This document shows positions 1 through 64,000 of a DNA stretch of 64,000 nucleotides, piece after piece (position 1 is the stretch's first letter; every line of letters begins with the position of its first letter). Source of the DNA: Peribacillus sp. ACCC06369 (GTDB lineage: Bacteria > Bacillota > Bacilli > Bacillales > DSM-1321). Made by a program: the position numbers and the translations under genes. The stretch is taken from contig NZ_JAUCEN010000002.1 of the NCBI RefSeq assembly GCF_030348945.1, positions 4,340,001-4,404,000 of the forward strand. Direction: 5' to 3'. The notes below the pieces were generated by a model, which was not told the DNA's origin, ran no database searches, and worked only from the letters and a program-made list of their open reading frames with translations.

Positions 1-963
1 TATCACACCTGATATGGGGGAAACTGCACCGTTTTTAATATTCGTTGCGGTACGGGCGATGGCACCTGTAGCCGGAATGCCTCCAAATAATGGCGTAATC
101 ATATTGGTCAATCCTTGCCCCATCAGCTCTTTATTGCTGTTATGTTTACTGTTGGTCATGCCGTCTGCCACTACAGCGGATAATAGTGATTCAATTCCTC
201 CAAGCATGGCAATGACCAAAGCAGCCGGAAGGAGTTCAATCACTAGGCTGCCAGTGATATGGGGGAACTGAAAATGGGGCAATGCATTAGGGATGGCGCC
301 ATAAGCCGATCCAATGGTCGCTACCTGATCAGGAAAGAAAAAGGTGGCGACTAGAGTTGATACAATCAATCCCAGCAAGGCTCCAGGGATTTTCGGTAAA
401 TATTTTGGAGTTAATATGACGAGAGTTAAACTTATGATAGCCACCAGTACACTGTAGATATTAACTGTATTGAAGTTCAATAAGATTTCTTTCATGTTTA
501 AAAGAAAGGCTTCTTCTTTTTTTAAGTTACTGAGTCCAAAGAAATTGGCAATCTGGCCAGAAAAGATAATCACAGCAATTCCAGCAGTAAATCCGATGGT
601 AACTGGACGCGGAATGAACTTGATGAATCTCCCCAGTTTGAACACACCTAAAAGAAAAATCATGATACCTGCCAAGAAACCGGCGATTAACAGTTTTTCA
701 TATCCATACTGCATGACCACTCCCAACAAGATCGGGACAAAGGCTCCAGTCGGGCCTGCAATTTGATATCTCGATCCGCCTAAAAGGGAGACCATGATTC
801 CAGCTATGATTGATGTGTACAGTCCGTATTCTGGTCTTACCCCTGAAGCAATGGCAAAAGCCATCGCTAAAGGAATTGCTACAATCCCAACTACCACACC
901 GGCAACCAGGTCTTTCTGAAAATGGCTAAAGTTGTATCCTTCAAGCCTGCTAGAACCCATCAT
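1..963 (-). CDS. SulP family anion transporter (C-terminus beyond window)
   Basis: The minus frame stays open from ATG at 963 to the window edge, giving 321 residues of a hydrophobic SulP/SLC26-type permease that usually has about 480-560 residues. Visible family features are the N-terminal VAGVVVGIVAIPLAMAFAIA segment, the RYQIAGPTGAF loop, and GGIPATGAIARTATNIKNGA near the edge. An AAGGGGCG ribosome site precedes the start. It lies 16 bp behind a carbonic anhydrase gene on the same strand, which suggests bicarbonate rather than sulfate transport; that substrate is inferred. The STAS domain, if present, is off the window. Confidence 0.9.
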   Translation of the reverse strand, partial: MMGSSRLEGYNFSHFQKDLVAGVVVGIVAIPLAMAFAIASGVRPEYGLYTSIIAGIMVSLLGGSRYQIAGPTGAFVPILLGVVMQYGYEKLLIAGFLAGIMIFLLGVFKLGRFIKFIPRPVTIGFTAGIAVIIFSGQIANFFGLSNLKKEEAFLLNMKEILLNFNTVNIYSVLVAIISLTLVILTPKYLPKIPGALLGLIVSTLVATFFFPDQVATIGSAYGAIPNALPHFQFPHITGSLVIELLPAALVIAMLGGIESLLSAVVADGMTNSKHNSNKELMGQGLTNMITPLFGGIPATGAIARTATNIKNGAVSPISGVI

Positions 964-979
964 TTTATCGCCCCTTCTT

Positions 980-1573
980 TTATTGAATATGTATTTCATC
1001 CTTGTTGACAACGTTGCTATATCCATCTATGATTCGATCCAATTTACCGGTTTCGGGATGGATGACCATACCGTGAACGGCAATGGAATCCGGTAATAAG
1101 GGATGGTTTTTGATCAAACGAACACTATTAGTAACACTCTCCTCCACGCATTGAAAACCTGATAGCCATTTTGTTAAATCAATACCAGAGTTTGTTAGGA
1201 TATCAATATGCTCCTGACTGACTTTCTTCTGCTTTGCGGCATCAAGAAGTGAAGAGGATTGAAGCCCCACCATACCGCATCCGTGATGTCCGATCACGCA
1301 TACTTCCTCCGCTTTCAGCTCATAAATAGCGACAAGGACACTGCGCATAATGCTGCCAAAGGGGTGAGAAACAATAGCTCCTGCGTTTTTAATGATTTTC
1401 GCATCTCCATTTTTTAAACCCAACGCCTTTGGAAGCAATTCCAATAGACGGGTATCCATACACGTTATAATGACGATCTTTTTATCTGGATACTTTGTCG
1501 TTTGAAACTCTGTATATTTGTTTTGATCGACAAACGTCTTGTTATAATCCAAAATACTCGAAATGATTGACAT
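980..1573 (-). CDS. Beta-class carbonic anhydrase
   Basis: 197 residues, the size of a small bacterial beta-carbonic anhydrase, which interconverts CO2 and bicarbonate in the cytoplasm. The zinc site is visible: Cys38-x-Asp40-x-Arg42 (CMDTR) and His96-x-x-Cys99 (GHHGCGM). A good AAGGAG site precedes the ATG. The gene is first in a probable operon with the SulP transporter downstream, so the enzyme may be supplied with, or may trap, inorganic carbon moved by that permease (inference). Resembles B. subtilis YtiB-type enzymes. Confidence 0.93.
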   Translation of the reverse strand: MSIISSILDYNKTFVDQNKYTEFQTTKYPDKKIVIITCMDTRLLELLPKALGLKNGDAKIIKNAGAIVSHPFGSIMRSVLVAIYELKAEEVCVIGHHGCGMVGLQSSSLLDAAKQKKVSQEHIDILTNSGIDLTKWLSGFQCVEESVTNSVRLIKNHPLLPDSIAVHGMVIHPETGKLDRIIDGYSNVVNKDEIHIQ

Positions 1574-1827
1574 TCATCATTCTCCTTTCCGTTGCAATTC
1601 TTTGTTAAATTGTTATAGAAGGTAATGTTCTAAAAAAGGGTATGTACAATGATCCAGATGCCTTTCATCCAATGATCTTATTTGGCTTCGTTTTACATGG
1701 ATGAAACCTTCTTTTAAGCTAATTCCATGTTAAAGTTATAAAATTAGAGTTAAATGATAGAAGGATTAGAAAATGGTGAGAATTATTACAATTTCTTCTC
1801 TTTTGTTTTGCATTTCCCTTACTCAAC
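1574..1827. other. Intergenic region, nothing recognised
   Basis: AT-rich leader upstream of the carbonic anhydrase gene. It presumably carries that operon's promoter, but I see no convincing promoter pair, operator, RNA or small ORF. Confidence 0.4.
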
Positions 1828-1875
1828 AAAAAAGGGTGATACCCATTAGACATCTAATTGGTATCACCCTTTTTT
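1828..1875 (-). terminator. Bidirectional intrinsic terminator
   Basis: Perfect 16-bp stem (AAAAAAGGGTGATACC pairing with its complement at 1860-1875) and a 16-nt loop, with A/T tracts on both sides. It lies 73 bp beyond the stop of the PepSY gene on the minus strand. Confidence 0.9.
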
Positions 1876-1948
1876 ATTTTAGCGGAAAGAAAAATTGAAA
1901 TGTGATGGGAAACATCTCTTAGTTTTACTCAGTTTTGAGCAAACTGTT

Positions 1949-2704
1949 TTATTTAGAGTCATCATTATCATCCACATCAGCATCATCATCTTCCCATGTA
2001 ACTGTTTTTACCTCTTTTGTGTAACCGTCCACTTGGACAACTGCGTCACGATCATCTTCCAATTCAACTTCGACCAAATAATAGGGTGTCTGATTCGGGG
2101 GTTGATAAAATTCTGTATCATCACCTGTTCCTTTAACATGTTTTTCGGCAATCGCAATTGCTTCGTTTTCTGTAATGATACTATCTGCTACCTTTTTTGA
2201 GTCAATAATAGTTCCTGTATATGGGTCGAGTATTAATGTGGTTTTTTCATTATTCTTATTTACAACTGCTTTATAATAGGAGTTGTCTTTTTCCTGCACA
2301 AAATCAATTTGTTCCAGATCACCTTTTGCGGAAATACGTTCCTTTATTTCTTTTTGAGTTAGTTGCTTTTGAGGTGTTTTTTTCGTCGTTTCTTCAGTTG
2401 CATGATCTGAAGTTTCTTCAGCTAACCTCTTCCTTTTTATAGAATTAACTTCCCCACTTTCTGCATCCATCCTAATTTGATATACCCCAGTTTCAAGCTG
2501 CATTTCAATCTGATATACTTCACCATCATTTTTCGTTGTCTTAATAATGGTTCCAGGATATTTATCCTTTGCTATCTGGTTCACTTCTTCTATAGTCAAG
2601 TTTTCCGCGGATAATGATGGAGCCCACCATTGAAATCCGACAAATGAAAGCAGACCAAACACGACAATTAACCCAACTGGTACCAGCCATCTTCTACTCT
2701 TCAT
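1949..2704 (-). CDS. PepSY-domain membrane-anchored protein
   Basis: About 251 residues. One N-terminal membrane segment (WLVPVGLIVVFGLLSFVGF) is followed by an extracytoplasmic part with two or three PepSY-like units, e.g. LETGVYQIRMDAESGEV and TTLILDPYTGTIIDS, and a very acidic C-terminal tail (EDDDADVDDNDDSK). PepSY domains are usually regulatory or inhibitory of proteases or partner proteins at the cell surface. I chose ATG 2704 because GGGTGA lies just before it; ATG 2716 is the alternative. It lies 107 bp downstream of a histidine kinase gene, an arrangement like B. subtilis ykoG-ykoH with the PepSY genes ykoI/ykoJ, so it is probably part of or controlled by that system. Confidence 0.85.
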   Translation of the reverse strand: MKSRRWLVPVGLIVVFGLLSFVGFQWWAPSLSAENLTIEEVNQIAKDKYPGTIIKTTKNDGEVYQIEMQLETGVYQIRMDAESGEVNSIKRKRLAEETSDHATEETTKKTPQKQLTQKEIKERISAKGDLEQIDFVQEKDNSYYKAVVNKNNEKTTLILDPYTGTIIDSKKVADSIITENEAIAIAEKHVKGTGDDTEFYQPPNQTPYYLVEVELEDDRDAVVQVDGYTKEVKTVTWEDDDADVDDNDDSK

Positions 2705-2810
2705 CGTATCACCCATCCAACTTCATTCTGGCTTAATTAAATCTTGGTAAAATGAGAACTCGATAAGAATTCACCCATTCTTTTATTTAAATCTCTTTCA
2801 GTAAAGGGAC

Positions 2811-4154
2811 TTAAGTAAATAAAAGAGTGACGATTGTTCCCTTGCCTTCGAGACTATCCATTTCAATCCGTACGTCAATCGCCTCAGCAATTTCCTTTGC
2901 CATGGAAAGCCCTAATCCTGATCCGCCTTGCTTTCGGCTTCTTGCTTCATCTACACGATAAAAGCGATCGAACACTTTTGGCAATTCAGCCTTTGGGATT
3001 CCGCCCCCTCTGTCTTCGATGCGGATATATGCTTCATTACCTGTTTTTCCTATGTAGACTGAGATATGCTCGTCACTATACTTTCTTGCATTGTCCAAAA
3101 AAATGAACAAAAGCTGTTTTAACTTTTGAACGTCCGTTAATGCTTCAATTGCATCGTTGCTATGAATCTCCACTGTTCGATCGTACGCATTTTTATACAC
3201 TTTTGCTAAATCTGCCATGATATCAGTCAGATTTACGTTTTCCTTCACTATATTCCATTTTTCCTGATGCTTTGCAAGCAGGAGCAATTGCTCTGTCATC
3301 TCTCTCATTCTAATGGCCTCAGAATGAATGGCCTCTACTGATTCATCAAACAAATCAGGACGCTTTAAACCCCTTCTTTGCAAAAGACTCGCATAGCTTT
3401 CGATGACAGTTAGCGGTGTTTTTAATTCATGTGAAGCATTTGATACGAATTGTTCCTGTTTCTCGAAGTTAGCCTGTAACAAATCGATCATGTGATTAAA
3501 GGTTTTCCCCATTTCCACAAGTTCATCTTTTGAATTTTCTTCTAGGCTGAGTCGCTTAAATTGGCCACTTGTTTGAATCTCTTTCATCGTTTCAATCATC
3601 AAGCGAATCGGACGAGCAATGAAATTACTGAGAATACTGCTTGATATCAAAACAGGAATCATGGCGATGACCGTTACAGCAATTAATACAATGCGAAGAA
3701 CAGCGAGCATTTCTTCTGTTGCTTGAATGCTTTTGGTGATTTGAAGATTAACTACACTTCCATCCCCCCAAACGATCGGGTTTGAAACGAACACATACTT
3801 TTTCTGATCAAAAGTGATGATTGCGCTCTCCTCACCTGGGTAAAAGCTGCTAGGTCGATTGCATAACTGTTTTTCAGAATTGGATGTAACAACTGTTCCT
3901 TGCCTTTGACCCTCTATTACAATACCAACCATGCCATCTATAGGCACATAGGCACGTAGTAGATCATTTGGTGAAATACGATTTACATTTTCACTAACAT
4001 CAAATGCCATTTTCTCTGTCTCCGCTTTCGCACGATTAAGTTCATTCATCATCACCTGTTTACTGAAAACAAAATAAATGGAAACATTCATCAAAAGCAG
4101 CAGGAAAATGAATAACACCGTTGTATATAAATTTATTTTCCTTCGAAGTCTCAT
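2811..4154 (-). CDS. Sensor histidine kinase (YkoH-like)
   Basis: 447 residues. Membrane segments at about 10-31 and 155-178 flank an extracytoplasmic sensor region. A HAMP linker follows, then HisKA with phospho-acceptor His242 (SNASHELKTPL) and a HATPase domain with N box (FLDNARKYSD) and G boxes (DRGGGIP, GGSGLGLSMAKEI). The start codon overlaps the response regulator stop as ATGA, so the two are translationally coupled. With the adjacent PepSY gene the locus resembles ykoGH of B. subtilis. The signal is unknown. Confidence 0.95.
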   Translation of the reverse strand: MRLRRKINLYTTVLFIFLLLLMNVSIYFVFSKQVMMNELNRAKAETEKMAFDVSENVNRISPNDLLRAYVPIDGMVGIVIEGQRQGTVVTSNSEKQLCNRPSSFYPGEESAIITFDQKKYVFVSNPIVWGDGSVVNLQITKSIQATEEMLAVLRIVLIAVTVIAMIPVLISSSILSNFIARPIRLMIETMKEIQTSGQFKRLSLEENSKDELVEMGKTFNHMIDLLQANFEKQEQFVSNASHELKTPLTVIESYASLLQRRGLKRPDLFDESVEAIHSEAIRMREMTEQLLLLAKHQEKWNIVKENVNLTDIMADLAKVYKNAYDRTVEIHSNDAIEALTDVQKLKQLLFIFLDNARKYSDEHISVYIGKTGNEAYIRIEDRGGGIPKAELPKVFDRFYRVDEARSRKQGGSGLGLSMAKEIAEAIDVRIEMDSLEGKGTIVTLLFT

Positions 4155-4852
4155 TTGGCTTCCTTTATGACGTAGCCAACGCCTCTTACAGTATGAATAA
4201 GTGGCGCATCAAAGCCATATTCGAGCTTTTTTCGAACATATCGGATATACACATCCACTACGTTTGTTTCTCCATAGAAATCATACCCCCAGACCGCTTC
4301 CAGAATTTGATCCCGGTTTAGCACTTGACGCTTATTCTTCAGTAAATAAAGAAGTAAATCATACTCCTTTGGGGTTAGGTCAATTTCATTTTCGCCTCTG
4401 ATGACTTCGCGCGTTTTGACATTTAACCTTAAATCAGCAGTATTTAGCCATTCATCGCCGTCATCTTCCATTAAAGGTGCTGCAGTTCGCATTCTTAAAA
4501 CCGCACGGATTCGAGCAAGCAATTCCTCAATTTGGAAGGGTTTTGTAATGTAGTCATTCGCGCCGAGATCAAGACCAGAAACTTTATCTTCCACCGACCC
4601 CTTTGCCGTTAACAGGATGACAGGTGTAAAGGTGTTTTTCGTACGAATTTTACGAAGAAGCTCGATTCCGCTAATGCCTGGAAGCATGACATCCAATAAG
4701 ATCAAATCCCATTTTCCTGATCCATATACTTCAAGTGCTTCATTCCCGTCCATTGCCTTTCCGATTCGGTAGCCTTCGATTTCAAGCTCTAATTCAAGCA
4801 GTCTCAAAATTTTCTCTTCGTCTTCTACGATTAATATTGATTCTTTATTCAT
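4151..4852 (-). CDS. OmpR-family response regulator (YkoG-like)
   Basis: 233 residues from ATG 4852, chosen because a full AAGGAGG site lies 9 nt upstream; the reading frame extends further upstream without support. The receiver domain has phosphorylatable Asp54 (LILLDVMLPG) and the switch Lys in NDYITKPF. The C-terminal winged helix ends with the usual LIHTVRGVGYVIKE. It pairs with the overlapping kinase gene and is expected to activate its own operon and possibly the PepSY gene. Confidence 0.96.
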   Translation of the reverse strand: MNKESILIVEDEEKILRLLELELEIEGYRIGKAMDGNEALEVYGSGKWDLILLDVMLPGISGIELLRKIRTKNTFTPVILLTAKGSVEDKVSGLDLGANDYITKPFQIEELLARIRAVLRMRTAAPLMEDDGDEWLNTADLRLNVKTREVIRGENEIDLTPKEYDLLLYLLKNKRQVLNRDQILEAVWGYDFYGETNVVDVYIRYVRKKLEYGFDAPLIHTVRGVGYVIKEAK

Positions 4853-4951
4853 ATGGAATGCCTCCTTTTGGGGGGATTTTTTTGTGGGACTTTTTATTTT
4901 GCGTAAGAAAAATAGGATCACGAGATTAATAGCGAAGCTAAGTTCAATAAG

Positions 4952-4974
4952 AAAAAGGCTGCCTCAGCAACCTT
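4952..4974 (-). terminator. Intrinsic terminator after the PhzF-like gene
   Basis: Stem AAGGCTGC/GCAACCTT with one mismatch and a CTCA loop. On the minus strand it is followed by TTTTTCTT. Confidence 0.75.
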
Positions 4975-5013
4975 ACTATTTTGAAGCAAAGCACCTGTTA
5001 GAATGTAAGGTTA

Positions 5014-5895
5014 TTAAAGGAACCATTCACCTTGAGCAATTTTCACTACTTTACCTCCTACATGAACGTTGATTTTCCCGGTATCATACCCTGCTTTTAA
5101 AAACAACAAAGAAGGCCTTCCGATTTCGTATCCTTGTTCTACGCGAACGTTTATTTCACTATTTTCAAAATACCGGTATTTAACTAAGTAAGAAGCTAAA
5201 CATCCATTAGAACTGCCAGTAGCTGCATCTTCGGGGATACCATAAAAATCTGCAAAGTCTCGAACATTTAAATCATTTTTCGAATTATACGTTTCTGGAG
5301 AAAAAACCATAATGGCTTTTGCCTCAGTATGTTCAATTAACTCAAAATATTTTTCTCTATTCACCTTTACTTTTTTAACGGCATCCAATGATTTTAATGG
5401 GACAACAATCACTGGTAGTCCAGTCGAAACTTCCTGAATGGGAAATCTATCATCTATGTTTTCTTTATGTATATTTAAAACTTCAGAAATTTTATTTTCA
5501 TCTAAAATCCGGCCGAAAGTTGGTTCATTTTGTTTCATCCATATAAGTTCTTCCTGATTATTGAATGATACTGTTATCTGACCACCTTTAAAGTTTAAAA
5601 TAATGTTTTCCAATGGTTCATCCAATACTTCGTTTTGAATGATGTATGCAGTTCCTAAAGTCGGATGGCCAGCAAAAGGAACCTCTTCATTAGGTGTGAA
5701 AATCCGGACATCATAACCGCCATCAATTTTTGAATCAGACAAGATAAAGGTAGTTTCTGAAAAATTAATTTCTTTGGCTATTTGTTGCATTTCATTATCC
5801 GGAACATTTCCAGCGTTTTTAAAAACCGCGAGTTGATTTCCTGTATATTTTCCATTTGAAAACACATCAACAATAGAATAATTAATCCTCTCCAT
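5014..5895 (-). CDS. PhzF-family isomerase/epimerase-like protein
   Basis: 293 residues, the family's normal length. PhzF-fold proteins share a diaminopimelate-epimerase-like two-lobed fold; the founding member isomerises DHHA in phenazine synthesis, but most Bacillus homologues have no known substrate. Family signatures seen: VDVFSNGKYTGNQLAVF near the N-terminus, NFSETTF (with the catalytic Glu), VPFAGHPTLG, and DAATGSSNGCLASYL. ATG 5895 was chosen because GAGGGGGAG precedes it; ATG 5910 would overlap that site. There are no phenazine genes nearby, so only the fold is assigned. Confidence 0.9.
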   Translation of the reverse strand: MERINYSIVDVFSNGKYTGNQLAVFKNAGNVPDNEMQQIAKEINFSETTFILSDSKIDGGYDVRIFTPNEEVPFAGHPTLGTAYIIQNEVLDEPLENIILNFKGGQITVSFNNQEELIWMKQNEPTFGRILDENKISEVLNIHKENIDDRFPIQEVSTGLPVIVVPLKSLDAVKKVKVNREKYFELIEHTEAKAIMVFSPETYNSKNDLNVRDFADFYGIPEDAATGSSNGCLASYLVKYRYFENSEINVRVEQGYEIGRPSLLFLKAGYDTGKINVHVGGKVVKIAQGEWFL

Positions 5896-5992
5896 AAGAC
5901 TCCCCCTCATTTACTTGTTAGTTATTTAAACGAATGTCCCAATTATTGCATTTAAATTTTTAAAATTACAGTCGCTATTTGCCCAGTTAGCT

Positions 5993-6023
5993 CCATAAAA
6001 AAAAGAGCTGCCTGAGCAACTCT
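5993..6023 (-). terminator. Intrinsic terminator after the GNAT gene
   Basis: Stem AGAGCTGC/GCAACTCT with one mismatch and a CTGA loop; U-run on the minus strand. Same design as the terminator at 4952. Confidence 0.75.
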
Positions 6024-6050
6024 CATGTTAAAAGCCCTATATCTATTCCA

Positions 6051-6545
6051 CTAAAAATAATTTGGGATTTCATAGGATATGGAGTCCATATCCTTTTCAT
6101 TCGAATAATACATACAAATACTATCCTCATATTTTTGCTTAGTGGAAGTGAGTTCAATAAAGTTCAATTTTTTATAAAATGCCGTTCCAATATCGCTATA
6201 TAGGAAAAAATCAGTACAATTCATCCTCTGCTCTAAATCGTTTATCACTTTCTGGATCAATAGCGATGCATATCCTTTGCTCCTCAAATGCATCGGGGTG
6301 GCAATTGAACCGATCCCTCTGACAATCAAGGCTTCCGAGGGATTTAATTCATATACAATCAAGGAACTTAATAGCTCTTTTGTAGCCGTTTCTTCTAAAA
6401 CATGCCATTTACCTTTTTTATATTTACTGGAATTCCGACACATCGTTATATATTCGTTAGCTGCCATTTTGTCTCCCCAAACATCATGGCCCATCATATA
6501 CACAGCTTCCATATCCCCGCTTGTTGCTTCTCTCATTATTTTCAA
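6051..6545 (-). CDS. GNAT-family acetyltransferase
   Basis: 164 residues with an acetyl-CoA-binding pattern at LRSKGYASLLIQKVINDL and a preceding beta strand (SIATPMHLRSKG). The substrate is unknown. The start is TTG at 6545, preceded by AAGGAGCGGATAAT at good spacing; the next ATG is three codons in and has no separate ribosome site. It stands alone between terminators. Confidence 0.85.
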   Translation of the reverse strand: MKIMREATSGDMEAVYMMGHDVWGDKMAANEYITMCRNSSKYKKGKWHVLEETATKELLSSLIVYELNPSEALIVRGIGSIATPMHLRSKGYASLLIQKVINDLEQRMNCTDFFLYSDIGTAFYKKLNFIELTSTKQKYEDSICMYYSNEKDMDSISYEIPNYF

Positions 6546-6573
6546 ATTATCCGCTCCTTATGTACCATCCAAC

Positions 6574-6951
6574 CTATATAAAATAATCCACATTATACAT
6601 AATCACTAAGGCTAACAGAAGCTGAACTATTGTAATGACATGTTCTTTTGCGTTTTTCAAGTACTTCCATTCCAAGAACAACTGAAAACCAGTTAATACA
6701 ATTAAAAAGGATATCAGATACACCTTCATGACATATGGGTCCTCTGTAACAAAGGGGAAAGTACATAAATAAATGGATGCAATGATGGCTCTTCCCCACC
6801 GATCCACTTTCTTACCAGGGGTATCGGCTATCTTTTTCTTATCTACACCAAACCATTTCCTTAAAAATTTATCTATGAAGAGAGAAAAACCAATAAAAAT
6901 AATGAAGATCCACACAATTCCCACTAAAACTACATCCCTTCCACCAACCAT
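6574..6951 (-). CDS. Small membrane protein, DUF4181-like
   Basis: 125 residues with about four hydrophobic segments (near 7-26, 56-68, 73-91 and 105-122). The motif FGVDKKKIADTPGKKVDRWGRAII between segments one and two is what I associate with the Bacillus-specific DUF4181 family. Function unknown. It lies 28 bp upstream of the GNAT gene on the same strand and may be co-transcribed with it. Confidence 0.7.
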   Translation of the reverse strand: MVGGRDVVLVGIVWIFIIFIGFSLFIDKFLRKWFGVDKKKIADTPGKKVDRWGRAIIASIYLCTFPFVTEDPYVMKVYLISFLIVLTGFQLFLEWKYLKNAKEHVITIVQLLLALVIMYNVDYFI

Positions 6952-7119
6952 TTTATCTATATTTTACCATAATTAGATATGGTCTTATCAACCGAATCAG
7001 CCATTTAAGCACATAAGAAAAAGAGCTGCAAGAGCCCCCCTTGTTTTGTTATGAACTTCAAATCTATATCCCAATGATGAACAAAGACCCCCATTAAGAT
7101 CTTTAGGTAAAAACTAATT

Positions 7120-7350
7120 CTATATTAAGAAACTCAGAATGACGGTAAAGAGAACTAATAGCGAGACAACAAGACACATATACCCAACGAATCCTTTACG
7201 ATCCTTTTGAAGTTCGGTAATTCCAATCACCAGCATCATTAACCCCAGGAAAAACATGCTGTATGGTAACAACTTATCATTCCCGGTAATTAGCTGTGTA
7301 GCTGATAAAGCAAAAACAATGATTCCTAAGATGATTCTAGCTATATTCAA
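7120..7350 (-). CDS. Small membrane protein, DUF3953-like
   Basis: 76 residues from TTG 7350, chosen because AAAGGGGG stands 7 nt upstream; a longer GTG start at 7377 has no ribosome site. Three hydrophobic segments are separated by short polar loops (TGNDKLLP, ELQKDRKGF). The pattern resembles DUF3953 proteins of Bacillus. Function unknown. Confidence 0.65.
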   Translation of the reverse strand: MNIARIILGIIVFALSATQLITGNDKLLPYSMFFLGLMMLVIGITELQKDRKGFVGYMCLVVSLLVLFTVILSFLI

Positions 7351-7561
7351 GAATATTCCCCCTTTAACCCAATCCACTAACTATATCCTAATTATACCAT
7401 TTTGTGAAAGGTGAGCTTTCAGACAGAGGGTCTTTTTTATATGATCACCGAAATAATTTTAGTTAAAAAGCACAAAATAATATCTGAAATTTCACACTTC
7501 TTCTAATGATTCCTAAATCCGAATCTTATATACTTTATTTATGTTAGATTTTATTACATTA

Positions 7562-7582
7562 CGTGGTATGTCATATAACACG
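7562..7582. promoter_or_regulatory. Candidate operator upstream of the NCS1 permease
   Basis: Imperfect palindrome CGTGGTATGTCATATAACACG in which 8 of 10 position pairs match. It sits just before the permease ribosome site and may bind a regulator. Confidence 0.3.
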
Positions 7583-7604
7583 ATGAATGGGAGTTGAGTG
7601 TAAA

Positions 7605-9008
7605 TTGTCTACATATCTAGAAAGTCATGCTTTGGAAGAAACGGAGTTCAACCATACTGCGGATTTGGATGAATCTCTGAAGCCTAAAACAAAAGAAGAT
7701 AGGACGGTTGGCCCGATATCCTATATATTCATGTGGATTGGAGACGGCGTCAATTTAGGGAATATGACACTAGGGGCCAGCTTGGTTGTAGCGGGAACCG
7801 CAACGTTGAACATCATTCAGACGTTTGCTGCAGCTGCCATCGCCATCGCCATCATTTCCATGATTTTCGCTTTAAATGATAGGATCGGATACAGGACCGG
7901 AATTCCCTATGTTGTTCAGCTCAGAATGTCCTTCGGGATGAAAGGCTCCATCATATCATCACTTTTGCGCGGAATTCCGGCCATCATCTGGTACGGTTTT
8001 CAAAGTTGGATCGGTGGTACTGCCTTAAACGAAATCGTGAAGATCATGACGGGTGGCGCTTTTGATAATGCCGTCATTTGCTTTGTCGTGATTCAACTGG
8101 TGCAAATTGCGCTTTCGCTGTACGGCTTCCATGCCATCAAATGGGTGGAAATGCTTGCATCCATCGTTATCATGCTAGCGCTTGTCTATGTATTTGGTAT
8201 TCTCCTTACATCACATAACGAGGTCATCGCGGAAAAATGGGTGCATGCCGAAGGCTCATGGGGCTTGCCGTTCTTTGCTTTCATCATGATGTTTTTGGGG
8301 AATTATGCGGCTATCTTTTTAAGCGCAGGAGACTATTCAAGAGAGCTTAAGTCTGGCATCAGTGATGCAAAACGAGGTTTTTTGTACTTTTCGCCCATTT
8401 TAATAGCCTATGGATTTGTACTGACAATCGGTGTAATGCTTGCTACCGCTACCGGCATATCCAATCCCGTTAAGGCGTTTGCAATAGTGGTGGACAATCC
8501 TTATATCACTGTAGGCGTTTCTGCATTTATCGTAATAGGTGCGATTGCCGTAAATATGGTCGCCAACATTATTCCGCCAACCTATGTCATTACTTTACTT
8601 ACAAAGTTGAAATATAAGATTGCCGTTATCATAACCGGACTTCTTGCCTTTTGCTCATTCCCTTGGGTGCTTGTACAGGATTCTTCGGCGAAGGGGCTCG
8701 GTATGTTCATTCTGATTTATTCCGCTTTTTTAGGCCCGATCGTTTCGATTTTATTAGTCGAATATTATATATTAAGAAAGCAAAAAATGAATGTTGCCGA
8801 TTTATACAGAGAAGACGGACCATTTGCAGGATATAATCCATGCGCACTGCTCGCCATGCTTATCGGCGCCGGTGCCGCCTTTATAAAAGTGGAGCTTGCC
8901 TGGATCATCGGTGTTGTTGTGGCAGGCATTGCCTATATTATTCTGATGAAGTTCGCCTTTAAGGATTCAAGATTCAAAAAAGGTACGATATTCGAGAATG
9001 AATGTTAA
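7605..9008 (+). CDS. NCS1-family nucleobase/allantoin:cation symporter
   Basis: About 467 residues with roughly 12 membrane segments. NCS1 features include GPISYIFMWIGDGVNLGNM in the first segment and GIPAIIWYGFQSWIGG in the middle. The family imports cytosine, uracil, hydantoins or allantoin; it is closest in style to PucI-type permeases but the substrate is not settled. I favour TTG 7605 because GGGAG lies 11 nt before it; ATG 7587 has no visible ribosome site. It is monocistronic and the only plus-strand gene in the first 16 kb. No purine catabolism genes are adjacent. Confidence 0.88.
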   Translation: MSTYLESHALEETEFNHTADLDESLKPKTKEDRTVGPISYIFMWIGDGVNLGNMTLGASLVVAGTATLNIIQTFAAAAIAIAIISMIFALNDRIGYRTGIPYVVQLRMSFGMKGSIISSLLRGIPAIIWYGFQSWIGGTALNEIVKIMTGGAFDNAVICFVVIQLVQIALSLYGFHAIKWVEMLASIVIMLALVYVFGILLTSHNEVIAEKWVHAEGSWGLPFFAFIMMFLGNYAAIFLSAGDYSRELKSGISDAKRGFLYFSPILIAYGFVLTIGVMLATATGISNPVKAFAIVVDNPYITVGVSAFIVIGAIAVNMVANIIPPTYVITLLTKLKYKIAVIITGLLAFCSFPWVLVQDSSAKGLGMFILIYSAFLGPIVSILLVEYYILRKQKMNVADLYREDGPFAGYNPCALLAMLIGAGAAFIKVELAWIIGVVVAGIAYIILMKFAFKDSRFKKGTIFENEC

Positions 9009-9042
9009 TTTGTAGACGCAATCAACATTCATATGACAGCCC

Positions 9043-9080
9043 AAAAAGGGATACTGCTCAAAATGGTAGTATCCCTTTTT
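9043..9080. terminator. Bidirectional intrinsic terminator
   Basis: Perfect 13-bp stem AAAAAGGGATACT / AGTATCCCTTTTT between the convergent permease and NUDIX genes. Confidence 0.92.
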
Positions 9081-9096
9081 TTAAGGAAAGTTGGTT

Positions 9097-9546
9097 TCAT
9101 GAATGATACGTTTGACCATTTTTGTAAGTGAATGTGTAGTTTCCTTCTTTATTCAATAGAACCGGTAAGTACTGTGCGACCATTTCAGCAATTCCGAGAT
9201 TCTCTGGATGGAGGATCCACTCAATCGATTTCCATTCCAGAATACCTTCCCGCGTTTTTTTCGGTGTTTCATATATTAAATCTGCATCTACTTCATACAA
9301 ATACACATATATCCCATCCAGTTCACCTTCTGGAGTCTCCCAAGTTACCGTTCCTTTAGAAAAAAAGGGCTCTACTCCAATGTCCGTTTCCTCAAACACC
9401 TCACGCCGTGCACCTATATCAGGTGTTTCACCGTTCTCGATTTTGCCCCCCACCCCGTTCCATACACCCATAATTGGAGCCTTCTCCCGATTGAGCATGA
9501 GTATTTCATTACCTTTCTTAACAAAACAAACTGTATACTTAAACAT
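9097..9546 (-). CDS. NUDIX hydrolase (MutT/8-oxo-dGTPase-like)
   Basis: 149 residues from ATG 9546. The Nudix box is complete: GGKIENGETPDIGARREVFEETDIG, with the catalytic REVFEE. The core begins YTVCFVKKGNEILMLNRE and contains WNGVGGKIE, typical of 8-oxo-dGTP or nucleoside-triphosphate pyrophosphatases. The frame is open for 38 codons further upstream, but AAAGGGGT before 9546 and normal family length favour the shorter form. The 21-bp repeat array begins about 200 bp upstream. Confidence 0.9.
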   Translation of the reverse strand: MFKYTVCFVKKGNEILMLNREKAPIMGVWNGVGGKIENGETPDIGARREVFEETDIGVEPFFSKGTVTWETPEGELDGIYVYLYEVDADLIYETPKKTREGILEWKSIEWILHPENLGIAEMVAQYLPVLLNKEGNYTFTYKNGQTYHS

Positions 9547-9750
9547 TATATAAAGTGACCCCTTTATCGTTAGTTTAACCCCACCACATGGCCGTGACAA
9601 ATGTTGACCATAGAGAGCATCATCTGCCTCCACTATTAACACACCCTCAAATTTTAACAATCAATAAAGAATCCGTAAACGTCCGTCCTCCCTCAATGGA
9701 TGTTGTACTCCCCATTTGCAAACCAACTCTTCTATTTTTGCGAAAATAGC

Positions 9751-11577
9751 TTATTTCACTCGTGAGTTTGATCGTTTGAGCTGTTTACTCGTGAATTTGC
9801 GTGTTTACTCGTGAGTTCGTGCTGTTTACTCGTGAGTTTACGCACTTTACTCGTGAGTTTTGCTGTTTTACTCGCGAGTTCGTACTTTACTCGTAAGTTT
9901 GCGCTTTACTCGTGAATTTGTGCTTTTTACTCGTGAGTTTTGCTGTTTACTCGTGAATTCGTGCTGTTTACTCGTGAGTTTGCGTGTTTTACTCGTGAGT
10001 TCGTGCTGTTTACTCGTGAGTTTTGCTGTTTTACTCGTGAGTTCGTGCTATTTACTCGCGAATTCGTACTTTACTCGTGAGTTTGCGTGTTTTACTCGTG
10101 AGTTTGAGCTGTTTACTCGTGAGTTTTGCTGTTTTACTCGTGAATTTGTGCTGTTTACTCGTGAGTTCGTGCTGTTTACTCGTGAGTTTGCGTGTTTTAC
10201 TCGTGAGTTCGTGCTGTTTACTCGTGAGTTTTGCTGTTTTACTCGTGAATTTGTGCTGTTTACTCGTGAGTTCGTACTTTACTCGTGAATTTACGTACTT
10301 TACTCGTGAGTTTTGCGGTTTTACTCGTGAGTTTGATCGTTTGAGCTGTTTACTCGTGAGTTTTGCTGTTTACTCGTGAGTTTGTGCTGTTTACTCATGA
10401 GTTTGAGCTGTTTACTCATGAGTTTGAGCTGTTTACTCGTGAGTTTGAGCTGTTTACTCGTGAATTTGTGCTGTTTACTCGTGAGTTTGCGTGTTTTACT
10501 CGTGAGTTTGAGCTGTTTACTCGTAAGTTTGCACTTTACTCGTGAATTTGTGCTGTTTACTCGTGAGTTCGTGCTGTTTACTCGTGAGTTTGAGCTGTTT
10601 TACTCGTGAGTTCGTACTTTACTCGTAAGTTTGCGCTTTACTCGTGAGTTTTGCTGTTTTACTCGTGAATTTGTGCTGTTTACTCGTGAATTTACGCACT
10701 TTACTCGTGAGTTCGTGCTGTTGACTCGTGAGTTTTGCTGTTTTACTCGTGAGTTTGTGCTGTTTACTCGTGAATTTACGCACTTTACTCGTGAATTTGC
10801 GTGTTTACTCGTGAGTTCGTGCTGTTGACTCGTGAGTTTTGCTGTTTTACTCGTGAGTTCGTACTTTACTCGTAAGTTTGCGCTTTACTCGTGAGTTTCG
10901 CTGATTTTACTCGTGAATTTGTGCTGTTTACTCGTGAATTTACGCACTTTACTCGTGAGTTTTGCTGTTTTACTCGCGAATTGGTACTTTACTCGTGAGT
11001 TTGTGCTGTTTACTCGTGAGTTTTGCTTTTTTACTCGTGAGTTTGTGCTGTTTACTCGTGAGTTCGTGCTGTTTACTCGTGAGTTTACGCACTTTACTCG
11101 TGAGTTTTGCTGTTTTACTCGCGAGTTCGTGCTGTTTACTCGTGAGTTCGTGCTGTTTACTCGTGAGTTTGATCGTTTGAGCTGTTTACTCGTGAATTTT
11201 GCGGTTTTACTCGTGAGTTCGTACTGTTTACTCGTGAGTTTTGCGGTTTTACTCGTGAGTTCGTGCTGTTTACTCGTGAGTTTTGCTGTTTTACTCGTGA
11301 GTTCGTACTTTACTCGTAAGTTTGCACTTTACTCGTGAATTTGTGCTGTTTACTCGTGAGTTCGTGCTGTTTACTCGTGAATTTGCGTGTTTTACTCGTG
11401 AGTTTGCGTGTTTTACTCGTGAGTTCGTACTTTACTCGTGAATTTACGCACTTTACTCGTGAGTTTTGCGGTTTTACTCGTGAGTTTGCGTGTTTTACTC
11501 GTGAGTTCGTGCTGTTTACTCGCGAGTTTGCGTGTTTTACTCGTGAGTTCGTGCTTGTGCTATTTACTCGCGAATTC
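9751..11577. repeat. Giant array of about 87 ACTCGTGAGT repeats, 21-bp period
   Basis: By hand count about 87 units of a 19-22-bp repeat with consensus TTTACTCGTGAGTTTG plus a short variable part. The core ACTC(GT)GAGT is an almost perfect palindrome. The variable parts fall into few classes (TGCTGTTTT, CGTGCTGTTT, GCGTGTTTT, ACGCACTTT, CGTACTTT, GCGCTTT, GAGCTGTTT), shuffled along the array. Unit lengths vary and are not multiples of three, so the long frames through it are a by-product, not a gene. It fills the gap between the NUDIX start and the P450 terminator. The same core recurs, inverted, at 27610, 48339 and 49567. Confidence 0.97.
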
Positions 11578-11600
11578 ATATATCATTGCCACACAAGAAA

Positions 11601-11627
11601 AGCAGCGATTCTCTTGGAATCGCTGCT
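11601..11627 (-). terminator. Intrinsic terminator after the P450 gene
   Basis: Perfect 11-bp stem AGCAGCGATTC / GAATCGCTGCT with a 5-nt loop and minus-strand tail TTTTCTTG. Confidence 0.9.
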
Positions 11628-11636
11628 CCCTCCTAT

Positions 11637-14600
11637 TTATGCTCCTGCCCAAACATCTTTTGCATATCTGCCATTCTCCTCTAATGATTGCAGCCATTCC
11701 GTGGCTTCTTCTTGAGGTTTTTGATAGTAATGCATATAGCTGTCGATTAATGTTCGTTCAACATCGGGTGCCATTTTACCTCCGTCTCCGCAGATGTATA
11801 GGTGTCCTCCTCCTTCTTTTAATAAAGGAAGTATGTCATGAGCGTTTTCCGCTAATCGGTTCTGGACATACGTTTTTTCTTGGCCGGGACATCTTGAGAA
11901 AGCGGTGTGCAGTGTTACAAGTCCCTCTTGTTCGGCTTGCACGAGTTCTTCTTGATAGAGGAAGTCGTGTTCCGGATTACGGCATCCAAAGTAAAGGTGG
12001 GCAGCCCCTAGCGTTTCACCTTTTTCCTTCAGTACGCGACGAGTCTGAATGAATCCTCTGAATGGTGCAATTCCTGTTCCAGGGCCAATCATGATGATTG
12101 GTTTTCCTGTTTGCTCTGGAAGTTGGAAATTGGATTGCGGCGTATTGATAAAGCAGGCTACCTTGTCGCCTAAGGAGCGTTCTGCCAAATAATTCGATGC
12201 AATTCCTTTGTATTCCCCGTTGCCGCTCAAAGCTTCCCCGCGGACAACGCTGACGGTGATGCTTGCTTCTCCTTCCTTGTGAAGTGGAGAGCTTGAAATA
12301 GAGTAGTATCTTGCTTTTAAAGGTGGCAGTAAAGCCAAGAAACGTTCAAATGGGATTTCACATGCAAGATACTTTTCTATAAGATCAAGCATGGTTATGC
12401 GCTTGTTCAGGATTTCTTGTTTATAGGTCCTGTCCTCAAGTAGTTCTTCAAGTTCTTTTACATGTGGAGGACATACCGTGTAAGTGGCAAGCGCCCGAAT
12501 TTGAGACCGGGTGGCGGGTTCTTGGAACTCCACATGGTTTGATAGTAACTCCTCGAGTTTTACTGGTTTTCCTGTAGGAAGATGGGCAGCTTTTCCCGAA
12601 TCCCCAGTCAGATCCACGTAATCTTGGCCGTTTAGGTTAAATCGACTGAGCACTCGTTCGACAAGTTCCGGTGGATTTTGTGGAAGAACCCCGAGATGAT
12701 CGCCTTCCTGATAATGTATTCCCGCTGGCAAAGTTAACTCTATATGCCGTGTACTTCTTCCGCTTTCCACATGTTGTAATTCGTAATTCCTTTTTAAAAT
12801 GGCTGTAAAAGCATGATGGGTGCGGGCTAGTGGCGTTCCGCTCACATCGCTTACGAAGTTCATCGTAATCGAGCTGACTACTCGATCATTCATATTCACT
12901 TCAATATTAAGGGTTTCGGCAAGATTCGGCCAAAGGGCTTCTGTCCATTTCTCGTAATCACCTTCAAAGTCATCACTTGCATCTCCATAGCCTGTTTCTG
13001 ACAGCCGCACCGCTCCTTTTTGTTCCAGCTGCTCATCAATGAAACGTGGAATGCGTTGGTACGTATTGGCCCAATTGCGGTCCCCGCATCCGAAGATCGC
13101 ATAGTGAACACCATCCAATGTGTCATCCTGACTTTCCTTCAGCCATGAAACAAAGTCACCCGCATTATCAGGGGGATTTCCATTATAAGATGCCGAGACG
13201 ATGAGAACAGCCCCTTCTCGAGGTAGCCGATCCGTGTAATCATTCAAAGGGGCAATCTCGGCATTGAAGCCTTGCCGCTTTCCTGATTCAGCAAGGTCAC
13301 GAGCAATCCCTTCCGCTGTTCCCATGTTTGATCCAAACAGGACAAGTAATGGTGTACCATGTGCTGATTCGATTGAAGATGCCGTGGCTCCTTTGTCCGC
13401 AGACTTTGGTTCTGGAGAAGAAACGGTAAACGACATCTCCGGCTTCCTCGGAGAAACGCGCATGGTCATCCCGTCCGGTTTGAGAGTCAACGTTTCTTTA
13501 ACATCCAATTGATATTCTTCATGATCAATCAAGTCAAAGTGCTGTAAAACCATGCCAAGCACCAGTGTCGCTTCATGAAGGGCAAACTGCTGTCCGATAC
13601 AGGCGCGCTGCCCGTTTCCAAACGGTTTATAAGCATGATAAGGGATGGAATCCAAATCCTCGAACCGCTCAGGAATGAACGATTCAACGTCATCACCCCA
13701 AACGGATGGATCACGGTGAAGCTCAGGAATAAGTAGCGAGAACACATCGCCTTTCTTCACCTTGTATTTTCCGCCCAGCATGGTATCTTCTTTAGCATAA
13801 ACGGAAAATGCCGGAGCTGTCGGCCACAGACGAAGCGTTTCATTCAGCACCATCCGGACATATTTCAGCTTTTTCACTTGTTTGTAATCAGGAACATCAT
13901 CACCAAGCACTTCATCGACTTCCTGCTGCGCTTTTTTCAACTTGTCCCTGTTATTCATCAGGAAATAGATGGCGAACGATAGGAGACCGCTCGTCGTTTC
14001 GTGCCCCGCTATTAAGAAGGTAATGATTTGAAAACGAATATTTTCAACATCCAGGGAAACGCCCGTTTCAGGATCGACTCCCTTCAACATATGGGAAAGA
14101 AGATCATCTTCTCCTTGATCGCCATTTTGTTTTCGTTCAGCAATCATTTCATCCACTAGAGAGAACATATATTGAATGTCTTCCCTGAATTGTTTTTTAG
14201 ACTTGATCATCAGTTTATCTTGGATGCCAAGTCGCTGCGTTTGACTCATCGCTTCATCCAACGCACGCACCATACTGGTGACGAAAGGATGGGTGGTCTC
14301 CCGATAAAAACTGTTAAAGCGGTAATTGAACCCGCAGAGTCCGATCGTATCCAAGGTCAATCGTGTCATATCTTCAGGAACATCTATCTCATCAGCCGGA
14401 TTCAGGCGAGCCCATTTTTGAATGAGTTGGGTTGCAAGATCCACCATTTTAGCATGGTAGCCCTTCATTGCCTGCTGGCTAAAGCTGGGCAGCAGGATGT
14501 TATGGGCTTTTTTCCAATTCGGCTCCGTGGTTTCACTTGTGAAGAGTCCATCGCCGCCGAACGCTCTCACTTTTTGTAGGGCAGGTCCAACTTTCTTATC

Positions 14601-14807
14601 AAACCTTGCTTCATCACAAATTTCTTTAGCGAGGTCAGCACTGGATACGAATGTAGCGATGCGACCAGGAAATTGAAATTGAAAAACCGGCCCAAGTTCC
14701 CGTGCCAGCTTCATGAAAGACTGAAGCGGCTTATCCTTATCAAGGATAGGCAGGCTGCCTAGGGGTCCGTAAGTTTTTGGCTGTGGAAACTGAGTTGTAT
14801 TTTCCAT
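11637..14807 (-). CDS. cyp102A: CYP102-type bifunctional P450/NADPH reductase (BM3-like)
   Basis: 1056 residues, the length of P450 BM3-type fusions that hydroxylate fatty acids using NADPH in one polypeptide. Haem domain: I-helix AGHETT at 268-273, ExxR at 323-326, and the haem thiolate Cys403 in [18 protein letters not shown] near 85-91 contains the Phe equivalent to BM3 Phe87. An FMN domain starts near 490 ([14 protein letters not shown]), followed by FAD/NADPH domains ([34 protein letters not shown]). AGAGGTG precedes the ATG. An operator for the upstream TetR gene lies 35-50 bp before the start. Homologous to B. subtilis CypB/CypD. Confidence 0.97.
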
Positions 14808-14841
14808 TTTATAAGCACCTCTTTTAATAGTTTAGAATGCG

Positions 14842-14857
14842 GAATGAACATTCATTC
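14842..14857. promoter_or_regulatory. TetR-type operator upstream of the P450 gene
   Basis: GAATGAACATTCATTC: perfect 7-bp inverted arms with a 2-nt centre, matching the element upstream of the TetR gene at 15481. Preceded by GCG in both places. Probable binding site of the FatR-like repressor. Confidence 0.85.
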
Positions 14858-14878
14858 AGTTTAATTGTTAAAAATGTG

Positions 14879-15454
14879 TCAAGCGTGCAATCGGACTGCA
14901 TCCCAAAAGCTTTCTTCCACATCTGCCAATAGTTTTGGTTCAGGTTCTAATTCCCCAATGCGGACAAGTCGCTCAAGCTCAAGAAATGCTCCGTAAATGA
15001 TGGCAATCAAAGCAGAAGAAGGCAGCTCCTTAATTTCTTTTTTTTCTTTTCCATAATCAAAGAAATTTTTAAATATATTCAATAGCCCTTGAAAACTAGC
15101 ATGACTATCTTCATTTAAAAAATGGGCTCCACTATGTATCTTTATAAAATAAAGAGCTTGGTCCTGCTCATTTGTAAAATGAACCATAGATTTAAAAATA
15201 TGGTGGAACTGATTGCGAATCGAATCATCATGGGGAAATCCATTCTTGATCGTTTCAGTGAAAATATCCAAGTACTCTTGAAAAATCTTGTTGCCTAGCA
15301 CCTCCTTATTCTCAAAGTAACGATAGATGGTACCGGCTCCCACCCCTGCCGATGTAGCTATCATCGGAATCGTCGTAGCATCATATCCCCGTTCGGCGAA
15401 TAGTTCCAAAGCGCTGGATACTATACTGTCTCGTTTATTTACTGCATTGATCAT
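14879..15454 (-). CDS. TetR/AcrR-family regulator (FatR/BscR-like)
   Basis: 191 residues. The N-terminal helix-turn-helix is AERGYDATTIPMIATSAGVGAGTIYRYFENKE (residues about 18-49), typical of TetR proteins; the C-terminal half is the ligand pocket. The gene directly precedes the P450 on the same strand, as fatR precedes the P450 gene in B. subtilis, where fatty acids relieve repression. Identical GAATGAA-N2-TTCATTC palindromes lie upstream of both this gene and the P450, consistent with autoregulation and repression of the P450. Confidence 0.92.
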   Translation of the reverse strand: MINAVNKRDSIVSSALELFAERGYDATTIPMIATSAGVGAGTIYRYFENKEVLGNKIFQEYLDIFTETIKNGFPHDDSIRNQFHHIFKSMVHFTNEQDQALYFIKIHSGAHFLNEDSHASFQGLLNIFKNFFDYGKEKKEIKELPSSALIAIIYGAFLELERLVRIGELEPEPKLLADVEESFWDAVRLHA

Positions 15455-15480
15455 AATGATTCACCCCTTTATAAGATGCG

Positions 15481-15496
15481 GAATGAATGTTCATTC
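15481..15496. promoter_or_regulatory. TetR-type operator upstream of the TetR gene
   Basis: GAATGAATGTTCATTC: perfect 7-bp arms, 2-nt centre. It is the complement of the site at 14842 and lies 27 bp before the regulator's start codon. Confidence 0.85.
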
Positions 15497-15651
15497 CTAT
15501 TAATGTAAGTGTATACCCAATAAAATCCCATCTCAATCGCGCATAGTACCCATATTTTGTGAATTCTTTGTTAATGAAGAGGGATAAAAGGCTGATTTTT
15601 TTCCTTATAATGAGTTAAATTAGTACAAATCACTATCGTTAGACCCATGAG

Positions 15652-15676
15652 AAAAAGAGCTGATCGTCACAGCTCT
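15652..15676 (-). terminator. Intrinsic terminator after the MazG-like gene
   Basis: Stem AGAGCTG/CAGCTCT with a 7-nt loop; minus-strand U-run. Confidence 0.7.
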
Positions 15677-15725
15677 CCAAGTTTAAAAACAGGATGTTTT
15701 TCATGCACACCAATAATGACGGAAA

Positions 15726-16046
15726 TTATGCATGATGATAGCGTTCGGATAGTTTATTTTTATGGGCATTAAACACTTCTTCCAATGGAATATCGTACTT
15801 GTTCGCAATCACAATCAAGTTACCTAGCACATCTCCCAATTCTTCGGTTAACTCCTGTTTGTTCTCTTCAAACGAACCAATAACTTCATCAGGCCTATCC
15901 CTGCCAATCTCAAGGGAGCGAATGGCTCGTGCCACCTCGCCAGTTTCTTCTGCCAAAAAGCCAATGCGAATGAAAATGTCCAATTCAGACCATCCTCGTG
16001 CTTCATAATAATCTTTTACCCATTGTTGAAATTCAGTGACGTTCAT
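15726..16046 (-). CDS. MazG-like nucleotide pyrophosphohydrolase
   Basis: 106 residues from ATG 16046, chosen because GAAGGGTGG lies upstream at usable spacing; ATG 16052 is two codons earlier. The all-alpha NTP-PPase motif is clear: EETGEVARAI (EExxE) followed by EELGDVLGNLIVIAN (ExxD), the magnesium-binding residues. Such single-domain proteins hydrolyse (d)NTPs to monophosphates, probably as house-cleaning. Divergent from the LOG gene, with about 97 bp between them. Confidence 0.9.
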   Translation of the reverse strand: MNVTEFQQWVKDYYEARGWSELDIFIRIGFLAEETGEVARAIRSLEIGRDRPDEVIGSFEENKQELTEELGDVLGNLIVIANKYDIPLEEVFNAHKNKLSERYHHA

Positions 16047-16143
16047 ATTCATCCACCCTTCATTTAGATAATTCAAGTTTAACAAACCCCCCTGAATTAT
16101 GTATGATAAGAAAGGAAGATTACTAAATGGGAGATGTGATATT

Positions 16144-16725
16144 TTGAAAAGTCTAGCTGTATTTTGTGGATCAAGCATTGGTGCATCTACTGTCTATGTA
16201 GAAGAGGCTAAAAAACTGGGTGCGGTACTGGCAAAACGTAATATTACCCTTGTTTATGGAGGCTCAAGTGTAGGAATCATGGGTGCAGTTGCAGATTCCG
16301 TTTTGGAAGCAGGCGGAAATGTAATTGGCGTAATGCCAGATTTTCTAGAAAAAAAGGAAATAGCCCATAAGAACTTAACCGAACTGATTGTCGTGGAATC
16401 CATGCATGAAAGAAAAGCTAAAATGGCTGAGCTTGCAGATGGGTTCATTGCCTTGCCAGGCGGGCCAGGAACAATGGAAGAATTCTTTGAGATTTTCACT
16501 TGGGCTCAACTTGGTCTTCATCAAAAACCTTGCGGACTCTTAAATATCAATCACTATTATGATCCTTTGGTCGCTTTATTCAATCATATGTCCGACGAAC
16601 AGTTCCTTCATGAAAAATTCCGTTCGATGGCGCTGGTAGATGTTGAACCAAATGGGCTTCTTGATCAATTCAATACATATGAACCGCCAACCGTAAAAAC
16701 TTTCATTACCGAAAAACAGACCTGA
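16144..16725 (+). CDS. LOG-family Rossmann protein (YvdD-like)
   Basis: 193 residues. LOG proteins are nucleoside-5'-monophosphate phosphoribohydrolases, in plants and some bacteria releasing cytokinin bases. The signature LPGGPGTMEEFFE (PGGxGTxxE) and the N-terminal VFCGSSIGAS phosphate loop are present. The start is TTG 16144, preceded by GGGAG; the longer ATG at 16099 lacks a ribosome site and extends past the usual family N-terminus. Corresponds to B. subtilis YvdD. Confidence 0.92.
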   Translation: MKSLAVFCGSSIGASTVYVEEAKKLGAVLAKRNITLVYGGSSVGIMGAVADSVLEAGGNVIGVMPDFLEKKEIAHKNLTELIVVESMHERKAKMAELADGFIALPGGPGTMEEFFEIFTWAQLGLHQKPCGLLNINHYYDPLVALFNHMSDEQFLHEKFRSMALVDVEPNGLLDQFNTYEPPTVKTFITEKQT

Positions 16726-16735
16726 TTATAAAAAA

Positions 16736-16773
16736 ACGACCGGCCAAGATCAATAATGACCTTGGCCGGTTGT
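16736..16773 (-). terminator. Intrinsic terminator between convergent genes
   Basis: Stem ACCGGCCAAG/CTTGGCCGGT extended by wobble pairs. The U-run is on the minus strand, so it mainly ends the NUDIX transcript. Confidence 0.85.
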
Positions 16774-16797
16774 GATATACTGCTGCGTACTGAAGGG

Positions 16798-17223
16798 TTA
16801 GGTAAATATCAGGTTTAAATAATCTCCATGCCCTTTAATAAGTTCCACTTCATGTTGGGATGAAATCCAGAAGAAATGGAATGTCAGCCCCTCTTCATCT
16901 CCTCCACCCGTTGGCTGATAGTCCCATTCATCAGGAACAATCGATACACTTATTTGATAAAAATATCTATTATGTATGGCACCATCAGCGCTCTCCCAAA
17001 AATCTTCCGCAACTAATTTCTCCACATAAAAATTCTCAAGACCTGTTTCTTCTTTCATTTCCCTAATCACTGCTTGGTAAGCATTTTCTTGAGGCTTCAC
17101 TGTTCCCTTAGGTATCTGTATACCCGCTTCCCTAATGGGATGTTGAAAAACCAATACCTGAGTTTCTCCATTTTTGATTCTTGTCACATACCCATAGGCT
17201 TTTTTTATCGGTATCACTTTCAT
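16798..17223 (-). CDS. NUDIX hydrolase
   Basis: 141 residues. The Nudix box is recognisable with PKGTVKPQENAYQAVIREMKEETGL (catalytic REMKEE). The N-terminus IPIKKAYGYVTRIKNGETQVLVFQHP resembles Ap4A/dinucleotide-type NUDIX proteins, but the substrate is not known. It lies about 30 bp downstream of the broken fabZ gene on the same strand. Confidence 0.88.
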   Translation of the reverse strand: MKVIPIKKAYGYVTRIKNGETQVLVFQHPIREAGIQIPKGTVKPQENAYQAVIREMKEETGLENFYVEKLVAEDFWESADGAIHNRYFYQISVSIVPDEWDYQPTGGGDEEGLTFHFFWISSQHEVELIKGHGDYLNLIFT

Positions 17224-17255
17224 CCCCCCGTGTTCAAGTTACCCCTATTGAAAGA

Positions 17256-17674
17256 TCAATCACCAAAAGCAAATACGAGCTCTGTCTCGCAAACAGTTTC
17301 TCCATCAACAGTAGCCCTTCCTTTCCCGATAGGACCTTTCAAGCGAGTAATCTCCACTTCTAAACGTAATTGATCCCCTGGTCTTACTTGCCTTTTAAAA
17401 CGACATCCATCGATCCCAGCCAAAGCCCGATCCGCCCTTGAATTTCTTCTTTTGTAAGCATAATAACAGCACTTACCTGTGCTAAAGCCTCAACGATCAA
17501 TACACCTGGCATCACTGGGTGATTTGGAAAGTGACCAGTAAAAAACTCTTCATTTGCTGTTACATTTTTAATGGCCACCGCTCTCTTTCCTTCTTCCAAT
17601 TCCAGTACTCTATCAACTAAAAGAAATGGATAGCGATGCCTGATAATGTCTTTGATTTCTTGGATATCAACCAA
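17256..17674 (-). pseudogene. fabZ: fabZ-like 3-hydroxyacyl-ACP dehydratase with a frameshift
   Basis: From TTG 17674 (ATG 17689 is the alternative) the frame gives a good FabZ start: [20 protein letters not shown], then the active-site segment [20 protein letters not shown]. It breaks after RIGL near 17424. The second frame continues without a gap: [20 protein letters not shown], then [23 protein letters not shown] and TGA at 17256. Adding one base at the CTTTGG run restores a full-length protein of about 139 residues. This is a single-base deletion, a sequencing error or, less likely, a recoding site. In its present state the product lacks the C-terminal third. Confidence 0.88.
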
Positions 17675-17689
17675 TATTAAGCCCCCCAT

Positions 17690-18210
17690 TGTGATGAATT
17701 CTTTCCCTTTATTTTACCATCAGGATCATCATATGGATATTTTTGTATTTACTTTCTACATATCGTTCACTAAAATAGCGGCTGTACTTAAAATACAAAA
17801 TTGAAGTGTTGCTAAATAAATAAATGAACTGGTACAACGCTTTATACTTGTGGAAAATATATAGCTGATAATAATTCAAAATGGGTGGCAAACATTTGAA
17901 AGTAAGTGGTACTTCAAAAAGTATCACCTGTCCTCATTAGACTAAAGTAGCAGTTTTGTGGAAGAAGGATTTCCACTTTCTCACGAACAAATATTAGAAA
18001 ATTTTATAGGTCATTAAGAAGAATTCATATAAGGACCTAACATATAGTAAGATGTGGAAAATGGCATATAGGCAACGTGTATCCATTAGAATATATTTAT
18101 GATGTTGAATAGCCATCAGGTGATACTGGAATTTTAAATGACAGTAAAAGATAACATCAAATTTCTAGAGGAAACAAACTAACGCGATTGTATATCTCCT
18201 AAAGGGCGTG
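17690..18210. other. Non-coding or degenerate stretch
   Basis: About 520 bp, AT-rich with scattered stops in all frames. Short peptide-like fragments (e.g. MWKMAYRQRVSIRI near 18050) hint at a decayed gene, but I cannot name one. No terminator, operator or RNA recognised. Confidence 0.3.
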
Positions 18211-19389
18211 ATGACTATATCGAGCATACCAATCGGTTACCTTATTTCTGTGCTTTTTGTCGCTTGGTGTACATATTTCGTAGTGGCACCATCCAACTTC
18301 CCTCGAAGTTTTAACTCTTTAGGTTCTTACTTTTCCGTAATAAATGAACTACCATTCTTTGCACTTTTCTGGTTGATTGGATCAAATTCGTTAGCCTTTA
18401 TTGAAGGCGACGTTCATTCTCCGGTTGGGTGGATGGCTTTTGCAATATCAATTTTGACAGTGGGAACACTCTTAGTGATTATCCATCGGGGATTACAAAC
18501 TTCTCCTGTAGTCAGTCAAGCCATGAATGATAGTCTTGAGAAAACGTGGCGAACTACAATTAACCCTAAGAATGAGCGCCGATTACACAAGAAATTTAGT
18601 TTCACAGCTTTACTCGGTCCATTCTTTAAAAGACGATACGATGTAGTGAGGATTGCAAACATCAACTACGGTAATGCAGGTATGAGAAATCAACTAGATG
18701 TTTATCGCCATCGCTCTCATCCGACGGGCTGCCCCACGTTGGTGCATTTGCACGGTGGAGGATTTGTAGGCGGTAAAAAGAACAGCCAATCTCTCCCTCT
18801 TATTTACCAGCTTGCTAGCAAGGGGTGGGTGTGCATCAGTGCAAACTACCGCTTAAGTGCTGACGTGAAATTTCCCGACCACTTGATTGACATTAAGAAA
18901 GTGATTGCTTGGGTACGCGAGCACGGGTCCGAGTACGGAGCTGACCCTACGACGATAGTTTTAGCTGGTAATTCGTCAGGGGCTCATTTGACTGCTATGG
19001 CTGCACTAACCCCAAATTCCCCTTCATTCCAGCCAGGTTTTGAGTGTGTGGACACGTCGGTAACTGCCGCCATTTGTCTATATGGCTATTACGGTTATAT
19101 CGATACACACCCTGGCTTATTCTCATCTCCTATGGCTTACAGTGGAAAAGAAGCACCGCCATTCTTCGTGGTGCATGGTGATCAGGACAGGTTAGTGCCC
19201 GTGGAAAATGCACGACGCTTCGCGGAGCATTTGCGTGATTCCTCATCTAATCCGGTTGTTTATGTCGAACTTCCCGGTGCTGAGCACAATTTTGATTTAT
19301 ATCACTCCATTCGTACCAAAGCAGTCGTGCATGGCATTGAAGCCTTTACCGATTGGGTTCGGGCAAATAACAAACATAATTCCAAATAA
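18211..19389 (+). CDS. Membrane-anchored alpha/beta hydrolase (HSL-type esterase)
   Basis: About 392 residues. Three N-terminal hydrophobic segments (near 9-28, 49-67 and 75-93) precede a hormone-sensitive-lipase-type domain. The oxyanion motif HGGGF is at about 182, the nucleophile elbow GNSSG puts Ser near 256, Asp is in HGDQDRLVP and His in GAEHNF. Likely an esterase or lipase working at the membrane; substrate unknown. AAAGGG lies 4 nt before ATG 18211; GTG 18208 is adjacent. The gene looks richer in G+C than its AT-rich flanks and follows degenerate DNA, so acquisition by transfer is possible. Confidence 0.85.
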   Translation: MTISSIPIGYLISVLFVAWCTYFVVAPSNFPRSFNSLGSYFSVINELPFFALFWLIGSNSLAFIEGDVHSPVGWMAFAISILTVGTLLVIIHRGLQTSPVVSQAMNDSLEKTWRTTINPKNERRLHKKFSFTALLGPFFKRRYDVVRIANINYGNAGMRNQLDVYRHRSHPTGCPTLVHLHGGGFVGGKKNSQSLPLIYQLASKGWVCISANYRLSADVKFPDHLIDIKKVIAWVREHGSEYGADPTTIVLAGNSSGAHLTAMAALTPNSPSFQPGFECVDTSVTAAICLYGYYGYIDTHPGLFSSPMAYSGKEAPPFFVVHGDQDRLVPVENARRFAEHLRDSSSNPVVYVELPGAEHNFDLYHSIRTKAVVHGIEAFTDWVRANNKHNSK

Positions 19390-19696
19390 CATCATTGTTT
19401 AAGTTTCTAGTCCTTATTTTCAAAAATGGGAGGCAAGACGAGGGATGGAATTAAGGGGTAGCCTCCTGTAATAATATAAAAAACTATGTTTGAATTAGAA
19501 AAACAAATTGTTGTGGTAAAACTTTGGTGTTGTAGTAGTAAATGAGGTCATATGTTGAATAAAAAGGATAGATGTATTCAGGAGTGCTTCCCTGTTCATT
19601 TATCCTTTTCTCTTATCTAAAATATTTATTGTATTGAATTGAATAAATATTTGCTGGACTTTTTAAAACCTGAGCAACCCTGTTTTTAAGTCTCGC
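19390..19696. other. Intergenic region with two stem-loops
   Basis: Contains GGAGGC/GCCTCC (19429-19434 with 19461-19466) and AAAAGGATA/TATCCTTTT (19561-19569 with 19600-19608). Both have loops of 26-30 nt, so they are weak candidates for transcript ends between convergent genes. Nothing else seen. Confidence 0.4.
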
Positions 19697-20311
19697 TTAA
19701 AAGTCCTTTGATTTTTTTTCCTTCGATTTAGTCAATGGAGATAGAAGTATTTGTTCATACCTCGCATAACCCGCTAATATTTTATGAATCAAACTTATCT
19801 TAGGAACAACAAAGTAAACCACCAGGCCCGAAATGATGCTTATTATAGCACCTGCCAGCACATCCGCCGGAAAGTGGACTCCTACCCAAATACGAGAAAT
19901 GCCAACAAGGAAAGCCAGCATGATCCATAGCATCCACCATCCTCTTTTGAAAAGCCAAAAGGATACACAAAACGAGAAAAACAAGATGGTATGGTCGCTT
20001 GGAAATGAATTATCCACTGCTTTTTCAATCAACTTATTAACATTGGTCAATTCGGCAAATGGCTGATTGTTCGAATGTAATCCCCCTGCCATTTTCCCCA
20101 TCATTTCAGCTATTACAAACGTAATCATTCCACAAACAACCATCATTCTACTCTGTTCATTTCGAGTGAACCATATTACGATGACTGCTAAAGCTAATAA
20201 AAATACCATGTACTCGGCAATGAAAATGGCAGAAGGGTTTAAATAAGAGTATTGTTTCCCTAAGTCATTTATCATTCTAAATACATTGACATTCCATTCA
20301 AAAAGACTCAT
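19697..20311 (-). CDS. bcrC: PAP2-family undecaprenyl-diphosphatase (BcrC-like)
   Basis: 204 residues with about five membrane segments. The PAP2 phosphatase motifs are FPSDHT (motif 2) and SRIWVGVHFPADV (motif 3). BcrC-type enzymes dephosphorylate undecaprenyl pyrophosphate on the outer face of the membrane, recycling the cell-wall carrier and giving bacitracin resistance. Length and N-terminus (FEWNVNVFRMINDLGK) match BcrC/YwoA proteins. It stands alone. The lysine-rich C-terminus (KSKEKKSKDF) is probably cytoplasmic. Confidence 0.87.
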   Translation of the reverse strand: MSLFEWNVNVFRMINDLGKQYSYLNPSAIFIAEYMVFLLALAVIVIWFTRNEQSRMMVVCGMITFVIAEMMGKMAGGLHSNNQPFAELTNVNKLIEKAVDNSFPSDHTILFFSFCVSFWLFKRGWWMLWIMLAFLVGISRIWVGVHFPADVLAGAIISIISGLVVYFVVPKISLIHKILAGYARYEQILLSPLTKSKEKKSKDF

Positions 20312-20502
20312 TTCATATCCACCTTTCCTCTTTTTCTTTCATAGTAAAAGAAAAGAGGTGTAAATCGCCATCGATTTTCCTAACAGTTTTAGCTGCAATC
20401 TTACAATATTGTCACGTGTTCAACTATCGCTAGAGTATAAATCTTCTTGTATATTTCTAAGACATTCTATATAATCCATAGAAAAATCAGGAGGTTAGTC
20501 AG

Positions 20503-20898
20503 GTGAATAATGATAGTAACTCTGTTCTAATTCATAAAAACCAAGAAGCTGTTTGGCATGCGATTACAAATGATGGAAACATTTCAAAATGGTATGCCCC
20601 GGGTTCAAAATGGAATATTCCTAAACTCAAGGTTGGCGAGAAGGCAATCTTCGTATTAATGCCTAGTGCACATAACAATCTTAAAGATAACGAAAGTATT
20701 CCAATGAGCTTTACCATCCAAGAAGTAATTCCTAACGAAAAGTTTTCTTATTCCTTGGATTCGGATAACCTCGTTTTCACTTTCGAAATATACCCAGAAC
20801 CTGAAGGAACTAGAGTATCCATTAACATGGACGGATTTGAACTTAGTTTGGCAAACCTAAAAGCATTTTCAGAAGGAAGAGAACTTCCCTATACCTAA
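20503..20898 (+). CDS. SRPBCC/AHSA1-type protein
   Basis: 131 residues starting at GTG 20503 behind AGGAGG. The fold signature is N-terminal VLIHKNQEAVWHAITNDGNISKWYAPGS, then ISMSFTI-like strands and a C-terminal helix. AHSA1-like domains bind hydrophobic ligands; the function here is unknown. It is slightly shorter than usual at the C-terminus (ends ELPYT), so mild truncation is possible. Confidence 0.8.
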   Translation: MNNDSNSVLIHKNQEAVWHAITNDGNISKWYAPGSKWNIPKLKVGEKAIFVLMPSAHNNLKDNESIPMSFTIQEVIPNEKFSYSLDSDNLVFTFEIYPEPEGTRVSINMDGFELSLANLKAFSEGRELPYT

Positions 20899-21134
20899 AT
20901 ACGACTCATGCTGTTGGAAATGATTTGTGGGTGTCTATTGGTTGGATGGTGCTAATCGTTATGATTTCATATTTAAATGGAATGAAAATTTTTAGGAAAG
21001 TATAAACAATGTGGTTTTAACATAAAGTCACGAAGTTTATTAAAAGATGCCAGTAATTCACTTAAACCAATAGAGAAGGTTCGTTGAAGAAGAAGTGATA
21101 AAATAAAGGGGAATTTAGTTGTGAGGTGGAAGAA

Positions 21135-21614
21135 ATGAACACCATTTTAGAAGAGTTCTTGGAGTTAAAAGAAATATTAAACTCGTTCAATGGCCTCAAT
21201 AAAGATTATAATTGGCTACTTACCGACTTAGATTGGTCTTACCCTGAAAATTACCTTAATTACTTCGAAGATTATCGAATTATTGACGACCCTCATAATA
21301 ACTTCTGGATTACAGGTGAAAATCTAACGGAACTTGCCAATAATAAAGATTTTCATTTTATATGGGGTGTATTTTCGGCATTCGATAAAAACGAAAAAAT
21401 TGATTTAGATGACATTAAAGAAGTACCATATGCTGATGGAAATCCAAATTTTTGGGTGGAAAATCCAATTATCCAACATCCTAAGGCTATGGTTGAATTG
21501 GTTCTGTGGGACTCTTCATTGATTTTACTTCTTAGTAAAGATGATGATATATCCAGAAATTTCAGAAATACTTTTGAAGGGTGGAAAGATTTAATTTATC
21601 ACAATCAGTCGTAA
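21135..21614 (+). CDS. Hypothetical acidic protein
   Basis: 159 residues from ATG 21135 with GAGGTG 6 nt upstream; the frame is open a little earlier at GTG 21126. It is rich in Asp, Glu, Trp and Tyr, soluble, without a signal or membrane segment. The composition and mid-protein WVENPIIQHPKAMVELVLWDSS recall small immunity-like or barnase-inhibitor-neighbour proteins, but I do not recognise a family. First of three plus-strand genes. Confidence 0.7.
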   Translation: MNTILEEFLELKEILNSFNGLNKDYNWLLTDLDWSYPENYLNYFEDYRIIDDPHNNFWITGENLTELANNKDFHFIWGVFSAFDKNEKIDLDDIKEVPYADGNPNFWVENPIIQHPKAMVELVLWDSSLILLLSKDDDISRNFRNTFEGWKDLIYHNQS

Positions 21615-21692
21615 TACCAACTGCTGCAACCCTTTTCTTCCGAACTAAAGGACAAGTTAATGAGGAATGAGGAAAATTAACGAGGTGCAAAA

Positions 21693-22319
21693 ATGCTTTT
21701 AAACGAATTTATGAATGAGAATTTCCCAAACTTAGAACTTAGACCACCCGTGTTTTATAGTTGGAAAATTGGTATCCGTTTTGAATTAGGTGTGGACTAT
21801 GATAGTGATTTTGCTTATGAAAATAGCCCATATCTACAAGGAGTATATAAAAGGGTGATCACTTTATTTAAGTCCTTGCATTCTAATAACGATGATATTT
21901 ATATTGTAGTTGACGTTAGTGATTATGCAGATGATTTTAAACTTAAATCAAAAACTTTTTCTCGTTATATTAAAGGGAAATCTGTCTTATATGGGTTAAA
22001 CCAAAAGACTATTATTCATGACGATGATGAAGAAGGAACATATAAAACACATAGATTCACTTTAAAATGTAAAACATCCGACTTCAAATACATTCCTATG
22101 TTGAAAGCAATCTGCAATCAGGATATGGGGATAAGACCTAGTATTTTTAATATGGTCTATTTTATCAACATCAACAGGAAAACTATATTTCACGTTTATG
22201 ATGACAGGGGTTGTGATTTAGTGGCGACCTCGCGCGAAACAATAAGAGATGTTTATGACAACTACAACGATTGGATATTAGCTTACGACAGAAATGAAAT
22301 AGACGGGGTATTCAAATAA
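21693..22319 (+). CDS. DUF3885-domain protein
   Basis: 208 residues. The C-terminal part (IFHVYDDRGCDLVA, then RDVYDNYNDWILAYDR) matches what I know of DUF3885, found in Bacillus proteins that often lie among immunity-like orphan genes. Soluble, acidic, no signal peptide. GAGGTG precedes the ATG. It follows another orphan by 78 bp. Function unknown. Confidence 0.75.
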   Translation: MLLNEFMNENFPNLELRPPVFYSWKIGIRFELGVDYDSDFAYENSPYLQGVYKRVITLFKSLHSNNDDIYIVVDVSDYADDFKLKSKTFSRYIKGKSVLYGLNQKTIIHDDDEEGTYKTHRFTLKCKTSDFKYIPMLKAICNQDMGIRPSIFNMVYFININRKTIFHVYDDRGCDLVATSRETIRDVYDNYNDWILAYDRNEIDGVFK

Positions 22320-22391
22320 AGGATTCAACTAACAAGTGCGTTAGCTGAAGATCAATATATAATGAAGCAATAGGATAATGGGGGGGGAAAA

Positions 22392-22985
22392 ATGCTGCAC
22401 ATACAGAAAGATTCCGATACTGTAATCATTGTCATTCACGAAATTTATGGACTGAACGAACATATGCAGGGTTTTTGTGAATCATTATCGAATCAGGGTT
22501 TTGATGTCATCTGTCCGAATTTGTTAGACCGAGAGACACCTTTTGATTATTCCCAAGAGGATGCTGCTTATCGTCATTTTATGGAGAATGTGGGTTTAAC
22601 AGGCGCTTTACATAAAATAAAGGACATATTATCGGATGTTAAAGATGAATACCAAAAAATATTCATCCTTGGATTTAGTGCAGGGGCAACTGTGGCTTGG
22701 CTGTGTAGTGAGGACGAATGTGTCGATGGAATGGTTGGATACTACGGTTCCCGTATTAGGAATTATGTAGAATTAACGCCACAATGCCCTACACTGTTAT
22801 TCTTTCCGCAAGAAGAATCAGCATTTAATGTGGACGAATTGATTTCAGCTTTAGAAATAAAGAATATCGAAGTGCAAAAATTCAACGGAAAACACGGATT
22901 CAGTGACCCTTACAGTTCAAAGTATCATGTAGAATCAGCACAAAACGCTTTTAGCAAAATGATGAAGTTTTTCATGATGAACTGA
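22392..22985 (+). CDS. Dienelactone-hydrolase-family protein
   Basis: 197 residues of alpha/beta hydrolase fold. IVIHEIYGLNEHMQGFCESL is the typical DLH N-terminal loop, GFSAGATVAW the nucleophile elbow (Ser where classical DLH has Cys), and GKHGFSDPYS carries the catalytic His. A run of eight G residues serves as ribosome site. The substrate is not predictable. It is the last plus-strand gene of the 21.1-23.0 kb group and converges on the FbpA-like genes. Confidence 0.85.
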   Translation: MLHIQKDSDTVIIVIHEIYGLNEHMQGFCESLSNQGFDVICPNLLDRETPFDYSQEDAAYRHFMENVGLTGALHKIKDILSDVKDEYQKIFILGFSAGATVAWLCSEDECVDGMVGYYGSRIRNYVELTPQCPTLLFFPQEESAFNVDELISALEIKNIEVQKFNGKHGFSDPYSSKYHVESAQNAFSKMMKFFMMN

Positions 22986-22998
22986 GGTGTCACATTCT

Positions 22999-23193
22999 CT
23001 AATATCGTTTTGTATTGATCCATTGTATCGAACCAGCATCGCTATGGGGATGACTGTCCGTTTGAACCTTTTTGTACTCCACTTCCAATTCTTTCAAGGT
23101 TAACTTCATAAGCTGTTCCACACTCTTATTTACAGTATGGATCATAAGTTTATGGATTAATTCCTTCCGCCTTTCTTCCACACTCTTCCTCAT
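22999..23193 (-). CDS. FbpA-like Fur-regulated basic protein (paralogue 2)
   Basis: 64 residues. RRKELIHKLMIH and LMKLTLKELEVEYKKV match the two-helix pattern of the FbpA family. In B. subtilis FbpA is a Fur-regulated small basic protein acting in the FsrA iron-sparing response. It follows the related gene at 23227 by 33 bp and is probably co-transcribed. No convincing Fur box seen upstream. Confidence 0.75.
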   Translation of the reverse strand: MRKSVEERRKELIHKLMIHTVNKSVEQLMKLTLKELEVEYKKVQTDSHPHSDAGSIQWINTKRY

Positions 23194-23226
23194 TTCACCC
23201 TCCCCTTTTCATTATCTTTCCACTGA

Positions 23227-23436
23227 TTATATGAAATGATGGATCTTCAGACAGGGGTAATGATCATCGGATTCCTTCTCTTCAATTTTAATTATTTTGA
23301 TATATTCTTCCTCTAAATCGGTTAGTGTTAATTCAAATAGATGGATGTCATTCTTTTTATAGACTCCCTCGTTAATCAACTTGTTGATCAGGAAGTTTCT
23401 TTTCTTTTCAATTGCTTTACGTAATAATATCCCCAT
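23227..23436 (-). CDS. FbpA-like Fur-regulated basic protein (paralogue 1)
   Basis: 69 residues from ATG 23436, preceded by AAGGAGG. LRKAIEKKRNFLINKLINEG followed by LFELTLTDLEEEYIKI is the FbpA-family pattern. Proteins of this family are proposed RNA-binding helpers in iron limitation. A possible -10 TATAAT lies just upstream. It forms a small operon with its paralogue. Confidence 0.78.
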   Translation of the reverse strand: MGILLRKAIEKKRNFLINKLINEGVYKKNDIHLFELTLTDLEEEYIKIIKIEEKESDDHYPCLKIHHFI

Positions 23437-23504
23437 AATAAATCCTCCTTTATTATATGAACAACTACGGTATTGTAACAGCGATGGAACCTGGCTCATA
23501 CACC

Positions 23505-23544
23505 AAAAAAAACGGAGACATCTCTTTTTAAAGAAAAGTCTCCG
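23505..23544 (-). terminator. Terminator of the metNIQ-M20 operon
   Basis: Stem CGGAGAC (23513-23519) with GTCTCCG (23538-23544), 18-nt loop, followed on the minus strand by a run of eight T. About 105 bp after the M20 peptidase stop. Confidence 0.8.
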
Positions 23545-23648
23545 GTTTTCCGGTCAATTAACCTATAATTCCTATTTAATTACTTGGTATTGTTATTTCT
23601 TATATTACAAACTCCGAGCTCCGTAGTCAACAAAAATTTTTATTTTAT

Positions 23649-24857
23649 TTATTTTTCCGTTTGCTTCGCTTCATGAAATGCCGTTTTCACCTTACCCAAC
23701 AGGTCTTTATCCGATAGCAATCGATATCCTGTAAGCGCAAGTGCTTTTGCACCAGTCAGAATGGCTTTGTTTCCAGCTTCTGATTTAGCACAGTCGCGGA
23801 ATTCATTCGTATGGGCAATCAACTCATCCGGTCCAATTTTAATATAAGGATGGGCTGTCGGCACTACATGGCTTACATTACCTGCATCCGTCGAACCAAA
23901 ACCACTCTCTTTTCGAGGGGCCACCGCTTCCCCCAATTGATCCAGTTCTTCTTTTAACAGTTCATCAAGGACTGGATTAATGACAAAATCGAGTACTTCA
24001 TTTTGGAAACGCTCGACTTTAACCGTGCTTCCTGTGGCAAGTGCTGCCCCTTCAGCGACAGCACGTATTTTTCGGGACACTTCTTGGCAAAGTTTCCATG
24101 TTGTTGCCCTAATGTAAAATCTGGCTGAAGCAAATTCAGGAATGATGTTAGGCGCTTCCCCGCCATTGGTGATTATTCCGTGGATCTTGACCTCGGTTGG
24201 AAGCTGCTGGCGCAAAGCATTAATGCCATTGAACAGCTGAATCACCCCATCAAGTGCATTTACGCCTTGTTCAGGAGCAGCAGCCGCATGTGCTGCCTTC
24301 CCGTAAAAATGAAAATCAAGGGGATCGACGGCCAAAAATGGACTAGTTATACCCGTTTGCCCGGCAGGATGGATAATGATGGCTGCATCCACCCCATCAA
24401 ATAGACCATGTTTCACAAAACTGCCTTTTGCGCTTCCATTCGGCCCGCCCTCTTCAGCCGGTGTACCGAAAACAATCACCTCTCCGCCCGTTTCCTCCAG
24501 CACTTGAGCCAAGGAAATGCCTGCTGCAACACTCGTTGTGCCGATGATATTATGGCCACAAGCATGACCTAAACCCGGCAATGCATCATACTCGGCTAAA
24601 AAGGCAATGGTAGGTCCTTCCTTTGAAGAGGTTTTTTTGGCGATGAATCCTGTTTCATGTCCAGCTATATTGCGGGTCACTTCAAATCCTTCATGGTGAA
24701 GTATTCCGGTTAACGTGTCCGAAGCGAAGAACTCTTGATTCCCAATTTCGGGTTTGGCATGAATGGCTTGACTCGTTTGGATATATAATTCGGAATGAAG
24801 GTCGATGTGATCTTCAATGATTTGCTGATGCTGCTTCTGCACTAATTCTCTCGCCAT
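23649..24857 (-). CDS. M20-family metallopeptidase/amidohydrolase
   Basis: 402 residues. M20 aminoacylase/carboxypeptidase-type features: AFLAEYDALPGLGHACGHNIIG (metal-binding Asp and His), GTPAEEGG (catalytic Glu pair), and a dimerisation domain in the middle. It hydrolyses an N-acyl or peptide bond. It is the last gene of the S-box-controlled metN-metI-metQ operon, so its substrate is probably an N-acylated or dipeptide form of methionine or another sulfur amino acid imported by MetNIQ (inference). A paralogue is at 59940. Confidence 0.9.
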   Translation of the reverse strand: MARELVQKQHQQIIEDHIDLHSELYIQTSQAIHAKPEIGNQEFFASDTLTGILHHEGFEVTRNIAGHETGFIAKKTSSKEGPTIAFLAEYDALPGLGHACGHNIIGTTSVAAGISLAQVLEETGGEVIVFGTPAEEGGPNGSAKGSFVKHGLFDGVDAAIIIHPAGQTGITSPFLAVDPLDFHFYGKAAHAAAAPEQGVNALDGVIQLFNGINALRQQLPTEVKIHGIITNGGEAPNIIPEFASARFYIRATTWKLCQEVSRKIRAVAEGAALATGSTVKVERFQNEVLDFVINPVLDELLKEELDQLGEAVAPRKESGFGSTDAGNVSHVVPTAHPYIKIGPDELIAHTNEFRDCAKSEAGNKAILTGAKALALTGYRLLSDKDLLGKVKTAFHEAKQTEK

Positions 24858-24943
24858 ACTCTTATCTCCCCTTTTATTTATTGGTTTAAAAAGCCGGATA
24901 GCATTTTGAATCCTTCCGGCATTCCTTCACATTGTTCTATTCA

Positions 24944-25816
24944 TCATTTTTCGTTAGCTGGTTTTGTCCAAGCATCTTGGTAATTCAATAATTCATCTAC
25001 AGAAACATATGCAGGAATGGTGTTTCCATTAAACGTTTTTTCAATGAATTCCTTCACTTCTTTCGATTGATAAAGCTCTACTAATTTTTGCAGCTCAGGA
25101 CGATCGGCATTTCCCTTTTTAACTGCAATGATATTGATATATGGTTTCGCCGTTTTACTTTCATGGAATAATGCATCTTTTAAAGTAAGGTCTGCTTCGA
25201 CGGCAAAATTATTATTAATGGCTGAAGCATCGGCATCATCCAATAGACGCGGTGTATTGCCGGCAGCAACAGGTTTGATTTTCAATTTTTTCGGATTTTC
25301 CTTAATGATTTCCAATGATCCCGATCCATTGAATTCCTCTTTCAATGTAATCAATCCAGCTTCTTGAAGAAGGAGTAACGCACGGCCAAAGTTTGTTGCT
25401 TCATTCGGAACCGCTATCGTAGCGCCATCTGGAAGATCCTTGAGATCTTTGTGTTTTTTCGAATAAAGTCCCATGGGTGCAATGACAGTCGACCCGATGG
25501 CCTCTAATTTCAGATTTTGATCTTGAACGAATTCATCGAAGTAGGCGACCGTTTGGAATGAATTCGCATCAATTTCCCCTTCACTTAATGCAAGGTTCGG
25601 TTGGATATAATCATTGAAAGTGACCAGTTCGATATTCAGCCCCTTATCTTTAGCTAAGTCAACAATGTATTCCCATGTTCTCGTATCCCCGCTGCTGACA
25701 CCGACTTTTACTGTTTTCACATCATCCGAACCGCCTGATGCACCCTCTTCGTTCCCGCATGCTGCAGCCACGATGGCCAATGCCAATACTATGATCGTTA
25801 ATAAGATTTTCTTCAT
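24944..25816 (-). CDS. metQ: MetQ methionine-binding lipoprotein
   Basis: 290 residues. Signal peptide with lipobox AAAC, Cys20 being the lipidated residue. NlpA/MetQ signatures: VKVGVSSGDTRTWEYIVDLA and FNDYIQPNLALSEGEIDANSFQ. It captures D- or L-methionine or derivatives outside the membrane and delivers them to MetI/MetN. Downstream of metI in the operon, before the M20 peptidase. Confidence 0.95.
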   Translation of the reverse strand: MKKILLTIIVLALAIVAAACGNEEGASGGSDDVKTVKVGVSSGDTRTWEYIVDLAKDKGLNIELVTFNDYIQPNLALSEGEIDANSFQTVAYFDEFVQDQNLKLEAIGSTVIAPMGLYSKKHKDLKDLPDGATIAVPNEATNFGRALLLLQEAGLITLKEEFNGSGSLEIIKENPKKLKIKPVAAGNTPRLLDDADASAINNNFAVEADLTLKDALFHESKTAKPYINIIAVKKGNADRPELQKLVELYQSKEVKEFIEKTFNGNTIPAYVSVDELLNYQDAWTKPANEK

Positions 25817-25838
25817 TTTCTCCTACCTCCTGTTATTT

Positions 25839-26510
25839 TTATCTTCTTCTGATTTTTCTTGAAACAAAATTCCCGGTGGATTGCAGTAATTGAACGATGA
25901 TCACGAGCGCCGCTACTGTGACGACCATCGTCATCGTATCGAACCTTTGATAACCGTAAGCCAAAGCTAAATCTCCGACCCCGCCTGCTCCGACGGCACC
26001 TGCCATGGCCGTAGATCCGACCAGCCCGATTGTCGCTGTTGTAAATGTAAGGATCAATGAACTAAGTCCCTCGGGAATCAAAAAGCGGTAAATGATTTGC
26101 CATGTCGTCGCCCCCATCGCCTGAGCTGCCTCGATGATCCCTTTGTCCACTTCCAAAAGGGAGTTTTCGACAAGCCGGGCAATATAAGGAGCCGCGTAAA
26201 AGATAAGCGGAACAATGGCCGCATTCGTTCCGATCGCACTGCCTACGAGCATTCTGGTAAACGGAATAAGTGCTACAAGCAAGATGATGAAAGGAACAGA
26301 CCGCAATATATTGATGATCGGATTCAATACATTAAAGATCCATTTATTCTCCAGGATGTGACCCTTTCTTGTAATGACAAGCAGGATACCGAGCGGCAGC
26401 CCAATCAATCCGGAAAACACCAATGAGATGGCTACCATATAAAGTGTGTCACCGAAAGCTGTCGACAGCTGCTCTGCCGTTATTTCCATTCCCCAAAGCG
26501 TATTACCCAT
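25839..26510 (-). CDS. metI: MetI methionine ABC permease
   Basis: 223 residues with five membrane segments. The EAA loop is EAAQAMGATTWQIIYRFLIPEG, and the ending GAGGVGDLALAYGYQRFD is typical for MetI. Overlaps the end of metN by 8 bp, showing translational coupling. Confidence 0.96.
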   Translation of the reverse strand: MGNTLWGMEITAEQLSTAFGDTLYMVAISLVFSGLIGLPLGILLVITRKGHILENKWIFNVLNPIINILRSVPFIILLVALIPFTRMLVGSAIGTNAAIVPLIFYAAPYIARLVENSLLEVDKGIIEAAQAMGATTWQIIYRFLIPEGLSSLILTFTTATIGLVGSTAMAGAVGAGGVGDLALAYGYQRFDTMTMVVTVAALVIIVQLLQSTGNFVSRKIRRR

Positions 26511-27525
26511 TTATCTGCACCTCCTGGACGAGAATCCCCTCATCTTTAATATATTGATAAGCCTTGTCCACCTCTTTTTTGTTCCCTGTCACTTCGATGA
26601 TTAAATTTCCAAAAGGCGTTTCCTGAATTTCAGAAATATTGGCTGATAATACGCTTAAATGAACATCATATTTCTTCGAGATGGTAGAAAGTAAGGGAGT
26701 ACCCGAAGTAGTCCCAATAAAATTAATTTTCCAAATAATCGGGATATGGGACCCTATACTTTTTAGGAAACTTTGTGGAATCTCATCATGTATGACCGTT
26801 CTCACGAAGTTTTTTGCAATATCCGTCTGCGGCTTGGCAAAAACCTCGAAAACTGAACCTTGTTCAACCACAAATCCGCCCTCCATGACCGCTACTTTAT
26901 TGCAAATTTCCCTAATAACAGACATTTCATGAGTGATTAACAGAATCGTAATATTGTATTCTTTATTAATTTTCTTTAAGAGCTGCAGAACCGCACTCGT
27001 TGTTTGTGGATCCAATGCAGATGTAGCTTCATCACACAATAAGATCGATGGATTGGTAGCCAATGCTCTCGCTATGCCGATCCGCTGCTTTTGACCGCCG
27101 GATAATTGTTCCGGATAACTCTTTGCCTTGCTTGATAAGCCAACGAACTCTAACAGCTCGCCTACCCGCTGTTTGATTTCTTTACTAGGAGTTCCTGATA
27201 AAACCAGCGGCATGGCGATATTATCAAAAACAGTCTTTGAGTTTAGCAAGTTGAAATGCTGAAAGATCATTCCGATTTTTTTCTTTTCTGCCCGCAATTC
27301 CTTCGGATTCAATGAAGTTAAATCCTTACCCCCGACAATCACCGAACCATCTGAAGGCTGTTCAAGCAGGTTGACCAACCTGATCAACGTACTTTTCCCG
27401 GCCCCGCTATAACCGACGACACCGAATATATCCCCCTTTTCCACCGTCAAATTAATTCCTTTCAAAGCCTCAACGGTCTGTTTCTTTGTTTGATAAACCT
27501 TTTTAACATTTTGAAACTCAATCAT
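26503..27525 (-). CDS. metN: MetN methionine ABC ATPase
   Basis: 340 residues from ATG 27525 with GGGGGAG upstream. Walker A GYSGAGKST, signature LSGGQKQRIG, Walker B ILLCDEATSALD. A C-terminal NIL domain (about 260-340) binds methionine and mediates trans-inhibition. First gene of the operon. Its 5' leader holds a SAM-I riboswitch, a terminator and six 21-bp repeats. Confidence 0.97.
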   Translation of the reverse strand: MIEFQNVKKVYQTKKQTVEALKGINLTVEKGDIFGVVGYSGAGKSTLIRLVNLLEQPSDGSVIVGGKDLTSLNPKELRAEKKKIGMIFQHFNLLNSKTVFDNIAMPLVLSGTPSKEIKQRVGELLEFVGLSSKAKSYPEQLSGGQKQRIGIARALATNPSILLCDEATSALDPQTTSAVLQLLKKINKEYNITILLITHEMSVIREICNKVAVMEGGFVVEQGSVFEVFAKPQTDIAKNFVRTVIHDEIPQSFLKSIGSHIPIIWKINFIGTTSGTPLLSTISKKYDVHLSVLSANISEIQETPFGNLIIEVTGNKKEVDKAYQYIKDEGILVQEVQING

Positions 27526-27609
27526 CCTATCTCCCCCCATGTTGTTTATTTGTTAAAATTCATTATCAGAGAAGAGCTTTGCAAAGTTTCATAATGATAG
27601 GGTTAATTT

Positions 27610-27735
27610 CGAAATTCACGAGTAAATGCCCGAAACTCACGAGTAAATGATCGAAACTCACGAGTAAATGATCGAATCTCACGAGTAAATGCCCGGAACT
27701 CACGAGTAAATGCCCGAATCTCACGAGTAAATCAA
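27610..27735. repeat. Six ACTCACGAGTAAA repeats in the metN leader
   Basis: Six units of exactly 21 bp (cgaaactcacgagtaaatga type) in tandem. In the metN transcript they read TTTACTCGTGAGTTTC. They lie between the riboswitch terminator and the metN ribosome site, so they are transcribed only when SAM is low. Confidence 0.95.
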
Positions 27736-27771
27736 TAATTCTCCAAATAACCATATACATTTTGAATAAAC

Positions 27772-27813
27772 AAAAGAGGCCTCTTCCGTCATCAGACAGA
27801 AGAGGCCTCTTTT
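27772..27813 (-). terminator. Riboswitch-controlled terminator of metN
   Basis: 15-bp perfect stem AAAAGAGGCCTCTTC / GAAGAGGCCTCTTTT followed by TTTTGTTT on the minus strand. About 50 nt after the aptamer, so the likely expression platform. A smaller stem AAGAGTAAACTCTT lies at 27824-27837. Confidence 0.88.
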
Positions 27814-27864
27814 AGAAATAAAAAAGAGTAAACTCTTAATTTAATTATCTAAGAAAAGCTCCTT

Positions 27865-27972
27865 CTTATCTTTCAAACTTTCGTCCGTTGGAATTAGCAC
27901 AGTATTTTTACAAAAGTAAAAACCCGCTGCCGAGGTATCATAGGGCCAAGTCCCTCCACATCTCTTGATAAG
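27865..27972 (-). promoter_or_regulatory. SAM-I (S-box) riboswitch aptamer
   Basis: Read on the minus strand: P1 CTTATC (27972-27967) pairs with GATAAG (27870-27865). The conserved S-box core is present: AAGAGATGTGGAGGGACTTG, then GGCCC, GATACCTCGGCA and TGCTAATTCC. SAM binding should favour the downstream terminator and switch metNIQ off. Confidence 0.95.
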
Positions 27973-28001
27973 AATTAACGTTATATTTAATTATGTCCTT
28001 C

Positions 28002-28030
28002 ACTATATATTCTAATTTCTCTAAAGTCAA
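28002..28030 (-). promoter_or_regulatory. SigA-type promoter for metNIQ
   Basis: On the minus strand TTGACT, 17-nt spacer, TATAGT. It lies about 30 bp upstream of the S-box aptamer. Confidence 0.8.
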
Positions 28031-28114
28031 CCATATTTTTAATCGCTCTAAATATTTTCATAGTATAGTGACTCGATGCTTTTTAACTATATTAATATAA
28101 TTTTTATTTCTATT

Positions 28115-28588
28115 TTATAATGATTTACTCATTCTCCATACAGGGTGTTTTTCATTTTCTTCGCTTATCTTCATCATGCCCGAATTCGTATATAATCGAA
28201 TCGCCCTTTGGTTATTCGGAGAAACCCTTAAATGATATTCGGATACATTAAATTGCCTGAAAAAGTTTTCTGCGTAGCGAACCAATTCCTTGCCAAGGCC
28301 TTTACTGCGGTATTCGGGAATAAGATAAAATAGATTCACATAGCCAATCTCAGTTCCTTCATACTCCCGAATTTGAAGTTCCATTTGTCCAATCGGTTCT
28401 TGGTCCTTTTCAATGATTACCTGTCCATCCGGAAATTTGCGGACCCGTTCTTTCATTCGTTGCAAGTATGTATTTTCATCTCCAAAACCGTCTTCAGATC
28501 CAAAACTTACAACAAATGAATCTTTCCGGAATTTAACGATAATTTCTTTATCTTTGTCCGTATCAATGGTACGAAAAAGCAACTTCAT
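28115..28588 (-). CDS. GNAT-family acetyltransferase
   Basis: 157 residues. The acetyl-CoA motif is YLIPEYRSKGLGKELVRYAENFF, followed by VSPNNQRAIRLYTNSGM, the usual GNAT C-terminal signature. Substrate unknown. Upstream and separate from the metN promoter. Confidence 0.88.
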   Translation of the reverse strand: MKLLFRTIDTDKDKEIIVKFRKDSFVVSFGSEDGFGDENTYLQRMKERVRKFPDGQVIIEKDQEPIGQMELQIREYEGTEIGYVNLFYLIPEYRSKGLGKELVRYAENFFRQFNVSEYHLRVSPNNQRAIRLYTNSGMMKISEENEKHPVWRMSKSL

Positions 28589-28680
28589 CCACCCCTATCA
28601 TTTTATTGGAATAGTTTTTAGATAGGTAATACTCATTTTCTTACGCTAATTCACCATTTTCAATTTCATAAATAAAAGGC

Positions 28681-29049
28681 TTAAAGAGGCCCTTTCGTTT
28701 TTGTGCCTTGATGAAAAAACATTTGCCATCTTCCATTCGTACATTTCCAGATTGAACTTCTTAAGGTATGTTCCGCTTTACTTTCATCAAAAATCCGGTA
28801 CGTAGTTAACACGGTATCCTCTGACAATTGATGCATGTCAAATTGACTTAAGGTCATTTTCACCGCACCGGCTCCCTCTTCCCCCACAAAATCGCTTTTA
28901 GTCCATATATTACCCGAACTGCCAAACTCAAAGAAATCATCTTTCAATAATAATGAAAGCTCTTCTGGAGATGTACGGATTTCAGATTTTAACAATTTCT
29001 CCTCCAGCTGATACAAATGCTCTTTTAACAACGAAGAATCACTTTCCAT
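28681..29049 (-). CDS. SnoaL/NTF2-like DUF4440 protein
   Basis: 122 residues. LYQLEEKLLKSEIRTSPEELSLLLKDDFFEFGSSG with C-terminal SIWKCTNGRWQMFFHQGTKT is the DUF4440 pattern (cone-shaped ligand-binding fold). Members include small enzymes and binding proteins; function unknown here. Single gene. Confidence 0.8.
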   Translation of the reverse strand: MESDSSLLKEHLYQLEEKLLKSEIRTSPEELSLLLKDDFFEFGSSGNIWTKSDFVGEEGAGAVKMTLSQFDMHQLSEDTVLTTYRIFDESKAEHTLRSSIWKCTNGRWQMFFHQGTKTKGPL

Positions 29050-29156
29050 TCATCTTGTCCTCCTTTTTCAACTACTTTCCTCGAGTTGACTGCTTCTCAA
29101 TACGATTGGAAAATGGTGTATAATTCATACAAAGACTTTCATACGGTGGTGAATTC

Positions 29157-29339
29157 ATGATCCATGCTGTCAAAGATTTTTTTTCCAGCTGCTTGCTGAT
29201 TACCAGTTGGCTAATATTTGCGGTCAGCAGCATTTTTTTCATTTTTTCGTTTTTAACCGTTTTTGCCATACCTATTTTCTTATTAATATTTTTAACCGGC
29301 TTACTTTGTTTCCATATTTCCAAGAAACTGGACTCATGA
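29157..29339 (+). CDS. Small hydrophobic membrane protein
   Basis: 60 residues, mostly hydrophobic: two membrane spans (about 14-36 and 37-52) and a short charged tail HISKKLDS. GGTGGTG lies 5 nt before the ATG and a TATAAT hexamer about 35 bp upstream. The antisense frame here is an unlikely Lys-rich protein. No family recognised. Confidence 0.5.
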   Translation: MIHAVKDFFSSCLLITSWLIFAVSSIFFIFSFLTVFAIPIFLLIFLTGLLCFHISKKLDS

Positions 29340-29411
29340 CGAATTTCTAAGTGTTAAGAACAATTTATTCCACAATACTAGCGGTAATTCCTTTTAAACT
29401 GCCATTCGATA

Positions 29412-29578
29412 CGATTTATTCCTTGCTAAAACCCAATAATATGGTCCTCAAAATGGATTAATTCGGCCTACAATTGATTTATTTCGTCCTAAATCGGATT
29501 ATTTCGACCTACATCAGTTTAATTCGACCTACACCCCATTTATTCCGTCCTACATCAAAATAATTCCCATTTTTATCA
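29412..29578. repeat. Array of eight degenerate 21-bp repeats (ATTTATTCCGTCCTAC type)
   Basis: Eight units spaced 20-22 bp apart, measured at the TTCG/TTCC anchor. Approximate consensus ATTTATTCCGTCCTACAT. The sequence is unrelated to the ACTCGTGAGT family but has the same period. It fills the gap between the small membrane protein and the mtaD terminator. Confidence 0.85.
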
Positions 29579-29591
29579 TTGAATCCATAAA

Positions 29592-29621
29592 AAAAAGGAG
29601 CTGCAATGACAGCTCCTTTTT
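29592..29621 (-). terminator. Intrinsic terminator after mtaD
   Basis: Perfect stem AAAAAGGAGCTG / CAGCTCCTTTTT with a 6-nt loop. Confidence 0.9.
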
Positions 29622-29639
29622 TCATGCATCCGTTCATGT

Positions 29640-30950
29640 TTATCGTGATAGGGTCCCCTGCAGACGATTCGTTTCGGCGATTACTTTTTCTTCATCGATC
29701 GTTAAGCAGCGGCCATCTTTCACGACCATTTTGCCATCAATGTATACATCACATACATCATTTCCGCGTGCTGCATAAAGCAGGTGCGAATAGGCTTCAC
29801 TCAGTGGCTGCAGATGTTCTTTGTTATATGGGTAAATGGTGATGAAGTCTGCTTTTTTACCAGCTTCAAGTGATCCCGTATGACCCATGCCGATCGCTTC
29901 TGCACCCATTCTGGTGGCCATGGCGAGTGCCGTTTGTGCAGGGAATTTAGTGGCATCCTTATAGATTCCTTTTTGTAGTAATGCAGCTGTCCTTATTTCC
30001 TCGAACATATCGAAGTTGTTATTCGAGGCGACGCCGTCTGTTGCAACCCCAACTTTAATGCCTGCATCAAGGAGGCTGACGACATCTGCTATTCCAGATC
30101 CGAGCTTCAGGTTACTGATTGGATTATGGGCAACCCGAACGTCATGCTGTTTTAGTATCGCCCGCTCTTCATCATTGAGGACCACACCATGGGCCATCAC
30201 GGTAGGCTGATCGAACAGTCCTAAACGGCGAAGGTGCTCGACAGGACGGGATCCGTAACGTTTTTCGATGTCGAGGATTTCAAAGTCCGTTTCCGATACG
30301 TGAATGTGCACCATTAAATCATTCTCTTTTGCAATCCGTGCACTTTCCATAATCGCCTCAGGTGTACAGGCATAAGGGCTGTGTGGCGCGACCATGGTGG
30401 TCAGGCGGCCATCGGCAAACGTTTTATAGTTTTTTGAAAACTGCTCAGCCCCCATGAGGTTCGCTTTTTGGTCTTTTTCCGTACCCAAGCTGAAAATTGT
30501 GTAAGAAAAGGCTCCGCGCATTCCCGTTTCGCCTATCGTCTCCACGACAGCACCCGCATCTATTCCATTAGGATTAAACATATCCGAAAATGTCGTGGTT
30601 CCTGATTTCATCATTTCCATAAGGCCAAGTTGAGAACTTACAGAGGCGATTTCCGTTGTAAACTGGCTTTCAATCGGCCATATTTTCGTTTCAAGCCACG
30701 GCTTCAGCAGCATATCGTCCCCGATTCCGCGTAAAAGGGTCATGACAATATGCGAATGGGCATTCACAAGGCCTGGCATAATCCATTTCCCGCCAAGGTT
30801 GACCACTTGATCAGCATCTGCCAATTGTTCTTCAGAGTGCTGGCCGATGTAGGATATGGTTTGATCTTGTACAATCATCATCCCATTTTCAAAGATTTGA
30901 TTTTCTTTATCCATAGTAAAAAAGGTAGCATTCATATATATCGTTTTCAT
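29640..30950 (-). CDS. mtaD: Amidohydrolase, MTA/SAH deaminase
   Basis: 436 residues. TRZ/ATZ-type metal hydrolase: LVNAHSHIVM carries the His65-x-His67 metal pair, HIHVSETDFE the substrate-side residues, and VATDGVASNNNFDMFEE the metal Asp. These match 5'-methylthioadenosine/S-adenosylhomocysteine deaminases, which turn the adenosine moiety into inosine. The enzyme would link to SAM recycling, in keeping with the S-box-controlled transporter 2 kb away. Chlorohydrolase or guanine-deaminase-like activity is the alternative. Confidence 0.87.
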   Translation of the reverse strand: MKTIYMNATFFTMDKENQIFENGMMIVQDQTISYIGQHSEEQLADADQVVNLGGKWIMPGLVNAHSHIVMTLLRGIGDDMLLKPWLETKIWPIESQFTTEIASVSSQLGLMEMMKSGTTTFSDMFNPNGIDAGAVVETIGETGMRGAFSYTIFSLGTEKDQKANLMGAEQFSKNYKTFADGRLTTMVAPHSPYACTPEAIMESARIAKENDLMVHIHVSETDFEILDIEKRYGSRPVEHLRRLGLFDQPTVMAHGVVLNDEERAILKQHDVRVAHNPISNLKLGSGIADVVSLLDAGIKVGVATDGVASNNNFDMFEEIRTAALLQKGIYKDATKFPAQTALAMATRMGAEAIGMGHTGSLEAGKKADFITIYPYNKEHLQPLSEAYSHLLYAARGNDVCDVYIDGKMVVKDGRCLTIDEEKVIAETNRLQGTLSR

Positions 30951-31170
30951 ATAAGTATTTCCTCCAAAGTCGTATCATGTATCAACATGTTTCTATTCCG
31001 CATTCTAAACTAGCATCTTACAGGTAATCAAGTAATTCCATATTATCAGGGGACATTTCCATTTACCTTAGGAACCTATTGGAAAAGCTTCAAGATGAAT
31101 GCTTCCTTCAATATGTCCGATCAATCAGCAAACCACATAGGTGATGCCCATTGCAAATTCAGCAGGCAAA

Positions 31171-32160
31171 TCAGCTGCTTAAAAAAATCTTCCCTCTATT
31201 GCCCACAGGGGTTTCGGTGATACGAATGGCTTCTTGCACATCTTGAAGGCCGTAGTAGGAATCCGGCTTCATGAACATCAATCTTTCATCAGCAATGAAA
31301 CCCATCAAAAGGTTAAACGTTTCATGCCAGGTTTGAACTGAAGCCTGCTGATTCCAATGGCGAAGATGAAACATTTTAACATTCACTTTTGTCCTTTGTG
31401 AAATTTCCGCCCAATTTACAGACTGTCCTGATAAAAGGCCAATCGTTAATAAGATGCCGTTAGGCCGAACACAAAAAGCTAGCTCTGAACCATCAATGCC
31501 GCCCACTGAATCTATGGCCGCATTCGCTCCGCGCCCATTCGTCCATTCCATCACGGTATCACGCAAGGATGATTGGGACGTATCGATTACATATGCAGCA
31601 CCAAGTTCATGCAGTTCTTCCGTATACTTATCGTTTCTCGTTACAGCAATCAGCTTAAAACCAAGAATCCTGGATAACTGGGCAAATAAACGGCCAATGG
31701 AAGATCCGCAAGCATTTACGAGTAATACATCATCCGGTTTCAATGCTAATACTTCTGTGATTATTAGCCACGCGGTTATCGGATTTATATATAATTGCGC
31801 TGCTATATGGTCCTCGATCGAATCAGGAATGACGATGGCCAGCTCCGCAGATGCTTTAACATAATCCTGCCAGGTCCCTTCACCACGCAAAGGCAGTACA
31901 CGCTTGCCTATCAGCTCTTTCGAAACCGATGGACCCACCTCTTCTACAATGCCGACACCTTCATAACCAGGTATGGCAGGTAAGGGGATTCGGTGGGAAT
32001 AGGCACCGCGAATGGGCAGCAAGTCAGACGGGTTAATGGGACGTGTGGTCATCCGAACGAGGACTTCCCCCTCGAAAGGTCTTTGGATAAATTTATTTTC
32101 AACTTTTAAAACCTTTTGCGGATTCCCAAACTCATAGAATGTAACACATTTGGCTTCCAA
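31171..32160 (-). CDS. Medium-chain NAD(P)H oxidoreductase (MECR/quinone reductase-like)
   Basis: 329 residues of the zinc-independent MDR superfamily. NPSDLLPIRGAYSHRIPLPAIPGYEGVGIVEEVG is the GroES-like start. A cofactor-binding Rossmann segment follows at LLVNACGSSIGRLFAQLSRILG. No structural zinc cysteines are visible, and the NPSDLLPIRG signature suggests 2-enoyl-thioester reductase (MECR/ETR1) style. Substrate uncertain. Monocistronic. Confidence 0.87.
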   Translation of the reverse strand: MEAKCVTFYEFGNPQKVLKVENKFIQRPFEGEVLVRMTTRPINPSDLLPIRGAYSHRIPLPAIPGYEGVGIVEEVGPSVSKELIGKRVLPLRGEGTWQDYVKASAELAIVIPDSIEDHIAAQLYINPITAWLIITEVLALKPDDVLLVNACGSSIGRLFAQLSRILGFKLIAVTRNDKYTEELHELGAAYVIDTSQSSLRDTVMEWTNGRGANAAIDSVGGIDGSELAFCVRPNGILLTIGLLSGQSVNWAEISQRTKVNVKMFHLRHWNQQASVQTWHETFNLLMGFIADERLMFMKPDSYYGLQDVQEAIRITETPVGNRGKIFLSS

Positions 32161-32363
32161 AATAATAAGTCTCCTTTTATGTATAAGTCTATCTATTTTA
32201 TCATTTAAACTGAACCTGGCCAGTATTCTAAAAAACTTAAAGAGCTGTTAATTCTGGGTTTAATATATTGTGGTTTTCCACGTTTTAATCACTTCTAATT
32301 AAGCATTCCGTTTTATTATTATAATCCCTTTTCACCTTCAATTGACCTGCCCCTTCTTTCCAT

Positions 32364-32387
32364 AAAAAAAAGGTTGCCGCAGCAACC
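32364..32387 (-). terminator. Intrinsic terminator after the bicupin gene
   Basis: Stem GGTTGC/GCAACC with a CGCA loop and minus-strand U-run of eight. The rest of 32161-32464 shows nothing further. Confidence 0.8.
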
Positions 32388-32464
32388 CAGGTTTTGAAGT
32401 AAAAATTTCTTTTGTTAAATAAGAACCTAATCATAACTTTTCTAATATAAAAACCCCTATCAGT

Positions 32465-33655
32465 TTAATCCGGCATTTTAGTAGGAAACCCGGGATATTT
32501 CACAACAGGCCATTTCTCCTTACGTAGTGAATCGAGCAATTCTGATCCAACATTCAAGTTGCTTTGAACTAGCTCTTTAGGAGTCAGTGCCATCCACTGG
32601 TTTAGAGAAACGTCTACAAAGCGATTGCTTTTGAACATTTCTAAAAACCATAACGTTTCGGTACCGGTGTTCTGAATATAGTGCCCAGTAGCAAAGGGTA
32701 CATATCCGACATCACCTGCTCTATAATCTAATGTACGAGCTGTACCGTTTCCAGTAAATACTGTCATGCGCCCTTGTCCAGTAAGGTAATACTGCCACTC
32801 GTCGTTATTGGGATGCCAATGAAGTTCTCTCATTCCACCCGGCTCAATCTCAACGAGTGCCGCGGCTATTGTTTTTGAAATAGGGAAGTTAGAAGAGTCC
32901 ACAATTCGCACGCTTCCACCAGGGGTCTTGATTGGTGTTTGTTTCAACAGCTCGTGCTTAAAGGTTAAAGGAACTTCTCCGTAAGGTGACTGGACTTCCT
33001 GACTTTCCAGTGAACCGGGTACCTTTCCCTGATAGATATAGACCTGATCTGAAGGAATGGAGTCAAAGGCACTCTCTGGAACGCCGAAATTGGCCGACAG
33101 AACATCTTTTGGAGTGTGTGCGAACCAATCTGAGATGGATAAGGTGTTAAGATCGGAAAAGTTTCCGTCATCGAAGACGAGCAAAAATTCGCAATGTTCC
33201 AACCCTTGAATCGAATGTGGGATTCCTGGTGGAAAGTACCAAAGATCGCCCGGGCCGACGTCCGCAATGAAATTTCGTCCTTCTTGGTCAACCGAGGTTA
33301 TGCGTGCCCGTCCTAACAGCATATAAGACCACTCTGCTTCTTGATGCCAATGGAGTTCACGTACTCCTCCTGCCGTTAAGCTCATATTCACTCCCGCAAG
33401 TGTGGTCGCAATCGGAAGTTCCCTTGCGGTGATCTCCCTTGACCATCCCCCGTGATTTAATGTCATTGAAGTGTCTGAGAACGAGAATTTCAAGTTAGGA
33501 AGCAAGCCTGCATCTGTGATAGGCGGGACGAGCATATTTGGATTTTGAAGATCCCGCATAATATTTCGCGGGCCAGAGTCAATCGCTCCGGCTCCATCAC
33601 TTCGGATAGGCTGTGGCACATACCCGTCCACTTGATTAATAGTTCGTTTTTCCAT
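32465..33655 (-). CDS. Bicupin, oxalate decarboxylase family
   Basis: 396 residues from ATG 33655 (AGAGGTG upstream). Two cupin domains each keep a full manganese site: HWHQEAEW with His102, His104, Glu108 and His147, then HWHPNNDEW with His279, His281, Glu286 and His325. Both arginines (GGVREL, GGMREL) and the C-terminal-site Glu339 are kept. OxdC-type enzymes convert oxalate to formate and CO2. The N-terminal lid that reads SENST in OxdC (Glu as proton donor) is here SDLNT at 167-171, so decarboxylase activity cannot be assumed. No signal peptide. Confidence 0.88.
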
Positions 33656-33747
33656 CAAAAAGCACCTCTTTTTGGCATTATAAAGGGATAAGCCTTTATA
33701 GTAGTCTTATGATTTAGGCTTCGATGTATGTCACTGTGCCTATTGAG

Positions 33748-33782
33748 AAAAAACAAAAGGCATCCCCTTTTGAAGGAATGCC
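33748..33782 (-). terminator. Intrinsic terminator after the siderophore ABC operon
   Basis: Stem GGCAT..CCTT / AAGG.ATGCC (33759-33782) with a short internal mismatch and a minus-strand T-rich tail. Confidence 0.7.
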
Positions 33783-33859
33783 CCATTTAATGTTGGTTGG
33801 ATTAATTTAAAAATCTACCGCTAAAGTCTTGATCTATATTAATAGGGAAGAAACTGCTT

Positions 33860-34651
33860 CTAATGATCTTGAGATAAACCAATTGGAATGCATAGAGGCG
33901 TTTGGTCAACAGGGTTTTCAATAATACAGCATTCCAGCCTAAAGACGTCCTTGATCATCTCTTTTGTAAAGACCTTTTCAGGCGGTCCCTCTTTATAGAT
34001 TTTCTCCTTAACGATGCTAATCAGATGATCCGCATACTGTGCCGCTTGATTTAAATCATGCAGAACCATGACAATCGTGCGCCCATAAGTTACGTTTAAA
34101 TCGCGCAGTAATTCCAATATTTCAATTTGGTGTGCTAAGTCTAGATAGGTTGTCGGTTCATCTAGCAGTAAAAGGTCGGTTTCTTGTACTAAAGCCATCG
34201 AAATCCATGCTCTTTGCCTTTGTCCTCCAGATAAGGCATCCAATGTACGATCAGCAAATTCAGTCATTTTCGTTGCAGATAAAGCACGGTCGACAATGGC
34301 ATGATCTTCTGGAGTTTGTCTCGAAAACAAGCCTTTGTGTGGATGCCTGCCATAATAACATAAATCTTTAACGGTTATATCTTCCGGAGCTTCCGGAGCT
34401 TGCGGTAAAATAGCCAATTTCTTCGCAACTTCCTTGGAAGATTGCTGATGAATGGCCTTTCCATCTAAATAGATCGTGCCTTGCTGAGGTATTAATAATC
34501 TAGCTAGAGACCGTAAGATGGTAGATTTGCCACAACCATTGGAACCTATGATTATACTGATTTTACCTTCAGGAATTTCTAAATCGATATTATCAATGAT
34601 CTGAGTTGATCCATAAGATAGAGAAAGATGCTCTGCTGATAATGTTGTCAT
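33860..34651 (-). CDS. Iron-siderophore ABC transporter ATPase
   Basis: 263 residues. Walker [10 protein letters not shown], signature LSGGQRQRA, Walker [13 protein letters not shown] followed by H-loop [15 protein letters not shown]. FecE/FhuC/YusV type. Energises import through the two permeases encoded just upstream. Last gene of the operon, 15 bp after the second permease. Confidence 0.95.
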
Positions 34652-34666
34652 GATCGCCAGCCTTCC

Positions 34667-35680
34667 TTATGTTATTTTTCGTTCACGACGTAATAGATAT
34701 AAAAAGTATGGCACCCCAATCACCGCAGTGATAATTCCGGCGGGTATTTCTATTGGAGGGAACAATCCTCTGCCCAAGCTATCAGCAACGAGTAGAAAGA
34801 TAGAACCAAAGAGCGCTGAAGCAGGAAGTAAAACCTTGAATTTAGATCCAACCACTCTACGGGCAATATGGGGGGCGATTAAACCAATAAATCCGATAGA
34901 ACCAACCGCAGCTACACAGACTCCAATTAAAATGACAGAAACACCTAGTAAAATATAACGCAGTAATTTTGATCTTTCACCGAGACCTGTAGCTATTTCG
35001 TCTCCAAGGCTCAGTACATCCATTTTAGAAGTTAATGCAATTAATACCGGGACAAGAACTAGACATGGAAGCAAAATGAATACTTGATCCCATCCTCTTC
35101 CCCATAGACTCCCTGTTAACCACAAGAGAGTCGTATTCACATCATCCGGGAACTTGACCATGAAATACTCTATGCCTGCTTGACATATTGCCCCTAAAGC
35201 AATTCCCACCAAAGCTATTGTATTTGGTTGAGCCCCTTTTTTATAAACAAATATCATCAAAATTGCCGCCATGACCGCTGCTCCGATAAAAGCTGAAAGG
35301 GGTAAAATGATGATTGGCGATTGCGGAAATAAAACAATGACGATAACAGCTGCCAATCCGGCACCTTTTGTTACCCCAATCACATCGGGAGAAGCCAATG
35401 GATTTCGAAGGACCCCTTGCAGAATGGCTCCAGCCGTTGCCAATCCGGCACCCACTATCACGGCAATCAAAATACGGGGTATCCGGTAGTTGTGCAGTAT
35501 GAATGCCTGACTTTGCATGCCATTTCCAAGGAAATTTTGGATGATTTCCAAAGGTGAGATGTAAATGGCCCCTAATCCCAGGCTCACCATTGATAAAATC
35601 AGCAGGATTACCATAAGTATAAGGAGAATGGAATAAGGGAGAAATTTGGGTTTCAACACGGATTTTCGACTAAGTTTCAT
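34667..35680 (-). CDS. FecCD-family siderophore permease (second)
   Basis: 337 residues with about nine to ten membrane segments. FecCD signatures include NPLASPDVIGVTKGAGLAAV and GSIGFIGLIAPHIARRVVG (ATPase-contact loop). Overlaps the first permease gene by 4 bp (ATGA), indicating translational coupling. Forms a heterodimeric channel with its neighbour. Confidence 0.95.
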   Translation of the reverse strand: MKLSRKSVLKPKFLPYSILLILMVILLILSMVSLGLGAIYISPLEIIQNFLGNGMQSQAFILHNYRIPRILIAVIVGAGLATAGAILQGVLRNPLASPDVIGVTKGAGLAAVIVIVLFPQSPIIILPLSAFIGAAVMAAILMIFVYKKGAQPNTIALVGIALGAICQAGIEYFMVKFPDDVNTTLLWLTGSLWGRGWDQVFILLPCLVLVPVLIALTSKMDVLSLGDEIATGLGERSKLLRYILLGVSVILIGVCVAAVGSIGFIGLIAPHIARRVVGSKFKVLLPASALFGSIFLLVADSLGRGLFPPIEIPAGIITAVIGVPYFLYLLRRERKIT

Positions 35681-36681
35681 TGCTTAATATTCCTCCCTCT
35701 CTTCGCTAAATAAAGGAAGAATGGCGCACCGATTATAGCTGTTACAATTCCTACTGGCGATTCAAAAGGATAAGCGATAAACCGGGCGATAATATCTGCA
35801 TAAACTAAGAGTAAAGCGCCGAATAATGCAGAAAAAGGGATGATTCTTCGATAATCTCCCCCCACCAGCCTCCTGACGATATGAGGAATAATCAAACCAA
35901 CAAAGCCCACTGGGCCTGCGACGGCAACCGAAGATCCTGCCAAAATAATGACCAATATTCCTGCTAAAATACGGATTCGGTACACCCGTTGCCCAAGTCC
36001 TTGCGCCATATTTTCTCCTAATACAAGGACGGAAACAGATCGAGAGAACAAGACAGCTACAAATAGCCCAAAAAGAGACCAAGGAAGAACCATGTTAACG
36101 TGCGCCCATGTTTTCCCATTAATAGATCCGACTAACCAATAGAGCACATCTTTCGCTTGTTCATTAAAGATGATCATGCCTTGCGTTAAAGAAGATAAAA
36201 AAAAGTGAACAGCCATTCCCGCCAATGCCAGCTTCACTTGGGTCATTCCCCCTCCCGAAGCAAAAGAATAGACTGCCATCCCCCCCACTGCTGCACCAAT
36301 GAATGCAACGCAAACTAGAGAGACGGAAGAAAGGTTAGGAAAGAAAACAAAAGCTGAAACAATAAAAAATGACGCACCGGCATTAACACCAAATACTTGT
36401 GGAGAAGCTAATGAATTCCGGGTGATAGCCTGCATGAGAGCACCCGCCACCGCTAAATTAGCACCGACCAATGCTCCAACCAAAGCTCGAGGTAAACGAA
36501 GAGTCCTTATAATAACCTGTTCTTTTGATGAGTCCATCTCAAAAAAGGACTTCAAAACCATTGCTAAATTTATGTCGGCCGCGCCCACAGAAATACTTGT
36601 TAGGACTCCCAAAATTAACAAAACGATTCCGGCTACAGCTGTACAATACACTTTCATTTTACTTCTAACTAAGGTCTCCAT
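35677..36681 (-). CDS. FecCD-family siderophore permease (first)
   Basis: 334 residues, multi-spanning. Signatures: NSLASPQVFGVNAGASFFIV and GPVGFVGLIIPHIVRRLVG. Starts about 85 bp downstream of the binding-protein gene; a weak hairpin in that gap may reduce read-through. Confidence 0.95.
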   Translation of the reverse strand: METLVRSKMKVYCTAVAGIVLLILGVLTSISVGAADINLAMVLKSFFEMDSSKEQVIIRTLRLPRALVGALVGANLAVAGALMQAITRNSLASPQVFGVNAGASFFIVSAFVFFPNLSSVSLVCVAFIGAAVGGMAVYSFASGGGMTQVKLALAGMAVHFFLSSLTQGMIIFNEQAKDVLYWLVGSINGKTWAHVNMVLPWSLFGLFVAVLFSRSVSVLVLGENMAQGLGQRVYRIRILAGILVIILAGSSVAVAGPVGFVGLIIPHIVRRLVGGDYRRIIPFSALFGALLLVYADIIARFIAYPFESPVGIVTAIIGAPFFLYLAKRGRNIKQ

Positions 36682-36730
36682 TGACTATACAACACACTTC
36701 CTAACAAGATTTTCATACTAATAGAAAGAG

Positions 36731-36754
36731 AAGTAAGAATTGGATCTCTTACTT
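36731..36754 (-). terminator. Hairpin between binding protein and permease genes
   Basis: Perfect AAGTAAGA/TCTTACTT stem with an 8-nt loop, followed on the minus strand by a T-rich stretch. Probably an attenuating hairpin that keeps binding-protein transcript in excess. Confidence 0.55.
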
Positions 36755-36766
36755 CGCTTTTGTTCC

Positions 36767-37735
36767 TTATTCTTTACCAAGCATGTTTAAGGTGTCTTTA
36801 GCAATGGCCTCTGCGGATACAACACCACGGTATCTTGTCCATAAATCCCGATCAACACTATAAACTTGTTTGTTTTTTACAGCCTTTAGGTCTTTCCAAA
36901 GAGGGTTATCTTTCCACTCATCAGTAAGTAACTTACCTTCATTGTTCGCCAAAAGCAGCACATCCGGATTAATCTCGACAAGTTGCTCCAGATTCATCTC
37001 AGCATGTGGTTGGTCTTGCTGAATGGCATTTTTCAATCCCATTCGTTCAAGCAATTCTCCATCATAAGAAGAAGAAGTATGAGCTTGGAATGAAGTATCC
37101 CGTACAACAGCAGGTAAAACCGTCATATTTGAATTAACTGTTAGCTTTGATTTAAGTTCTTTGATCGTTTTTTCATGCTCGTTTAATCTTTTATCTGCAG
37201 CCTCTTCCTGATTTACTGCTTTTGCAATCGTTTTGAAAGAATCCAAGTTTTCTTGATAGGTAGATTCCCGACTTTTTAAGACAACGGTAGGAGCGATCTG
37301 CTGTAAATCTTTATAAATACCTTTATGCCGCTCAGCATCTGCAATGATTAAATCCGGCTGTAATGAACTGATAACCTCTAAATTAGGCTGTTCACGTGTT
37401 CCCACTGAAGTATAATCCATTTCTTGACCTACAAGTTTTGTAATCATATCTTTTTTGTTGTCATCTGAAATCCCAATAGGTTTTATTCCTAGAGCATTTA
37501 GAGAATCAACGAAAGATAACTCAAGGGTAACTATTTTTTTAGGAGTATTTTTAATTTCCGTTTCTCCCATTTCATGCTTAATCGTCCTTATTTCTTGATT
37601 CTTTGTTTCGGCAGATGTCTTATCTGCTTCTGTTGTTTTTTGAGAGGTATTACATCCTGATAACATCATCATAATAGTCAATAACAGGATTAATACTCCT
37701 CCCCCATATGTTCTTGCTTTTTTAGATTCTCGCAT
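36767..37735 (-). CDS. Iron-siderophore-binding lipoprotein (FecB-like)
   Basis: 322 residues from ATG 37735 with GAAAGGGTG 7 nt upstream. Lipobox LSGC with Cys28. FecB/BtuF-type fold: KIVTLELSFVDSLNALGIKPIGI in the N-lobe, LQPDLIIADAERHKG, and C-lobe EINPDVLLLANNEG. Such proteins bind ferric siderophores; the charged site resembles citrate/hydroxamate binders but the ligand is not determined. First gene of the importer operon, under a Fur box. Confidence 0.94.
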   Translation of the reverse strand: MRESKKARTYGGGVLILLLTIMMMLSGCNTSQKTTEADKTSAETKNQEIRTIKHEMGETEIKNTPKKIVTLELSFVDSLNALGIKPIGISDDNKKDMITKLVGQEMDYTSVGTREQPNLEVISSLQPDLIIADAERHKGIYKDLQQIAPTVVLKSRESTYQENLDSFKTIAKAVNQEEAADKRLNEHEKTIKELKSKLTVNSNMTVLPAVVRDTSFQAHTSSSYDGELLERMGLKNAIQQDQPHAEMNLEQLVEINPDVLLLANNEGKLLTDEWKDNPLWKDLKAVKNKQVYSVDRDLWTRYRGVVSAEAIAKDTLNMLGKE

Positions 37736-37799
37736 TTTTTGCACCCTTTCTCTCATCTATATCTATTTAACTTCTTAACCAACGAATACATTCATAATT

Positions 37800-37818
37800 G
37801 AAAATGATTATCATTATC
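37800..37818. promoter_or_regulatory. Fur box of the siderophore operon
   Basis: GAAAATGATTATCATTATC matches 17 of 19 positions of the consensus GATAATGATAATCATTATC. It lies 65 bp upstream of the binding-protein start, so iron should repress the operon. Confidence 0.92.
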
Positions 37819-37984
37819 CTGCTGTTATGATAAAGTCATCGACTGATACCGTCAATATTAATAAAATTTTGTGAATAAAAATCATTATGGCCATTAGGGC
37901 AACCTGCATGCATTTTATTGATTACGTGAAGTAAGTTGAAGTACCGATTCGGCAAGGGCTTGAAGTTGAACATTAACAAAAGTA

Positions 37985-38014
37985 AAAAAAGCAGACCCGT
38001 TAAGGTCTGCTCTT
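37985..38014. terminator. Bidirectional hairpin terminator
   Basis: Stem AGCAGACC/GGTCTGCT (37990-37997 with 38004-38011), A-run before, CTTTT after. No gene clearly ends here. Confidence 0.65.
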
Positions 38015-38133
38015 TTGATCAATGTACGTCCTCATTTTCTTTCCATCAGCATTTCCTCAATAGGAAATACTTCATTTGAAGCTTCCCCTTTTGAGGGTTT
38101 TATGGAGGTGGAGTTTATTATAAGAATGATTCA

Positions 38134-38264
38134 CTTGATCCCAGAAATCCGCATCCTTTCCGCCGACTGTCTGCCAAGCAGCATCAAAGGAATCGTCTGT
38201 GGGGTCTCGGCTAGCCAGTTTTTCGGCAGGAGTGTCGCACTCTTCAATCCATTGAGGGTTTCAT
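38134..38264 (-). repeat. GC-rich intergenic element, copy Y
   Basis: About 131 bp, read on the minus strand: ATGAAACCCTC, GCGACACTCCTGCCGA, CTGGCTAGCCGAGACCCCAC, CTTGGCAGACAGTCGGCGGA. Nearly identical to the copy at 61450, in inverse orientation. A direct repeat TTGAGGGTTT(T/C)AT occurs at 38091-38103 and 38252-38264. Rest of 37819-38569 has only the hairpin at 37985 and the element at 38400. Confidence 0.85.
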
Positions 38265-38399
38265 AAAATAGTAAAAAATCATTAAGGATTATCTAGCTTG
38301 CTTTACTATCATGGTTCGGGTTGAGACCCTTCCGAACCCCCTTTTATTGACCAGTTATTATCGATTCTGCAGACAAAAGAAGTTACATCTAAAACAAAT

Positions 38400-38520
38400 T
38401 TGATTGGAACGGAAGGTGCGAGACTCCTGCTGGGAAAGCGCGTCCAAGGGAGACCCCGCAGGCGCAAAGGCGCCGAGGGCGGACCGCCCGCAGAAAGCGA
38501 GTGACCTACGTTCCAATCAA
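38400..38520 (+). repeat. GC-rich intergenic element with 12-bp terminal inverted repeats
   Basis: 121 bp bounded by perfect inverted repeats TTGATTGGAACG / CGTTCCAATCAA. Interior GCGAGACTCCTGC, GGGAGACCCCGCAGGCGCAA, GGCGGACCGCCCGC and AGCGAGTG matches the layout of the other GC-rich elements here. Unlike the AT-rich flanks. It has no ORF and could fold into one long hairpin or be a small non-autonomous element. Confidence 0.85.
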
Positions 38521-38569
38521 CGTGCAAATTTCACAAACAAGATTGGATCTTCTTTGCTTTCCAGGTTAT

Positions 38570-39415
38570 TTAGTGAAACTTTCCCTTCAAAAATCGATAC
38601 AGTCCATCTTCTCTGTATGAATGCTCCGTCACTTCATCGGCTTGTTCTTTGACCAGGTCAGTGGCGTTTTTCATGGCAACGCAATGTCCTGCGAGTTTAA
38701 ATAGGGGGAGGTCATTTTCACCATCGCCCACTGCCAGGATATTTTCCGGTGCTAGCTGGAAATGCTTCAGTAATAGTTGGACCCCTGTTGCTTTTGAGAC
38801 GCCTTCCACTGTCACTTCTACATTGTGATGGGTGGAGGAAGCTGTTGTGAAGGCATTGTATTGCTTTATTTTCCCCAAATCCGCTTTCCATTTTCGAATG
38901 GTATTCATTTCATTGCTGAAAAAGTAGATTTTGGCGACGCTGCTTATATCCATTTGTTCTGACCATCTTATTTTGTCATCCACTGCATCCTGTCTTGATA
39001 GCCATTCATTTTCATCGACTGTCTCGGGCTTTGGCACCAAGCCTTGTTTAACCATATAGTCTTTATCTTTAAGTAATGCCATCCGTGTTCCAGCGTTCGG
39101 ATGTACTTCGTAAAAAATCTCTCCAGCTCCTGCTTTGGCGACCAATTCTTCCACAAGTTCCGGCGACAGGGCGTGTTCGACAATCTGTTCCTTTCCGATG
39201 AATACGGACATTCCATTGGCTGTCACCATTCCATCGGCTTCCATGCCAGACGGCAAAACGTCCCTCACTTCTTCCAGCGTTCTTCCTGTTGCAATGAAAA
39301 TCAGCTTACCTCTTTCCCTAAGTTCGCCTATGTACTGTTCCAGCGTCTCATTCACCTTATTCATTTCGTTCAATGTCGTGCCATCCAAATCCAGCACAAT
39401 TGCCTTGTTAGTCAT
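38570..39415 (-). CDS. HAD-superfamily Cof-type phosphatase
   Basis: 281 residues from ATG 39415 (AGAGGTGA upstream). HAD motif I AIVLDLDGTTLNE, motif II IATGRTLEE, motif III/IV AVGDGENDLPLFKLAG. Cof/YidA-like type IIB cap. Dephosphorylates sugar phosphates, flavin or PLP intermediates; the real substrate is unknown. Upstream of it lies an Ula-type PTS operon on the same strand, separated by a hairpin. Confidence 0.9.
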   Translation of the reverse strand: MTNKAIVLDLDGTTLNEMNKVNETLEQYIGELRERGKLIFIATGRTLEEVRDVLPSGMEADGMVTANGMSVFIGKEQIVEHALSPELVEELVAKAGAGEIFYEVHPNAGTRMALLKDKDYMVKQGLVPKPETVDENEWLSRQDAVDDKIRWSEQMDISSVAKIYFFSNEMNTIRKWKADLGKIKQYNAFTTASSTHHNVEVTVEGVSKATGVQLLLKHFQLAPENILAVGDGENDLPLFKLAGHCVAMKNATDLVKEQADEVTEHSYREDGLYRFLKGKFH

Positions 39416-39451
39416 GCAAATCACCTCTAGAATCCGAATGATATGAAAATG

Positions 39452-39488
39452 CCAACAGCCCATTATCAAAAAGATCTTAGGCTGTTGG
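39452..39488 (-). terminator. Hairpin after the PTS operon
   Basis: Stem CCAACAGCC/GGCTGTTGG with a 19-nt loop. The U-tract is weak, so termination may be partial, with read-through into the HAD gene. Confidence 0.55.
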
Positions 39489-39529
39489 TTTCATTGATTT
39501 TTTTTCATGTACCTTATCAGTATAACAGT

Positions 39530-40798
39530 TTAGGATAATCCTAAAAGTTTCATGACACTTAGGATGAAGAGACCGACCACGCCGAAGTCCGAATCACCAA
39601 ATGTGGTTCCTTCAAAACCTACATCCCCCAAGAAGACCAGGAGTATCGCCGGCAGGAAACTAATGATGAGCCCGTTGGCAAATGATCCTAGCATCGCACC
39701 GCGTCTGCCGCCTGTGGCATTTCCAAAAACACCTGCTGCCGCTCCGGTAAAGAAATGCGGTACGAGCCCCGGAACGATGACTTTCAATCCGATTGCCGGA
39801 AGGAGGAACATGGATAATAGGCCAGCCAGGAAACTGAATAGGAATCCGATGATCACTGCATTTGGAGCGAAAGGAAAGATGGTCGGGCAATCCAATGCAG
39901 GTTTTGTATTCGGTGCCACTTTATCAGCAATCCCTTTGAATGCAGGGACGATTTCAGCAATTAACATCCGTACCCCTGCAAGGATGATGTAGACCCCTGC
40001 TGCAAATGTTATCGCCTGGATGAAAGAAAATACGATGAAGTTCGAACCGCCGGATAATTCCGTTTCAATATAGTTCTGTCCGGCAAACAATGCGACGATC
40101 ACGAAGAACAACGTCATCGTAAGCGATACGGCGACTGATGTGTCCCTCAGGAATCCTAAAGATTTAGGAACCTTGATCTGCTCGGTCGTCTTCTCCTTAT
40201 TCCCAAACCATTTTCCAACAGTCGCGGATACAAAATATCCGATGGTCCCGAAGTGGCCGATGGCAAAATCATCGCTTCCGGTGATCTTCCGTACGTATGG
40301 CTGAAGGAGGGCTGGGAACATCACCATGCATACCCCCAATAGGATGGAACCGACCAAGATAAGCGGAAATCCGTCAAGCCCGCCGACCGATAGGGTGACT
40401 GCAAGTAAACAAGCCATGAATAAGGTATGGTGCCCCGTTAAGAATATATATTTAAATGGCGTAAACCGAGCTAGTAATACATTGACGACCATACCAAAAA
40501 CCATGATAAGTGCAGTCGAGGTCCCAAAATCACTTTGGGCGGCTGCGACAATGGCTTCGTTATTCGGTATGACGCCTTGTACATTGAATGCATGATCGAA
40601 CATTTTACTGAATATATCAAGGGCGCCGATGAGCACTGCCGCTCCCGCTCCAATGATAATGAAACCCATGACTGTTTTTAACGTTCCAGATACAACATCC
40701 GCACTGGATTTCCGCTGTAACAGCAGGCCAATGAGAGCAAACAGCCCCACTAGTATGGAAGGTGTACCCAAGATGTCATTCATGATAAGCTCCAGCAT
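39530..40798 (-). CDS. PTS IIC component, ascorbate/UlaA (SgaT) type
   Basis: 422 residues, about ten to eleven membrane segments. UlaA/SgaT features: the GHHTLFMACLLAV loop, GSDDFAIGHFGTIGYFVSA, and the C-terminal PHFFTGAAAGVFGNATGGRRGA. Forms the membrane channel of a phosphotransferase system for L-ascorbate or another acid sugar; the substrate is not certain because no UlaD/E/F enzymes are adjacent. Transcribed behind two IIB genes. Confidence 0.9.
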   Translation of the reverse strand: MLELIMNDILGTPSILVGLFALIGLLLQRKSSADVVSGTLKTVMGFIIIGAGAAVLIGALDIFSKMFDHAFNVQGVIPNNEAIVAAAQSDFGTSTALIMVFGMVVNVLLARFTPFKYIFLTGHHTLFMACLLAVTLSVGGLDGFPLILVGSILLGVCMVMFPALLQPYVRKITGSDDFAIGHFGTIGYFVSATVGKWFGNKEKTTEQIKVPKSLGFLRDTSVAVSLTMTLFFVIVALFAGQNYIETELSGGSNFIVFSFIQAITFAAGVYIILAGVRMLIAEIVPAFKGIADKVAPNTKPALDCPTIFPFAPNAVIIGFLFSFLAGLLSMFLLPAIGLKVIVPGLVPHFFTGAAAGVFGNATGGRRGAMLGSFANGLIISFLPAILLVFLGDVGFEGTTFGDSDFGVVGLFILSVMKLLGLS

Positions 40799-40829
40799 TG
40801 CCTCTCCCCCTCTTTTTTAAGTTTTCTTG

Positions 40830-41096
40830 TTATAGATGTGACGCTAATTTCGATGTGATTTCAGGGATGCTCATCATGTTTTCCAGCGTGACGATCGTCC
40901 GGGTTCCATCATCCAGCTGACCGACAATATCCGCCGCTCCCAGGAAAATATCTGCCTGAACCGTTTTTGCGGATGTAAGATCCGTATGATCCACCTCGGC
41001 CGTTTTTCCCATTTCCGTCAATGCTTTCTTCACATTCATCTCCATGATGAAGCTGCTGCCCAATCCGTTTCCGCATACTACCATGATTTTCTTCAT
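40830..41096 (-). CDS. PTS IIB component, UlaB type (copy 1)
   Basis: 88 residues. The phosphorylated Cys is in MVVCGNGLGSSF at position 8-9. Almost identical to the gene at 41114 in both protein and DNA; differs by an extra Lys at the N-terminus and the last ten residues (ITSKLASHL). Accepts phosphate from the IIA domain and passes it to the sugar in IIC. Confidence 0.93.
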   Translation of the reverse strand: MKKIMVVCGNGLGSSFIMEMNVKKALTEMGKTAEVDHTDLTSAKTVQADIFLGAADIVGQLDDGTRTIVTLENMMSIPEITSKLASHL

Positions 41097-41113
41097 ATCA
41101 ATCTCTCCTTTTT

Positions 41114-41380
41114 TTATCCTACATGCTTGTCTAATTTAGATTTGATTTCAGGGATGCTCATCATGTTTTCCAGTGTGACGATCGTCCGGGTTCCATCATC
41201 CAGCTGACCGACAATATCCGCCGCTCCCAGGAAGATATCCGCCTGAACCGTTTTTGCGGATGTAAGATCCGTATGATCCACCTCGGCCGTTTTTCCCATT
41301 TCCGTCAATGCTTTCTTCACATTCATTTCCATGATGAAGCTGCTGCCCAATCCGTTTCCGCATACTACCATGATTTTCAT
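41114..41380 (-). CDS. PTS IIB component, UlaB type (copy 2)
   Basis: 88 residues. Same phosphocysteine loop as its tandem neighbour, ending IKSKLDKHVG. Starts inside the end of the regulator gene (4-bp overlap), so it is the translationally coupled, probably ancestral copy. DNA identity with copy 1 is close to complete over about 240 bp. Confidence 0.93.
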   Translation of the reverse strand: MKIMVVCGNGLGSSFIMEMNVKKALTEMGKTAEVDHTDLTSAKTVQADIFLGAADIVGQLDDGTRTIVTLENMMSIPEIKSKLDKHVG

Positions 41381-43443
41381 TCCGTTTCCTCCTTCGAATA
41401 TTTATGAACGTACTCCATAAGGAGCGATTTATCTGAAGTGCGTAAGATTTCCTCTATATTGGCTGGTTCATTCAATAATTGAGTGAGCTGGATCAATGCC
41501 CGCAAATGCGAATCGTTATCTACGGCTGCCAAAATGATAATCAGGCGAACCGGTTTATCCGGCCCAAAGTCCACGGCTTCATCCAATTTCAGCAAACTCA
41601 TGGATAAAGATCTTACCCCCTGCTCCGGACGTGCATGGGGAATCGCCACTCCAGGCGTTATCACTACATATGGGCCATTCGTTTCTATGGCCTCGATCAT
41701 TGCATCCACATATCGTTCTTCGACGGTTCCTAAGTCCACGAGAGGCTTGGCCGCGACTTGAATGCCTTCTTTCCAATTGGAAACATGCGGCTGTAATTGA
41801 ATCGTTTGCATATTGAGCAGTTCTTCTAACACAGGCTTCTCTGCCTCCTTTAAAGAAAATTGGGTTACTTTTGGCGTGTGAGTAAACACATTCGACTGCA
41901 GTGCCTTTTCAAGCTGATCCGGTTCATGGATTGTCGCATGCTTGGAAATGATTTTTAATAATGCTGCAACATCCACACTTTCCGTTGTATATCCATACAA
42001 TTCCTGCATGACCTGCTGGCGCAATGTATGTTTATCCTGCATTTCCAAAATGGGCGGTACAACGAATAAGGCCGCTTTCGTTCTCATATGCACCGTTGAA
42101 AAAACAAGGTCGTACGACAATGGGTATTCTGCCGCATTCCTTACTGACAGAACATCCAGGAACAAAATATCCGGAAATAATTCCCTCAATGTATAAATGA
42201 GGATATTGCTGATGCCGATACCATTCGGGCATACGACAATGGCCCGTTTTCGATCATCCAATGTGGTCCCTTGCCTGCGCAGCCATCCGCCAAAATAGAT
42301 CGTGAAGTATGCCACTTCCTCTTCTGATACTGGACAGCCAATCTCTTTCTCCAACACCCATAGGGATTTTTTTGTCAAATGATGCAGTTCAGGATATACT
42401 TTCTGAACCCGTCCCGTCATCGGGTTCATTTGCGGGAGACCATACCGCAGGCGATGATATGCCGGTTTAAAATGAACGTATAATTGTTGGCATAGCTGCT
42501 CTTTGTCTTTCAGGTGAACAAACGCCAGCCTCTCGAACTCTTCCACGATTTCCTGCAAAAGCTGTTGAATGACTTCATCATCCTTAAGAGGGGAAATGTC
42601 CTTCGTTCGATTCATGCTCAGTAAATGTAACGTTGCGTATAAGTTTTCCGTTTCGCTCCACACTGATTGAAAGGCATCCGTCATGGTCATTTCCTCAACC
42701 ATTTTGTATTCTTCCGTCGCTACAAATGGAGCCCAGCTCTGGTCGGCCTGTAACTCTTCCCTTTTTCCTATGAGCTGATCTGTACATAAAAATAAATAGC
42801 TCAGTTCATGAAGCCGTTCATCCGTAAAGGTGATGCCTAATTTACGCTCGATCCCCTCAAGCTGGAACCGGATTGAGCTGATTTGCTTTTCATGATTTCC
42901 CCATATGCACTCCATGATCAATTCACTATTGGGACTGTTCAGTACATCATGCACGAGACGTTCAATGATATATCTCTTTACTCGGCTTTCCCCAATCACC
43001 ACGTAGCCATCTTGTTTGGAATACTGGATTTTGAGCGCTATGTCCCTGTTTTTCTCCTTAAGCCTTTTTAAATCTTTCAACACCGTATTTCGTGAAAGCC
43101 CGGTGATCGTCTGGAAATGATAGACGGACAATTCTTCATGGCTTAACAGGATCATGAGGTAAAAAACCTTTTCTCTATCTGTCTCTGAAAATATATAATT
43201 GCGTTTTGTCAGTTTTACGTTCAATTCTTCATCCCTGATTGTTTCGGAAAAGGAGTAGCCCATTTCACGATTATATTGAATCGGTTGATATCCATGAAAT
43301 TGGAGCCAGTCATTCGCTTTGTTCAGACCATATTGTATTTGCCTTCTTGTCAGACCTGTTTGGGCTTCAAGTTCTTTCATTTTTGAAATGGGCGAATGCT
43401 GTAATAGTTTTAGTAAATTGGCGCTTCTTTCATCTAAAAACAT
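41377..43443 (-). CDS. BglG/MtlR-type PRD regulator with EIIB and EIIA domains
   Basis: 688 residues. Order: two helix-turn-helix units (about 1-140), PRD1 and PRD2 (about 180-400), an EIIB-like domain (IVVCPNGIGISNIL near 410), and a C-terminal EIIA domain with phospho-His603 in GVAIPHARPEQG. The EIIA domain probably also supplies the IIA function missing from the operon. Phosphorylation of PRD, EIIB and EIIA sites links transcription of this operon to PTS flux. First gene of the operon. Confidence 0.93.
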   Translation of the reverse strand: MFLDERSANLLKLLQHSPISKMKELEAQTGLTRRQIQYGLNKANDWLQFHGYQPIQYNREMGYSFSETIRDEELNVKLTKRNYIFSETDREKVFYLMILLSHEELSVYHFQTITGLSRNTVLKDLKRLKEKNRDIALKIQYSKQDGYVVIGESRVKRYIIERLVHDVLNSPNSELIMECIWGNHEKQISSIRFQLEGIERKLGITFTDERLHELSYLFLCTDQLIGKREELQADQSWAPFVATEEYKMVEEMTMTDAFQSVWSETENLYATLHLLSMNRTKDISPLKDDEVIQQLLQEIVEEFERLAFVHLKDKEQLCQQLYVHFKPAYHRLRYGLPQMNPMTGRVQKVYPELHHLTKKSLWVLEKEIGCPVSEEEVAYFTIYFGGWLRRQGTTLDDRKRAIVVCPNGIGISNILIYTLRELFPDILFLDVLSVRNAAEYPLSYDLVFSTVHMRTKAALFVVPPILEMQDKHTLRQQVMQELYGYTTESVDVAALLKIISKHATIHEPDQLEKALQSNVFTHTPKVTQFSLKEAEKPVLEELLNMQTIQLQPHVSNWKEGIQVAAKPLVDLGTVEERYVDAMIEAIETNGPYVVITPGVAIPHARPEQGVRSLSMSLLKLDEAVDFGPDKPVRLIIILAAVDNDSHLRALIQLTQLLNEPANIEEILRTSDKSLLMEYVHKYSKEETE

Positions 43444-43644
43444 TCTCTATCCCTCTCCCTGCTTCTACGATATCTCACTTCTTATTAGAATTATAGCGTT
43501 TCTAAGTCCGAATGTTGTCATGGGTACTGCACAATAATAAACTCTTTATAAATTTGTGCACAATTTCGCATGTAATCAATTTTCAATACAGACTATATTC
43601 AGAAGAGGATATTATGTACTTCATACAACTTTTGTTTTTTAGTT

Positions 43645-43757
43645 TGGAGTCGCAGTGAAGTCATGAGACCGAGCGTGAAAGGGGTTTAGGGAGACCCCGC
43701 AGGCGCAAAGAGCGCCACGAGCGGACCTTCAGCGGAAAGCGAGTGCCTCTGGAGTGG
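43645..43757 (+). repeat. GC-rich intergenic element, diverged copy Z
   Basis: Contains GGGAGACCCCGCAGGCGCAA, AGCGCC, GCGGACC and AGCGGAAAGCGAGTG in the same order as the element at 38400. Its 5' part is altered, and there are no clear terminal inverted repeats. Lies upstream of the PTS regulator gene. The remainder of 43444-43879 holds only the terminator at 43775. Confidence 0.75.
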
Positions 43758-43774
43758 ACAAATTGTACTAATAC

Positions 43775-43821
43775 TAAAAAAACTGTAGGCAAACTCGAAT
43801 TTCATCGAGTTTGCCTACAGT
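43775..43821 (-). terminator. Strong terminator after the isochorismatase gene
   Basis: Perfect 17-bp stem (43782-43798 with 43805-43821), 6-nt loop, and seven T on the minus strand. Confidence 0.92.
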
Positions 43822-43879
43822 CTGAGAGGGAACAAAAAGCACCCTCTTTTATTCAACTAAAGTACCATTTGTATAAGAG

Positions 43880-44521
43880 TTATACCTGCTTGCTGAGATT
43901 GCGCTGAGCTCCCCTATAGCTTCCGATTATATTTTGATAACCAGGAAGCTGGCTGGAAAGTAAAGCACCAAAACCTTCGACATCGTTGCGCCAATCACGT
44001 TGTAATTCGCACGCTACGCTAAACCAGTTCATAAGCTGCACACCGCCATGGGCCATACGCGATAATGCCGCATCAGCTACCTGTTTGCTGACTGTTCCAG
44101 AAGCATCAGTGACAGCGAATACTTCATAACCAGCTTTCAAAGCGGAAAGTGCCGGGAAAGCAACGCAGACATCTGTAACCACGCCCGCGATGATAAGTTG
44201 TTTTTTTCCAGTTTCTTCGATTGCTTTAACAAAATCTTCATTATCCCATGCGTTAATTTGTCCAGGCCGAGCTATTTTTGGTGCGTGAGGAAAGAGTTCT
44301 TCCAATTCTTGCATCAGCGGTCCGTTTGGTCCGTTTTCAAAGCTTGTTGTTAAAATAACTGGCAAATCAAAAAACTTGGCGGTGTTGGCAAGAGCCATAA
44401 CATTGTTCTTGAATTCATCAACACCATAATCACGCACTAGCCCGGAAATAAGACCGGTTTGATGATCCACTAGAAGAACGGCAGCATCATCTTTGGATAG
44501 ACGAGAATAGAGATCAGACAT
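43880..44521 (-). CDS. Isochorismatase-family hydrolase (YcaC-like)
   Basis: 213 residues. Catalytic triad context: Asp in AVLLVDHQTGLI, Lys in ETGKKQLIIAG region, and Cys in GVVTDVCVAFPALSA. The long form with C-terminal LMNWFSVACELQRDW matches YcaC-like hydrolases, whose natural substrate is unknown. A GTTTAT-N2-ATAAAC palindrome lies about 115 bp upstream, matching one in the promoter of the MarR gene at 46695. Confidence 0.9.
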   Translation of the reverse strand: MSDLYSRLSKDDAAVLLVDHQTGLISGLVRDYGVDEFKNNVMALANTAKFFDLPVILTTSFENGPNGPLMQELEELFPHAPKIARPGQINAWDNEDFVKAIEETGKKQLIIAGVVTDVCVAFPALSALKAGYEVFAVTDASGTVSKQVADAALSRMAHGGVQLMNWFSVACELQRDWRNDVEGFGALLSSQLPGYQNIIGSYRGAQRNLSKQV

Positions 44522-44604
44522 TTTTAAAGTCCTCCTTTTATTAAAGCTATCGAAGAAAGTTCATATGTAGGGAAATTCCCCCCAACTCCTTCGTTGGTTT
44601 CAAT

Positions 44605-44654
44605 CAGTTTATAACTTAACTGACTGTTGCTCATAAGTTTATCTATAAACTTAT
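44605..44654. promoter_or_regulatory. Candidate MarR operators upstream of the isochorismatase gene
   Basis: GTTTATCTATAAAC at 44637-44650, with arms extending to 10 bp each (44633-44654). A second imperfect palindrome CAGTTTATAACTTAACTG is at 44605-44622. The core GTTTAT-NN-ATAAAC equals the site at 46648-46661 in the marR promoter. Confidence 0.65.
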
Positions 44655-44699
44655 AGCCTGTCAATCATATATATAATAAGAATCATTGATTATTGATAA

Positions 44700-45260
44700 T
44701 TAATCTAGAACTGGAGTGTGATCGATCCAATGAATGAATTGTTGTAAATAACGCTCAAGATAACGTTTTGTTTGATCATCAGTAAGCTCTTTCCGATCAG
44801 AATCAATCTTTTTATGTACTTGCGATATCAGCATTTTTTGAAATGGAAGAACATGAACTTGCATCGCTTCAAGTACTTGCCTGATTTGCATTTGAGCAAA
44901 TGCAGTACCTAATCCCCCAGGAGTAGCTCCAATCAGGCCAACTGGTTTTTTGGTAAGAACAGCGGACTCCCGAGGTCTTGACGCCCAGTCCAATGCATTT
45001 TTTAATACGCCTGGTATTCCAGAATTGTACTCTGGACTTACGATAATGATACCGTCGACGTCCTGAATGGCGGATTTAAATGATGTCACTGTTTCTGGTA
45101 CCCCACTCATTTCCAAGTCTTCGTTAAACAAAGGAAGATCATTAATTTCGATCCAGCGAAATTGATAAGAATCAACCATATCTGTCAATGATTGAGCAAT
45201 GATTCGATTATAAGAATTTTCCCGTAAACTGCCACAAATAAGGCCGATGGTTCTAGTCAT
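44700..45260 (-). CDS. NADPH-dependent FMN reductase
   Basis: 186 residues of flavodoxin-like fold. FMN-binding motifs: GSLRENSYNRIIAQSL and SPEYNSGIPGVLKNALDW. Such quinone/azo/chromate reductases transfer two electrons from NAD(P)H and often answer electrophile stress. Upstream of the isochorismatase gene; both may belong to the MarR-linked group. Confidence 0.92.
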   Translation of the reverse strand: MTRTIGLICGSLRENSYNRIIAQSLTDMVDSYQFRWIEINDLPLFNEDLEMSGVPETVTSFKSAIQDVDGIIIVSPEYNSGIPGVLKNALDWASRPRESAVLTKKPVGLIGATPGGLGTAFAQMQIRQVLEAMQVHVLPFQKMLISQVHKKIDSDRKELTDDQTKRYLERYLQQFIHWIDHTPVLD

Positions 45261-45469
45261 CTACTTCCCTCCCTGTTTGAAATCATCTCCTATAGTACCA
45301 TAATCTACCAACTATAAAAAAGTGACGTTATTCCCAATTAAGCTTGTGATCTAAATATGGCATAACATGATTGCTGGGTAAAAAGAACTTCCTTATATTG
45401 ATTCCACTTCCATTTTCTGAATATTCCCAACATACTATAAACTAGAAGGGTATTGGGAGGAGTGCAGAA

Positions 45470-46561
45470 ATGGATGAAAAGAAAGTCACATGGTTAGAGC
45501 TCTTTTATGATTTGTTATTTGTGGCGGCCGTTGCGGGCGCAACTCATGTTTTACTGCATGTTGAAGATGGATATATCCATCCGGAGTATTTATTGAAGTT
45601 CGTGTTGATTTTTATTCCTATCTGGTGGGCTTGGGTAGGGCAAACCATCTTTATTAACCGGTTTGGAAAGGATTTATTTCATCAACGGCTATTTTTGATA
45701 CTGCAAATGTTTTTTGTCCTAATTATGACATCAAGCTTATCAGCTGATTTTGATCCTTATTATCTTTCTTTTTTTATTGGTTATATTGGCTTAAGAGCCG
45801 TGACTGCTATCCAATATCTTGTTGTACAGCGTATAGAAGAGGGATTTCGAAAAAAAGCGGCACTCTTTTTGGGAAGGTATTTTTGGATTGGAATCGTCAT
45901 TTCATTATTCTCCGTCCTTTTTGATTCTTGGCTTCGATATGCTGTGTTGTATTTGGGCATCCTGATCGACATCATTGTCCCAATCCTTGGAAGAAAATGC
46001 TTAGAAAAGGTTCCTACAAATACGGCCCACTTGTTAGAGCGCTTTGGTCTATTTACCATCATTCTCTTTGGGGAAGCGCTTATCAGCACTCTTGCGGTAA
46101 TTCAACCTAAACAAGGAAATTGGGACTCGATAGCCTTTTCCATCATTTCATTTGCCTTGATAATAGCTATGTGGTGGCAATATTTCGATAACATGGAGAA
46201 GAAAGTCGACAAGTCTGTACAATCTTCCGGCCAAATCATCATTTACGGTCATCTGTTTATTTTAATGTCTATAAGCATGATTGCAGCAGCCATCAGATTA
46301 TTGTTTTTACATGAAGTCCATTTTTCATTTATCCTCTATTTTGTTTTTGGTTCCGTATCGCTCTATTTCATTTCAACCACTTTTGTTTTCCACCAATATA
46401 GACATAAGCACCAGCGGTTGCAAATATATCATTTAGGGTTATTTTTAGGGATTTTAGCGGTCTTTTTTATTTTTAATTTGATTGTCGTGGTACCGAATAT
46501 TGTGATAATAGGCGAATTAACACTGTTTTTTATCATCTTTGCTAAACTGACGACCACATAA
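45470..46561 (+). CDS. ltrA: Low-temperature-requirement protein A (LtrA)
   Basis: 363 residues with about eleven membrane segments. WLELFYDLLFVAAVAGATH at the N-terminus and ERFGLFTIILFGEALIS in the middle are diagnostic for LtrA. Its biochemical role is unknown; the name comes from Listeria mutants unable to grow in the cold. GGGAGG precedes the ATG. Single gene before the MarR gene. Confidence 0.93.
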   Translation: MDEKKVTWLELFYDLLFVAAVAGATHVLLHVEDGYIHPEYLLKFVLIFIPIWWAWVGQTIFINRFGKDLFHQRLFLILQMFFVLIMTSSLSADFDPYYLSFFIGYIGLRAVTAIQYLVVQRIEEGFRKKAALFLGRYFWIGIVISLFSVLFDSWLRYAVLYLGILIDIIVPILGRKCLEKVPTNTAHLLERFGLFTIILFGEALISTLAVIQPKQGNWDSIAFSIISFALIIAMWWQYFDNMEKKVDKSVQSSGQIIIYGHLFILMSISMIAAAIRLLFLHEVHFSFILYFVFGSVSLYFISTTFVFHQYRHKHQRLQIYHLGLFLGILAVFFIFNLIVVVPNIVIIGELTLFFIIFAKLTTT

Positions 46562-46570
46562 TAAAGGAAT

Positions 46571-46609
46571 CAAAGAAACCAGTATCAAACGATAATACTG
46601 GTTTCTTTG
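46571..46609 (+). terminator. Terminator after ltrA
   Basis: Perfect 15-bp stem CAAAGAAACCAGTAT / ATACTGGTTTCTTTG with a 9-nt loop. Confidence 0.85.
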
Positions 46610-46633
46610 TATGGAATTTGGAAGTTTTTGTAT

Positions 46634-46662
46634 TTGACTTCGAATTAGTTTATTCATAAACT
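46634..46662 (+). promoter_or_regulatory. marR promoter with internal operator
   Basis: TTGACT (46634-46639), 17-nt spacer, TAAACT (46657-46662). The palindrome AGTTTATTCATAAACT (46647-46662) overlaps the spacer and -10, as expected for autorepression. Confidence 0.65.
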
Positions 46663-46694
46663 GATTGTGACAAAAGAAGAATGAGGTGACATTC

Positions 46695-47138
46695 ATGAAA
46701 GAAAACACAACGAATCCCTCCACATCTAATAATGAGGAACGACTGGGTTTAATGTTATGGTTCCGAATAACACGAATATATAACCAGAGTATCCGGGAAT
46801 CCAATCAACATTTAAAAAAATGGAATCTATCGGCAGCCCAATTCGATATCTTGGTTCAAGTTGGTTCCCATGAACGATTATCTCAGCAAGAACTTGCAAA
46901 CAAGCTTTTTGTGACAAAAGGCAATATCACTCAACTATTAAGGAAAATGGAAGAGTTGGGATTGATTAAACGGGAACAGGAATGGAAAACAAAATACCTT
47001 TCATTGACTGAGGAAGGAAAAGAGTTTTTTCATGAAGTTGTTCCAAAGCAAGAGCATTTTCAGGCATCACAGTTTGCCAACTTGAATGAGACGGAAAAAC
47101 AACAGCTTTTAGAACTACTTAGTAAAGTTCAAAAATAA
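46695..47138 (+). CDS. MarR-family transcriptional regulator
   Basis: 147 residues from ATG 46695 with GAGGTG 6 nt upstream. Winged helix at LSQQELANKLFVTKGNITQLLRKMEELGLIKREQE and wing KTKYLSLTEEGKEFF. No conserved redox Cys, so it probably senses a small ligand. Its own promoter contains GTTTAT-N2-ATAAAC; a matching palindrome lies upstream of the isochorismatase gene 2 kb away. Confidence 0.92.
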   Translation: MKENTTNPSTSNNEERLGLMLWFRITRIYNQSIRESNQHLKKWNLSAAQFDILVQVGSHERLSQQELANKLFVTKGNITQLLRKMEELGLIKREQEWKTKYLSLTEEGKEFFHEVVPKQEHFQASQFANLNETEKQQLLELLSKVQK

Positions 47139-47171
47139 AAACAGATCACCTGTTTAATGGTGATCTGTTTT
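47138..47171 (+). terminator. Terminator after marR
   Basis: Perfect 13-bp stem AAAACAGATCACC / GGTGATCTGTTTT, 8-nt loop, T-run. Confidence 0.9.
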
Positions 47172-47226
47172 TCTATTGATAATCGAATTTGTACTTTGAG
47201 CAGATGTTTTTTTCTATTTGTATGCG

Positions 47227-47290
47227 TTGACATTTTGTATACATTTGTATACATTTAAACCAAGACACAATGTGTATACAATCGTATACA
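47227..47290 (+). promoter_or_regulatory. Promoter with twin TGTATAC-N4-GTATACA operators
   Basis: TTGACA at 47227-47232 and TACATT at 47250-47255 (17-nt spacer). Two 18-bp palindromes: TGTATACATTTGTATACA (47236-47253, over the promoter) and TGTATACAATCGTATACA (47273-47290, just before the ribosome site), 37 bp apart. Their regulator is not identifiable here. Confidence 0.75.
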
Positions 47291-47307
47291 CAGAAAGAGG
47301 ATTTAAC

Positions 47308-47652
47308 ATGAGAAATGAAAAATTCAAGGATTTCAAGAAAGAGGGACATCACCGTGGGGAGCATCACAGTGGCAAAGGCCATGGTCCAAAAACCTTTCGC
47401 CGCGGGCGGGCAATTGCTTTTTTGGAAATGATGAACCTTAAACGTTCAACCATTAAGGAACAGTTAGATAAACCAGAGTTTCAATCCATTAATCAAATCT
47501 TAGTCGGTGAATTAAAAGCCATTGATATGTTAATCAACGAATTCATTCAATTATTTGAAATACAAGAAAGTGAAGCAGCCGATAAGAATAGTGAAGAAAA
47601 GGAAACTTCCAATAATAGTGAGAAAGGAATTGAAAGCAATGAAACAAATTAA
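47308..47652 (+). CDS. Small His-rich protein of unknown function
   Basis: 114 residues from ATG 47308 (AGAGGA upstream). The N-terminal third is rich in His, Gly and Lys (GHHRGEHHSGKGHGPKTFRRGR), followed by a helical segment (AIAFLEMMNLKRSTIKEQL, then SINQILVGELKAIDMLINEFIQ) and an acidic tail. It resembles small proteins placed next to PadR- or MarR-type regulators, with the His stretch possibly binding metal. It overlaps the methyltransferase gene by 14 bp. Confidence 0.75.
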   Translation: MRNEKFKDFKKEGHHRGEHHSGKGHGPKTFRRGRAIAFLEMMNLKRSTIKEQLDKPEFQSINQILVGELKAIDMLINEFIQLFEIQESEAADKNSEEKETSNNSEKGIESNETN

Positions 47653-48277
47653 CAGTTATATCGATTCAGTGTTTTATACCCAAGATGCACTTTTGGAAGA
47701 AGTCATTACGTCCATACAAGAAAACGGAATGCCGTCCATATCGGTATCTCCCTCATCTGGAAAACTTCTTACCATGCTTGTATCCATTTCAGGGGCTAAA
47801 AATATTTTGGAAATAGGCGCTCTAGGGGGATATAGCGGGATTTGCCTTGCCCGGGGATTCGGCAGCGAAGGCAAATTAACCTCCCTTGAATTAGAGGAGA
47901 ATTACGTAAAGTTAGCTCATGGCAACCTATCCAAAGCCGGCCTTGGAGATCAAGTATCATATATGACCGGAGCAGCTTTGCAAAGTCTTGAAACACTTGT
48001 TGGTGATAACAAAAAATTCGACTTTTTCTTTATAGATGCTGACAAGGACAATTATGAAAATTACCTGCAATATTGCATTAGACTGGCGGAACCGGGTGCT
48101 TTAATCGTCATGGATAACGTACTTGCGGGAGGCAGTGTCGCAGACCAGGATGCTAAACCTAAACATTATACTGCATTCATGAAGACATTCAATGAAACTG
48201 TGGCCAATCATCCTCAATTGGAATCCCTGATCATTCCGATTGGTGATGGGCTGACCATTTCAAAAGTAAAGAAATAA
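47639..48277 (+). CDS. O-methyltransferase (CCoAOMT/YrrM-like)
   Basis: 212 residues from ATG 47639, inside the previous gene. SAM-binding motif ILEIGALGGYSGICLARG, acidic residue in LTSLELEENYVKLA, metal/catalytic DADKDNYENYLQY, and IVMDNVLAGGSVAD. Class I methyltransferase using catechol-like or unknown acceptors. Transcribed with the His-rich protein from the twin-operator promoter. A 35-unit repeat array begins 60 bp after its stop. Confidence 0.93.
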   Translation: MKQINSYIDSVFYTQDALLEEVITSIQENGMPSISVSPSSGKLLTMLVSISGAKNILEIGALGGYSGICLARGFGSEGKLTSLELEENYVKLAHGNLSKAGLGDQVSYMTGAALQSLETLVGDNKKFDFFFIDADKDNYENYLQYCIRLAEPGALIVMDNVLAGGSVADQDAKPKHYTAFMKTFNETVANHPQLESLIIPIGDGLTISKVKK

Positions 48278-48338
48278 AGAATTGGAATGAAGTTTGATTA
48301 AAAGTACGTGCATGAAGACATATAAGTCAAAAAACAAA

Positions 48339-49042
48339 ATTCACGAGTAATACTGCTAAATTCAGGAGTAAAGTGCTCTAACTCATGAGTAAACAGCCAA
48401 ACTCACGAGTAAAACTGCTAAATTCACGAGTAAAGTGCTCTAACTCACGAGTAAACAGCTTAATTCAGGAGTAAAGTGCTCTAACTCATGAGTAAACAGC
48501 TTAATTCACGAGTAAAGTGCTCAAACTCACGAGTAAAACTGCTAAATTCACGAGTAAAGTGCTCAATTTCACGAGTAAAGCTGCTAAATTCACGAGTAAA
48601 ACAGCCAAACTCATGAGTAAAACAGCCAAACTCACGAGTAATACTGCTAAATTCACGAGTAAAACAGCCAAACTCACAAGTAAAACTGCTAAATTCACGA
48701 GTAAAGTGCTCTAACTCATGAGTAAACAGCTTAATTCAGGAGTAATACTGCTAAATTCACGAGTAAAACAGCCAAACTCACGAGTAAAACTGCTAAATTC
48801 ACGAGTAAAACAGCCAAACTCACGAGTAAAACTGCTTAATTCACGAGACTCACGAGTAAAACTGCTTAATTCACGAGTAAAGTGCTCTAACTCACGAGCA
48901 AAGTGCTAAATTCACGAGTAAAGTGCTCTAACTCACGAGTAAACAGCTTAATTCACGAGTAAAGTGCTCTAACTCACGAGTAAAACTGCTAAATTCACGA
49001 GTAAAGTGCTCAATTTCACGAGTAAAGCTGCTAAATTCACGA
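48339..49042. repeat. Array of about 35 ACTCACGAGTAAA repeats
   Basis: About 35 units of 19-22 bp, hand counted, reading AA(C/T)TCACGAGTAAA followed by ACTGCTA, GTGCTCT, CAGCTTA, ACAGCCA or GCTGCTA. Same core as the array at 9751 but in opposite orientation on this strand. Relative to the upstream methyltransferase gene the orientation equals that of the 9751 array relative to the P450 gene. One unit near 48840 is truncated (CACGAG directly joined to ACTCACGAG). Confidence 0.96.
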
Positions 49043-49172
49043 GGATATCGATCAAACTCTCGATTTTATCGATCAATCTCTCGTATTTATCGATCAAACT
49101 CGAATTTATCGTCCAAACTCTCGTATATATCGCACAAACTCACAATTTTATCAATCAAACTTACGTATATAT
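49043..49172. repeat. Second 21-bp repeat family (ATCGATCAAACTC type)
   Basis: Six units, five of 21 bp and one of 19: ATCGATCAAACTCTCGATTT, ATCGATCAATCTCTCGTATT, ATCGTCCAAACTCTCGTATA and variants. Joined directly to the last ACTCACGAG unit and keeps its period while the sequence changes. Confidence 0.85.
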
Positions 49173-49227
49173 CGCCAAATTTCCTTTTCTTGAAGAAAAA
49201 ATAAAATGAATTTCTATAATCTTGAAT

Positions 49228-49246
49228 GAAAATGATTTTTATTATC
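49228..49246. promoter_or_regulatory. Possible Fur box without an obvious target
   Basis: GAAAATGATTTTTATTATC matches the 19-bp consensus at 15 positions. It sits downstream of the DUF1540 gene and of the array; no gene start follows on either strand. Confidence 0.4.
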
Positions 49247-49265
49247 AATAATAAATATGAAAGAA

Positions 49266-49289
49266 GGGTAACCAGTTTGATGGTTACCC
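49266..49289 (-). terminator. Hairpin after the DUF1540 gene
   Basis: Perfect 9-bp stem GGGTAACCA/TGGTTACCC, 6-nt loop; moderate T-rich tail on the minus strand. Confidence 0.75.
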
Positions 49290-49297
49290 CCGATGAT

Positions 49298-49453
49298 TTA
49301 AATTTCTGGATCAAATGTTTTGCAATCCGTTTCTTTGCTATTTGATGCTTGGTTCCCTTTATGACTGACAACATAAATAGCATCTGCACTGCATTTGTTT
49401 CCAGAATCCCAATATTTACAATTATTCACTTCACATAGAACATCTTTTGCCAT
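49298..49453 (-). CDS. DUF1540 cysteine-rich small protein
   Basis: 51 residues: begins MAKDVLCEVNNCKYWDSG and ends KETDCKTFDPEI. Four Cys (7, 12, 21, 44) in the spacing of DUF1540, a probable metal-binding module common in spore-formers. A strong GAGGAGGTG stands 9 nt before the ATG and a terminator follows. Function unknown. Confidence 0.88.
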   Translation of the reverse strand: MAKDVLCEVNNCKYWDSGNKCSADAIYVVSHKGNQASNSKETDCKTFDPEI

Positions 49454-49566
49454 CGTATCACACCTCCTCATTTGCTATCATTAACAAAATTGGGGTTATT
49501 GATACTTTCCTTTTTTAGGTTCAGGTTCCTTCATTTTAAGAAAACCGCCAACCTCGTGTAATAGAG

Positions 49567-49631
49567 CGCTCTAACTCACGAGTAAACCACCAAATTCACC
49601 TGTAAAACGCAGAAATTCACGATTTAAACGC
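49567..49631. repeat. Three degenerate ACTCACGAGTAAA units
   Basis: AACTCACGAGTAAACCACC, AATTCACCTGTAAAACGC and AATTCACGATTTAAACGC, stepping about 21 bp. Orientation as in the 48339 array. Confidence 0.75.
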
Positions 49632-49674
49632 TTTTCGATGAAAGAATTTCATTCTCGTGTGGAATCTAAGGACA

Positions 49675-49702
49675 AAAAAAACCGGGCAGCTTCCGCCCGG
49701 TT
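49675..49702 (-). terminator. Terminator after cstA
   Basis: Stem AACCGGGC/GCCCGGTT with a 7-nt loop and A/T tracts on both sides. Confidence 0.88.
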
Positions 49703-49712
49703 CTTTTTATGA

Positions 49713-51506
49713 TCATGCTGATTTTTTCAGTAGTTCTGCTTGTGGGATTTTCCAAAGCTCCCGCCATTTTTTCAAGGCTGCAATGAGAATGACCAGGCCT
49801 AGGCATAGCATGATGATCGATAATACTCCGTTCAAGATGCTGAATCCTGCAGAGTCCGGGTTCAGGTATACGTTTTTCACCATCCAGTACCCAGCTACAT
49901 TAACCGTTACATATAAGTAGGCTAGGGGTACGAGGCATGTCCAGATATACCAGCGTTTGTCTGCAATTTTCAAAACGACGGTCGCACCGATAATTAGTCC
50001 AATCGAAGCCATGAGCTGGTTGGATACACCGAAGAGTGCCCAGATCGAACCAATGTCCCCAGAGTAAAGAAGATATCCCCATATAAAGCAGGCTAACGCG
50101 CTGGCGAAGATGTTACCTGGCAACCAGTCGACTCTTTTTAATGGTTTATAGAACTCCCCGAAGAAATCCTGGATTAAGTAACGGGCAACACGTGTCCCCG
50201 AATCGATTGCGGTTAATATGAACACCGCTTCGAACATGATGACGAATTGGAAGAAAAACGAAGCCAGTTTGTCAAAGAAGGGTATTTCGGTAAAAATATA
50301 GGTCATGCCGACAGCAAGTGTAACTGCCCCGCCTGTCCGTCCTTCTAGATTCATGCCGATTTCTTCACTGAGTTCGTTAAGGTGTACGGTTTCCATGCCT
50401 AATGTTTGAAATACTTCAGGTGTGGAGTTAATGGCAAAATAATCTCCTGGCTGTAGCGAAACCGCAGCAATCAGTGCCATGATGGCAACGACACATTCTA
50501 CAAGCATCGCTCCGAAACCAACGGATTTGATATCACTCCATCGGTTTAACATTTTTGGAGTTGTGCCTGATCCAACAAATGCATGGAATCCTGAAATCGC
50601 TCCGCAGGCGATGGTTATTGAAATGAATGGCCAGACAGGTCCGGCTACAATTGGGCCCCCGCCATTAATGAATTCGGTAAACGCAGGAAATTGGATTTCT
50701 GGATTCACCACGAAAACGCCGATAATCAATGCGGCAAATACGCCGATTTTCATAAATGTACTCAAGTAATCACGAGGTGCCAGCAGCAGCCAAACAGGCA
50801 ATGCGGCAGCGAAGAAAGCATAGATTGGCAAAATGATGGCAAGTGTGCTCGCTTCCAGTGTCAATAATTCACCAAATGCCGTTCCTTGAATGTTCGGCCC
50901 AAGTAAAATTCCGGCCATGATGAGCGTGAACCCGACGATGGTCGCACCTTTCAGATTGCCAGTTTTTTTATGGTAAAGCCCAACACCCATGGCGATGGGA
51001 ATGGTGATCCCGACAGCAAATGTCCCCCATGGATTATTTTCCAAAGCATGCAGAACGACCATTGAAAGTCCTGCCATCGTAATGGTAATGATAAAAAGCA
51101 TGGCAAGTCCTGTACAGAAGCCTGCTACAGGGCCAAGTTCTTCTTTCGCAACTTCCGATAGGGATTTTCCGTCTTTACGCATCGACGCGAAAAGCACGAC
51201 GGCATCATGGACGGCTCCCCCGATTACAGCCCCGATTAAAAGCCATAATAAACTTGGTAAATACCCGAATTGTGCAGCAAGGATCGGGCCCACCAATGGA
51301 CCAGCCGCTGCAATGGCTGCAAAATGGTGGCCGAATGCCACCCATTTATTTGTTGGAACATAATCTTTTCCATCCTCTAATTTATGGGCAGGAGTCGGCT
51401 TGGAATCATCTAGTTTTAATACTTTAAGTGCTATGAATGTCCCGTATAAACGGTAGGCAATCATTAATATACAAATGGAGCCTATGACTATTGGAACCGC
51501 ATTCAT
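49713..51506 (-). CDS. cstA: CstA-family transporter (pyruvate/peptide)
   Basis: 597 residues from ATG 51506 (GAGGGGG upstream; the frame is open 15 codons earlier). About 16 to 18 membrane segments. CstA signatures: NKWVAFGHHFAAIAAAGPLVGP and GFHAFVGSGTTPKMLNRW. E. coli relatives CstA and BtsT are pyruvate-proton or peptide transporters. The two upstream genes encode a LytS/LytTR pair, as in BtsSR-BtsT. A cre-like site and three CTGCATT(A/T)TA repeats lie in its promoter region. Confidence 0.95.
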   Translation of the reverse strand: MNAVPIVIGSICILMIAYRLYGTFIALKVLKLDDSKPTPAHKLEDGKDYVPTNKWVAFGHHFAAIAAAGPLVGPILAAQFGYLPSLLWLLIGAVIGGAVHDAVVLFASMRKDGKSLSEVAKEELGPVAGFCTGLAMLFIITITMAGLSMVVLHALENNPWGTFAVGITIPIAMGVGLYHKKTGNLKGATIVGFTLIMAGILLGPNIQGTAFGELLTLEASTLAIILPIYAFFAAALPVWLLLAPRDYLSTFMKIGVFAALIIGVFVVNPEIQFPAFTEFINGGGPIVAGPVWPFISITIACGAISGFHAFVGSGTTPKMLNRWSDIKSVGFGAMLVECVVAIMALIAAVSLQPGDYFAINSTPEVFQTLGMETVHLNELSEEIGMNLEGRTGGAVTLAVGMTYIFTEIPFFDKLASFFFQFVIMFEAVFILTAIDSGTRVARYLIQDFFGEFYKPLKRVDWLPGNIFASALACFIWGYLLYSGDIGSIWALFGVSNQLMASIGLIIGATVVLKIADKRWYIWTCLVPLAYLYVTVNVAGYWMVKNVYLNPDSAGFSILNGVLSIIMLCLGLVILIAALKKWRELWKIPQAELLKKSA

Positions 51507-51553
51507 ATTTGAACCCCCTCTATTACTTACATCGTAAACTGATGATATCACGA

Positions 51554-51567
51554 TGAAAGCGGGTTCA
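51554..51567. promoter_or_regulatory. Candidate cre (CcpA) site of cstA
   Basis: TGAAAGCGGGTTCA agrees with TGWAANCGNTNWCA except at one position. It lies 48 bp before the cstA start, fitting catabolite control. Confidence 0.6.
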
Positions 51568-51581
51568 ATAGGTTTTCAAGT

Positions 51582-51633
51582 TATAATGCAGATAATGAGG
51601 GATGGGCTGCATTATATAGAAGATAAAATGCAG
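51582..51633. promoter_or_regulatory. Three CTGCATT(A/T)TA boxes, probable LytTR sites
   Basis: TATAATGCAG (51582-51591), CTGCATTATA (51607-51616, inverted) and TAAAATGCAG (51624-51633). They lie between the response regulator stop and cstA, about 75-125 bp upstream of the cstA start. Likely activator-binding sites for the neighbouring LytTR regulator. Confidence 0.6.
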
Positions 51634-51647
51634 AATTGTGAAAATTT

Positions 51648-52403
51648 TTAAAAACCGATTAGCTGCTTTAGCTCCTTCACATACGTGCGGCTTACCGGAA
51701 TGTTTGATCCGTCACTCATAATGAGATTATAAGTCGAATTGAACCAAGGCTGTATTTCAGATATATGGATGACATTCACGATAAAGCCGCGATGGACCCG
51801 TAAAAATGAGCGATTGTCGAGCTTCCTTTCAAGAACGATGAGAGGGTCACCGATTTTATATTCATTTTCCTCGGTTTTAATGATCGTCTTTCCTTCTATG
51901 AGTCCTATGAATAAAATAGTGTCCCGGTCGATCAAAACAATCCGATCATCTATCTCTACAGCCAATTTACCTGTCTGTTCCACCGCCGTCCGACTGTCTA
52001 GAGGTGCTGTTCTGGGTCCATCTTCCCTGTTTTTACGCAGCTTCATTAGCTTATCCAATGTTTGACGAATCCTATTTTCATTATAGGGCTTTAATAGATA
52101 ATCAAACGCATATAATTCGAAGGCTTGGAGGGCAAACTCATCATAAGCGGTCGCAAAAATGAGCGAAGGTGCAGGGTCAAGTTCAGCTAATTGCTTAGCC
52201 AATTGGAGACCATTCCCCTCTGCTAGCTCAATATCCAAAAAGACAAGATCAGGTTTAAGGTGGGAAATATCCCTCATGGCATCTTCTATCCCTTCGGCCT
52301 CACCCACAACGTCTACTTGCCTGCTTCTCTTCAGTAAATATTTCAATTCATCTCTTGCCAGTGGTTCATCCTCTACGATAAATGCTTTCATCATCGTTGA
52401 CAT
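51648..52403 (-). CDS. LytTR-family response regulator (LytT/BtsR-like)
   Basis: 251 residues. Receiver with AFIVEDEPLARDEL and phospho-Asp in LVFLDIELAEG. C-terminal LytTR DNA-binding domain with FLRVHRGFIVNVIHI and PVSRTYVKELK. Start probably ATG 52403 (AAGGAG, tight spacing) or 52394. Overlaps the kinase gene by up to 38 bp. Expected target: cstA directly downstream. Confidence 0.94.
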   Translation of the reverse strand: MSTMMKAFIVEDEPLARDELKYLLKRSRQVDVVGEAEGIEDAMRDISHLKPDLVFLDIELAEGNGLQLAKQLAELDPAPSLIFATAYDEFALQAFELYAFDYLLKPYNENRIRQTLDKLMKLRKNREDGPRTAPLDSRTAVEQTGKLAVEIDDRIVLIDRDTILFIGLIEGKTIIKTEENEYKIGDPLIVLERKLDNRSFLRVHRGFIVNVIHISEIQPWFNSTYNLIMSDGSNIPVSRTYVKELKQLIGF

Positions 52404-54183
52404 ATGCTCCTTTTTCGTTGAGTGGTATTGATATTTTCACTTGTGTTCCGTGCCCCGTTTCGCTTTCTATCGAGAGACTGGCCTGACCATTATAGATCCC
52501 ATCCAGCCGTTCACTGATATTATGAAGCGCCGTTCCTGTACCTTTAGTCGATTCTACAGCATGCTTACCCAATTCATCTAATCTCCCGCTTGAAATCCCT
52601 TTCCCGTTATCTGCCACAACAATCTGCATCTTATCGTCTTTAAAAAAAGCCTGTATGATGATTTCACCTTTGTTTTTCACATGTGGAAATGCATGGTGTA
52701 CCGCATTTTCAACAAGTGGCTGTAACGTGAATGGAGGAATGAGGACTTCCTTAAGCCTTGGCTCAATGCGATAATCGATATGATATTTATCTGGAAAACG
52801 GGCCTGCTCCAGTGATAAATAAGCGTTGATATGCTCTAATTCCTTTTCAAGCGGTACCAGGATTTGACGGGCCCCTTGTAAATTTGAGCGAAAGAAGGCA
52901 CTGAGCTCCGACAATAAATTTCTTGCCTTCTCGACATCCATCCGGCATAAAACGGATATCGTATTGATTGCATTAAATAAAAAATGTGGATGGACCTGTG
53001 CCTGCAAGGCCTTAATTTCAGCATCTTTCAATAATTTCGTTTGCATTTCCGCTTTAGCGAGCTCCAATTGAGTGGAAAATAGTTTCGCCAATCCTTCCGC
53101 TAGCTCTTGCTCCACTTGGCTTAATTTATCCGGATGCTTGAAATACATCTTCAAAGTCCCCACCGTTTTCTGTTGTACCTGCAACGGCAGGACTACGGCC
53201 GCCTGCAATGGGCATTGATCATGAAAACAATAAATGTCCTTTTTTGTTTTGGCCACGATGATTTTGCCTTGTTCAAGGGCCTTTTTCGTTAAGCCTGTCG
53301 CTATTCCCACTTTCGGGACATGGTGATCGGACGCAGCACCCACATGGGCAAGTACACTATGTTCATTGGTAATGGCCACGGCATCGGCTTCAGTCAGCCC
53401 CAAGATGATTTGGGCAATTCTCTTACAGGAAGATTGATTCAACCCTTGCCGGAAATAGGGCAATGTCTGATCCGCAATCAGGAACGCAAGGTTCGTTTGC
53501 ACGGCCCGCGTCCGTGCTTCTTCCCTCGTGATCGATTGAATGATGAGCATGAATAGTAAAGTGCCGAACCCGTTGATGATGATCATCGGGAGACCGATTA
53601 CTTGTACGAGCTCCCACGCCCTTTCAAATGGTTTGGCCGTCACTAGTATGATCCCCATTTGGATCGCTTCCAAGGCCATGCAAATAGGGAGGGCAAACCA
53701 AGGGGTGATCGTCCCATGCTTTCGGCGCCTTTTTCCCAAAAACCCCGATAAGACTCCAGCCAAAATCGCTGCGATCGCACAGGCCAACGCTGTAAAACCC
53801 CCGAGAGAATAACGGTGAAGCCCCGCAATCAAACCCACGCCCAAACCGACAAATGGTCCCCCCAGCAAACCGCCGATTGCCACACCCATGATCCTTGTAT
53901 TGGCAATCGCGTTATCCGGAGCTATCTCAGTATGCCAAGCACCCTCTGGTATGGCATGATTCCCGATTTCGATTCCTGTATAGTTACTTATGATGCCGAA
54001 AGTTCCAAAAAGTGCGATAAACATGATTTTCTTCGACATTTCATGTTCATGGCCTATCATTTGCCGAAAGGGTTTCATATAAGAAAGCAGGAATGCAGCA
54101 ATCACGATGATCCCCACTTTTTCAAACAGCGACGGTAATAAATGAACCAACTCACTCACCCCATTTCTGGCTTTTTCATTCAT
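52366..54183 (-). CDS. LytS-type sensor histidine kinase
   Basis: 605 residues. N-terminal 5TM-5TMR_LYT membrane sensor (about 10-215) with NTRIMGVAIGGLLGGPFVG, a GAF-like segment (about 230-360), then His_kinase with the phospho-His in HPHFLFNAINTISVL and a HATPase with VENAVHHAFP and VADNGKGIS. Relatives sense pyruvate (LytS, BtsS). Ribosome site before ATG 54183 is weak. Operon with the LytTR gene. Confidence 0.94.
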   Translation of the reverse strand: MNEKARNGVSELVHLLPSLFEKVGIIVIAAFLLSYMKPFRQMIGHEHEMSKKIMFIALFGTFGIISNYTGIEIGNHAIPEGAWHTEIAPDNAIANTRIMGVAIGGLLGGPFVGLGVGLIAGLHRYSLGGFTALACAIAAILAGVLSGFLGKRRRKHGTITPWFALPICMALEAIQMGIILVTAKPFERAWELVQVIGLPMIIINGFGTLLFMLIIQSITREEARTRAVQTNLAFLIADQTLPYFRQGLNQSSCKRIAQIILGLTEADAVAITNEHSVLAHVGAASDHHVPKVGIATGLTKKALEQGKIIVAKTKKDIYCFHDQCPLQAAVVLPLQVQQKTVGTLKMYFKHPDKLSQVEQELAEGLAKLFSTQLELAKAEMQTKLLKDAEIKALQAQVHPHFLFNAINTISVLCRMDVEKARNLLSELSAFFRSNLQGARQILVPLEKELEHINAYLSLEQARFPDKYHIDYRIEPRLKEVLIPPFTLQPLVENAVHHAFPHVKNKGEIIIQAFFKDDKMQIVVADNGKGISSGRLDELGKHAVESTKGTGTALHNISERLDGIYNGQASLSIESETGHGTQVKISIPLNEKGAYVNDDESIYRRG

Positions 54184-54708
54184 CTTACATCAGCCATGAA
54201 ATCTTTGTCGAATTTTGTTTTTACGATTAACACTGATAATCCTAGAACATGGAAAGAAACAGGGGGACCTCCATTTAATCATCTACATTCGGGACATACG
54301 CCTTCAGATACCTCTCATCAATATATCGGGAGAAAAAGCTAAAATACTAGTTAGAGCAGAATAAATCTAGTGGGACAGAAGCTTTAGGGCAATTCTATTA
54401 AATATTAAAAGGGCATGTTTTGATTAATCTTTTTTCAAAACATGTCCTTTCTATCGCTTTCGAAATTACCTTTGTAGGTTCGTCACAAAAAGGTTAATTA
54501 TCGGAAAAGTTCACATCTGCACCTCCGGGTATCATTTTTGAATTTGCATTCGTCATTTTTGGAATCCATCACACTGAAAAATAGTTTATTGTTAAACGAG
54601 GAGAATAAATAGGTTATTTCATGAAAAAAGGTAAACTGATGGGTTAAAGATGCAGTGCTTCACACCCTTTTTAAATGCCAAAAATATTATCTTTTATAAC
54701 TATGAGGT
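54184..54708. other. Intergenic region with an orphan terminator-like hairpin
   Basis: A 16-bp stem AAAGGGCATGTTTTGA / TCAAAACATGTCCTTT (54408-54423 with 54435-54450, one G-U) has no gene ending at it. A short plus-strand frame ending at 54342 (containing TDNPRTWKETGGPPFNHL) has no start signal and may be a gene remnant. Nothing else seen. Confidence 0.45.
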
Positions 54709-54714
54709 ATGAAT

Positions 54715-55389
54715 ATGGAATTGAAAAATCAAATCATTTATATCAGTAAAAAAGTATTGAATAGTATTAAGAATTTCAAATTTAATTTTGAAACTTCTAT
54801 ATTTATCTTTGATAAAGAGCTAAATGTTTTATACTCTAAGAGTAATTTTGAAAATGAAGATATATGTAACGTGGTTATAAAAGAATCTGTTGAAAATAAT
54901 GCATTTGTTTTAAGTACATTGCAAAATACTACTGTAAGAACTAAAAACCAAATCTACGGGAAGGATTTTAGTGTCATATCTTCCCCCATCCATGAAATTA
55001 AAAATAAGGAATTGCAAGGATATGTAAGTATAATAACAACGGATGATAGTAAAAATTTCAAAATGATTTCTGAATGGCTAGCTAATCAAATCTCCTACGA
55101 GTTACATGTGCATCGTGAGAAATTATTAATTGAAGATATAATAAAAACAGATACATCATCTTTAATTACCAGGGAGCAATAACATAAAGTTGAATTGCGA
55201 ATAATAAAGAATATAACTCAAGGTCTCAAAGATAAAGAAATAGCTGATAATCTGCATATAAGTGTTTCTACAGTTCGTAACTATGTAAATAAAATGTTTG
55301 AAGAATTAGAGATAACCTCCAGATCATAATTAATCAGCTTGTACTATGAAAATAAATTGTATGACATTCTTAATCAAATAAAGATTTAA
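54715..55389 (+). pseudogene. LuxR-family regulator broken by in-frame stops
   Basis: From ATG 54715 (GAGGT upstream) 156 codons encode a sensor-like domain (FIFDKELNVLYSKS, SSPIHEIKNKELQGYVSI) ending LITREQ and TAA at 55180. The same frame continues for 48 codons with a clear LuxR helix-turn-helix: ELRIIKNITQGLKDKEIA, then DNLHISVSTVRNYVNKMFEELEI. A second TAA follows at 55327, then 19 codons (LISLYYENKLYDILNQIKI) to TAA at 55387. Both internal stops could be CAA/GAA changes. No frameshift is needed, so decay is recent. Confidence 0.85.
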
Positions 55390-55393
55390 AACC

Positions 55394-55577
55394 GCTTTTT
55401 ATAAAAAGCAAACCCCTCGTAATCATACTAACGGGTTCCGTTATGAGGGGAAAAAATTCATATTGAAGTGGAAAAAGGTGTGCAATTAGCATCATAAATC
55501 TTCACACAAATAACATTCAAATCAACAGAAAATAACACTAAAAAATTTTATCCCATTTCTTTTTTACGAAATGGGAT
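55394..55577 (+). terminator. Hairpin cluster ending the LuxR pseudogene region
   Basis: GCTTTTTATAAAAAGC (55394-55409); CCCCTCGTAA with TTATGAGGGG just downstream; and a good terminator ATCCCATTTC/GAAATGGGAT (55550-55577) with a T-run. The remainder up to 55740 shows nothing. Confidence 0.7.
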
Positions 55578-55740
55578 TTTTTATGTTTACTCGAAATATG
55601 CTACGTGTTAAATAAGTGCACTTCCTATTGTATAAGAAGGATAAAACTTATATTATGTTAAAATTTAAAGGAATGGTATTATTTTTGCACTTGATAAAAA
55701 GGTAATTATTATTTGTTATTATTCACTGGAGGTAACACAA

Positions 55741-55950
55741 TGGCTGATAAAAAAAGTGTTATGGGTGCTGAAATAAAGTAACTAATAATTAATGGATTGG
55801 TTCCTTCCGTTGTATTCGTTCACGGCTCTGGACCAAGTAATAGGGATGAAAAAGTAATAATTACCCTTTTAAAGTCAGACCCCGCTGAAGGTTTGGTCGG
55901 AAAAAGGAATTGCAGTGCTACGTTATGACAAGAGAACATTCATATACGCA
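55741..55950 (+). pseudogene. Alpha/beta hydrolase remnant
   Basis: GGAGG precedes ATGGCTGAT at 55741, but the frame stops after 13 codons. Downstream pieces read LVPSVVFVHGSGPSNRDEK (oxyanion-loop motif) and, in another frame, KGIAVLRYDKRTF. Together they are the N-terminal half of a hydrolase-fold peptidase-like protein, with internal deletion, stop and frameshift. It directly abuts the YbjQ gene. Confidence 0.75.
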
Positions 55951-55969
55951 TAAGATGGAGGCGATTAAT

Positions 55970-56290
55970 GTGTTGGTAGTTACCACAGAAAAAATTGAAG
56001 GTTACAAAATTGTAGAAGTAAAAGGACCTGTCTTTGGTCTAATTGTAAGAAGCAGAGGGCTTGGCGGCGATATCATGGCAGGGTTAAAATCCCTAGTAGG
56101 TGGAGAAATCAAGCAATATACAGCTATGCTTGAAGATTCAAGAAAAGAAGCAATGGACCGTATGATAAAAAATGCCAATCAAATGGGTGCAAACGCAATT
56201 GTAATGATGAGATTTGATTCTGGGGAAATCGGTAAAAATATGAGTGAAATTGTTGCATATGGAACTGCCGTCATTGTGGAGACTATATAA
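55970..56290 (+). CDS. YbjQ/UPF0145 family protein
   Basis: 106 residues from GTG 55970 with GGAGG 8 nt upstream; ATG 55955 contains the ribosome site itself. Typical family start LVVTTEKIEGYKIVEVKGPVFGL and end MSEIVAYGTAVIVE. Forms oligomeric rings with a conserved Gly-rich segment; annotated as heavy-metal-binding-like but function unproven. Stop and next start overlap as TAATG. Confidence 0.92.
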   Translation: MLVVTTEKIEGYKIVEVKGPVFGLIVRSRGLGGDIMAGLKSLVGGEIKQYTAMLEDSRKEAMDRMIKNANQMGANAIVMMRFDSGEIGKNMSEIVAYGTAVIVETI

Positions 56291-56517
56291 TGAAACTCAT
56301 CATAGGGTACTATATATTACAAATTATTATAGTTATCTTATGCATTTTACTAGGATACTTTATCTATGATAAACGGATTAATCGTAATCACGGTGTAAAA
56401 GTTCCTGATGGATTTCAATCGACAGATGAAATAAATATAGACCCTGTGACTGGAGAAAAAACAAGGGTGTATTATAATCCTGATACGGGTGAACGCTTTT
56501 ATAAAAAAGAAAAATAA
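56290..56517 (+). CDS. Small membrane protein of unknown function
   Basis: 75 residues. One N-terminal membrane segment (IIGYYILQIIIVILCILLGYFIYD), then a soluble tail with PVTGEKTRVYYNPDTGERFYKKE, a repeated G-E-(K/R)-x(2)-Y style motif seen in short Bacillus lipoprotein-like tails. Translationally coupled to YbjQ. Confidence 0.78.
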   Translation: MKLIIGYYILQIIIVILCILLGYFIYDKRINRNHGVKVPDGFQSTDEINIDPVTGEKTRVYYNPDTGERFYKKEK

Positions 56518-56521
56518 TTAT

Positions 56522-56555
56522 AAAAAGCCACGATTTATACAAAACGTGGCTTTTT
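56522..56555 (+). terminator. Terminator of the ybjQ operon
   Basis: Perfect stem AAAAAGCCACG / CGTGGCTTTTT with a 12-nt loop. Confidence 0.92.
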
Positions 56556-56784
56556 ATTGTTTTTATTTTATCCCTAAATTTTGAGCAGGTATTAATTCTT
56601 AACCATCAAGTCCATTAGTTGTTTCGCAGAAGTGTGCTAAACTCCCGTTAAATCAACGTTTAATGGGGAAAACTGAGACCAAATCGCTTTTCGAATTGGT
56701 CATCTAATTTATATGCTAATTGTATTGTTTCTCCCTGTCAACGGAACCCGTTATAACCATGCAAGGGGTTTTTTTTGTTCAAAA

Positions 56785-57246
56785 TCATTTTTCCATTACA
56801 GGCTTATAGTGTCCGGGTATGCTTCTGGCTGAAATGGCCAATCGGTTCCAGCCGTTGATCGTGATGATTATGGTAACGAGATCGATATATTGTTTTTCAT
56901 CAAAGTGAAGGCGGACCCGCTCATACAGATCATCAGGGACACCGTTTGCAGAAATGGCCGTGACCGCTTCCGTCAATTCCAGCGCTGCCCTTTCCGACTC
57001 AAGATAGAATGGCGATTCACGCCAAGCACTCAAACAGTAAATTCTTTGTTCCGTTTCACCCATTGCCCGGGCATCCTTTGTGTGCATATCCAAGCAGTAC
57101 GCACAGCCGTTGATTTGAGACGCACGAATTTTAATCAATTCGATTAACTTGCTATCGATTTCCGTTGTTTTCTTGTACTCCTCGAGTTCCATCATCAATT
57201 TGACTACTTCCCGATTTGTTTTCATGTAGTTAATGCGTTGTTCCAT
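56785..57246 (-). CDS. Carboxymuconolactone decarboxylase/AhpD-like protein
   Basis: 153 residues from ATG 57246 with GGAGGAGA 6 nt upstream. The AhpD-type redox centre is NGCAYCLDMHTKDA (CxxC with following His) in an all-helical fold. Probably a peroxide or disulfide-linked reductase. It lies directly behind an ECF41 sigma gene and has a matching promoter, the standard ECF41-COE pairing. Confidence 0.93.
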   Translation of the reverse strand: MEQRINYMKTNREVVKLMMELEEYKKTTEIDSKLIELIKIRASQINGCAYCLDMHTKDARAMGETEQRIYCLSAWRESPFYLESERAALELTEAVTAISANGVPDDLYERVRLHFDEKQYIDLVTIIITINGWNRLAISARSIPGHYKPVMEK

Positions 57247-57287
57247 GTCTATCTCCTCCATTAAATCTTTTTAGGTTTCACTTATAA

Positions 57288-57314
57288 GACAAAATAGAGG
57301 ATTGATTTGTGACA
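57288..57314 (-). promoter_or_regulatory. ECF41-type promoter
   Basis: On the minus strand TGTCACA, 16-nt spacer, TGTC. The -35 equals the reported ECF41 motif; the -10 is one base off CGTC. It lies 42 bp before the CMD start. Confidence 0.8.
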
Positions 57315-57344
57315 TACCAAAAAGAGAGCCCTCAGTCCATCCTA

Positions 57345-58220
57345 TTAAGGAACAGGAATATGAGTTAATTTATCCGGATTTGAAACAATGAAGATTTTCC
57401 GGATATTTTCTTGTTTTGGATCTAATTCAAAGCAGATGACTTTGATAGGCTGCCCGTCTTTCATTTGCAAAATTCCTTCCTGACCATTGACCATCACCGG
57501 AAGAAGCTCTCCTATGAAACCTCCTTTAGCAGAAACTCCTTTAAGAAAGGAGGATACGCGCTGTTTGTTTACAATTGGATTTAAAGCAGAAAGCACTTTT
57601 CCTCCGCCATCAGTGACAAGAACGACATCTTCTGTAAGGATATCCAAAAACTCCTCAAAGTTCCCTGTCATTGATGCTTTTATGAATGTTTTTGCCAAAA
57701 GATCGACATGTTTTGTATCCTCCGTAAGGACTGGCATATCATTCTTTAATTTCCGCTTAGCCCGGCTGTAGATCTTTCTGCAGTTCACTTCATTCTTTTC
57801 CAGCATCTCGGCAATATCCTCATAGCTGTAAGCGAATGCTTCTCTAAGCACGAACACCGCTCTTTCAACAGGTGACAGCTGTTCCAGCAAAACGAGGAAG
57901 GCATAAGCAACCGTTTCATCTGTTACAACCTTATCTAAAGGTTGCTCTGTTTCGTTTACCCGAGGTTCAGGCAGCCAAGGTCCTGTGTAAACCTCTCTTC
58001 TCTTCCGGGCTGATTTTAAAAAGTTTAGACAGCGATTTGTCGTCATTTTCGCAAGATATGCTTTCATGTCCTTAATTTGGTCGGTATCAAGCTTAAGCTG
58101 CAGGAATAAATCATGAACGATATCTTCTGCGTCGGTAATTGATCCAAGCATCCGGTATGCGATGGAAAAAAGAAAAGGTTGATATGTCTTATATAATGTA
58201 TCCAACTCCACTTGCTTCAC
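57345..58220 (-). CDS. ECF41-family sigma factor
   Basis: 291 residues: sigma region 2 (about 10-75), region 4 (about 105-160), and a C-terminal SnoaL-like extension. All three ECF41 hallmarks are seen: WLPEP (82-86) in the linker, DGGGK (204-208) and NPDKL (281-285). In this family the extension replaces an anti-sigma factor and tunes activity. The sole target is normally the adjacent COE gene, here the carboxymuconolactone decarboxylase. Confidence 0.95.
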   Translation of the reverse strand: MKQVELDTLYKTYQPFLFSIAYRMLGSITDAEDIVHDLFLQLKLDTDQIKDMKAYLAKMTTNRCLNFLKSARKRREVYTGPWLPEPRVNETEQPLDKVVTDETVAYAFLVLLEQLSPVERAVFVLREAFAYSYEDIAEMLEKNEVNCRKIYSRAKRKLKNDMPVLTEDTKHVDLLAKTFIKASMTGNFEEFLDILTEDVVLVTDGGGKVLSALNPIVNKQRVSSFLKGVSAKGGFIGELLPVMVNGQEGILQMKDGQPIKVICFELDPKQENIRKIFIVSNPDKLTHIPVP

Positions 58221-58353
58221 CTATTTTCTATCAAATTCATTTTCGAGAACGTATGACCCTTTCCATAATTATTCTCTAAACCAATCATTTATCCTTCTTC
58301 ACCTGGTATAAAGCATTCATTCTAAAATTGATATAGTTTAATTCAAACAACAT

Positions 58354-58379
58354 AAAAAAGAGCAGCCAAAGAGCTGCTC
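58354..58379 (-). terminator. Terminator after the yfcC-like gene
   Basis: Stem GAGCAGC/GCTGCTC with a 6-nt loop and minus-strand U-run. Confidence 0.88.
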
Positions 58380-58437
58380 GATTCGTTCTTGTTCAGTATA
58401 TCCAGGCATATATAACCGAATTCACCACTTACCATAT

Positions 58438-59868
58438 TTAATATCGAATGAAATCTGCTATTAAAATAAATACAGCACCTATTACAATCCATATCAATAA
58501 CAAAGGCCAGAAGAATTTTACCCATTCTTGATATTTAATTTTAGAGACTGCTAAACTTCCCATAAGCATGGCAGAGGTAGGGAGAATACAGTTTGAAAGA
58601 CCATCTCCTAACTGATAAGTAAGGATGGTCGTTTGTCTCGTAACACCGATCAGGTCGGAAAGCGGTGTTAAAATCGGCATGGTCGTTGCTGCCATACCCG
58701 TTCCTGAAGTAATGAACACATTCATGATTGTCTGAAATATATACATGCCAAGAACTTGGATCGAACTTGGCAAATGGCCTACTGTTGATGCAAGTCCGTT
58801 TACAACTGAATCGATGACATGTCCTTGCTCCAACACTACGACTACACCTTTTGCCAGACCAACAATAAAGGCCCCGAAAGTAATATCCCTTGCCCCTTGA
58901 ACAAACTCACTAGCAATTTTGCTCGGCCCATATTTAGATATAAAGCCAACAATCACACCTAATGTTAAGAAAAATGCAGCTAATTCTTCCATCCACCAGC
59001 CTTTTTTTGAAACACCCCAAATTAAGAAGCTAAATCCTATCAACACGGCAAATATCGTTAAGTAATGATTGAGCTTCATGGAGGATAAAGTGGATATATC
59101 CAAATTCTCATGCTTTTCTTCTTTTTCTAAGTCATATACAATACCGGCTTGTGGATTTTTTTGCACTTTTTTTGCATATTTAATGATATAAAAACTCGTG
59201 ACAATTAGTAAAACCACCAAGATGATTCCCCGTAACCACATTCCTGAAAACATCGGAACTTCAGCAATGGCTTGAGCGATTCCTACATTGAAAGGATTAA
59301 GGAGTCCAGCTGTAAATCCGACCGCTGCGCCAAGCGTCACCATCGCTGTTCCAGTCAAGGCATCATAGCCTAATGACCTTGCAACGGCAATGCCAATTGG
59401 CACAAATGCCATCACTTCAGCTGACATTCCAATCGTGAATCCCCCGATTGAAAATAGAGTTAAAAAAATAGGAATAATGACGATTCCTTGGTTCATGAAA
59501 GTCTTTCCAACCCTCGCAGCCATGGCTTCAATCGTACCTGTGGAATTAATGATTTGAAATACTCCACCGACAATGAAAATAAAGAAAACCGTATCACTTG
59601 CATCAATAAGGCCATGAACAATGGCTAAAGGGACTTCGAATATACCAATGGGGTTGTTCTCTACAGAATGGTAAGAGTTTTCCACTACTACCGTATTGCC
59701 TGTTTTTTTATCTTCCACTCTGTCAAACTCACCTGCGGGTACTAAATAACTTAATGCAGCTGCAATCAGGATCATACAAATAATAATTACAAATGTGTGT
59801 GGCATTTTTATTTTGCTTTTTTTGAATGGGGGTTCACTCTTTATTTTTCCGACGCTCACTTTACTCAT
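58438..59868 (-). CDS. YfcC/DcuC-family transporter
   Basis: 476 residues, about 11 to 12 membrane segments. MPHTFVIIICMILIAAALSYLVPAGEFDR is the family's start; LNPFNVGIAQAIAEVP and GLSNCILPTSAMLMGSL are the typical re-entrant motifs. YfcC/UIT3-type carriers move short organic acids, arginine/ornithine or peptide-like acids; the ligand is unknown. The upstream M20 peptidase 71 bp away suggests import of an acylated amino acid that is then cleaved. Confidence 0.9.
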   Translation of the reverse strand: MSKVSVGKIKSEPPFKKSKIKMPHTFVIIICMILIAAALSYLVPAGEFDRVEDKKTGNTVVVENSYHSVENNPIGIFEVPLAIVHGLIDASDTVFFIFIVGGVFQIINSTGTIEAMAARVGKTFMNQGIVIIPIFLTLFSIGGFTIGMSAEVMAFVPIGIAVARSLGYDALTGTAMVTLGAAVGFTAGLLNPFNVGIAQAIAEVPMFSGMWLRGIILVVLLIVTSFYIIKYAKKVQKNPQAGIVYDLEKEEKHENLDISTLSSMKLNHYLTIFAVLIGFSFLIWGVSKKGWWMEELAAFFLTLGVIVGFISKYGPSKIASEFVQGARDITFGAFIVGLAKGVVVVLEQGHVIDSVVNGLASTVGHLPSSIQVLGMYIFQTIMNVFITSGTGMAATTMPILTPLSDLIGVTRQTTILTYQLGDGLSNCILPTSAMLMGSLAVSKIKYQEWVKFFWPLLLIWIVIGAVFILIADFIRY

Positions 59869-59939
59869 TTTCCCGTACCACCTTCAACATTATTTCCACC
59901 TGTATTTCCTGGATCCACCCCGCAAAATGGAAGCTTTCT

Positions 59940-61142
59940 TTATCTTCCATTACATGATTTAGTAGCTTTCCATGCTTCGAATTCTCCCCGAATTCCTTGA
60001 ATATATTGAGGGTTCATACATACTTCGTATGCCGTCATCGCTAATGCCTTTGCCGCTTTATTCAATCCGATCATCCCTCTCTCCGATGCTGCTGCTTGTA
60101 CAAACTCCGGAGTATGGGTTATTGCGTCATCCGTTATTTTGATATACGGATGAATCGTTGCAGTTACTTGTCCAACATTACCAATATCCGATGAACCGAT
60201 TCCCCCTTTTGCAGGCGGGTCACATACTACCTCCCCTAACAACTCCAGGTTGTCTTTAAATAAGGCGGCTAGCGCTTTATTATTATTTCGTTCAGCATAT
60301 ATCAGCCCTTCGGTTATCTCGATTCTGGCACTGACAGCTTCTGTAGCATGACGAGCTGCAGCATATACTTTCTCACGAACAACATTTAACTCTTCCACAG
60401 TGCTTGCTCTCAGTAAAAACTCAGCCTGGCAATAGGCAGGAACTACATTTGTTGCATCCCCGCCCTTTGTAATGATCCCATGGATTCTCACATCATCTTT
60501 AAAAAATTGACGTAAGGAATTGATGGCAACAAAAGTATTAATAACTGCATCAAGAGCACTAATTCCTTTTTCCGGAGCAGAAGACGCATGAGAGGCTTTT
60601 CCATAAAACTTAAAAGATGCATCCACACATGCCAGACCCCCACGCAATACCATTGTCTGTTTTTGCGGATGACACATCATGGCTACATCCACATCATCGA
60701 AAATTCCATCCTCTACCATTAAAATTTTCCCTCCGCCTTCCTCTTCCGCAGGCGTCCCTAATACGACGATTTTCCCCGGAAGGTCAGGGTGAGCATCTTT
60801 CAATGCTAATGCTGCTCCAATGGCTGATGTTCCAATAATATTATGGCCACATCCATGGCCAAGTCCTGCCAGTGCATCATATTCAGCTAAAATGGCAATC
60901 GTCGGACCGCCGGGGTGCCCCTCCCATGTTGCCCTGAATGAAGTTTCTAAATTAGCAACCCCTTTTTCAACCGAGAAGCCCGCCGTCTCTAAAGGCTCTA
61001 TCAACCATTTCATTGCCTGGTACTCTTGGAAACTAAGTTCTGGATGAGCATGAATGTTTAATGCTAGCTCACGTAATTCAGCATCACGGGCATCAACAGC
61101 CACTTGAATAGATTTCTTTCCTTCCACAACATTAATTGACAT
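59940..61142 (-). CDS. M20-family amidohydrolase
   Basis: 400 residues. Metal-site motifs IAILAEYDALAGLGHGCGHNIIG and GTPAEEEGGGKI; C-terminal GIGSSDIGNVGQVTATIHPYIK. Similar to p-aminobenzoyl-glutamate hydrolase AbgB-like and aminoacylase-type enzymes. Paralogue of the enzyme in the metNIQ operon (shared EYDALxGLGHxCGHNIIG). First gene of a pair with the YfcC transporter. Confidence 0.92.
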   Translation of the reverse strand: MSINVVEGKKSIQVAVDARDAELRELALNIHAHPELSFQEYQAMKWLIEPLETAGFSVEKGVANLETSFRATWEGHPGGPTIAILAEYDALAGLGHGCGHNIIGTSAIGAALALKDAHPDLPGKIVVLGTPAEEEGGGKILMVEDGIFDDVDVAMMCHPQKQTMVLRGGLACVDASFKFYGKASHASSAPEKGISALDAVINTFVAINSLRQFFKDDVRIHGIITKGGDATNVVPAYCQAEFLLRASTVEELNVVREKVYAAARHATEAVSARIEITEGLIYAERNNNKALAALFKDNLELLGEVVCDPPAKGGIGSSDIGNVGQVTATIHPYIKITDDAITHTPEFVQAAASERGMIGLNKAAKALAMTAYEVCMNPQYIQGIRGEFEAWKATKSCNGR

Positions 61143-61449
61143 AAATATACAACCTCCAAAAGATTCAGAAAATTAAATGTTTATTTTTAAATATTACGTT
61201 CACTTTAATGATAAGTAAAATTAAGGTTTTTTTATGATACTAAAAAATTCTTTTATAGTTTAAATAGTAACAACCATGAATATTTAAAAATTCATTGAAC
61301 TTTCTGTTAACAACTAACGCAAAAAGAGGGTTCGGATTGGTCTCATCTTGAATCAGCAAGGAGCGAATTACGGAATCAATACTTGGGGATTACCATAATT
61401 TCAAAACAAGAATTGGTTATAATCCATGATTTTTTACTGTTTTATATGG

Positions 61450-61583
61450 ATGAAACCCTCACTAGTTTGAAGAAATCTGCGACACTCCTGCCGAATAACT
61501 GGCTAGCCGAGACCCCACAGGCGCTTGCTTTGATGCGGCTTGGCAGACAGTCGGCGGAAAGGGAGCGGATTTCTGAAATCAAG
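61450..61583 (+). repeat. GC-rich intergenic element, copy X
   Basis: 134 bp nearly identical to the copy at 38134 (opposite orientation): ATGAAACCCTC, GCGACACTCCTGCCGA, CTGGCTAGCCGAGACCCCAC, CTTGGCAGACAGTCGGCGGA, GCGGATTTCTG. A short frame runs through it but has no ribosome site. The rest of 61143-61781 shows only the terminator at 61740. Confidence 0.85.
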
Positions 61584-61739
61584 CTAGAACTTTTTTTAAA
61601 TAAGGCTTTGCTAAAGATTAATGTTGATTTTTGAACAAATAAAAGAGACCACCTAATAAGTGATCTTCTTTAGTGCATCCTATGGAACTAACGCACCCTA
61701 TAGTTTAAGAAGAAACCTTCACATTCTCTTACGTGTATC

Positions 61740-61773
61740 AAAAAAAAGGATGGAACCAATGCGATCCCATCCT
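61740..61773 (-). terminator. Terminator after the PBP gene
   Basis: Stem AGGATGG/CCATCCT (61747-61753 with 61767-61773), minus-strand run of eight T. Confidence 0.85.
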
Positions 61774-61781
61774 AAAAATCT

Positions 61782-64000
61782 TTATTGATTGTGTTTCTTT
61801 TCCTCTTGTTGTTTATGCTTCTCTTCTTTTTGCTTATGCTTCTCTTCCTTTTGTTTGTGTTTCTTTTCCTCTTGTTGTTTATGCTTCTCTTCCTTTTGTT
61901 TATATTTCTCTTCCTCTTGTTTATGTTGTTTATCCTCTTTATTTCCATCAATATCAAATGGTTTATCTTTATTATTTTTTGTAACTGGTGGAGCTTCTTC
62001 AGGATTTGCACCTTTAATGAACAGTTCATTATTCACCTGGTATACATCACTAGGCTGTTGGAAGCTACTCCGGTCTGTTCCAAACGCTTCCAGCATGACC
62101 TTAAACATTTGGTGCGAGATTTTAGTTATATTTCCATCCATATAATTACCCGGACCATTTTTAGTATATCCAGTCCAAACCGCCATAGTGTATTGCGGTG
62201 TATAACCAGCGAACCAACTATCATTTACCGAACCGGATGGATATCCATATTGTGCTCTGGTTTTACTGTCAAAATTGGTTGTGCCAGTTTTTCCAGCCAC
62301 ATCTAGTCCAAGGACATCTGCTGTTTTTCCTGTACCAGATTTTACGACTGTCCGTAACATATCCGTCACCAAATAAGCTGTGTAGTCATGCATAACACGT
62401 TTTGGCTTTGGAGTTAAATTAACAACTCTGCCATCAGGATAGACAACTTTACGAACAAAATGTGGTGTATTGTATTCACCGTTATTTCCAAAAGCACTAT
62501 ATGCCCCTGCCAGCTCTAATGGATTAACCGTATTACTTCCAATCGCATATGATTCGTACACCTTATTATTATTAAAAGTAATACCCAGATTTTCTGCAAA
62601 GTTTTGTGCTTTATCCATCCCTACTTCTTGAAGGGTAAGGAGTGCTGGAATATTGTATGACCATTGAAGTGCTGTTCTAATCGACAACATTCCGTGATAT
62701 TGATGATCCCAGTTAGAAATAGATTGACCATTTGAGTAGGTTATCTCATGATCATTAATTTGGTGTGCTGTAGACCATTTTGAATTTTCAATAGCCGGAC
62801 CATAATCAAAGACTGGCTTGAAAGTAGATCCTGGTTGACGTTTAATATCAACCGCAAAGTTGTTGCCTCGGAAGGAAGCTTTATATTGGTTTCGACCGCT
62901 TCCAATAGCTCGAACTTCTCCTGTTTTTGTATCTAAAAATACGAAGGCTCCTTGAAAATTGTCATTTGGATAAGAAATAATCGTATCGGTGTTCATTATT
63001 TTGTCCGCAAAGGTCTGAGCTTTTGGATCTAGCGTCGTATAAATAGATAATCCATCCGAACTGATATCTACATTTTTCAGCTTTCTTTCAACTTCTTTTA
63101 CAACAGCGTCCAAAAACGCCTCGTACGGCATTCCATGTTGTTTCTTTTTTGGAACAAGTCCTGATGTAACTGGAACCTTCTTTGCATCCTCCAATTGCTT
63201 TTTCGTAATATACCCTAGTTTATACATGGCTTCTAAAACAATATTTCGACGATTTGTTGCAGCTTTCACATGTTCGGGTTCAGTGGGATCGTAATAACTT
63301 GGACTCTGTGGGAGCCCCGCCAACATAGCGGCCTGCGGAAGCGTTAATTTATTTAGATGATCGGCATCGATTCCGTAGTAATTTTTGGCGGCAGCTGCTA
63401 CACCATATGCCCCGTCTCCAAGGTAGATCTTATTTAAATACATCATTAAGATTTCATGTTTAGAATACTTTTGCTCAAGCTGATATGCCAAACTCCATTC
63501 CTGTACCTTTCGCTTTATTGTTTTCTGTGGGGACAAAAAGGAGTTTTTGATGACCTGCTGTGTAATCGTACTTCCGCCTTGAGATCCGAAATCCCCTTTT
63601 AGGTTCTTGAAGATTGCTCTCGCAGTTCCTTTTATATCAATGCCATTGTGTTCATAAAAATGTGCATCCTCCGTGGCAATGAAAGCATGTTCCAACATTT
63701 TTGGAACTTGAGAATACTTAATTTTTGTCCGCTTTTCTTTACCATATTCGTAAAGGAAATTCCCGTTTTTATCGTATAATTTGGTAGAAAGCGGATCGAC
63801 TAGTTTTGAAGCATCTATTTTAGGTGCATCCTTAATCATTGCTGTAACCGTAACTGCCCCTATTCCAATTGAAACAACACCTAACAGTAAGCACCAAAGT
63901 AAAACTTTTTTCAAGAAAGACCTTCTTTTAGGGGAGTTTTTACCTTTTTTTTGATCTTGTTTTGTTTTTTCCACTTGTTTTCGTTCCTGACGAGAACGAT
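61782..64000 (-). CDS. Class A penicillin-binding protein (PBP1A/PonA type), 5' end outside window
   Basis: At least 739 residues. Cytoplasmic basic N-terminus, one membrane anchor (VLLWCLLLGVVSIGIGAVTV), glycosyltransferase-51 domain (IATEDAHFYEHNGID, GGSTITQQVIKN), then transpeptidase with QPGSTFKP (catalytic Ser), SYN-like WSYNIPALL and KTGTT. The frame stays open to the right edge and reads RQERKQVEK before the GTG at 63974, matching family N-termini, so the true start lies beyond 64000. The C-terminus is a 50-residue repeat of Lys, Glu, His and Gln (HKQKEEK units). Confidence 0.94.
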   Translation of the reverse strand, partial: RSRQERKQVEKTKQDQKKGKNSPKRRSFLKKVLLWCLLLGVVSIGIGAVTVTAMIKDAPKIDASKLVDPLSTKLYDKNGNFLYEYGKEKRTKIKYSQVPKMLEHAFIATEDAHFYEHNGIDIKGTARAIFKNLKGDFGSQGGSTITQQVIKNSFLSPQKTIKRKVQEWSLAYQLEQKYSKHEILMMYLNKIYLGDGAYGVAAAAKNYYGIDADHLNKLTLPQAAMLAGLPQSPSYYDPTEPEHVKAATNRRNIVLEAMYKLGYITKKQLEDAKKVPVTSGLVPKKKQHGMPYEAFLDAVVKEVERKLKNVDISSDGLSIYTTLDPKAQTFADKIMNTDTIISYPNDNFQGAFVFLDTKTGEVRAIGSGRNQYKASFRGNNFAVDIKRQPGSTFKPVFDYGPAIENSKWSTAHQINDHEITYSNGQSISNWDHQYHGMLSIRTALQWSYNIPALLTLQEVGMDKAQNFAENLGITFNNNKVYESYAIGSNTVNPLELAGAYSAFGNNGEYNTPHFVRKVVYPDGRVVNLTPKPKRVMHDYTAYLVTDMLRTVVKSGTGKTADVLGLDVAGKTGTTNFDSKTRAQYGYPSGSVNDSWFAGYTPQYTMAVWTGYTKNGPGNYMDGNITKISHQMFKVMLEAFGTDRSSFQQPSDVYQVNNELFIKGANPEEAPPVTKNNKDKPFDIDGNKEDKQHKQEEEKYKQKEEKHKQQEEKKHKQKEEKHKQKEEKHKQQEEKKHNQ

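Follow-up and report, generated by a model that had tools for sequence, protein, structure and literature searches.

What kind of element fills 1.8 kb of intergenic DNA in Peribacillus sp. ACCC06369 with dozens of copies of one short unit, and why would the size of such a unit stay constant when its sequence does not? The array in question lies in a stretch of 64,000 nucleotides (the window; C2:4340001-4404000). C2 is the chromosome contig, with 5,466,422 bases, of a genome that totals 5,624,650 bases and is referred to below as the source genome. Counting cores with two or fewer mismatches to ACTCGTGAGT gives 87 non-overlapping copies, the first at 9758 and the last at 11566-11575 (no mismatch in 56 of them, one in 28, and two in three). 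The 86 start-to-start steps measure 21 bp in 63 cases, 19 bp in 13, 20 bp in four, 29 bp in three, 22 bp in two, and 27 bp in one, and Tandem Repeats Finder reports 84.7 copies with a period of 21 over positions 9784-11549. A preliminary description of this DNA had estimated about 87 copies over 1.8 kb between two flanking genes, with steps of about two helical turns that would place the cores on approximately one face of the DNA; the coordinates were right, the exact count coincides with the estimate, the predominance of 21-bp steps agrees with the two-turn spacing, and the 21-bp peak that had been set beforehand as a test is strong. The short variable part that it placed in each unit does exist, but it consists of a small vocabulary of GC-rich spacers that are reused in blocks along the array. 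Among the 30 arrays found in the source genome, this one (the main array) is the longest.

Table 1. Repeat arrays and neighboring features in the 64,000-nucleotide window (positions counted from its first letter)
Feature	Position	Strand	Remarks
Gene, presumably for a NUDIX-like hydrolase	9097..9660	-	Start side faces the main array; the true start may be internal
Main array	9755..11577	+	87 units of core TTTACTCGTGARTT plus spacer; step mainly 21 bp
Hairpin AGCAGCGATTC/GAATCGCTGCT followed by a T-rich run	11601..11627	-	Read from the sequence; flagged by script as a minus-strand terminator
Gene, presumably for a P450-reductase fusion	11637..14807	-	Open reading frame; ends beside the main array
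Same-family array, 6 units	27612..27731	-	Orientation contrary to the replichore rule
Other-family array (TTATTTCGACCTACA, step 20-21 bp)	29457..29566	+	GC/AT alternation of about 10 bp
Same-family array, 33 units (37 with looser merging)	48337..49047	-	Orientation contrary to the replichore rule
Third-family array (TATCGATCAAACTCTCGAATT, 21 bp)	49045..49174	-	Joined to the array at 48337..49047
Three-unit same-family group	49572..49627	-	

The hairpin beside the main array (Table 1) is probably the intrinsic terminator of the P450 gene, judging from its stem and T-rich run, and the array would then begin just past that terminator. The P450 gene is taken to encode a CYP102-like fusion and also occurs at array loci L064, L118, and L278, while the NUDIX-like gene is also found at array loci L083, L113, L056, and L278. 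Elsewhere in the window, a 287-bp unit at 40844-41378 is present in 1.9 copies matching at 97%, a recent duplication, and the gene at 61782-63974, presumably penicillin-binding-protein-like, carries a C-terminal tail of coding 21-bp repeats of the KEEKHKQ type (61795-61939).

The main array belongs to a class that is already known, and the view that it matches no nameable repeat class does not hold. Tandem repeats of constant size (20-21 nt and 52 nt) and free sequence have been described in Bacillus (Subirana and Messeguer 2021, PMC8161180); the available text of that work equates 20-21 nt with two helical turns, lists B. simplex and B. muralis among the species in which 21-nt repeats abound, proposes nucleoid protein polymers or small RNAs, describes the function of the repeats as unknown, and sees no obvious explanation for the combination of constant size and free sequence. 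The published 20-21-nt class shares with the present arrays its step, several families per genome, a conserved short signal, clade specificity, and a non-coding location. At least four repeats with at least 60% of one length within 1 nt define the class, and 69 of the 86 steps here are 20-22 bp; three families of the same size occur in the window; the core columns supply the conserved signal, which is restricted in its distribution among genomes (21 of 36 in the genus and none of seven others); and the arrays lie between open reading frames. A coding repeat, which the preliminary description had also dismissed, is ruled out for the main array by its steps of 19, 20, 22, and 29 bp, which break the frame. 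The 52-nt repeats of Bacillus likewise combine constant size with variable sequence and a GC periodicity of 10.4 bp, but they span five turns per unit instead of two, and Table 5 of PMC8161180 gives NO for the SIMPLEX group. A word search of the main text of PMC8161180 finds no mention of periodicity, curvature, orientation, terminators, or intergenic placement; the helical wave, the polarity, the placement at gene ends, and the change of core at shared loci described below come from the present analysis.

Other known systems fit less well. CRISPR arrays have long repeats and unique spacers of about 30 bp, and the 14-bp core with 7-bp spacers reused inside the array excludes that assignment, as had been claimed earlier. 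The STAR elements of Staphylococcus are likewise intergenic direct repeats with locus-specific spacers, expansion and contraction, and a function described as unknown, but their consensus is GC-rich and 14 bp long, and their spacers measure 40 bp or more (PMC3532100, in the text available); that consensus, T(G/A/T)TGTTG(G/T)GGCCC(C/A), is not that of the core TTTACTCGTGARTT, and the spacers here are 7 bp long. A full-text literature search with the letters of the core yielded, among the matches listed, no work on bacterial repeats by title or abstract, and the accessible portions of the literature on the repeat class, STAR elements, and gyrase contain nothing on the periodicity or polarity of these arrays. 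An origin from a plasmid or phage was rejected after a blastn search of 72,556 plasmid records and 50,697 phage records gave no match, although this search, in which the low-complexity filter was on, is weak for repeats.

The anatomy of the unit accounts for its most regular property. Each unit combines a nearly fixed 14-bp core, TTTACTCGTGARTT, with a 7-bp spacer of free, GC-rich sequence. Over 36 unit groups of the source genome, with loci weighted equally, the core columns carry 1.7-2.0 bits, save column 1 (1.33) and the R column (1.01); column 15 is mainly T or C, and spacer columns 16-21 hold only 0.1-0.4 bits (units were chosen by core with two or fewer mismatches, and 47 of 607 steps were of 39-42 bp, likely reflecting one missed unit). 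Distinct unit types inside one locus differ by 0.08 per core site versus 0.46 per spacer site. The GC content of spacer positions 16-21 is 67% in the source genome (156 locus-spacer types) and 69% in a sister-species genome, G014 (91 types), in flanking intergenic DNA of 37% and 41% GC, respectively. Because one GC block lies in the core and another in the GC-rich spacer, GC blocks follow each other at about 10.5 bp with AT between them. This alternation of AT and GC once per helical turn, between core and spacer, is new here.

The wave is pronounced. In the main array, GC power reaches 121 at 10.30 bp, compared with 3.7 near 21 bp and 2.5 near 7 bp, and it does not exceed 10.0 in 39 background stretches, which were taken between 12 and 48 kb in the window and include two small arrays. 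Power at 10.5 bp is greater than power at 21 bp in all arrays of at least 200 bp (19 of 19 in the source genome and seven of seven in G014), and the array periods range from 9.9 to 10.5 bp. A scan of the 64-kb window for the wave that was blind to repeats (160-bp windows, threshold 14) returned exactly four regions, every one an array, and it returned none in three shuffles or in 400 kb of G011, a genome without the main family. Permuting the order of the columns gave P values of 0.011 (source) and 0.0006 (G014). Coding repeats of 21 bp (61795-61939 in the window, and L302) have 0.2 and 1.4 power per 100 bp versus a main-family mean of 13.9, a mean that rests on 213 overlapping and related rows in a comparison where the script classed the repeat at 61795 as 'other intergenic'.

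The wave is common to most of the arrays of unrelated sequence that were examined and is tied to no single sequence. Power of 12.5-50.7 at 10.05-10.30 bp is seen in three further array families of the genus (pieces from the window, L289, L082, and L130). In the TTCGWCCTA family the wave is less pure: of 18 pieces, some of them overlapping, 13 have a larger term at 10 bp than at 20 bp. Among 38 further repeats that are intergenic by the script's classification, 30 show the same excess. Arrays of the GGACGAATT type with 20-21-bp steps in G014 (L288, 1480-1760 and 2914-3021) probably represent the TTCGWCCTA family on the opposite strand. Beyond the genus, an unrelated core, TCGCGG, given for B. 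weihaiensis (PMC8161180, available text), marks arrays with a 21-bp step; of 398 genomes of the class, 11 have such arrays, and they come from eight of 146 genera. Nine of the 12 distinct arrays picked with TCGCGG in other genera have power of at least 13 at 10.3-10.55 bp. The other three are L323, whose repeat is 7 bp long, L324, which is probably coding, and L321, a weak array; open frames of 120-349 aa lie near TCGCGG arrays, and some may be coding. The search pattern by itself sets one GC block every 21 bp, yet power at 10.5 bp exceeds power at 21 bp in 10 of the 12, one of the nine strong arrays (L319) having more at 21 bp; the excess is attributed to the rest of the unit, since a lone block of that width is estimated to be weaker at 10.5 bp than at 21 bp. 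In the published 52-nt consensi, the fifth harmonic (52/5 = 10.4 bp) averages 11.4% of GC power while the other printed harmonics carry 2-6%, and it is significant (P<0.05) in 15 of 27 consensi; some of these are near-copies of each other, so that a P value combined over all of them is too favorable. The wave is absent from two weak 20-bp arrays of G011 (L295 and L308; 0.7 and 0.4 per 100 bp), and a 70-bp piece of another array in that genome (L293) has 6.9 at 10.40 bp. Three short AT-rich arrays of about 20 bp in G011 (L295, L304, and L308) lie near probable terminators and have no clear 10-bp wave.

The main family is abundant in the source genome and widespread, but not universal, in the genus. 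The 5.62-Mb source genome contains 523 exact 14-bp sites of TTTACTCGTGARTT (376 plus, 147 minus) and no site of the same motif read backwards, so that its abundance is not due to chance. The map used for the statistics comprises 29 arrays of at least three units, which contain 463 of the 523 exact sites; a thirtieth array (C2:4524953-4526038; 34 listed sites on the plus strand) obeys the replichore rule described below and stands outside the 29-array statistics, and outside the mapped arrays there are 19 minus-strand and at most seven plus-strand exact sites. The family was matched in 21 of 36 genus genomes, in none of the remaining 15, and in none of seven other genomes of the same taxonomic family; the genus can therefore do without it. 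The same arrays, in at least 120 stretches, occur in Peribacillus simplex, frigoritolerans, muralis, butanolivorans, and sp. Bi96, as well as in records labeled 'Bacillus' sp. BA3, ISL-34, and SD075. Presence in relatives had been proposed as a test, and arrays were found there beside the same genes.

One convergent gap, between genes taken to be rnhC and pheT, was compared across plus-strand-matched genomes and holds from 0 to 37 units depending on the species. By eye, the gap in three genomes without the family (G002, G003, and G012) is 53-81 bp long and looks like a single terminator, and in array genomes the array sits between two terminators, the T-run of one of which merges into the first unit in several genomes; three other family-less genomes (G010, G011, and G033) have longer gaps, two with irregular ACTCACCAA-like remnants. 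At the same gap, two genomes (G018 and G019; L235 and L236) have very short arrays with units TTTACTCGGGAGTT, possibly a third state of the core, and in G008 (C2:605341-606295) rnhC runs across three frames in an assembly that is 87% complete, probably as a result of sequencing errors.

Comparison with the sister species reveals that the core itself differs at shared sites. The prevalent core of G014 and G031 is ACTCGCCAATT (pair matches of 98/24 and 118/37, respectively), and pairs of ACTCGCCAATT occur in five of 36 genus genomes and not at all in the source genome (G000). At 11 of the 29 source loci, a neighboring gene recurs beside an array in G014 (at eight, the script finds both neighbors), and all 11 have listed exact pairs of the switched core. 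The search for G014 arrays allowed three or fewer mismatches and so admits either core; the switch at the 11 loci rests on those exact pairs. One of the 11 is the main-array locus, at which the gene comparison gives 86% (P450) and 78% (NUDIX) and the G014 array has eight units. Orientation is equal at 10 of the 11 loci, the exception being 4388338 (minus in the source genome, plus in G014), and the G014 array L277 still contains both cores. No spacers are common to the source genome and G014 at the eight shared loci compared. Between loci, 28 shared spacers were observed, a number above the maximum of a simple composition null (mean 7.4, maximum 22) and within the range of a Markov null (mean 18.6, maximum 37); spacers may be exchanged between loci. 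This in-place change of core between sister species at shared loci is new here.

The change also bears on what the core does. The near-palindrome noted earlier is a true property of the source-genome core, but ACTCGCCAATT, carried by G014 and G031 in the same 21-bp arrays, is not a palindrome; with the core changed at 11 shared loci, the palindrome is not essential, and the view of it as the key feature of the array is not supported. The same difference excludes a palindromic hairpin unit of the REP or BIME type. Since core, place, and step act as one system while spacers drift, the pattern is read as co-evolution with a core-reading protein, in preference to ordinary recombination, which would bring spacers along. 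The arrays may also be subject to rewriting or re-seeding.

The placement of the arrays is also non-random. Convergent neighbors are in excess (12 of 29 source arrays, P 0.0016; 11 of 30 in G014, P 0.0096; 62 of 390 background reading-frame pairs), and divergent gaps are not significantly avoided (one of 29, P 0.10; four of 30, P 1.0; 61 of 390 in the background). Genes were represented here by open reading frames, with a minimum length of 80 codons beside arrays and 100 in the background, rather than by annotations, and some contexts may be wrong. Most mapped arrays start within about 150 bp of the end of an open reading frame, and a crude script scan places a co-oriented terminator to the left or right of 19 of 29 source and 13 of 30 G014 arrays. 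Orientation matches the replichore in 24 of 29 source arrays (P 0.002) and 28 of 30 in G014 (P 0.0005), two tests that are not independent because 11 array loci are shared. With dnaA at C2:337, the source origin lies near coordinate 1; in G014 dnaA is at C1:4,907,252 of 4,917,500. The arm boundary was set at about half the chromosome. Counting the thirtieth array gives P 0.0017 for the source genome, or P 0.0005 if the boundary is also moved to 2.32 Mb, and P = 0.017 if the 19 minus-strand sites were four more contrary left-arm arrays. The preference for convergent gene ends and the mostly constant orientation to replication in two genomes are new here. Overall, the preliminary description is partly supported; both the polarity and the alternation once per turn escaped it.

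Neighboring genes do not set this orientation, as arrays in convergent gaps (nine of 12 in the source genome, 10 of 11 in G014) and most of those between head-on tandem genes (four of four and one of two, respectively) still follow the replichore. A lagging-strand hairpin asymmetry of the GT center was also rejected as the cause, the non-palindromic G014 core being equally polar. Neither bending nor wrapping explains the polarity. The arrays could instead be a polar chromosome signal, read one-way by a replication, translocation, or nucleoid-occlusion system, and the orientation in convergent and head-on gaps speaks for this, as does a terminus region without sites among those listed (none at 2.35-3.74 Mb in the source genome, where at most 26 sites are unmapped, and none at C1 1.18-2.69 Mb in G014). 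Such a signal is nevertheless quite improbable, given that the arms are very unevenly provided (right versus left, nine versus 20 loci in the source genome and four versus 26 in G014), that sites are clustered rather than dispersed, that many genus genomes have no match to the family, and that one of the five contrary source arrays has 37 units.

The location past gene ends also suits a different candidate, that the arrays are strong DNA gyrase sites, a Gram-positive counterpart of BIME-2 at which gyrase would wrap the phased DNA and remove positive supercoils. In Escherichia coli, according to the available text of PMC6379681, gyrase accumulates downstream of active genes, the arms of its sites have a GC periodicity of 10.75 bp that is interpreted as phased bending, and the intergenic BIME-2 elements have properties of strong gyrase sites; cleavage preference also varies between species (PMC12324340, in part). 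That work demonstrates that a helically phased GC wave is readable by a wrapping enzyme. However, REPs are palindromes, and the E. coli sites have arms of about 10.75 bp around a non-periodic central cleavage region of about 35 bp and a symmetrical motif (PMC6379681), whereas the present arrays are periodic at 9.9-10.5 bp, run unbroken, and have a polarity for which a symmetrical motif gives no reason. A genome-wide core difference between close relatives is also hard to attribute to an essential enzyme. On account of the period and the core difference, the arrays are not simply equated with gyrase sites, and this explanation is considered improbable, if somewhat less so than a polar signal.

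An RNA function is the least probable of the explanations weighed, and very unlikely. Read-through transcripts of the arrays would serve as small RNAs, sponges, or terminator extensions, much as the preliminary description had imagined an RNA platform, and the 52-nt repeats are indeed transcribed in B. coagulans (PMC8161180 and PMC8625621, available text). Pairing between units of the main array gave z values of -1.63, -1.46, -3.49, and -3.65, one of the two pieces folding clearly better than shuffles (the last two values). In two switched arrays the values were +0.88, -0.30, -2.59, and +0.90, three of the four folds being no better than shuffles; structure is thus uneven and mostly not kept, and an explanation through RNA structure was rejected. 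No Rfam family matches positions 9000-12500, and orientation tracks the replichore, not the neighboring genes.

The serious rival is a selfish or neutral satellite, in which slippage and recombination duplicate units in dispensable DNA past gene ends, with no use to the cell, and the core persists solely as a driver of duplication or through copying from locus to locus. In its favor, spacers are repeated blockwise at any one locus and vary from one locus to the next, and the wide variation in unit number at the rnhC-pheT gap, the genus genomes without a match, the proximity of most arrays to the end of an open reading frame, and the room that the composition-only null leaves for exchange among loci point the same way. 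Against it, core and spacer are copied together, yet their rates of difference within a locus are far apart; the spacers are GC-rich in AT-rich surroundings and in helical phase; the same wave appears in most of the unrelated families and genera examined and in the 52-nt repeats; and the core difference at the 11 shared loci is concerted. A satellite is accordingly held to be unlikely, and a mechanical site is favored over it.

The favored reading, tentative and at somewhat less than even confidence, is that the main array is a DNA-architecture site that bends or wraps easily, with one protein-recognition core per two turns; the existence of the protein is an inference, as is the function. The preliminary description had raised protein docking and a nucleoid role, which are in keeping with this and plausible. 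Each 21-bp unit provides two turns, with AT- and GC-rich patches alternating every turn for up to 1.8 kb. A candidate protein would read the core at each second turn, on one face of the DNA, and by multimerizing would bend or wrap the easily bent array. The bent or wrapped array might hold or absorb supercoils where transcription and replication deposit twist or, alternatively, separate neighboring transcription units. Between species, core and protein would change together while the mechanical pattern persists.

A broader proposal, more doubtful than the favored reading of the main array itself, is that the 21- and 52-bp Bacillus satellites are a sequence-free mechanical code (two and five turns), DNA made to switch between AT and GC with each turn and thereby to wrap or bend, in which a fast-evolving genome-wide protein reads the core and the arrays follow its changes of specificity in place. 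If true, such a code would answer why size is constant and sequence free, and the AT/GC wave of one cycle per turn offers a physical answer to the constant-size puzzle that can be tested at the bench. If right, the arrays, which exist naturally by the dozen and differ in core from one sister species to the other, would also provide a clean system for finding the reader protein, and they would represent an extra layer of chromosome architecture in Bacilli.
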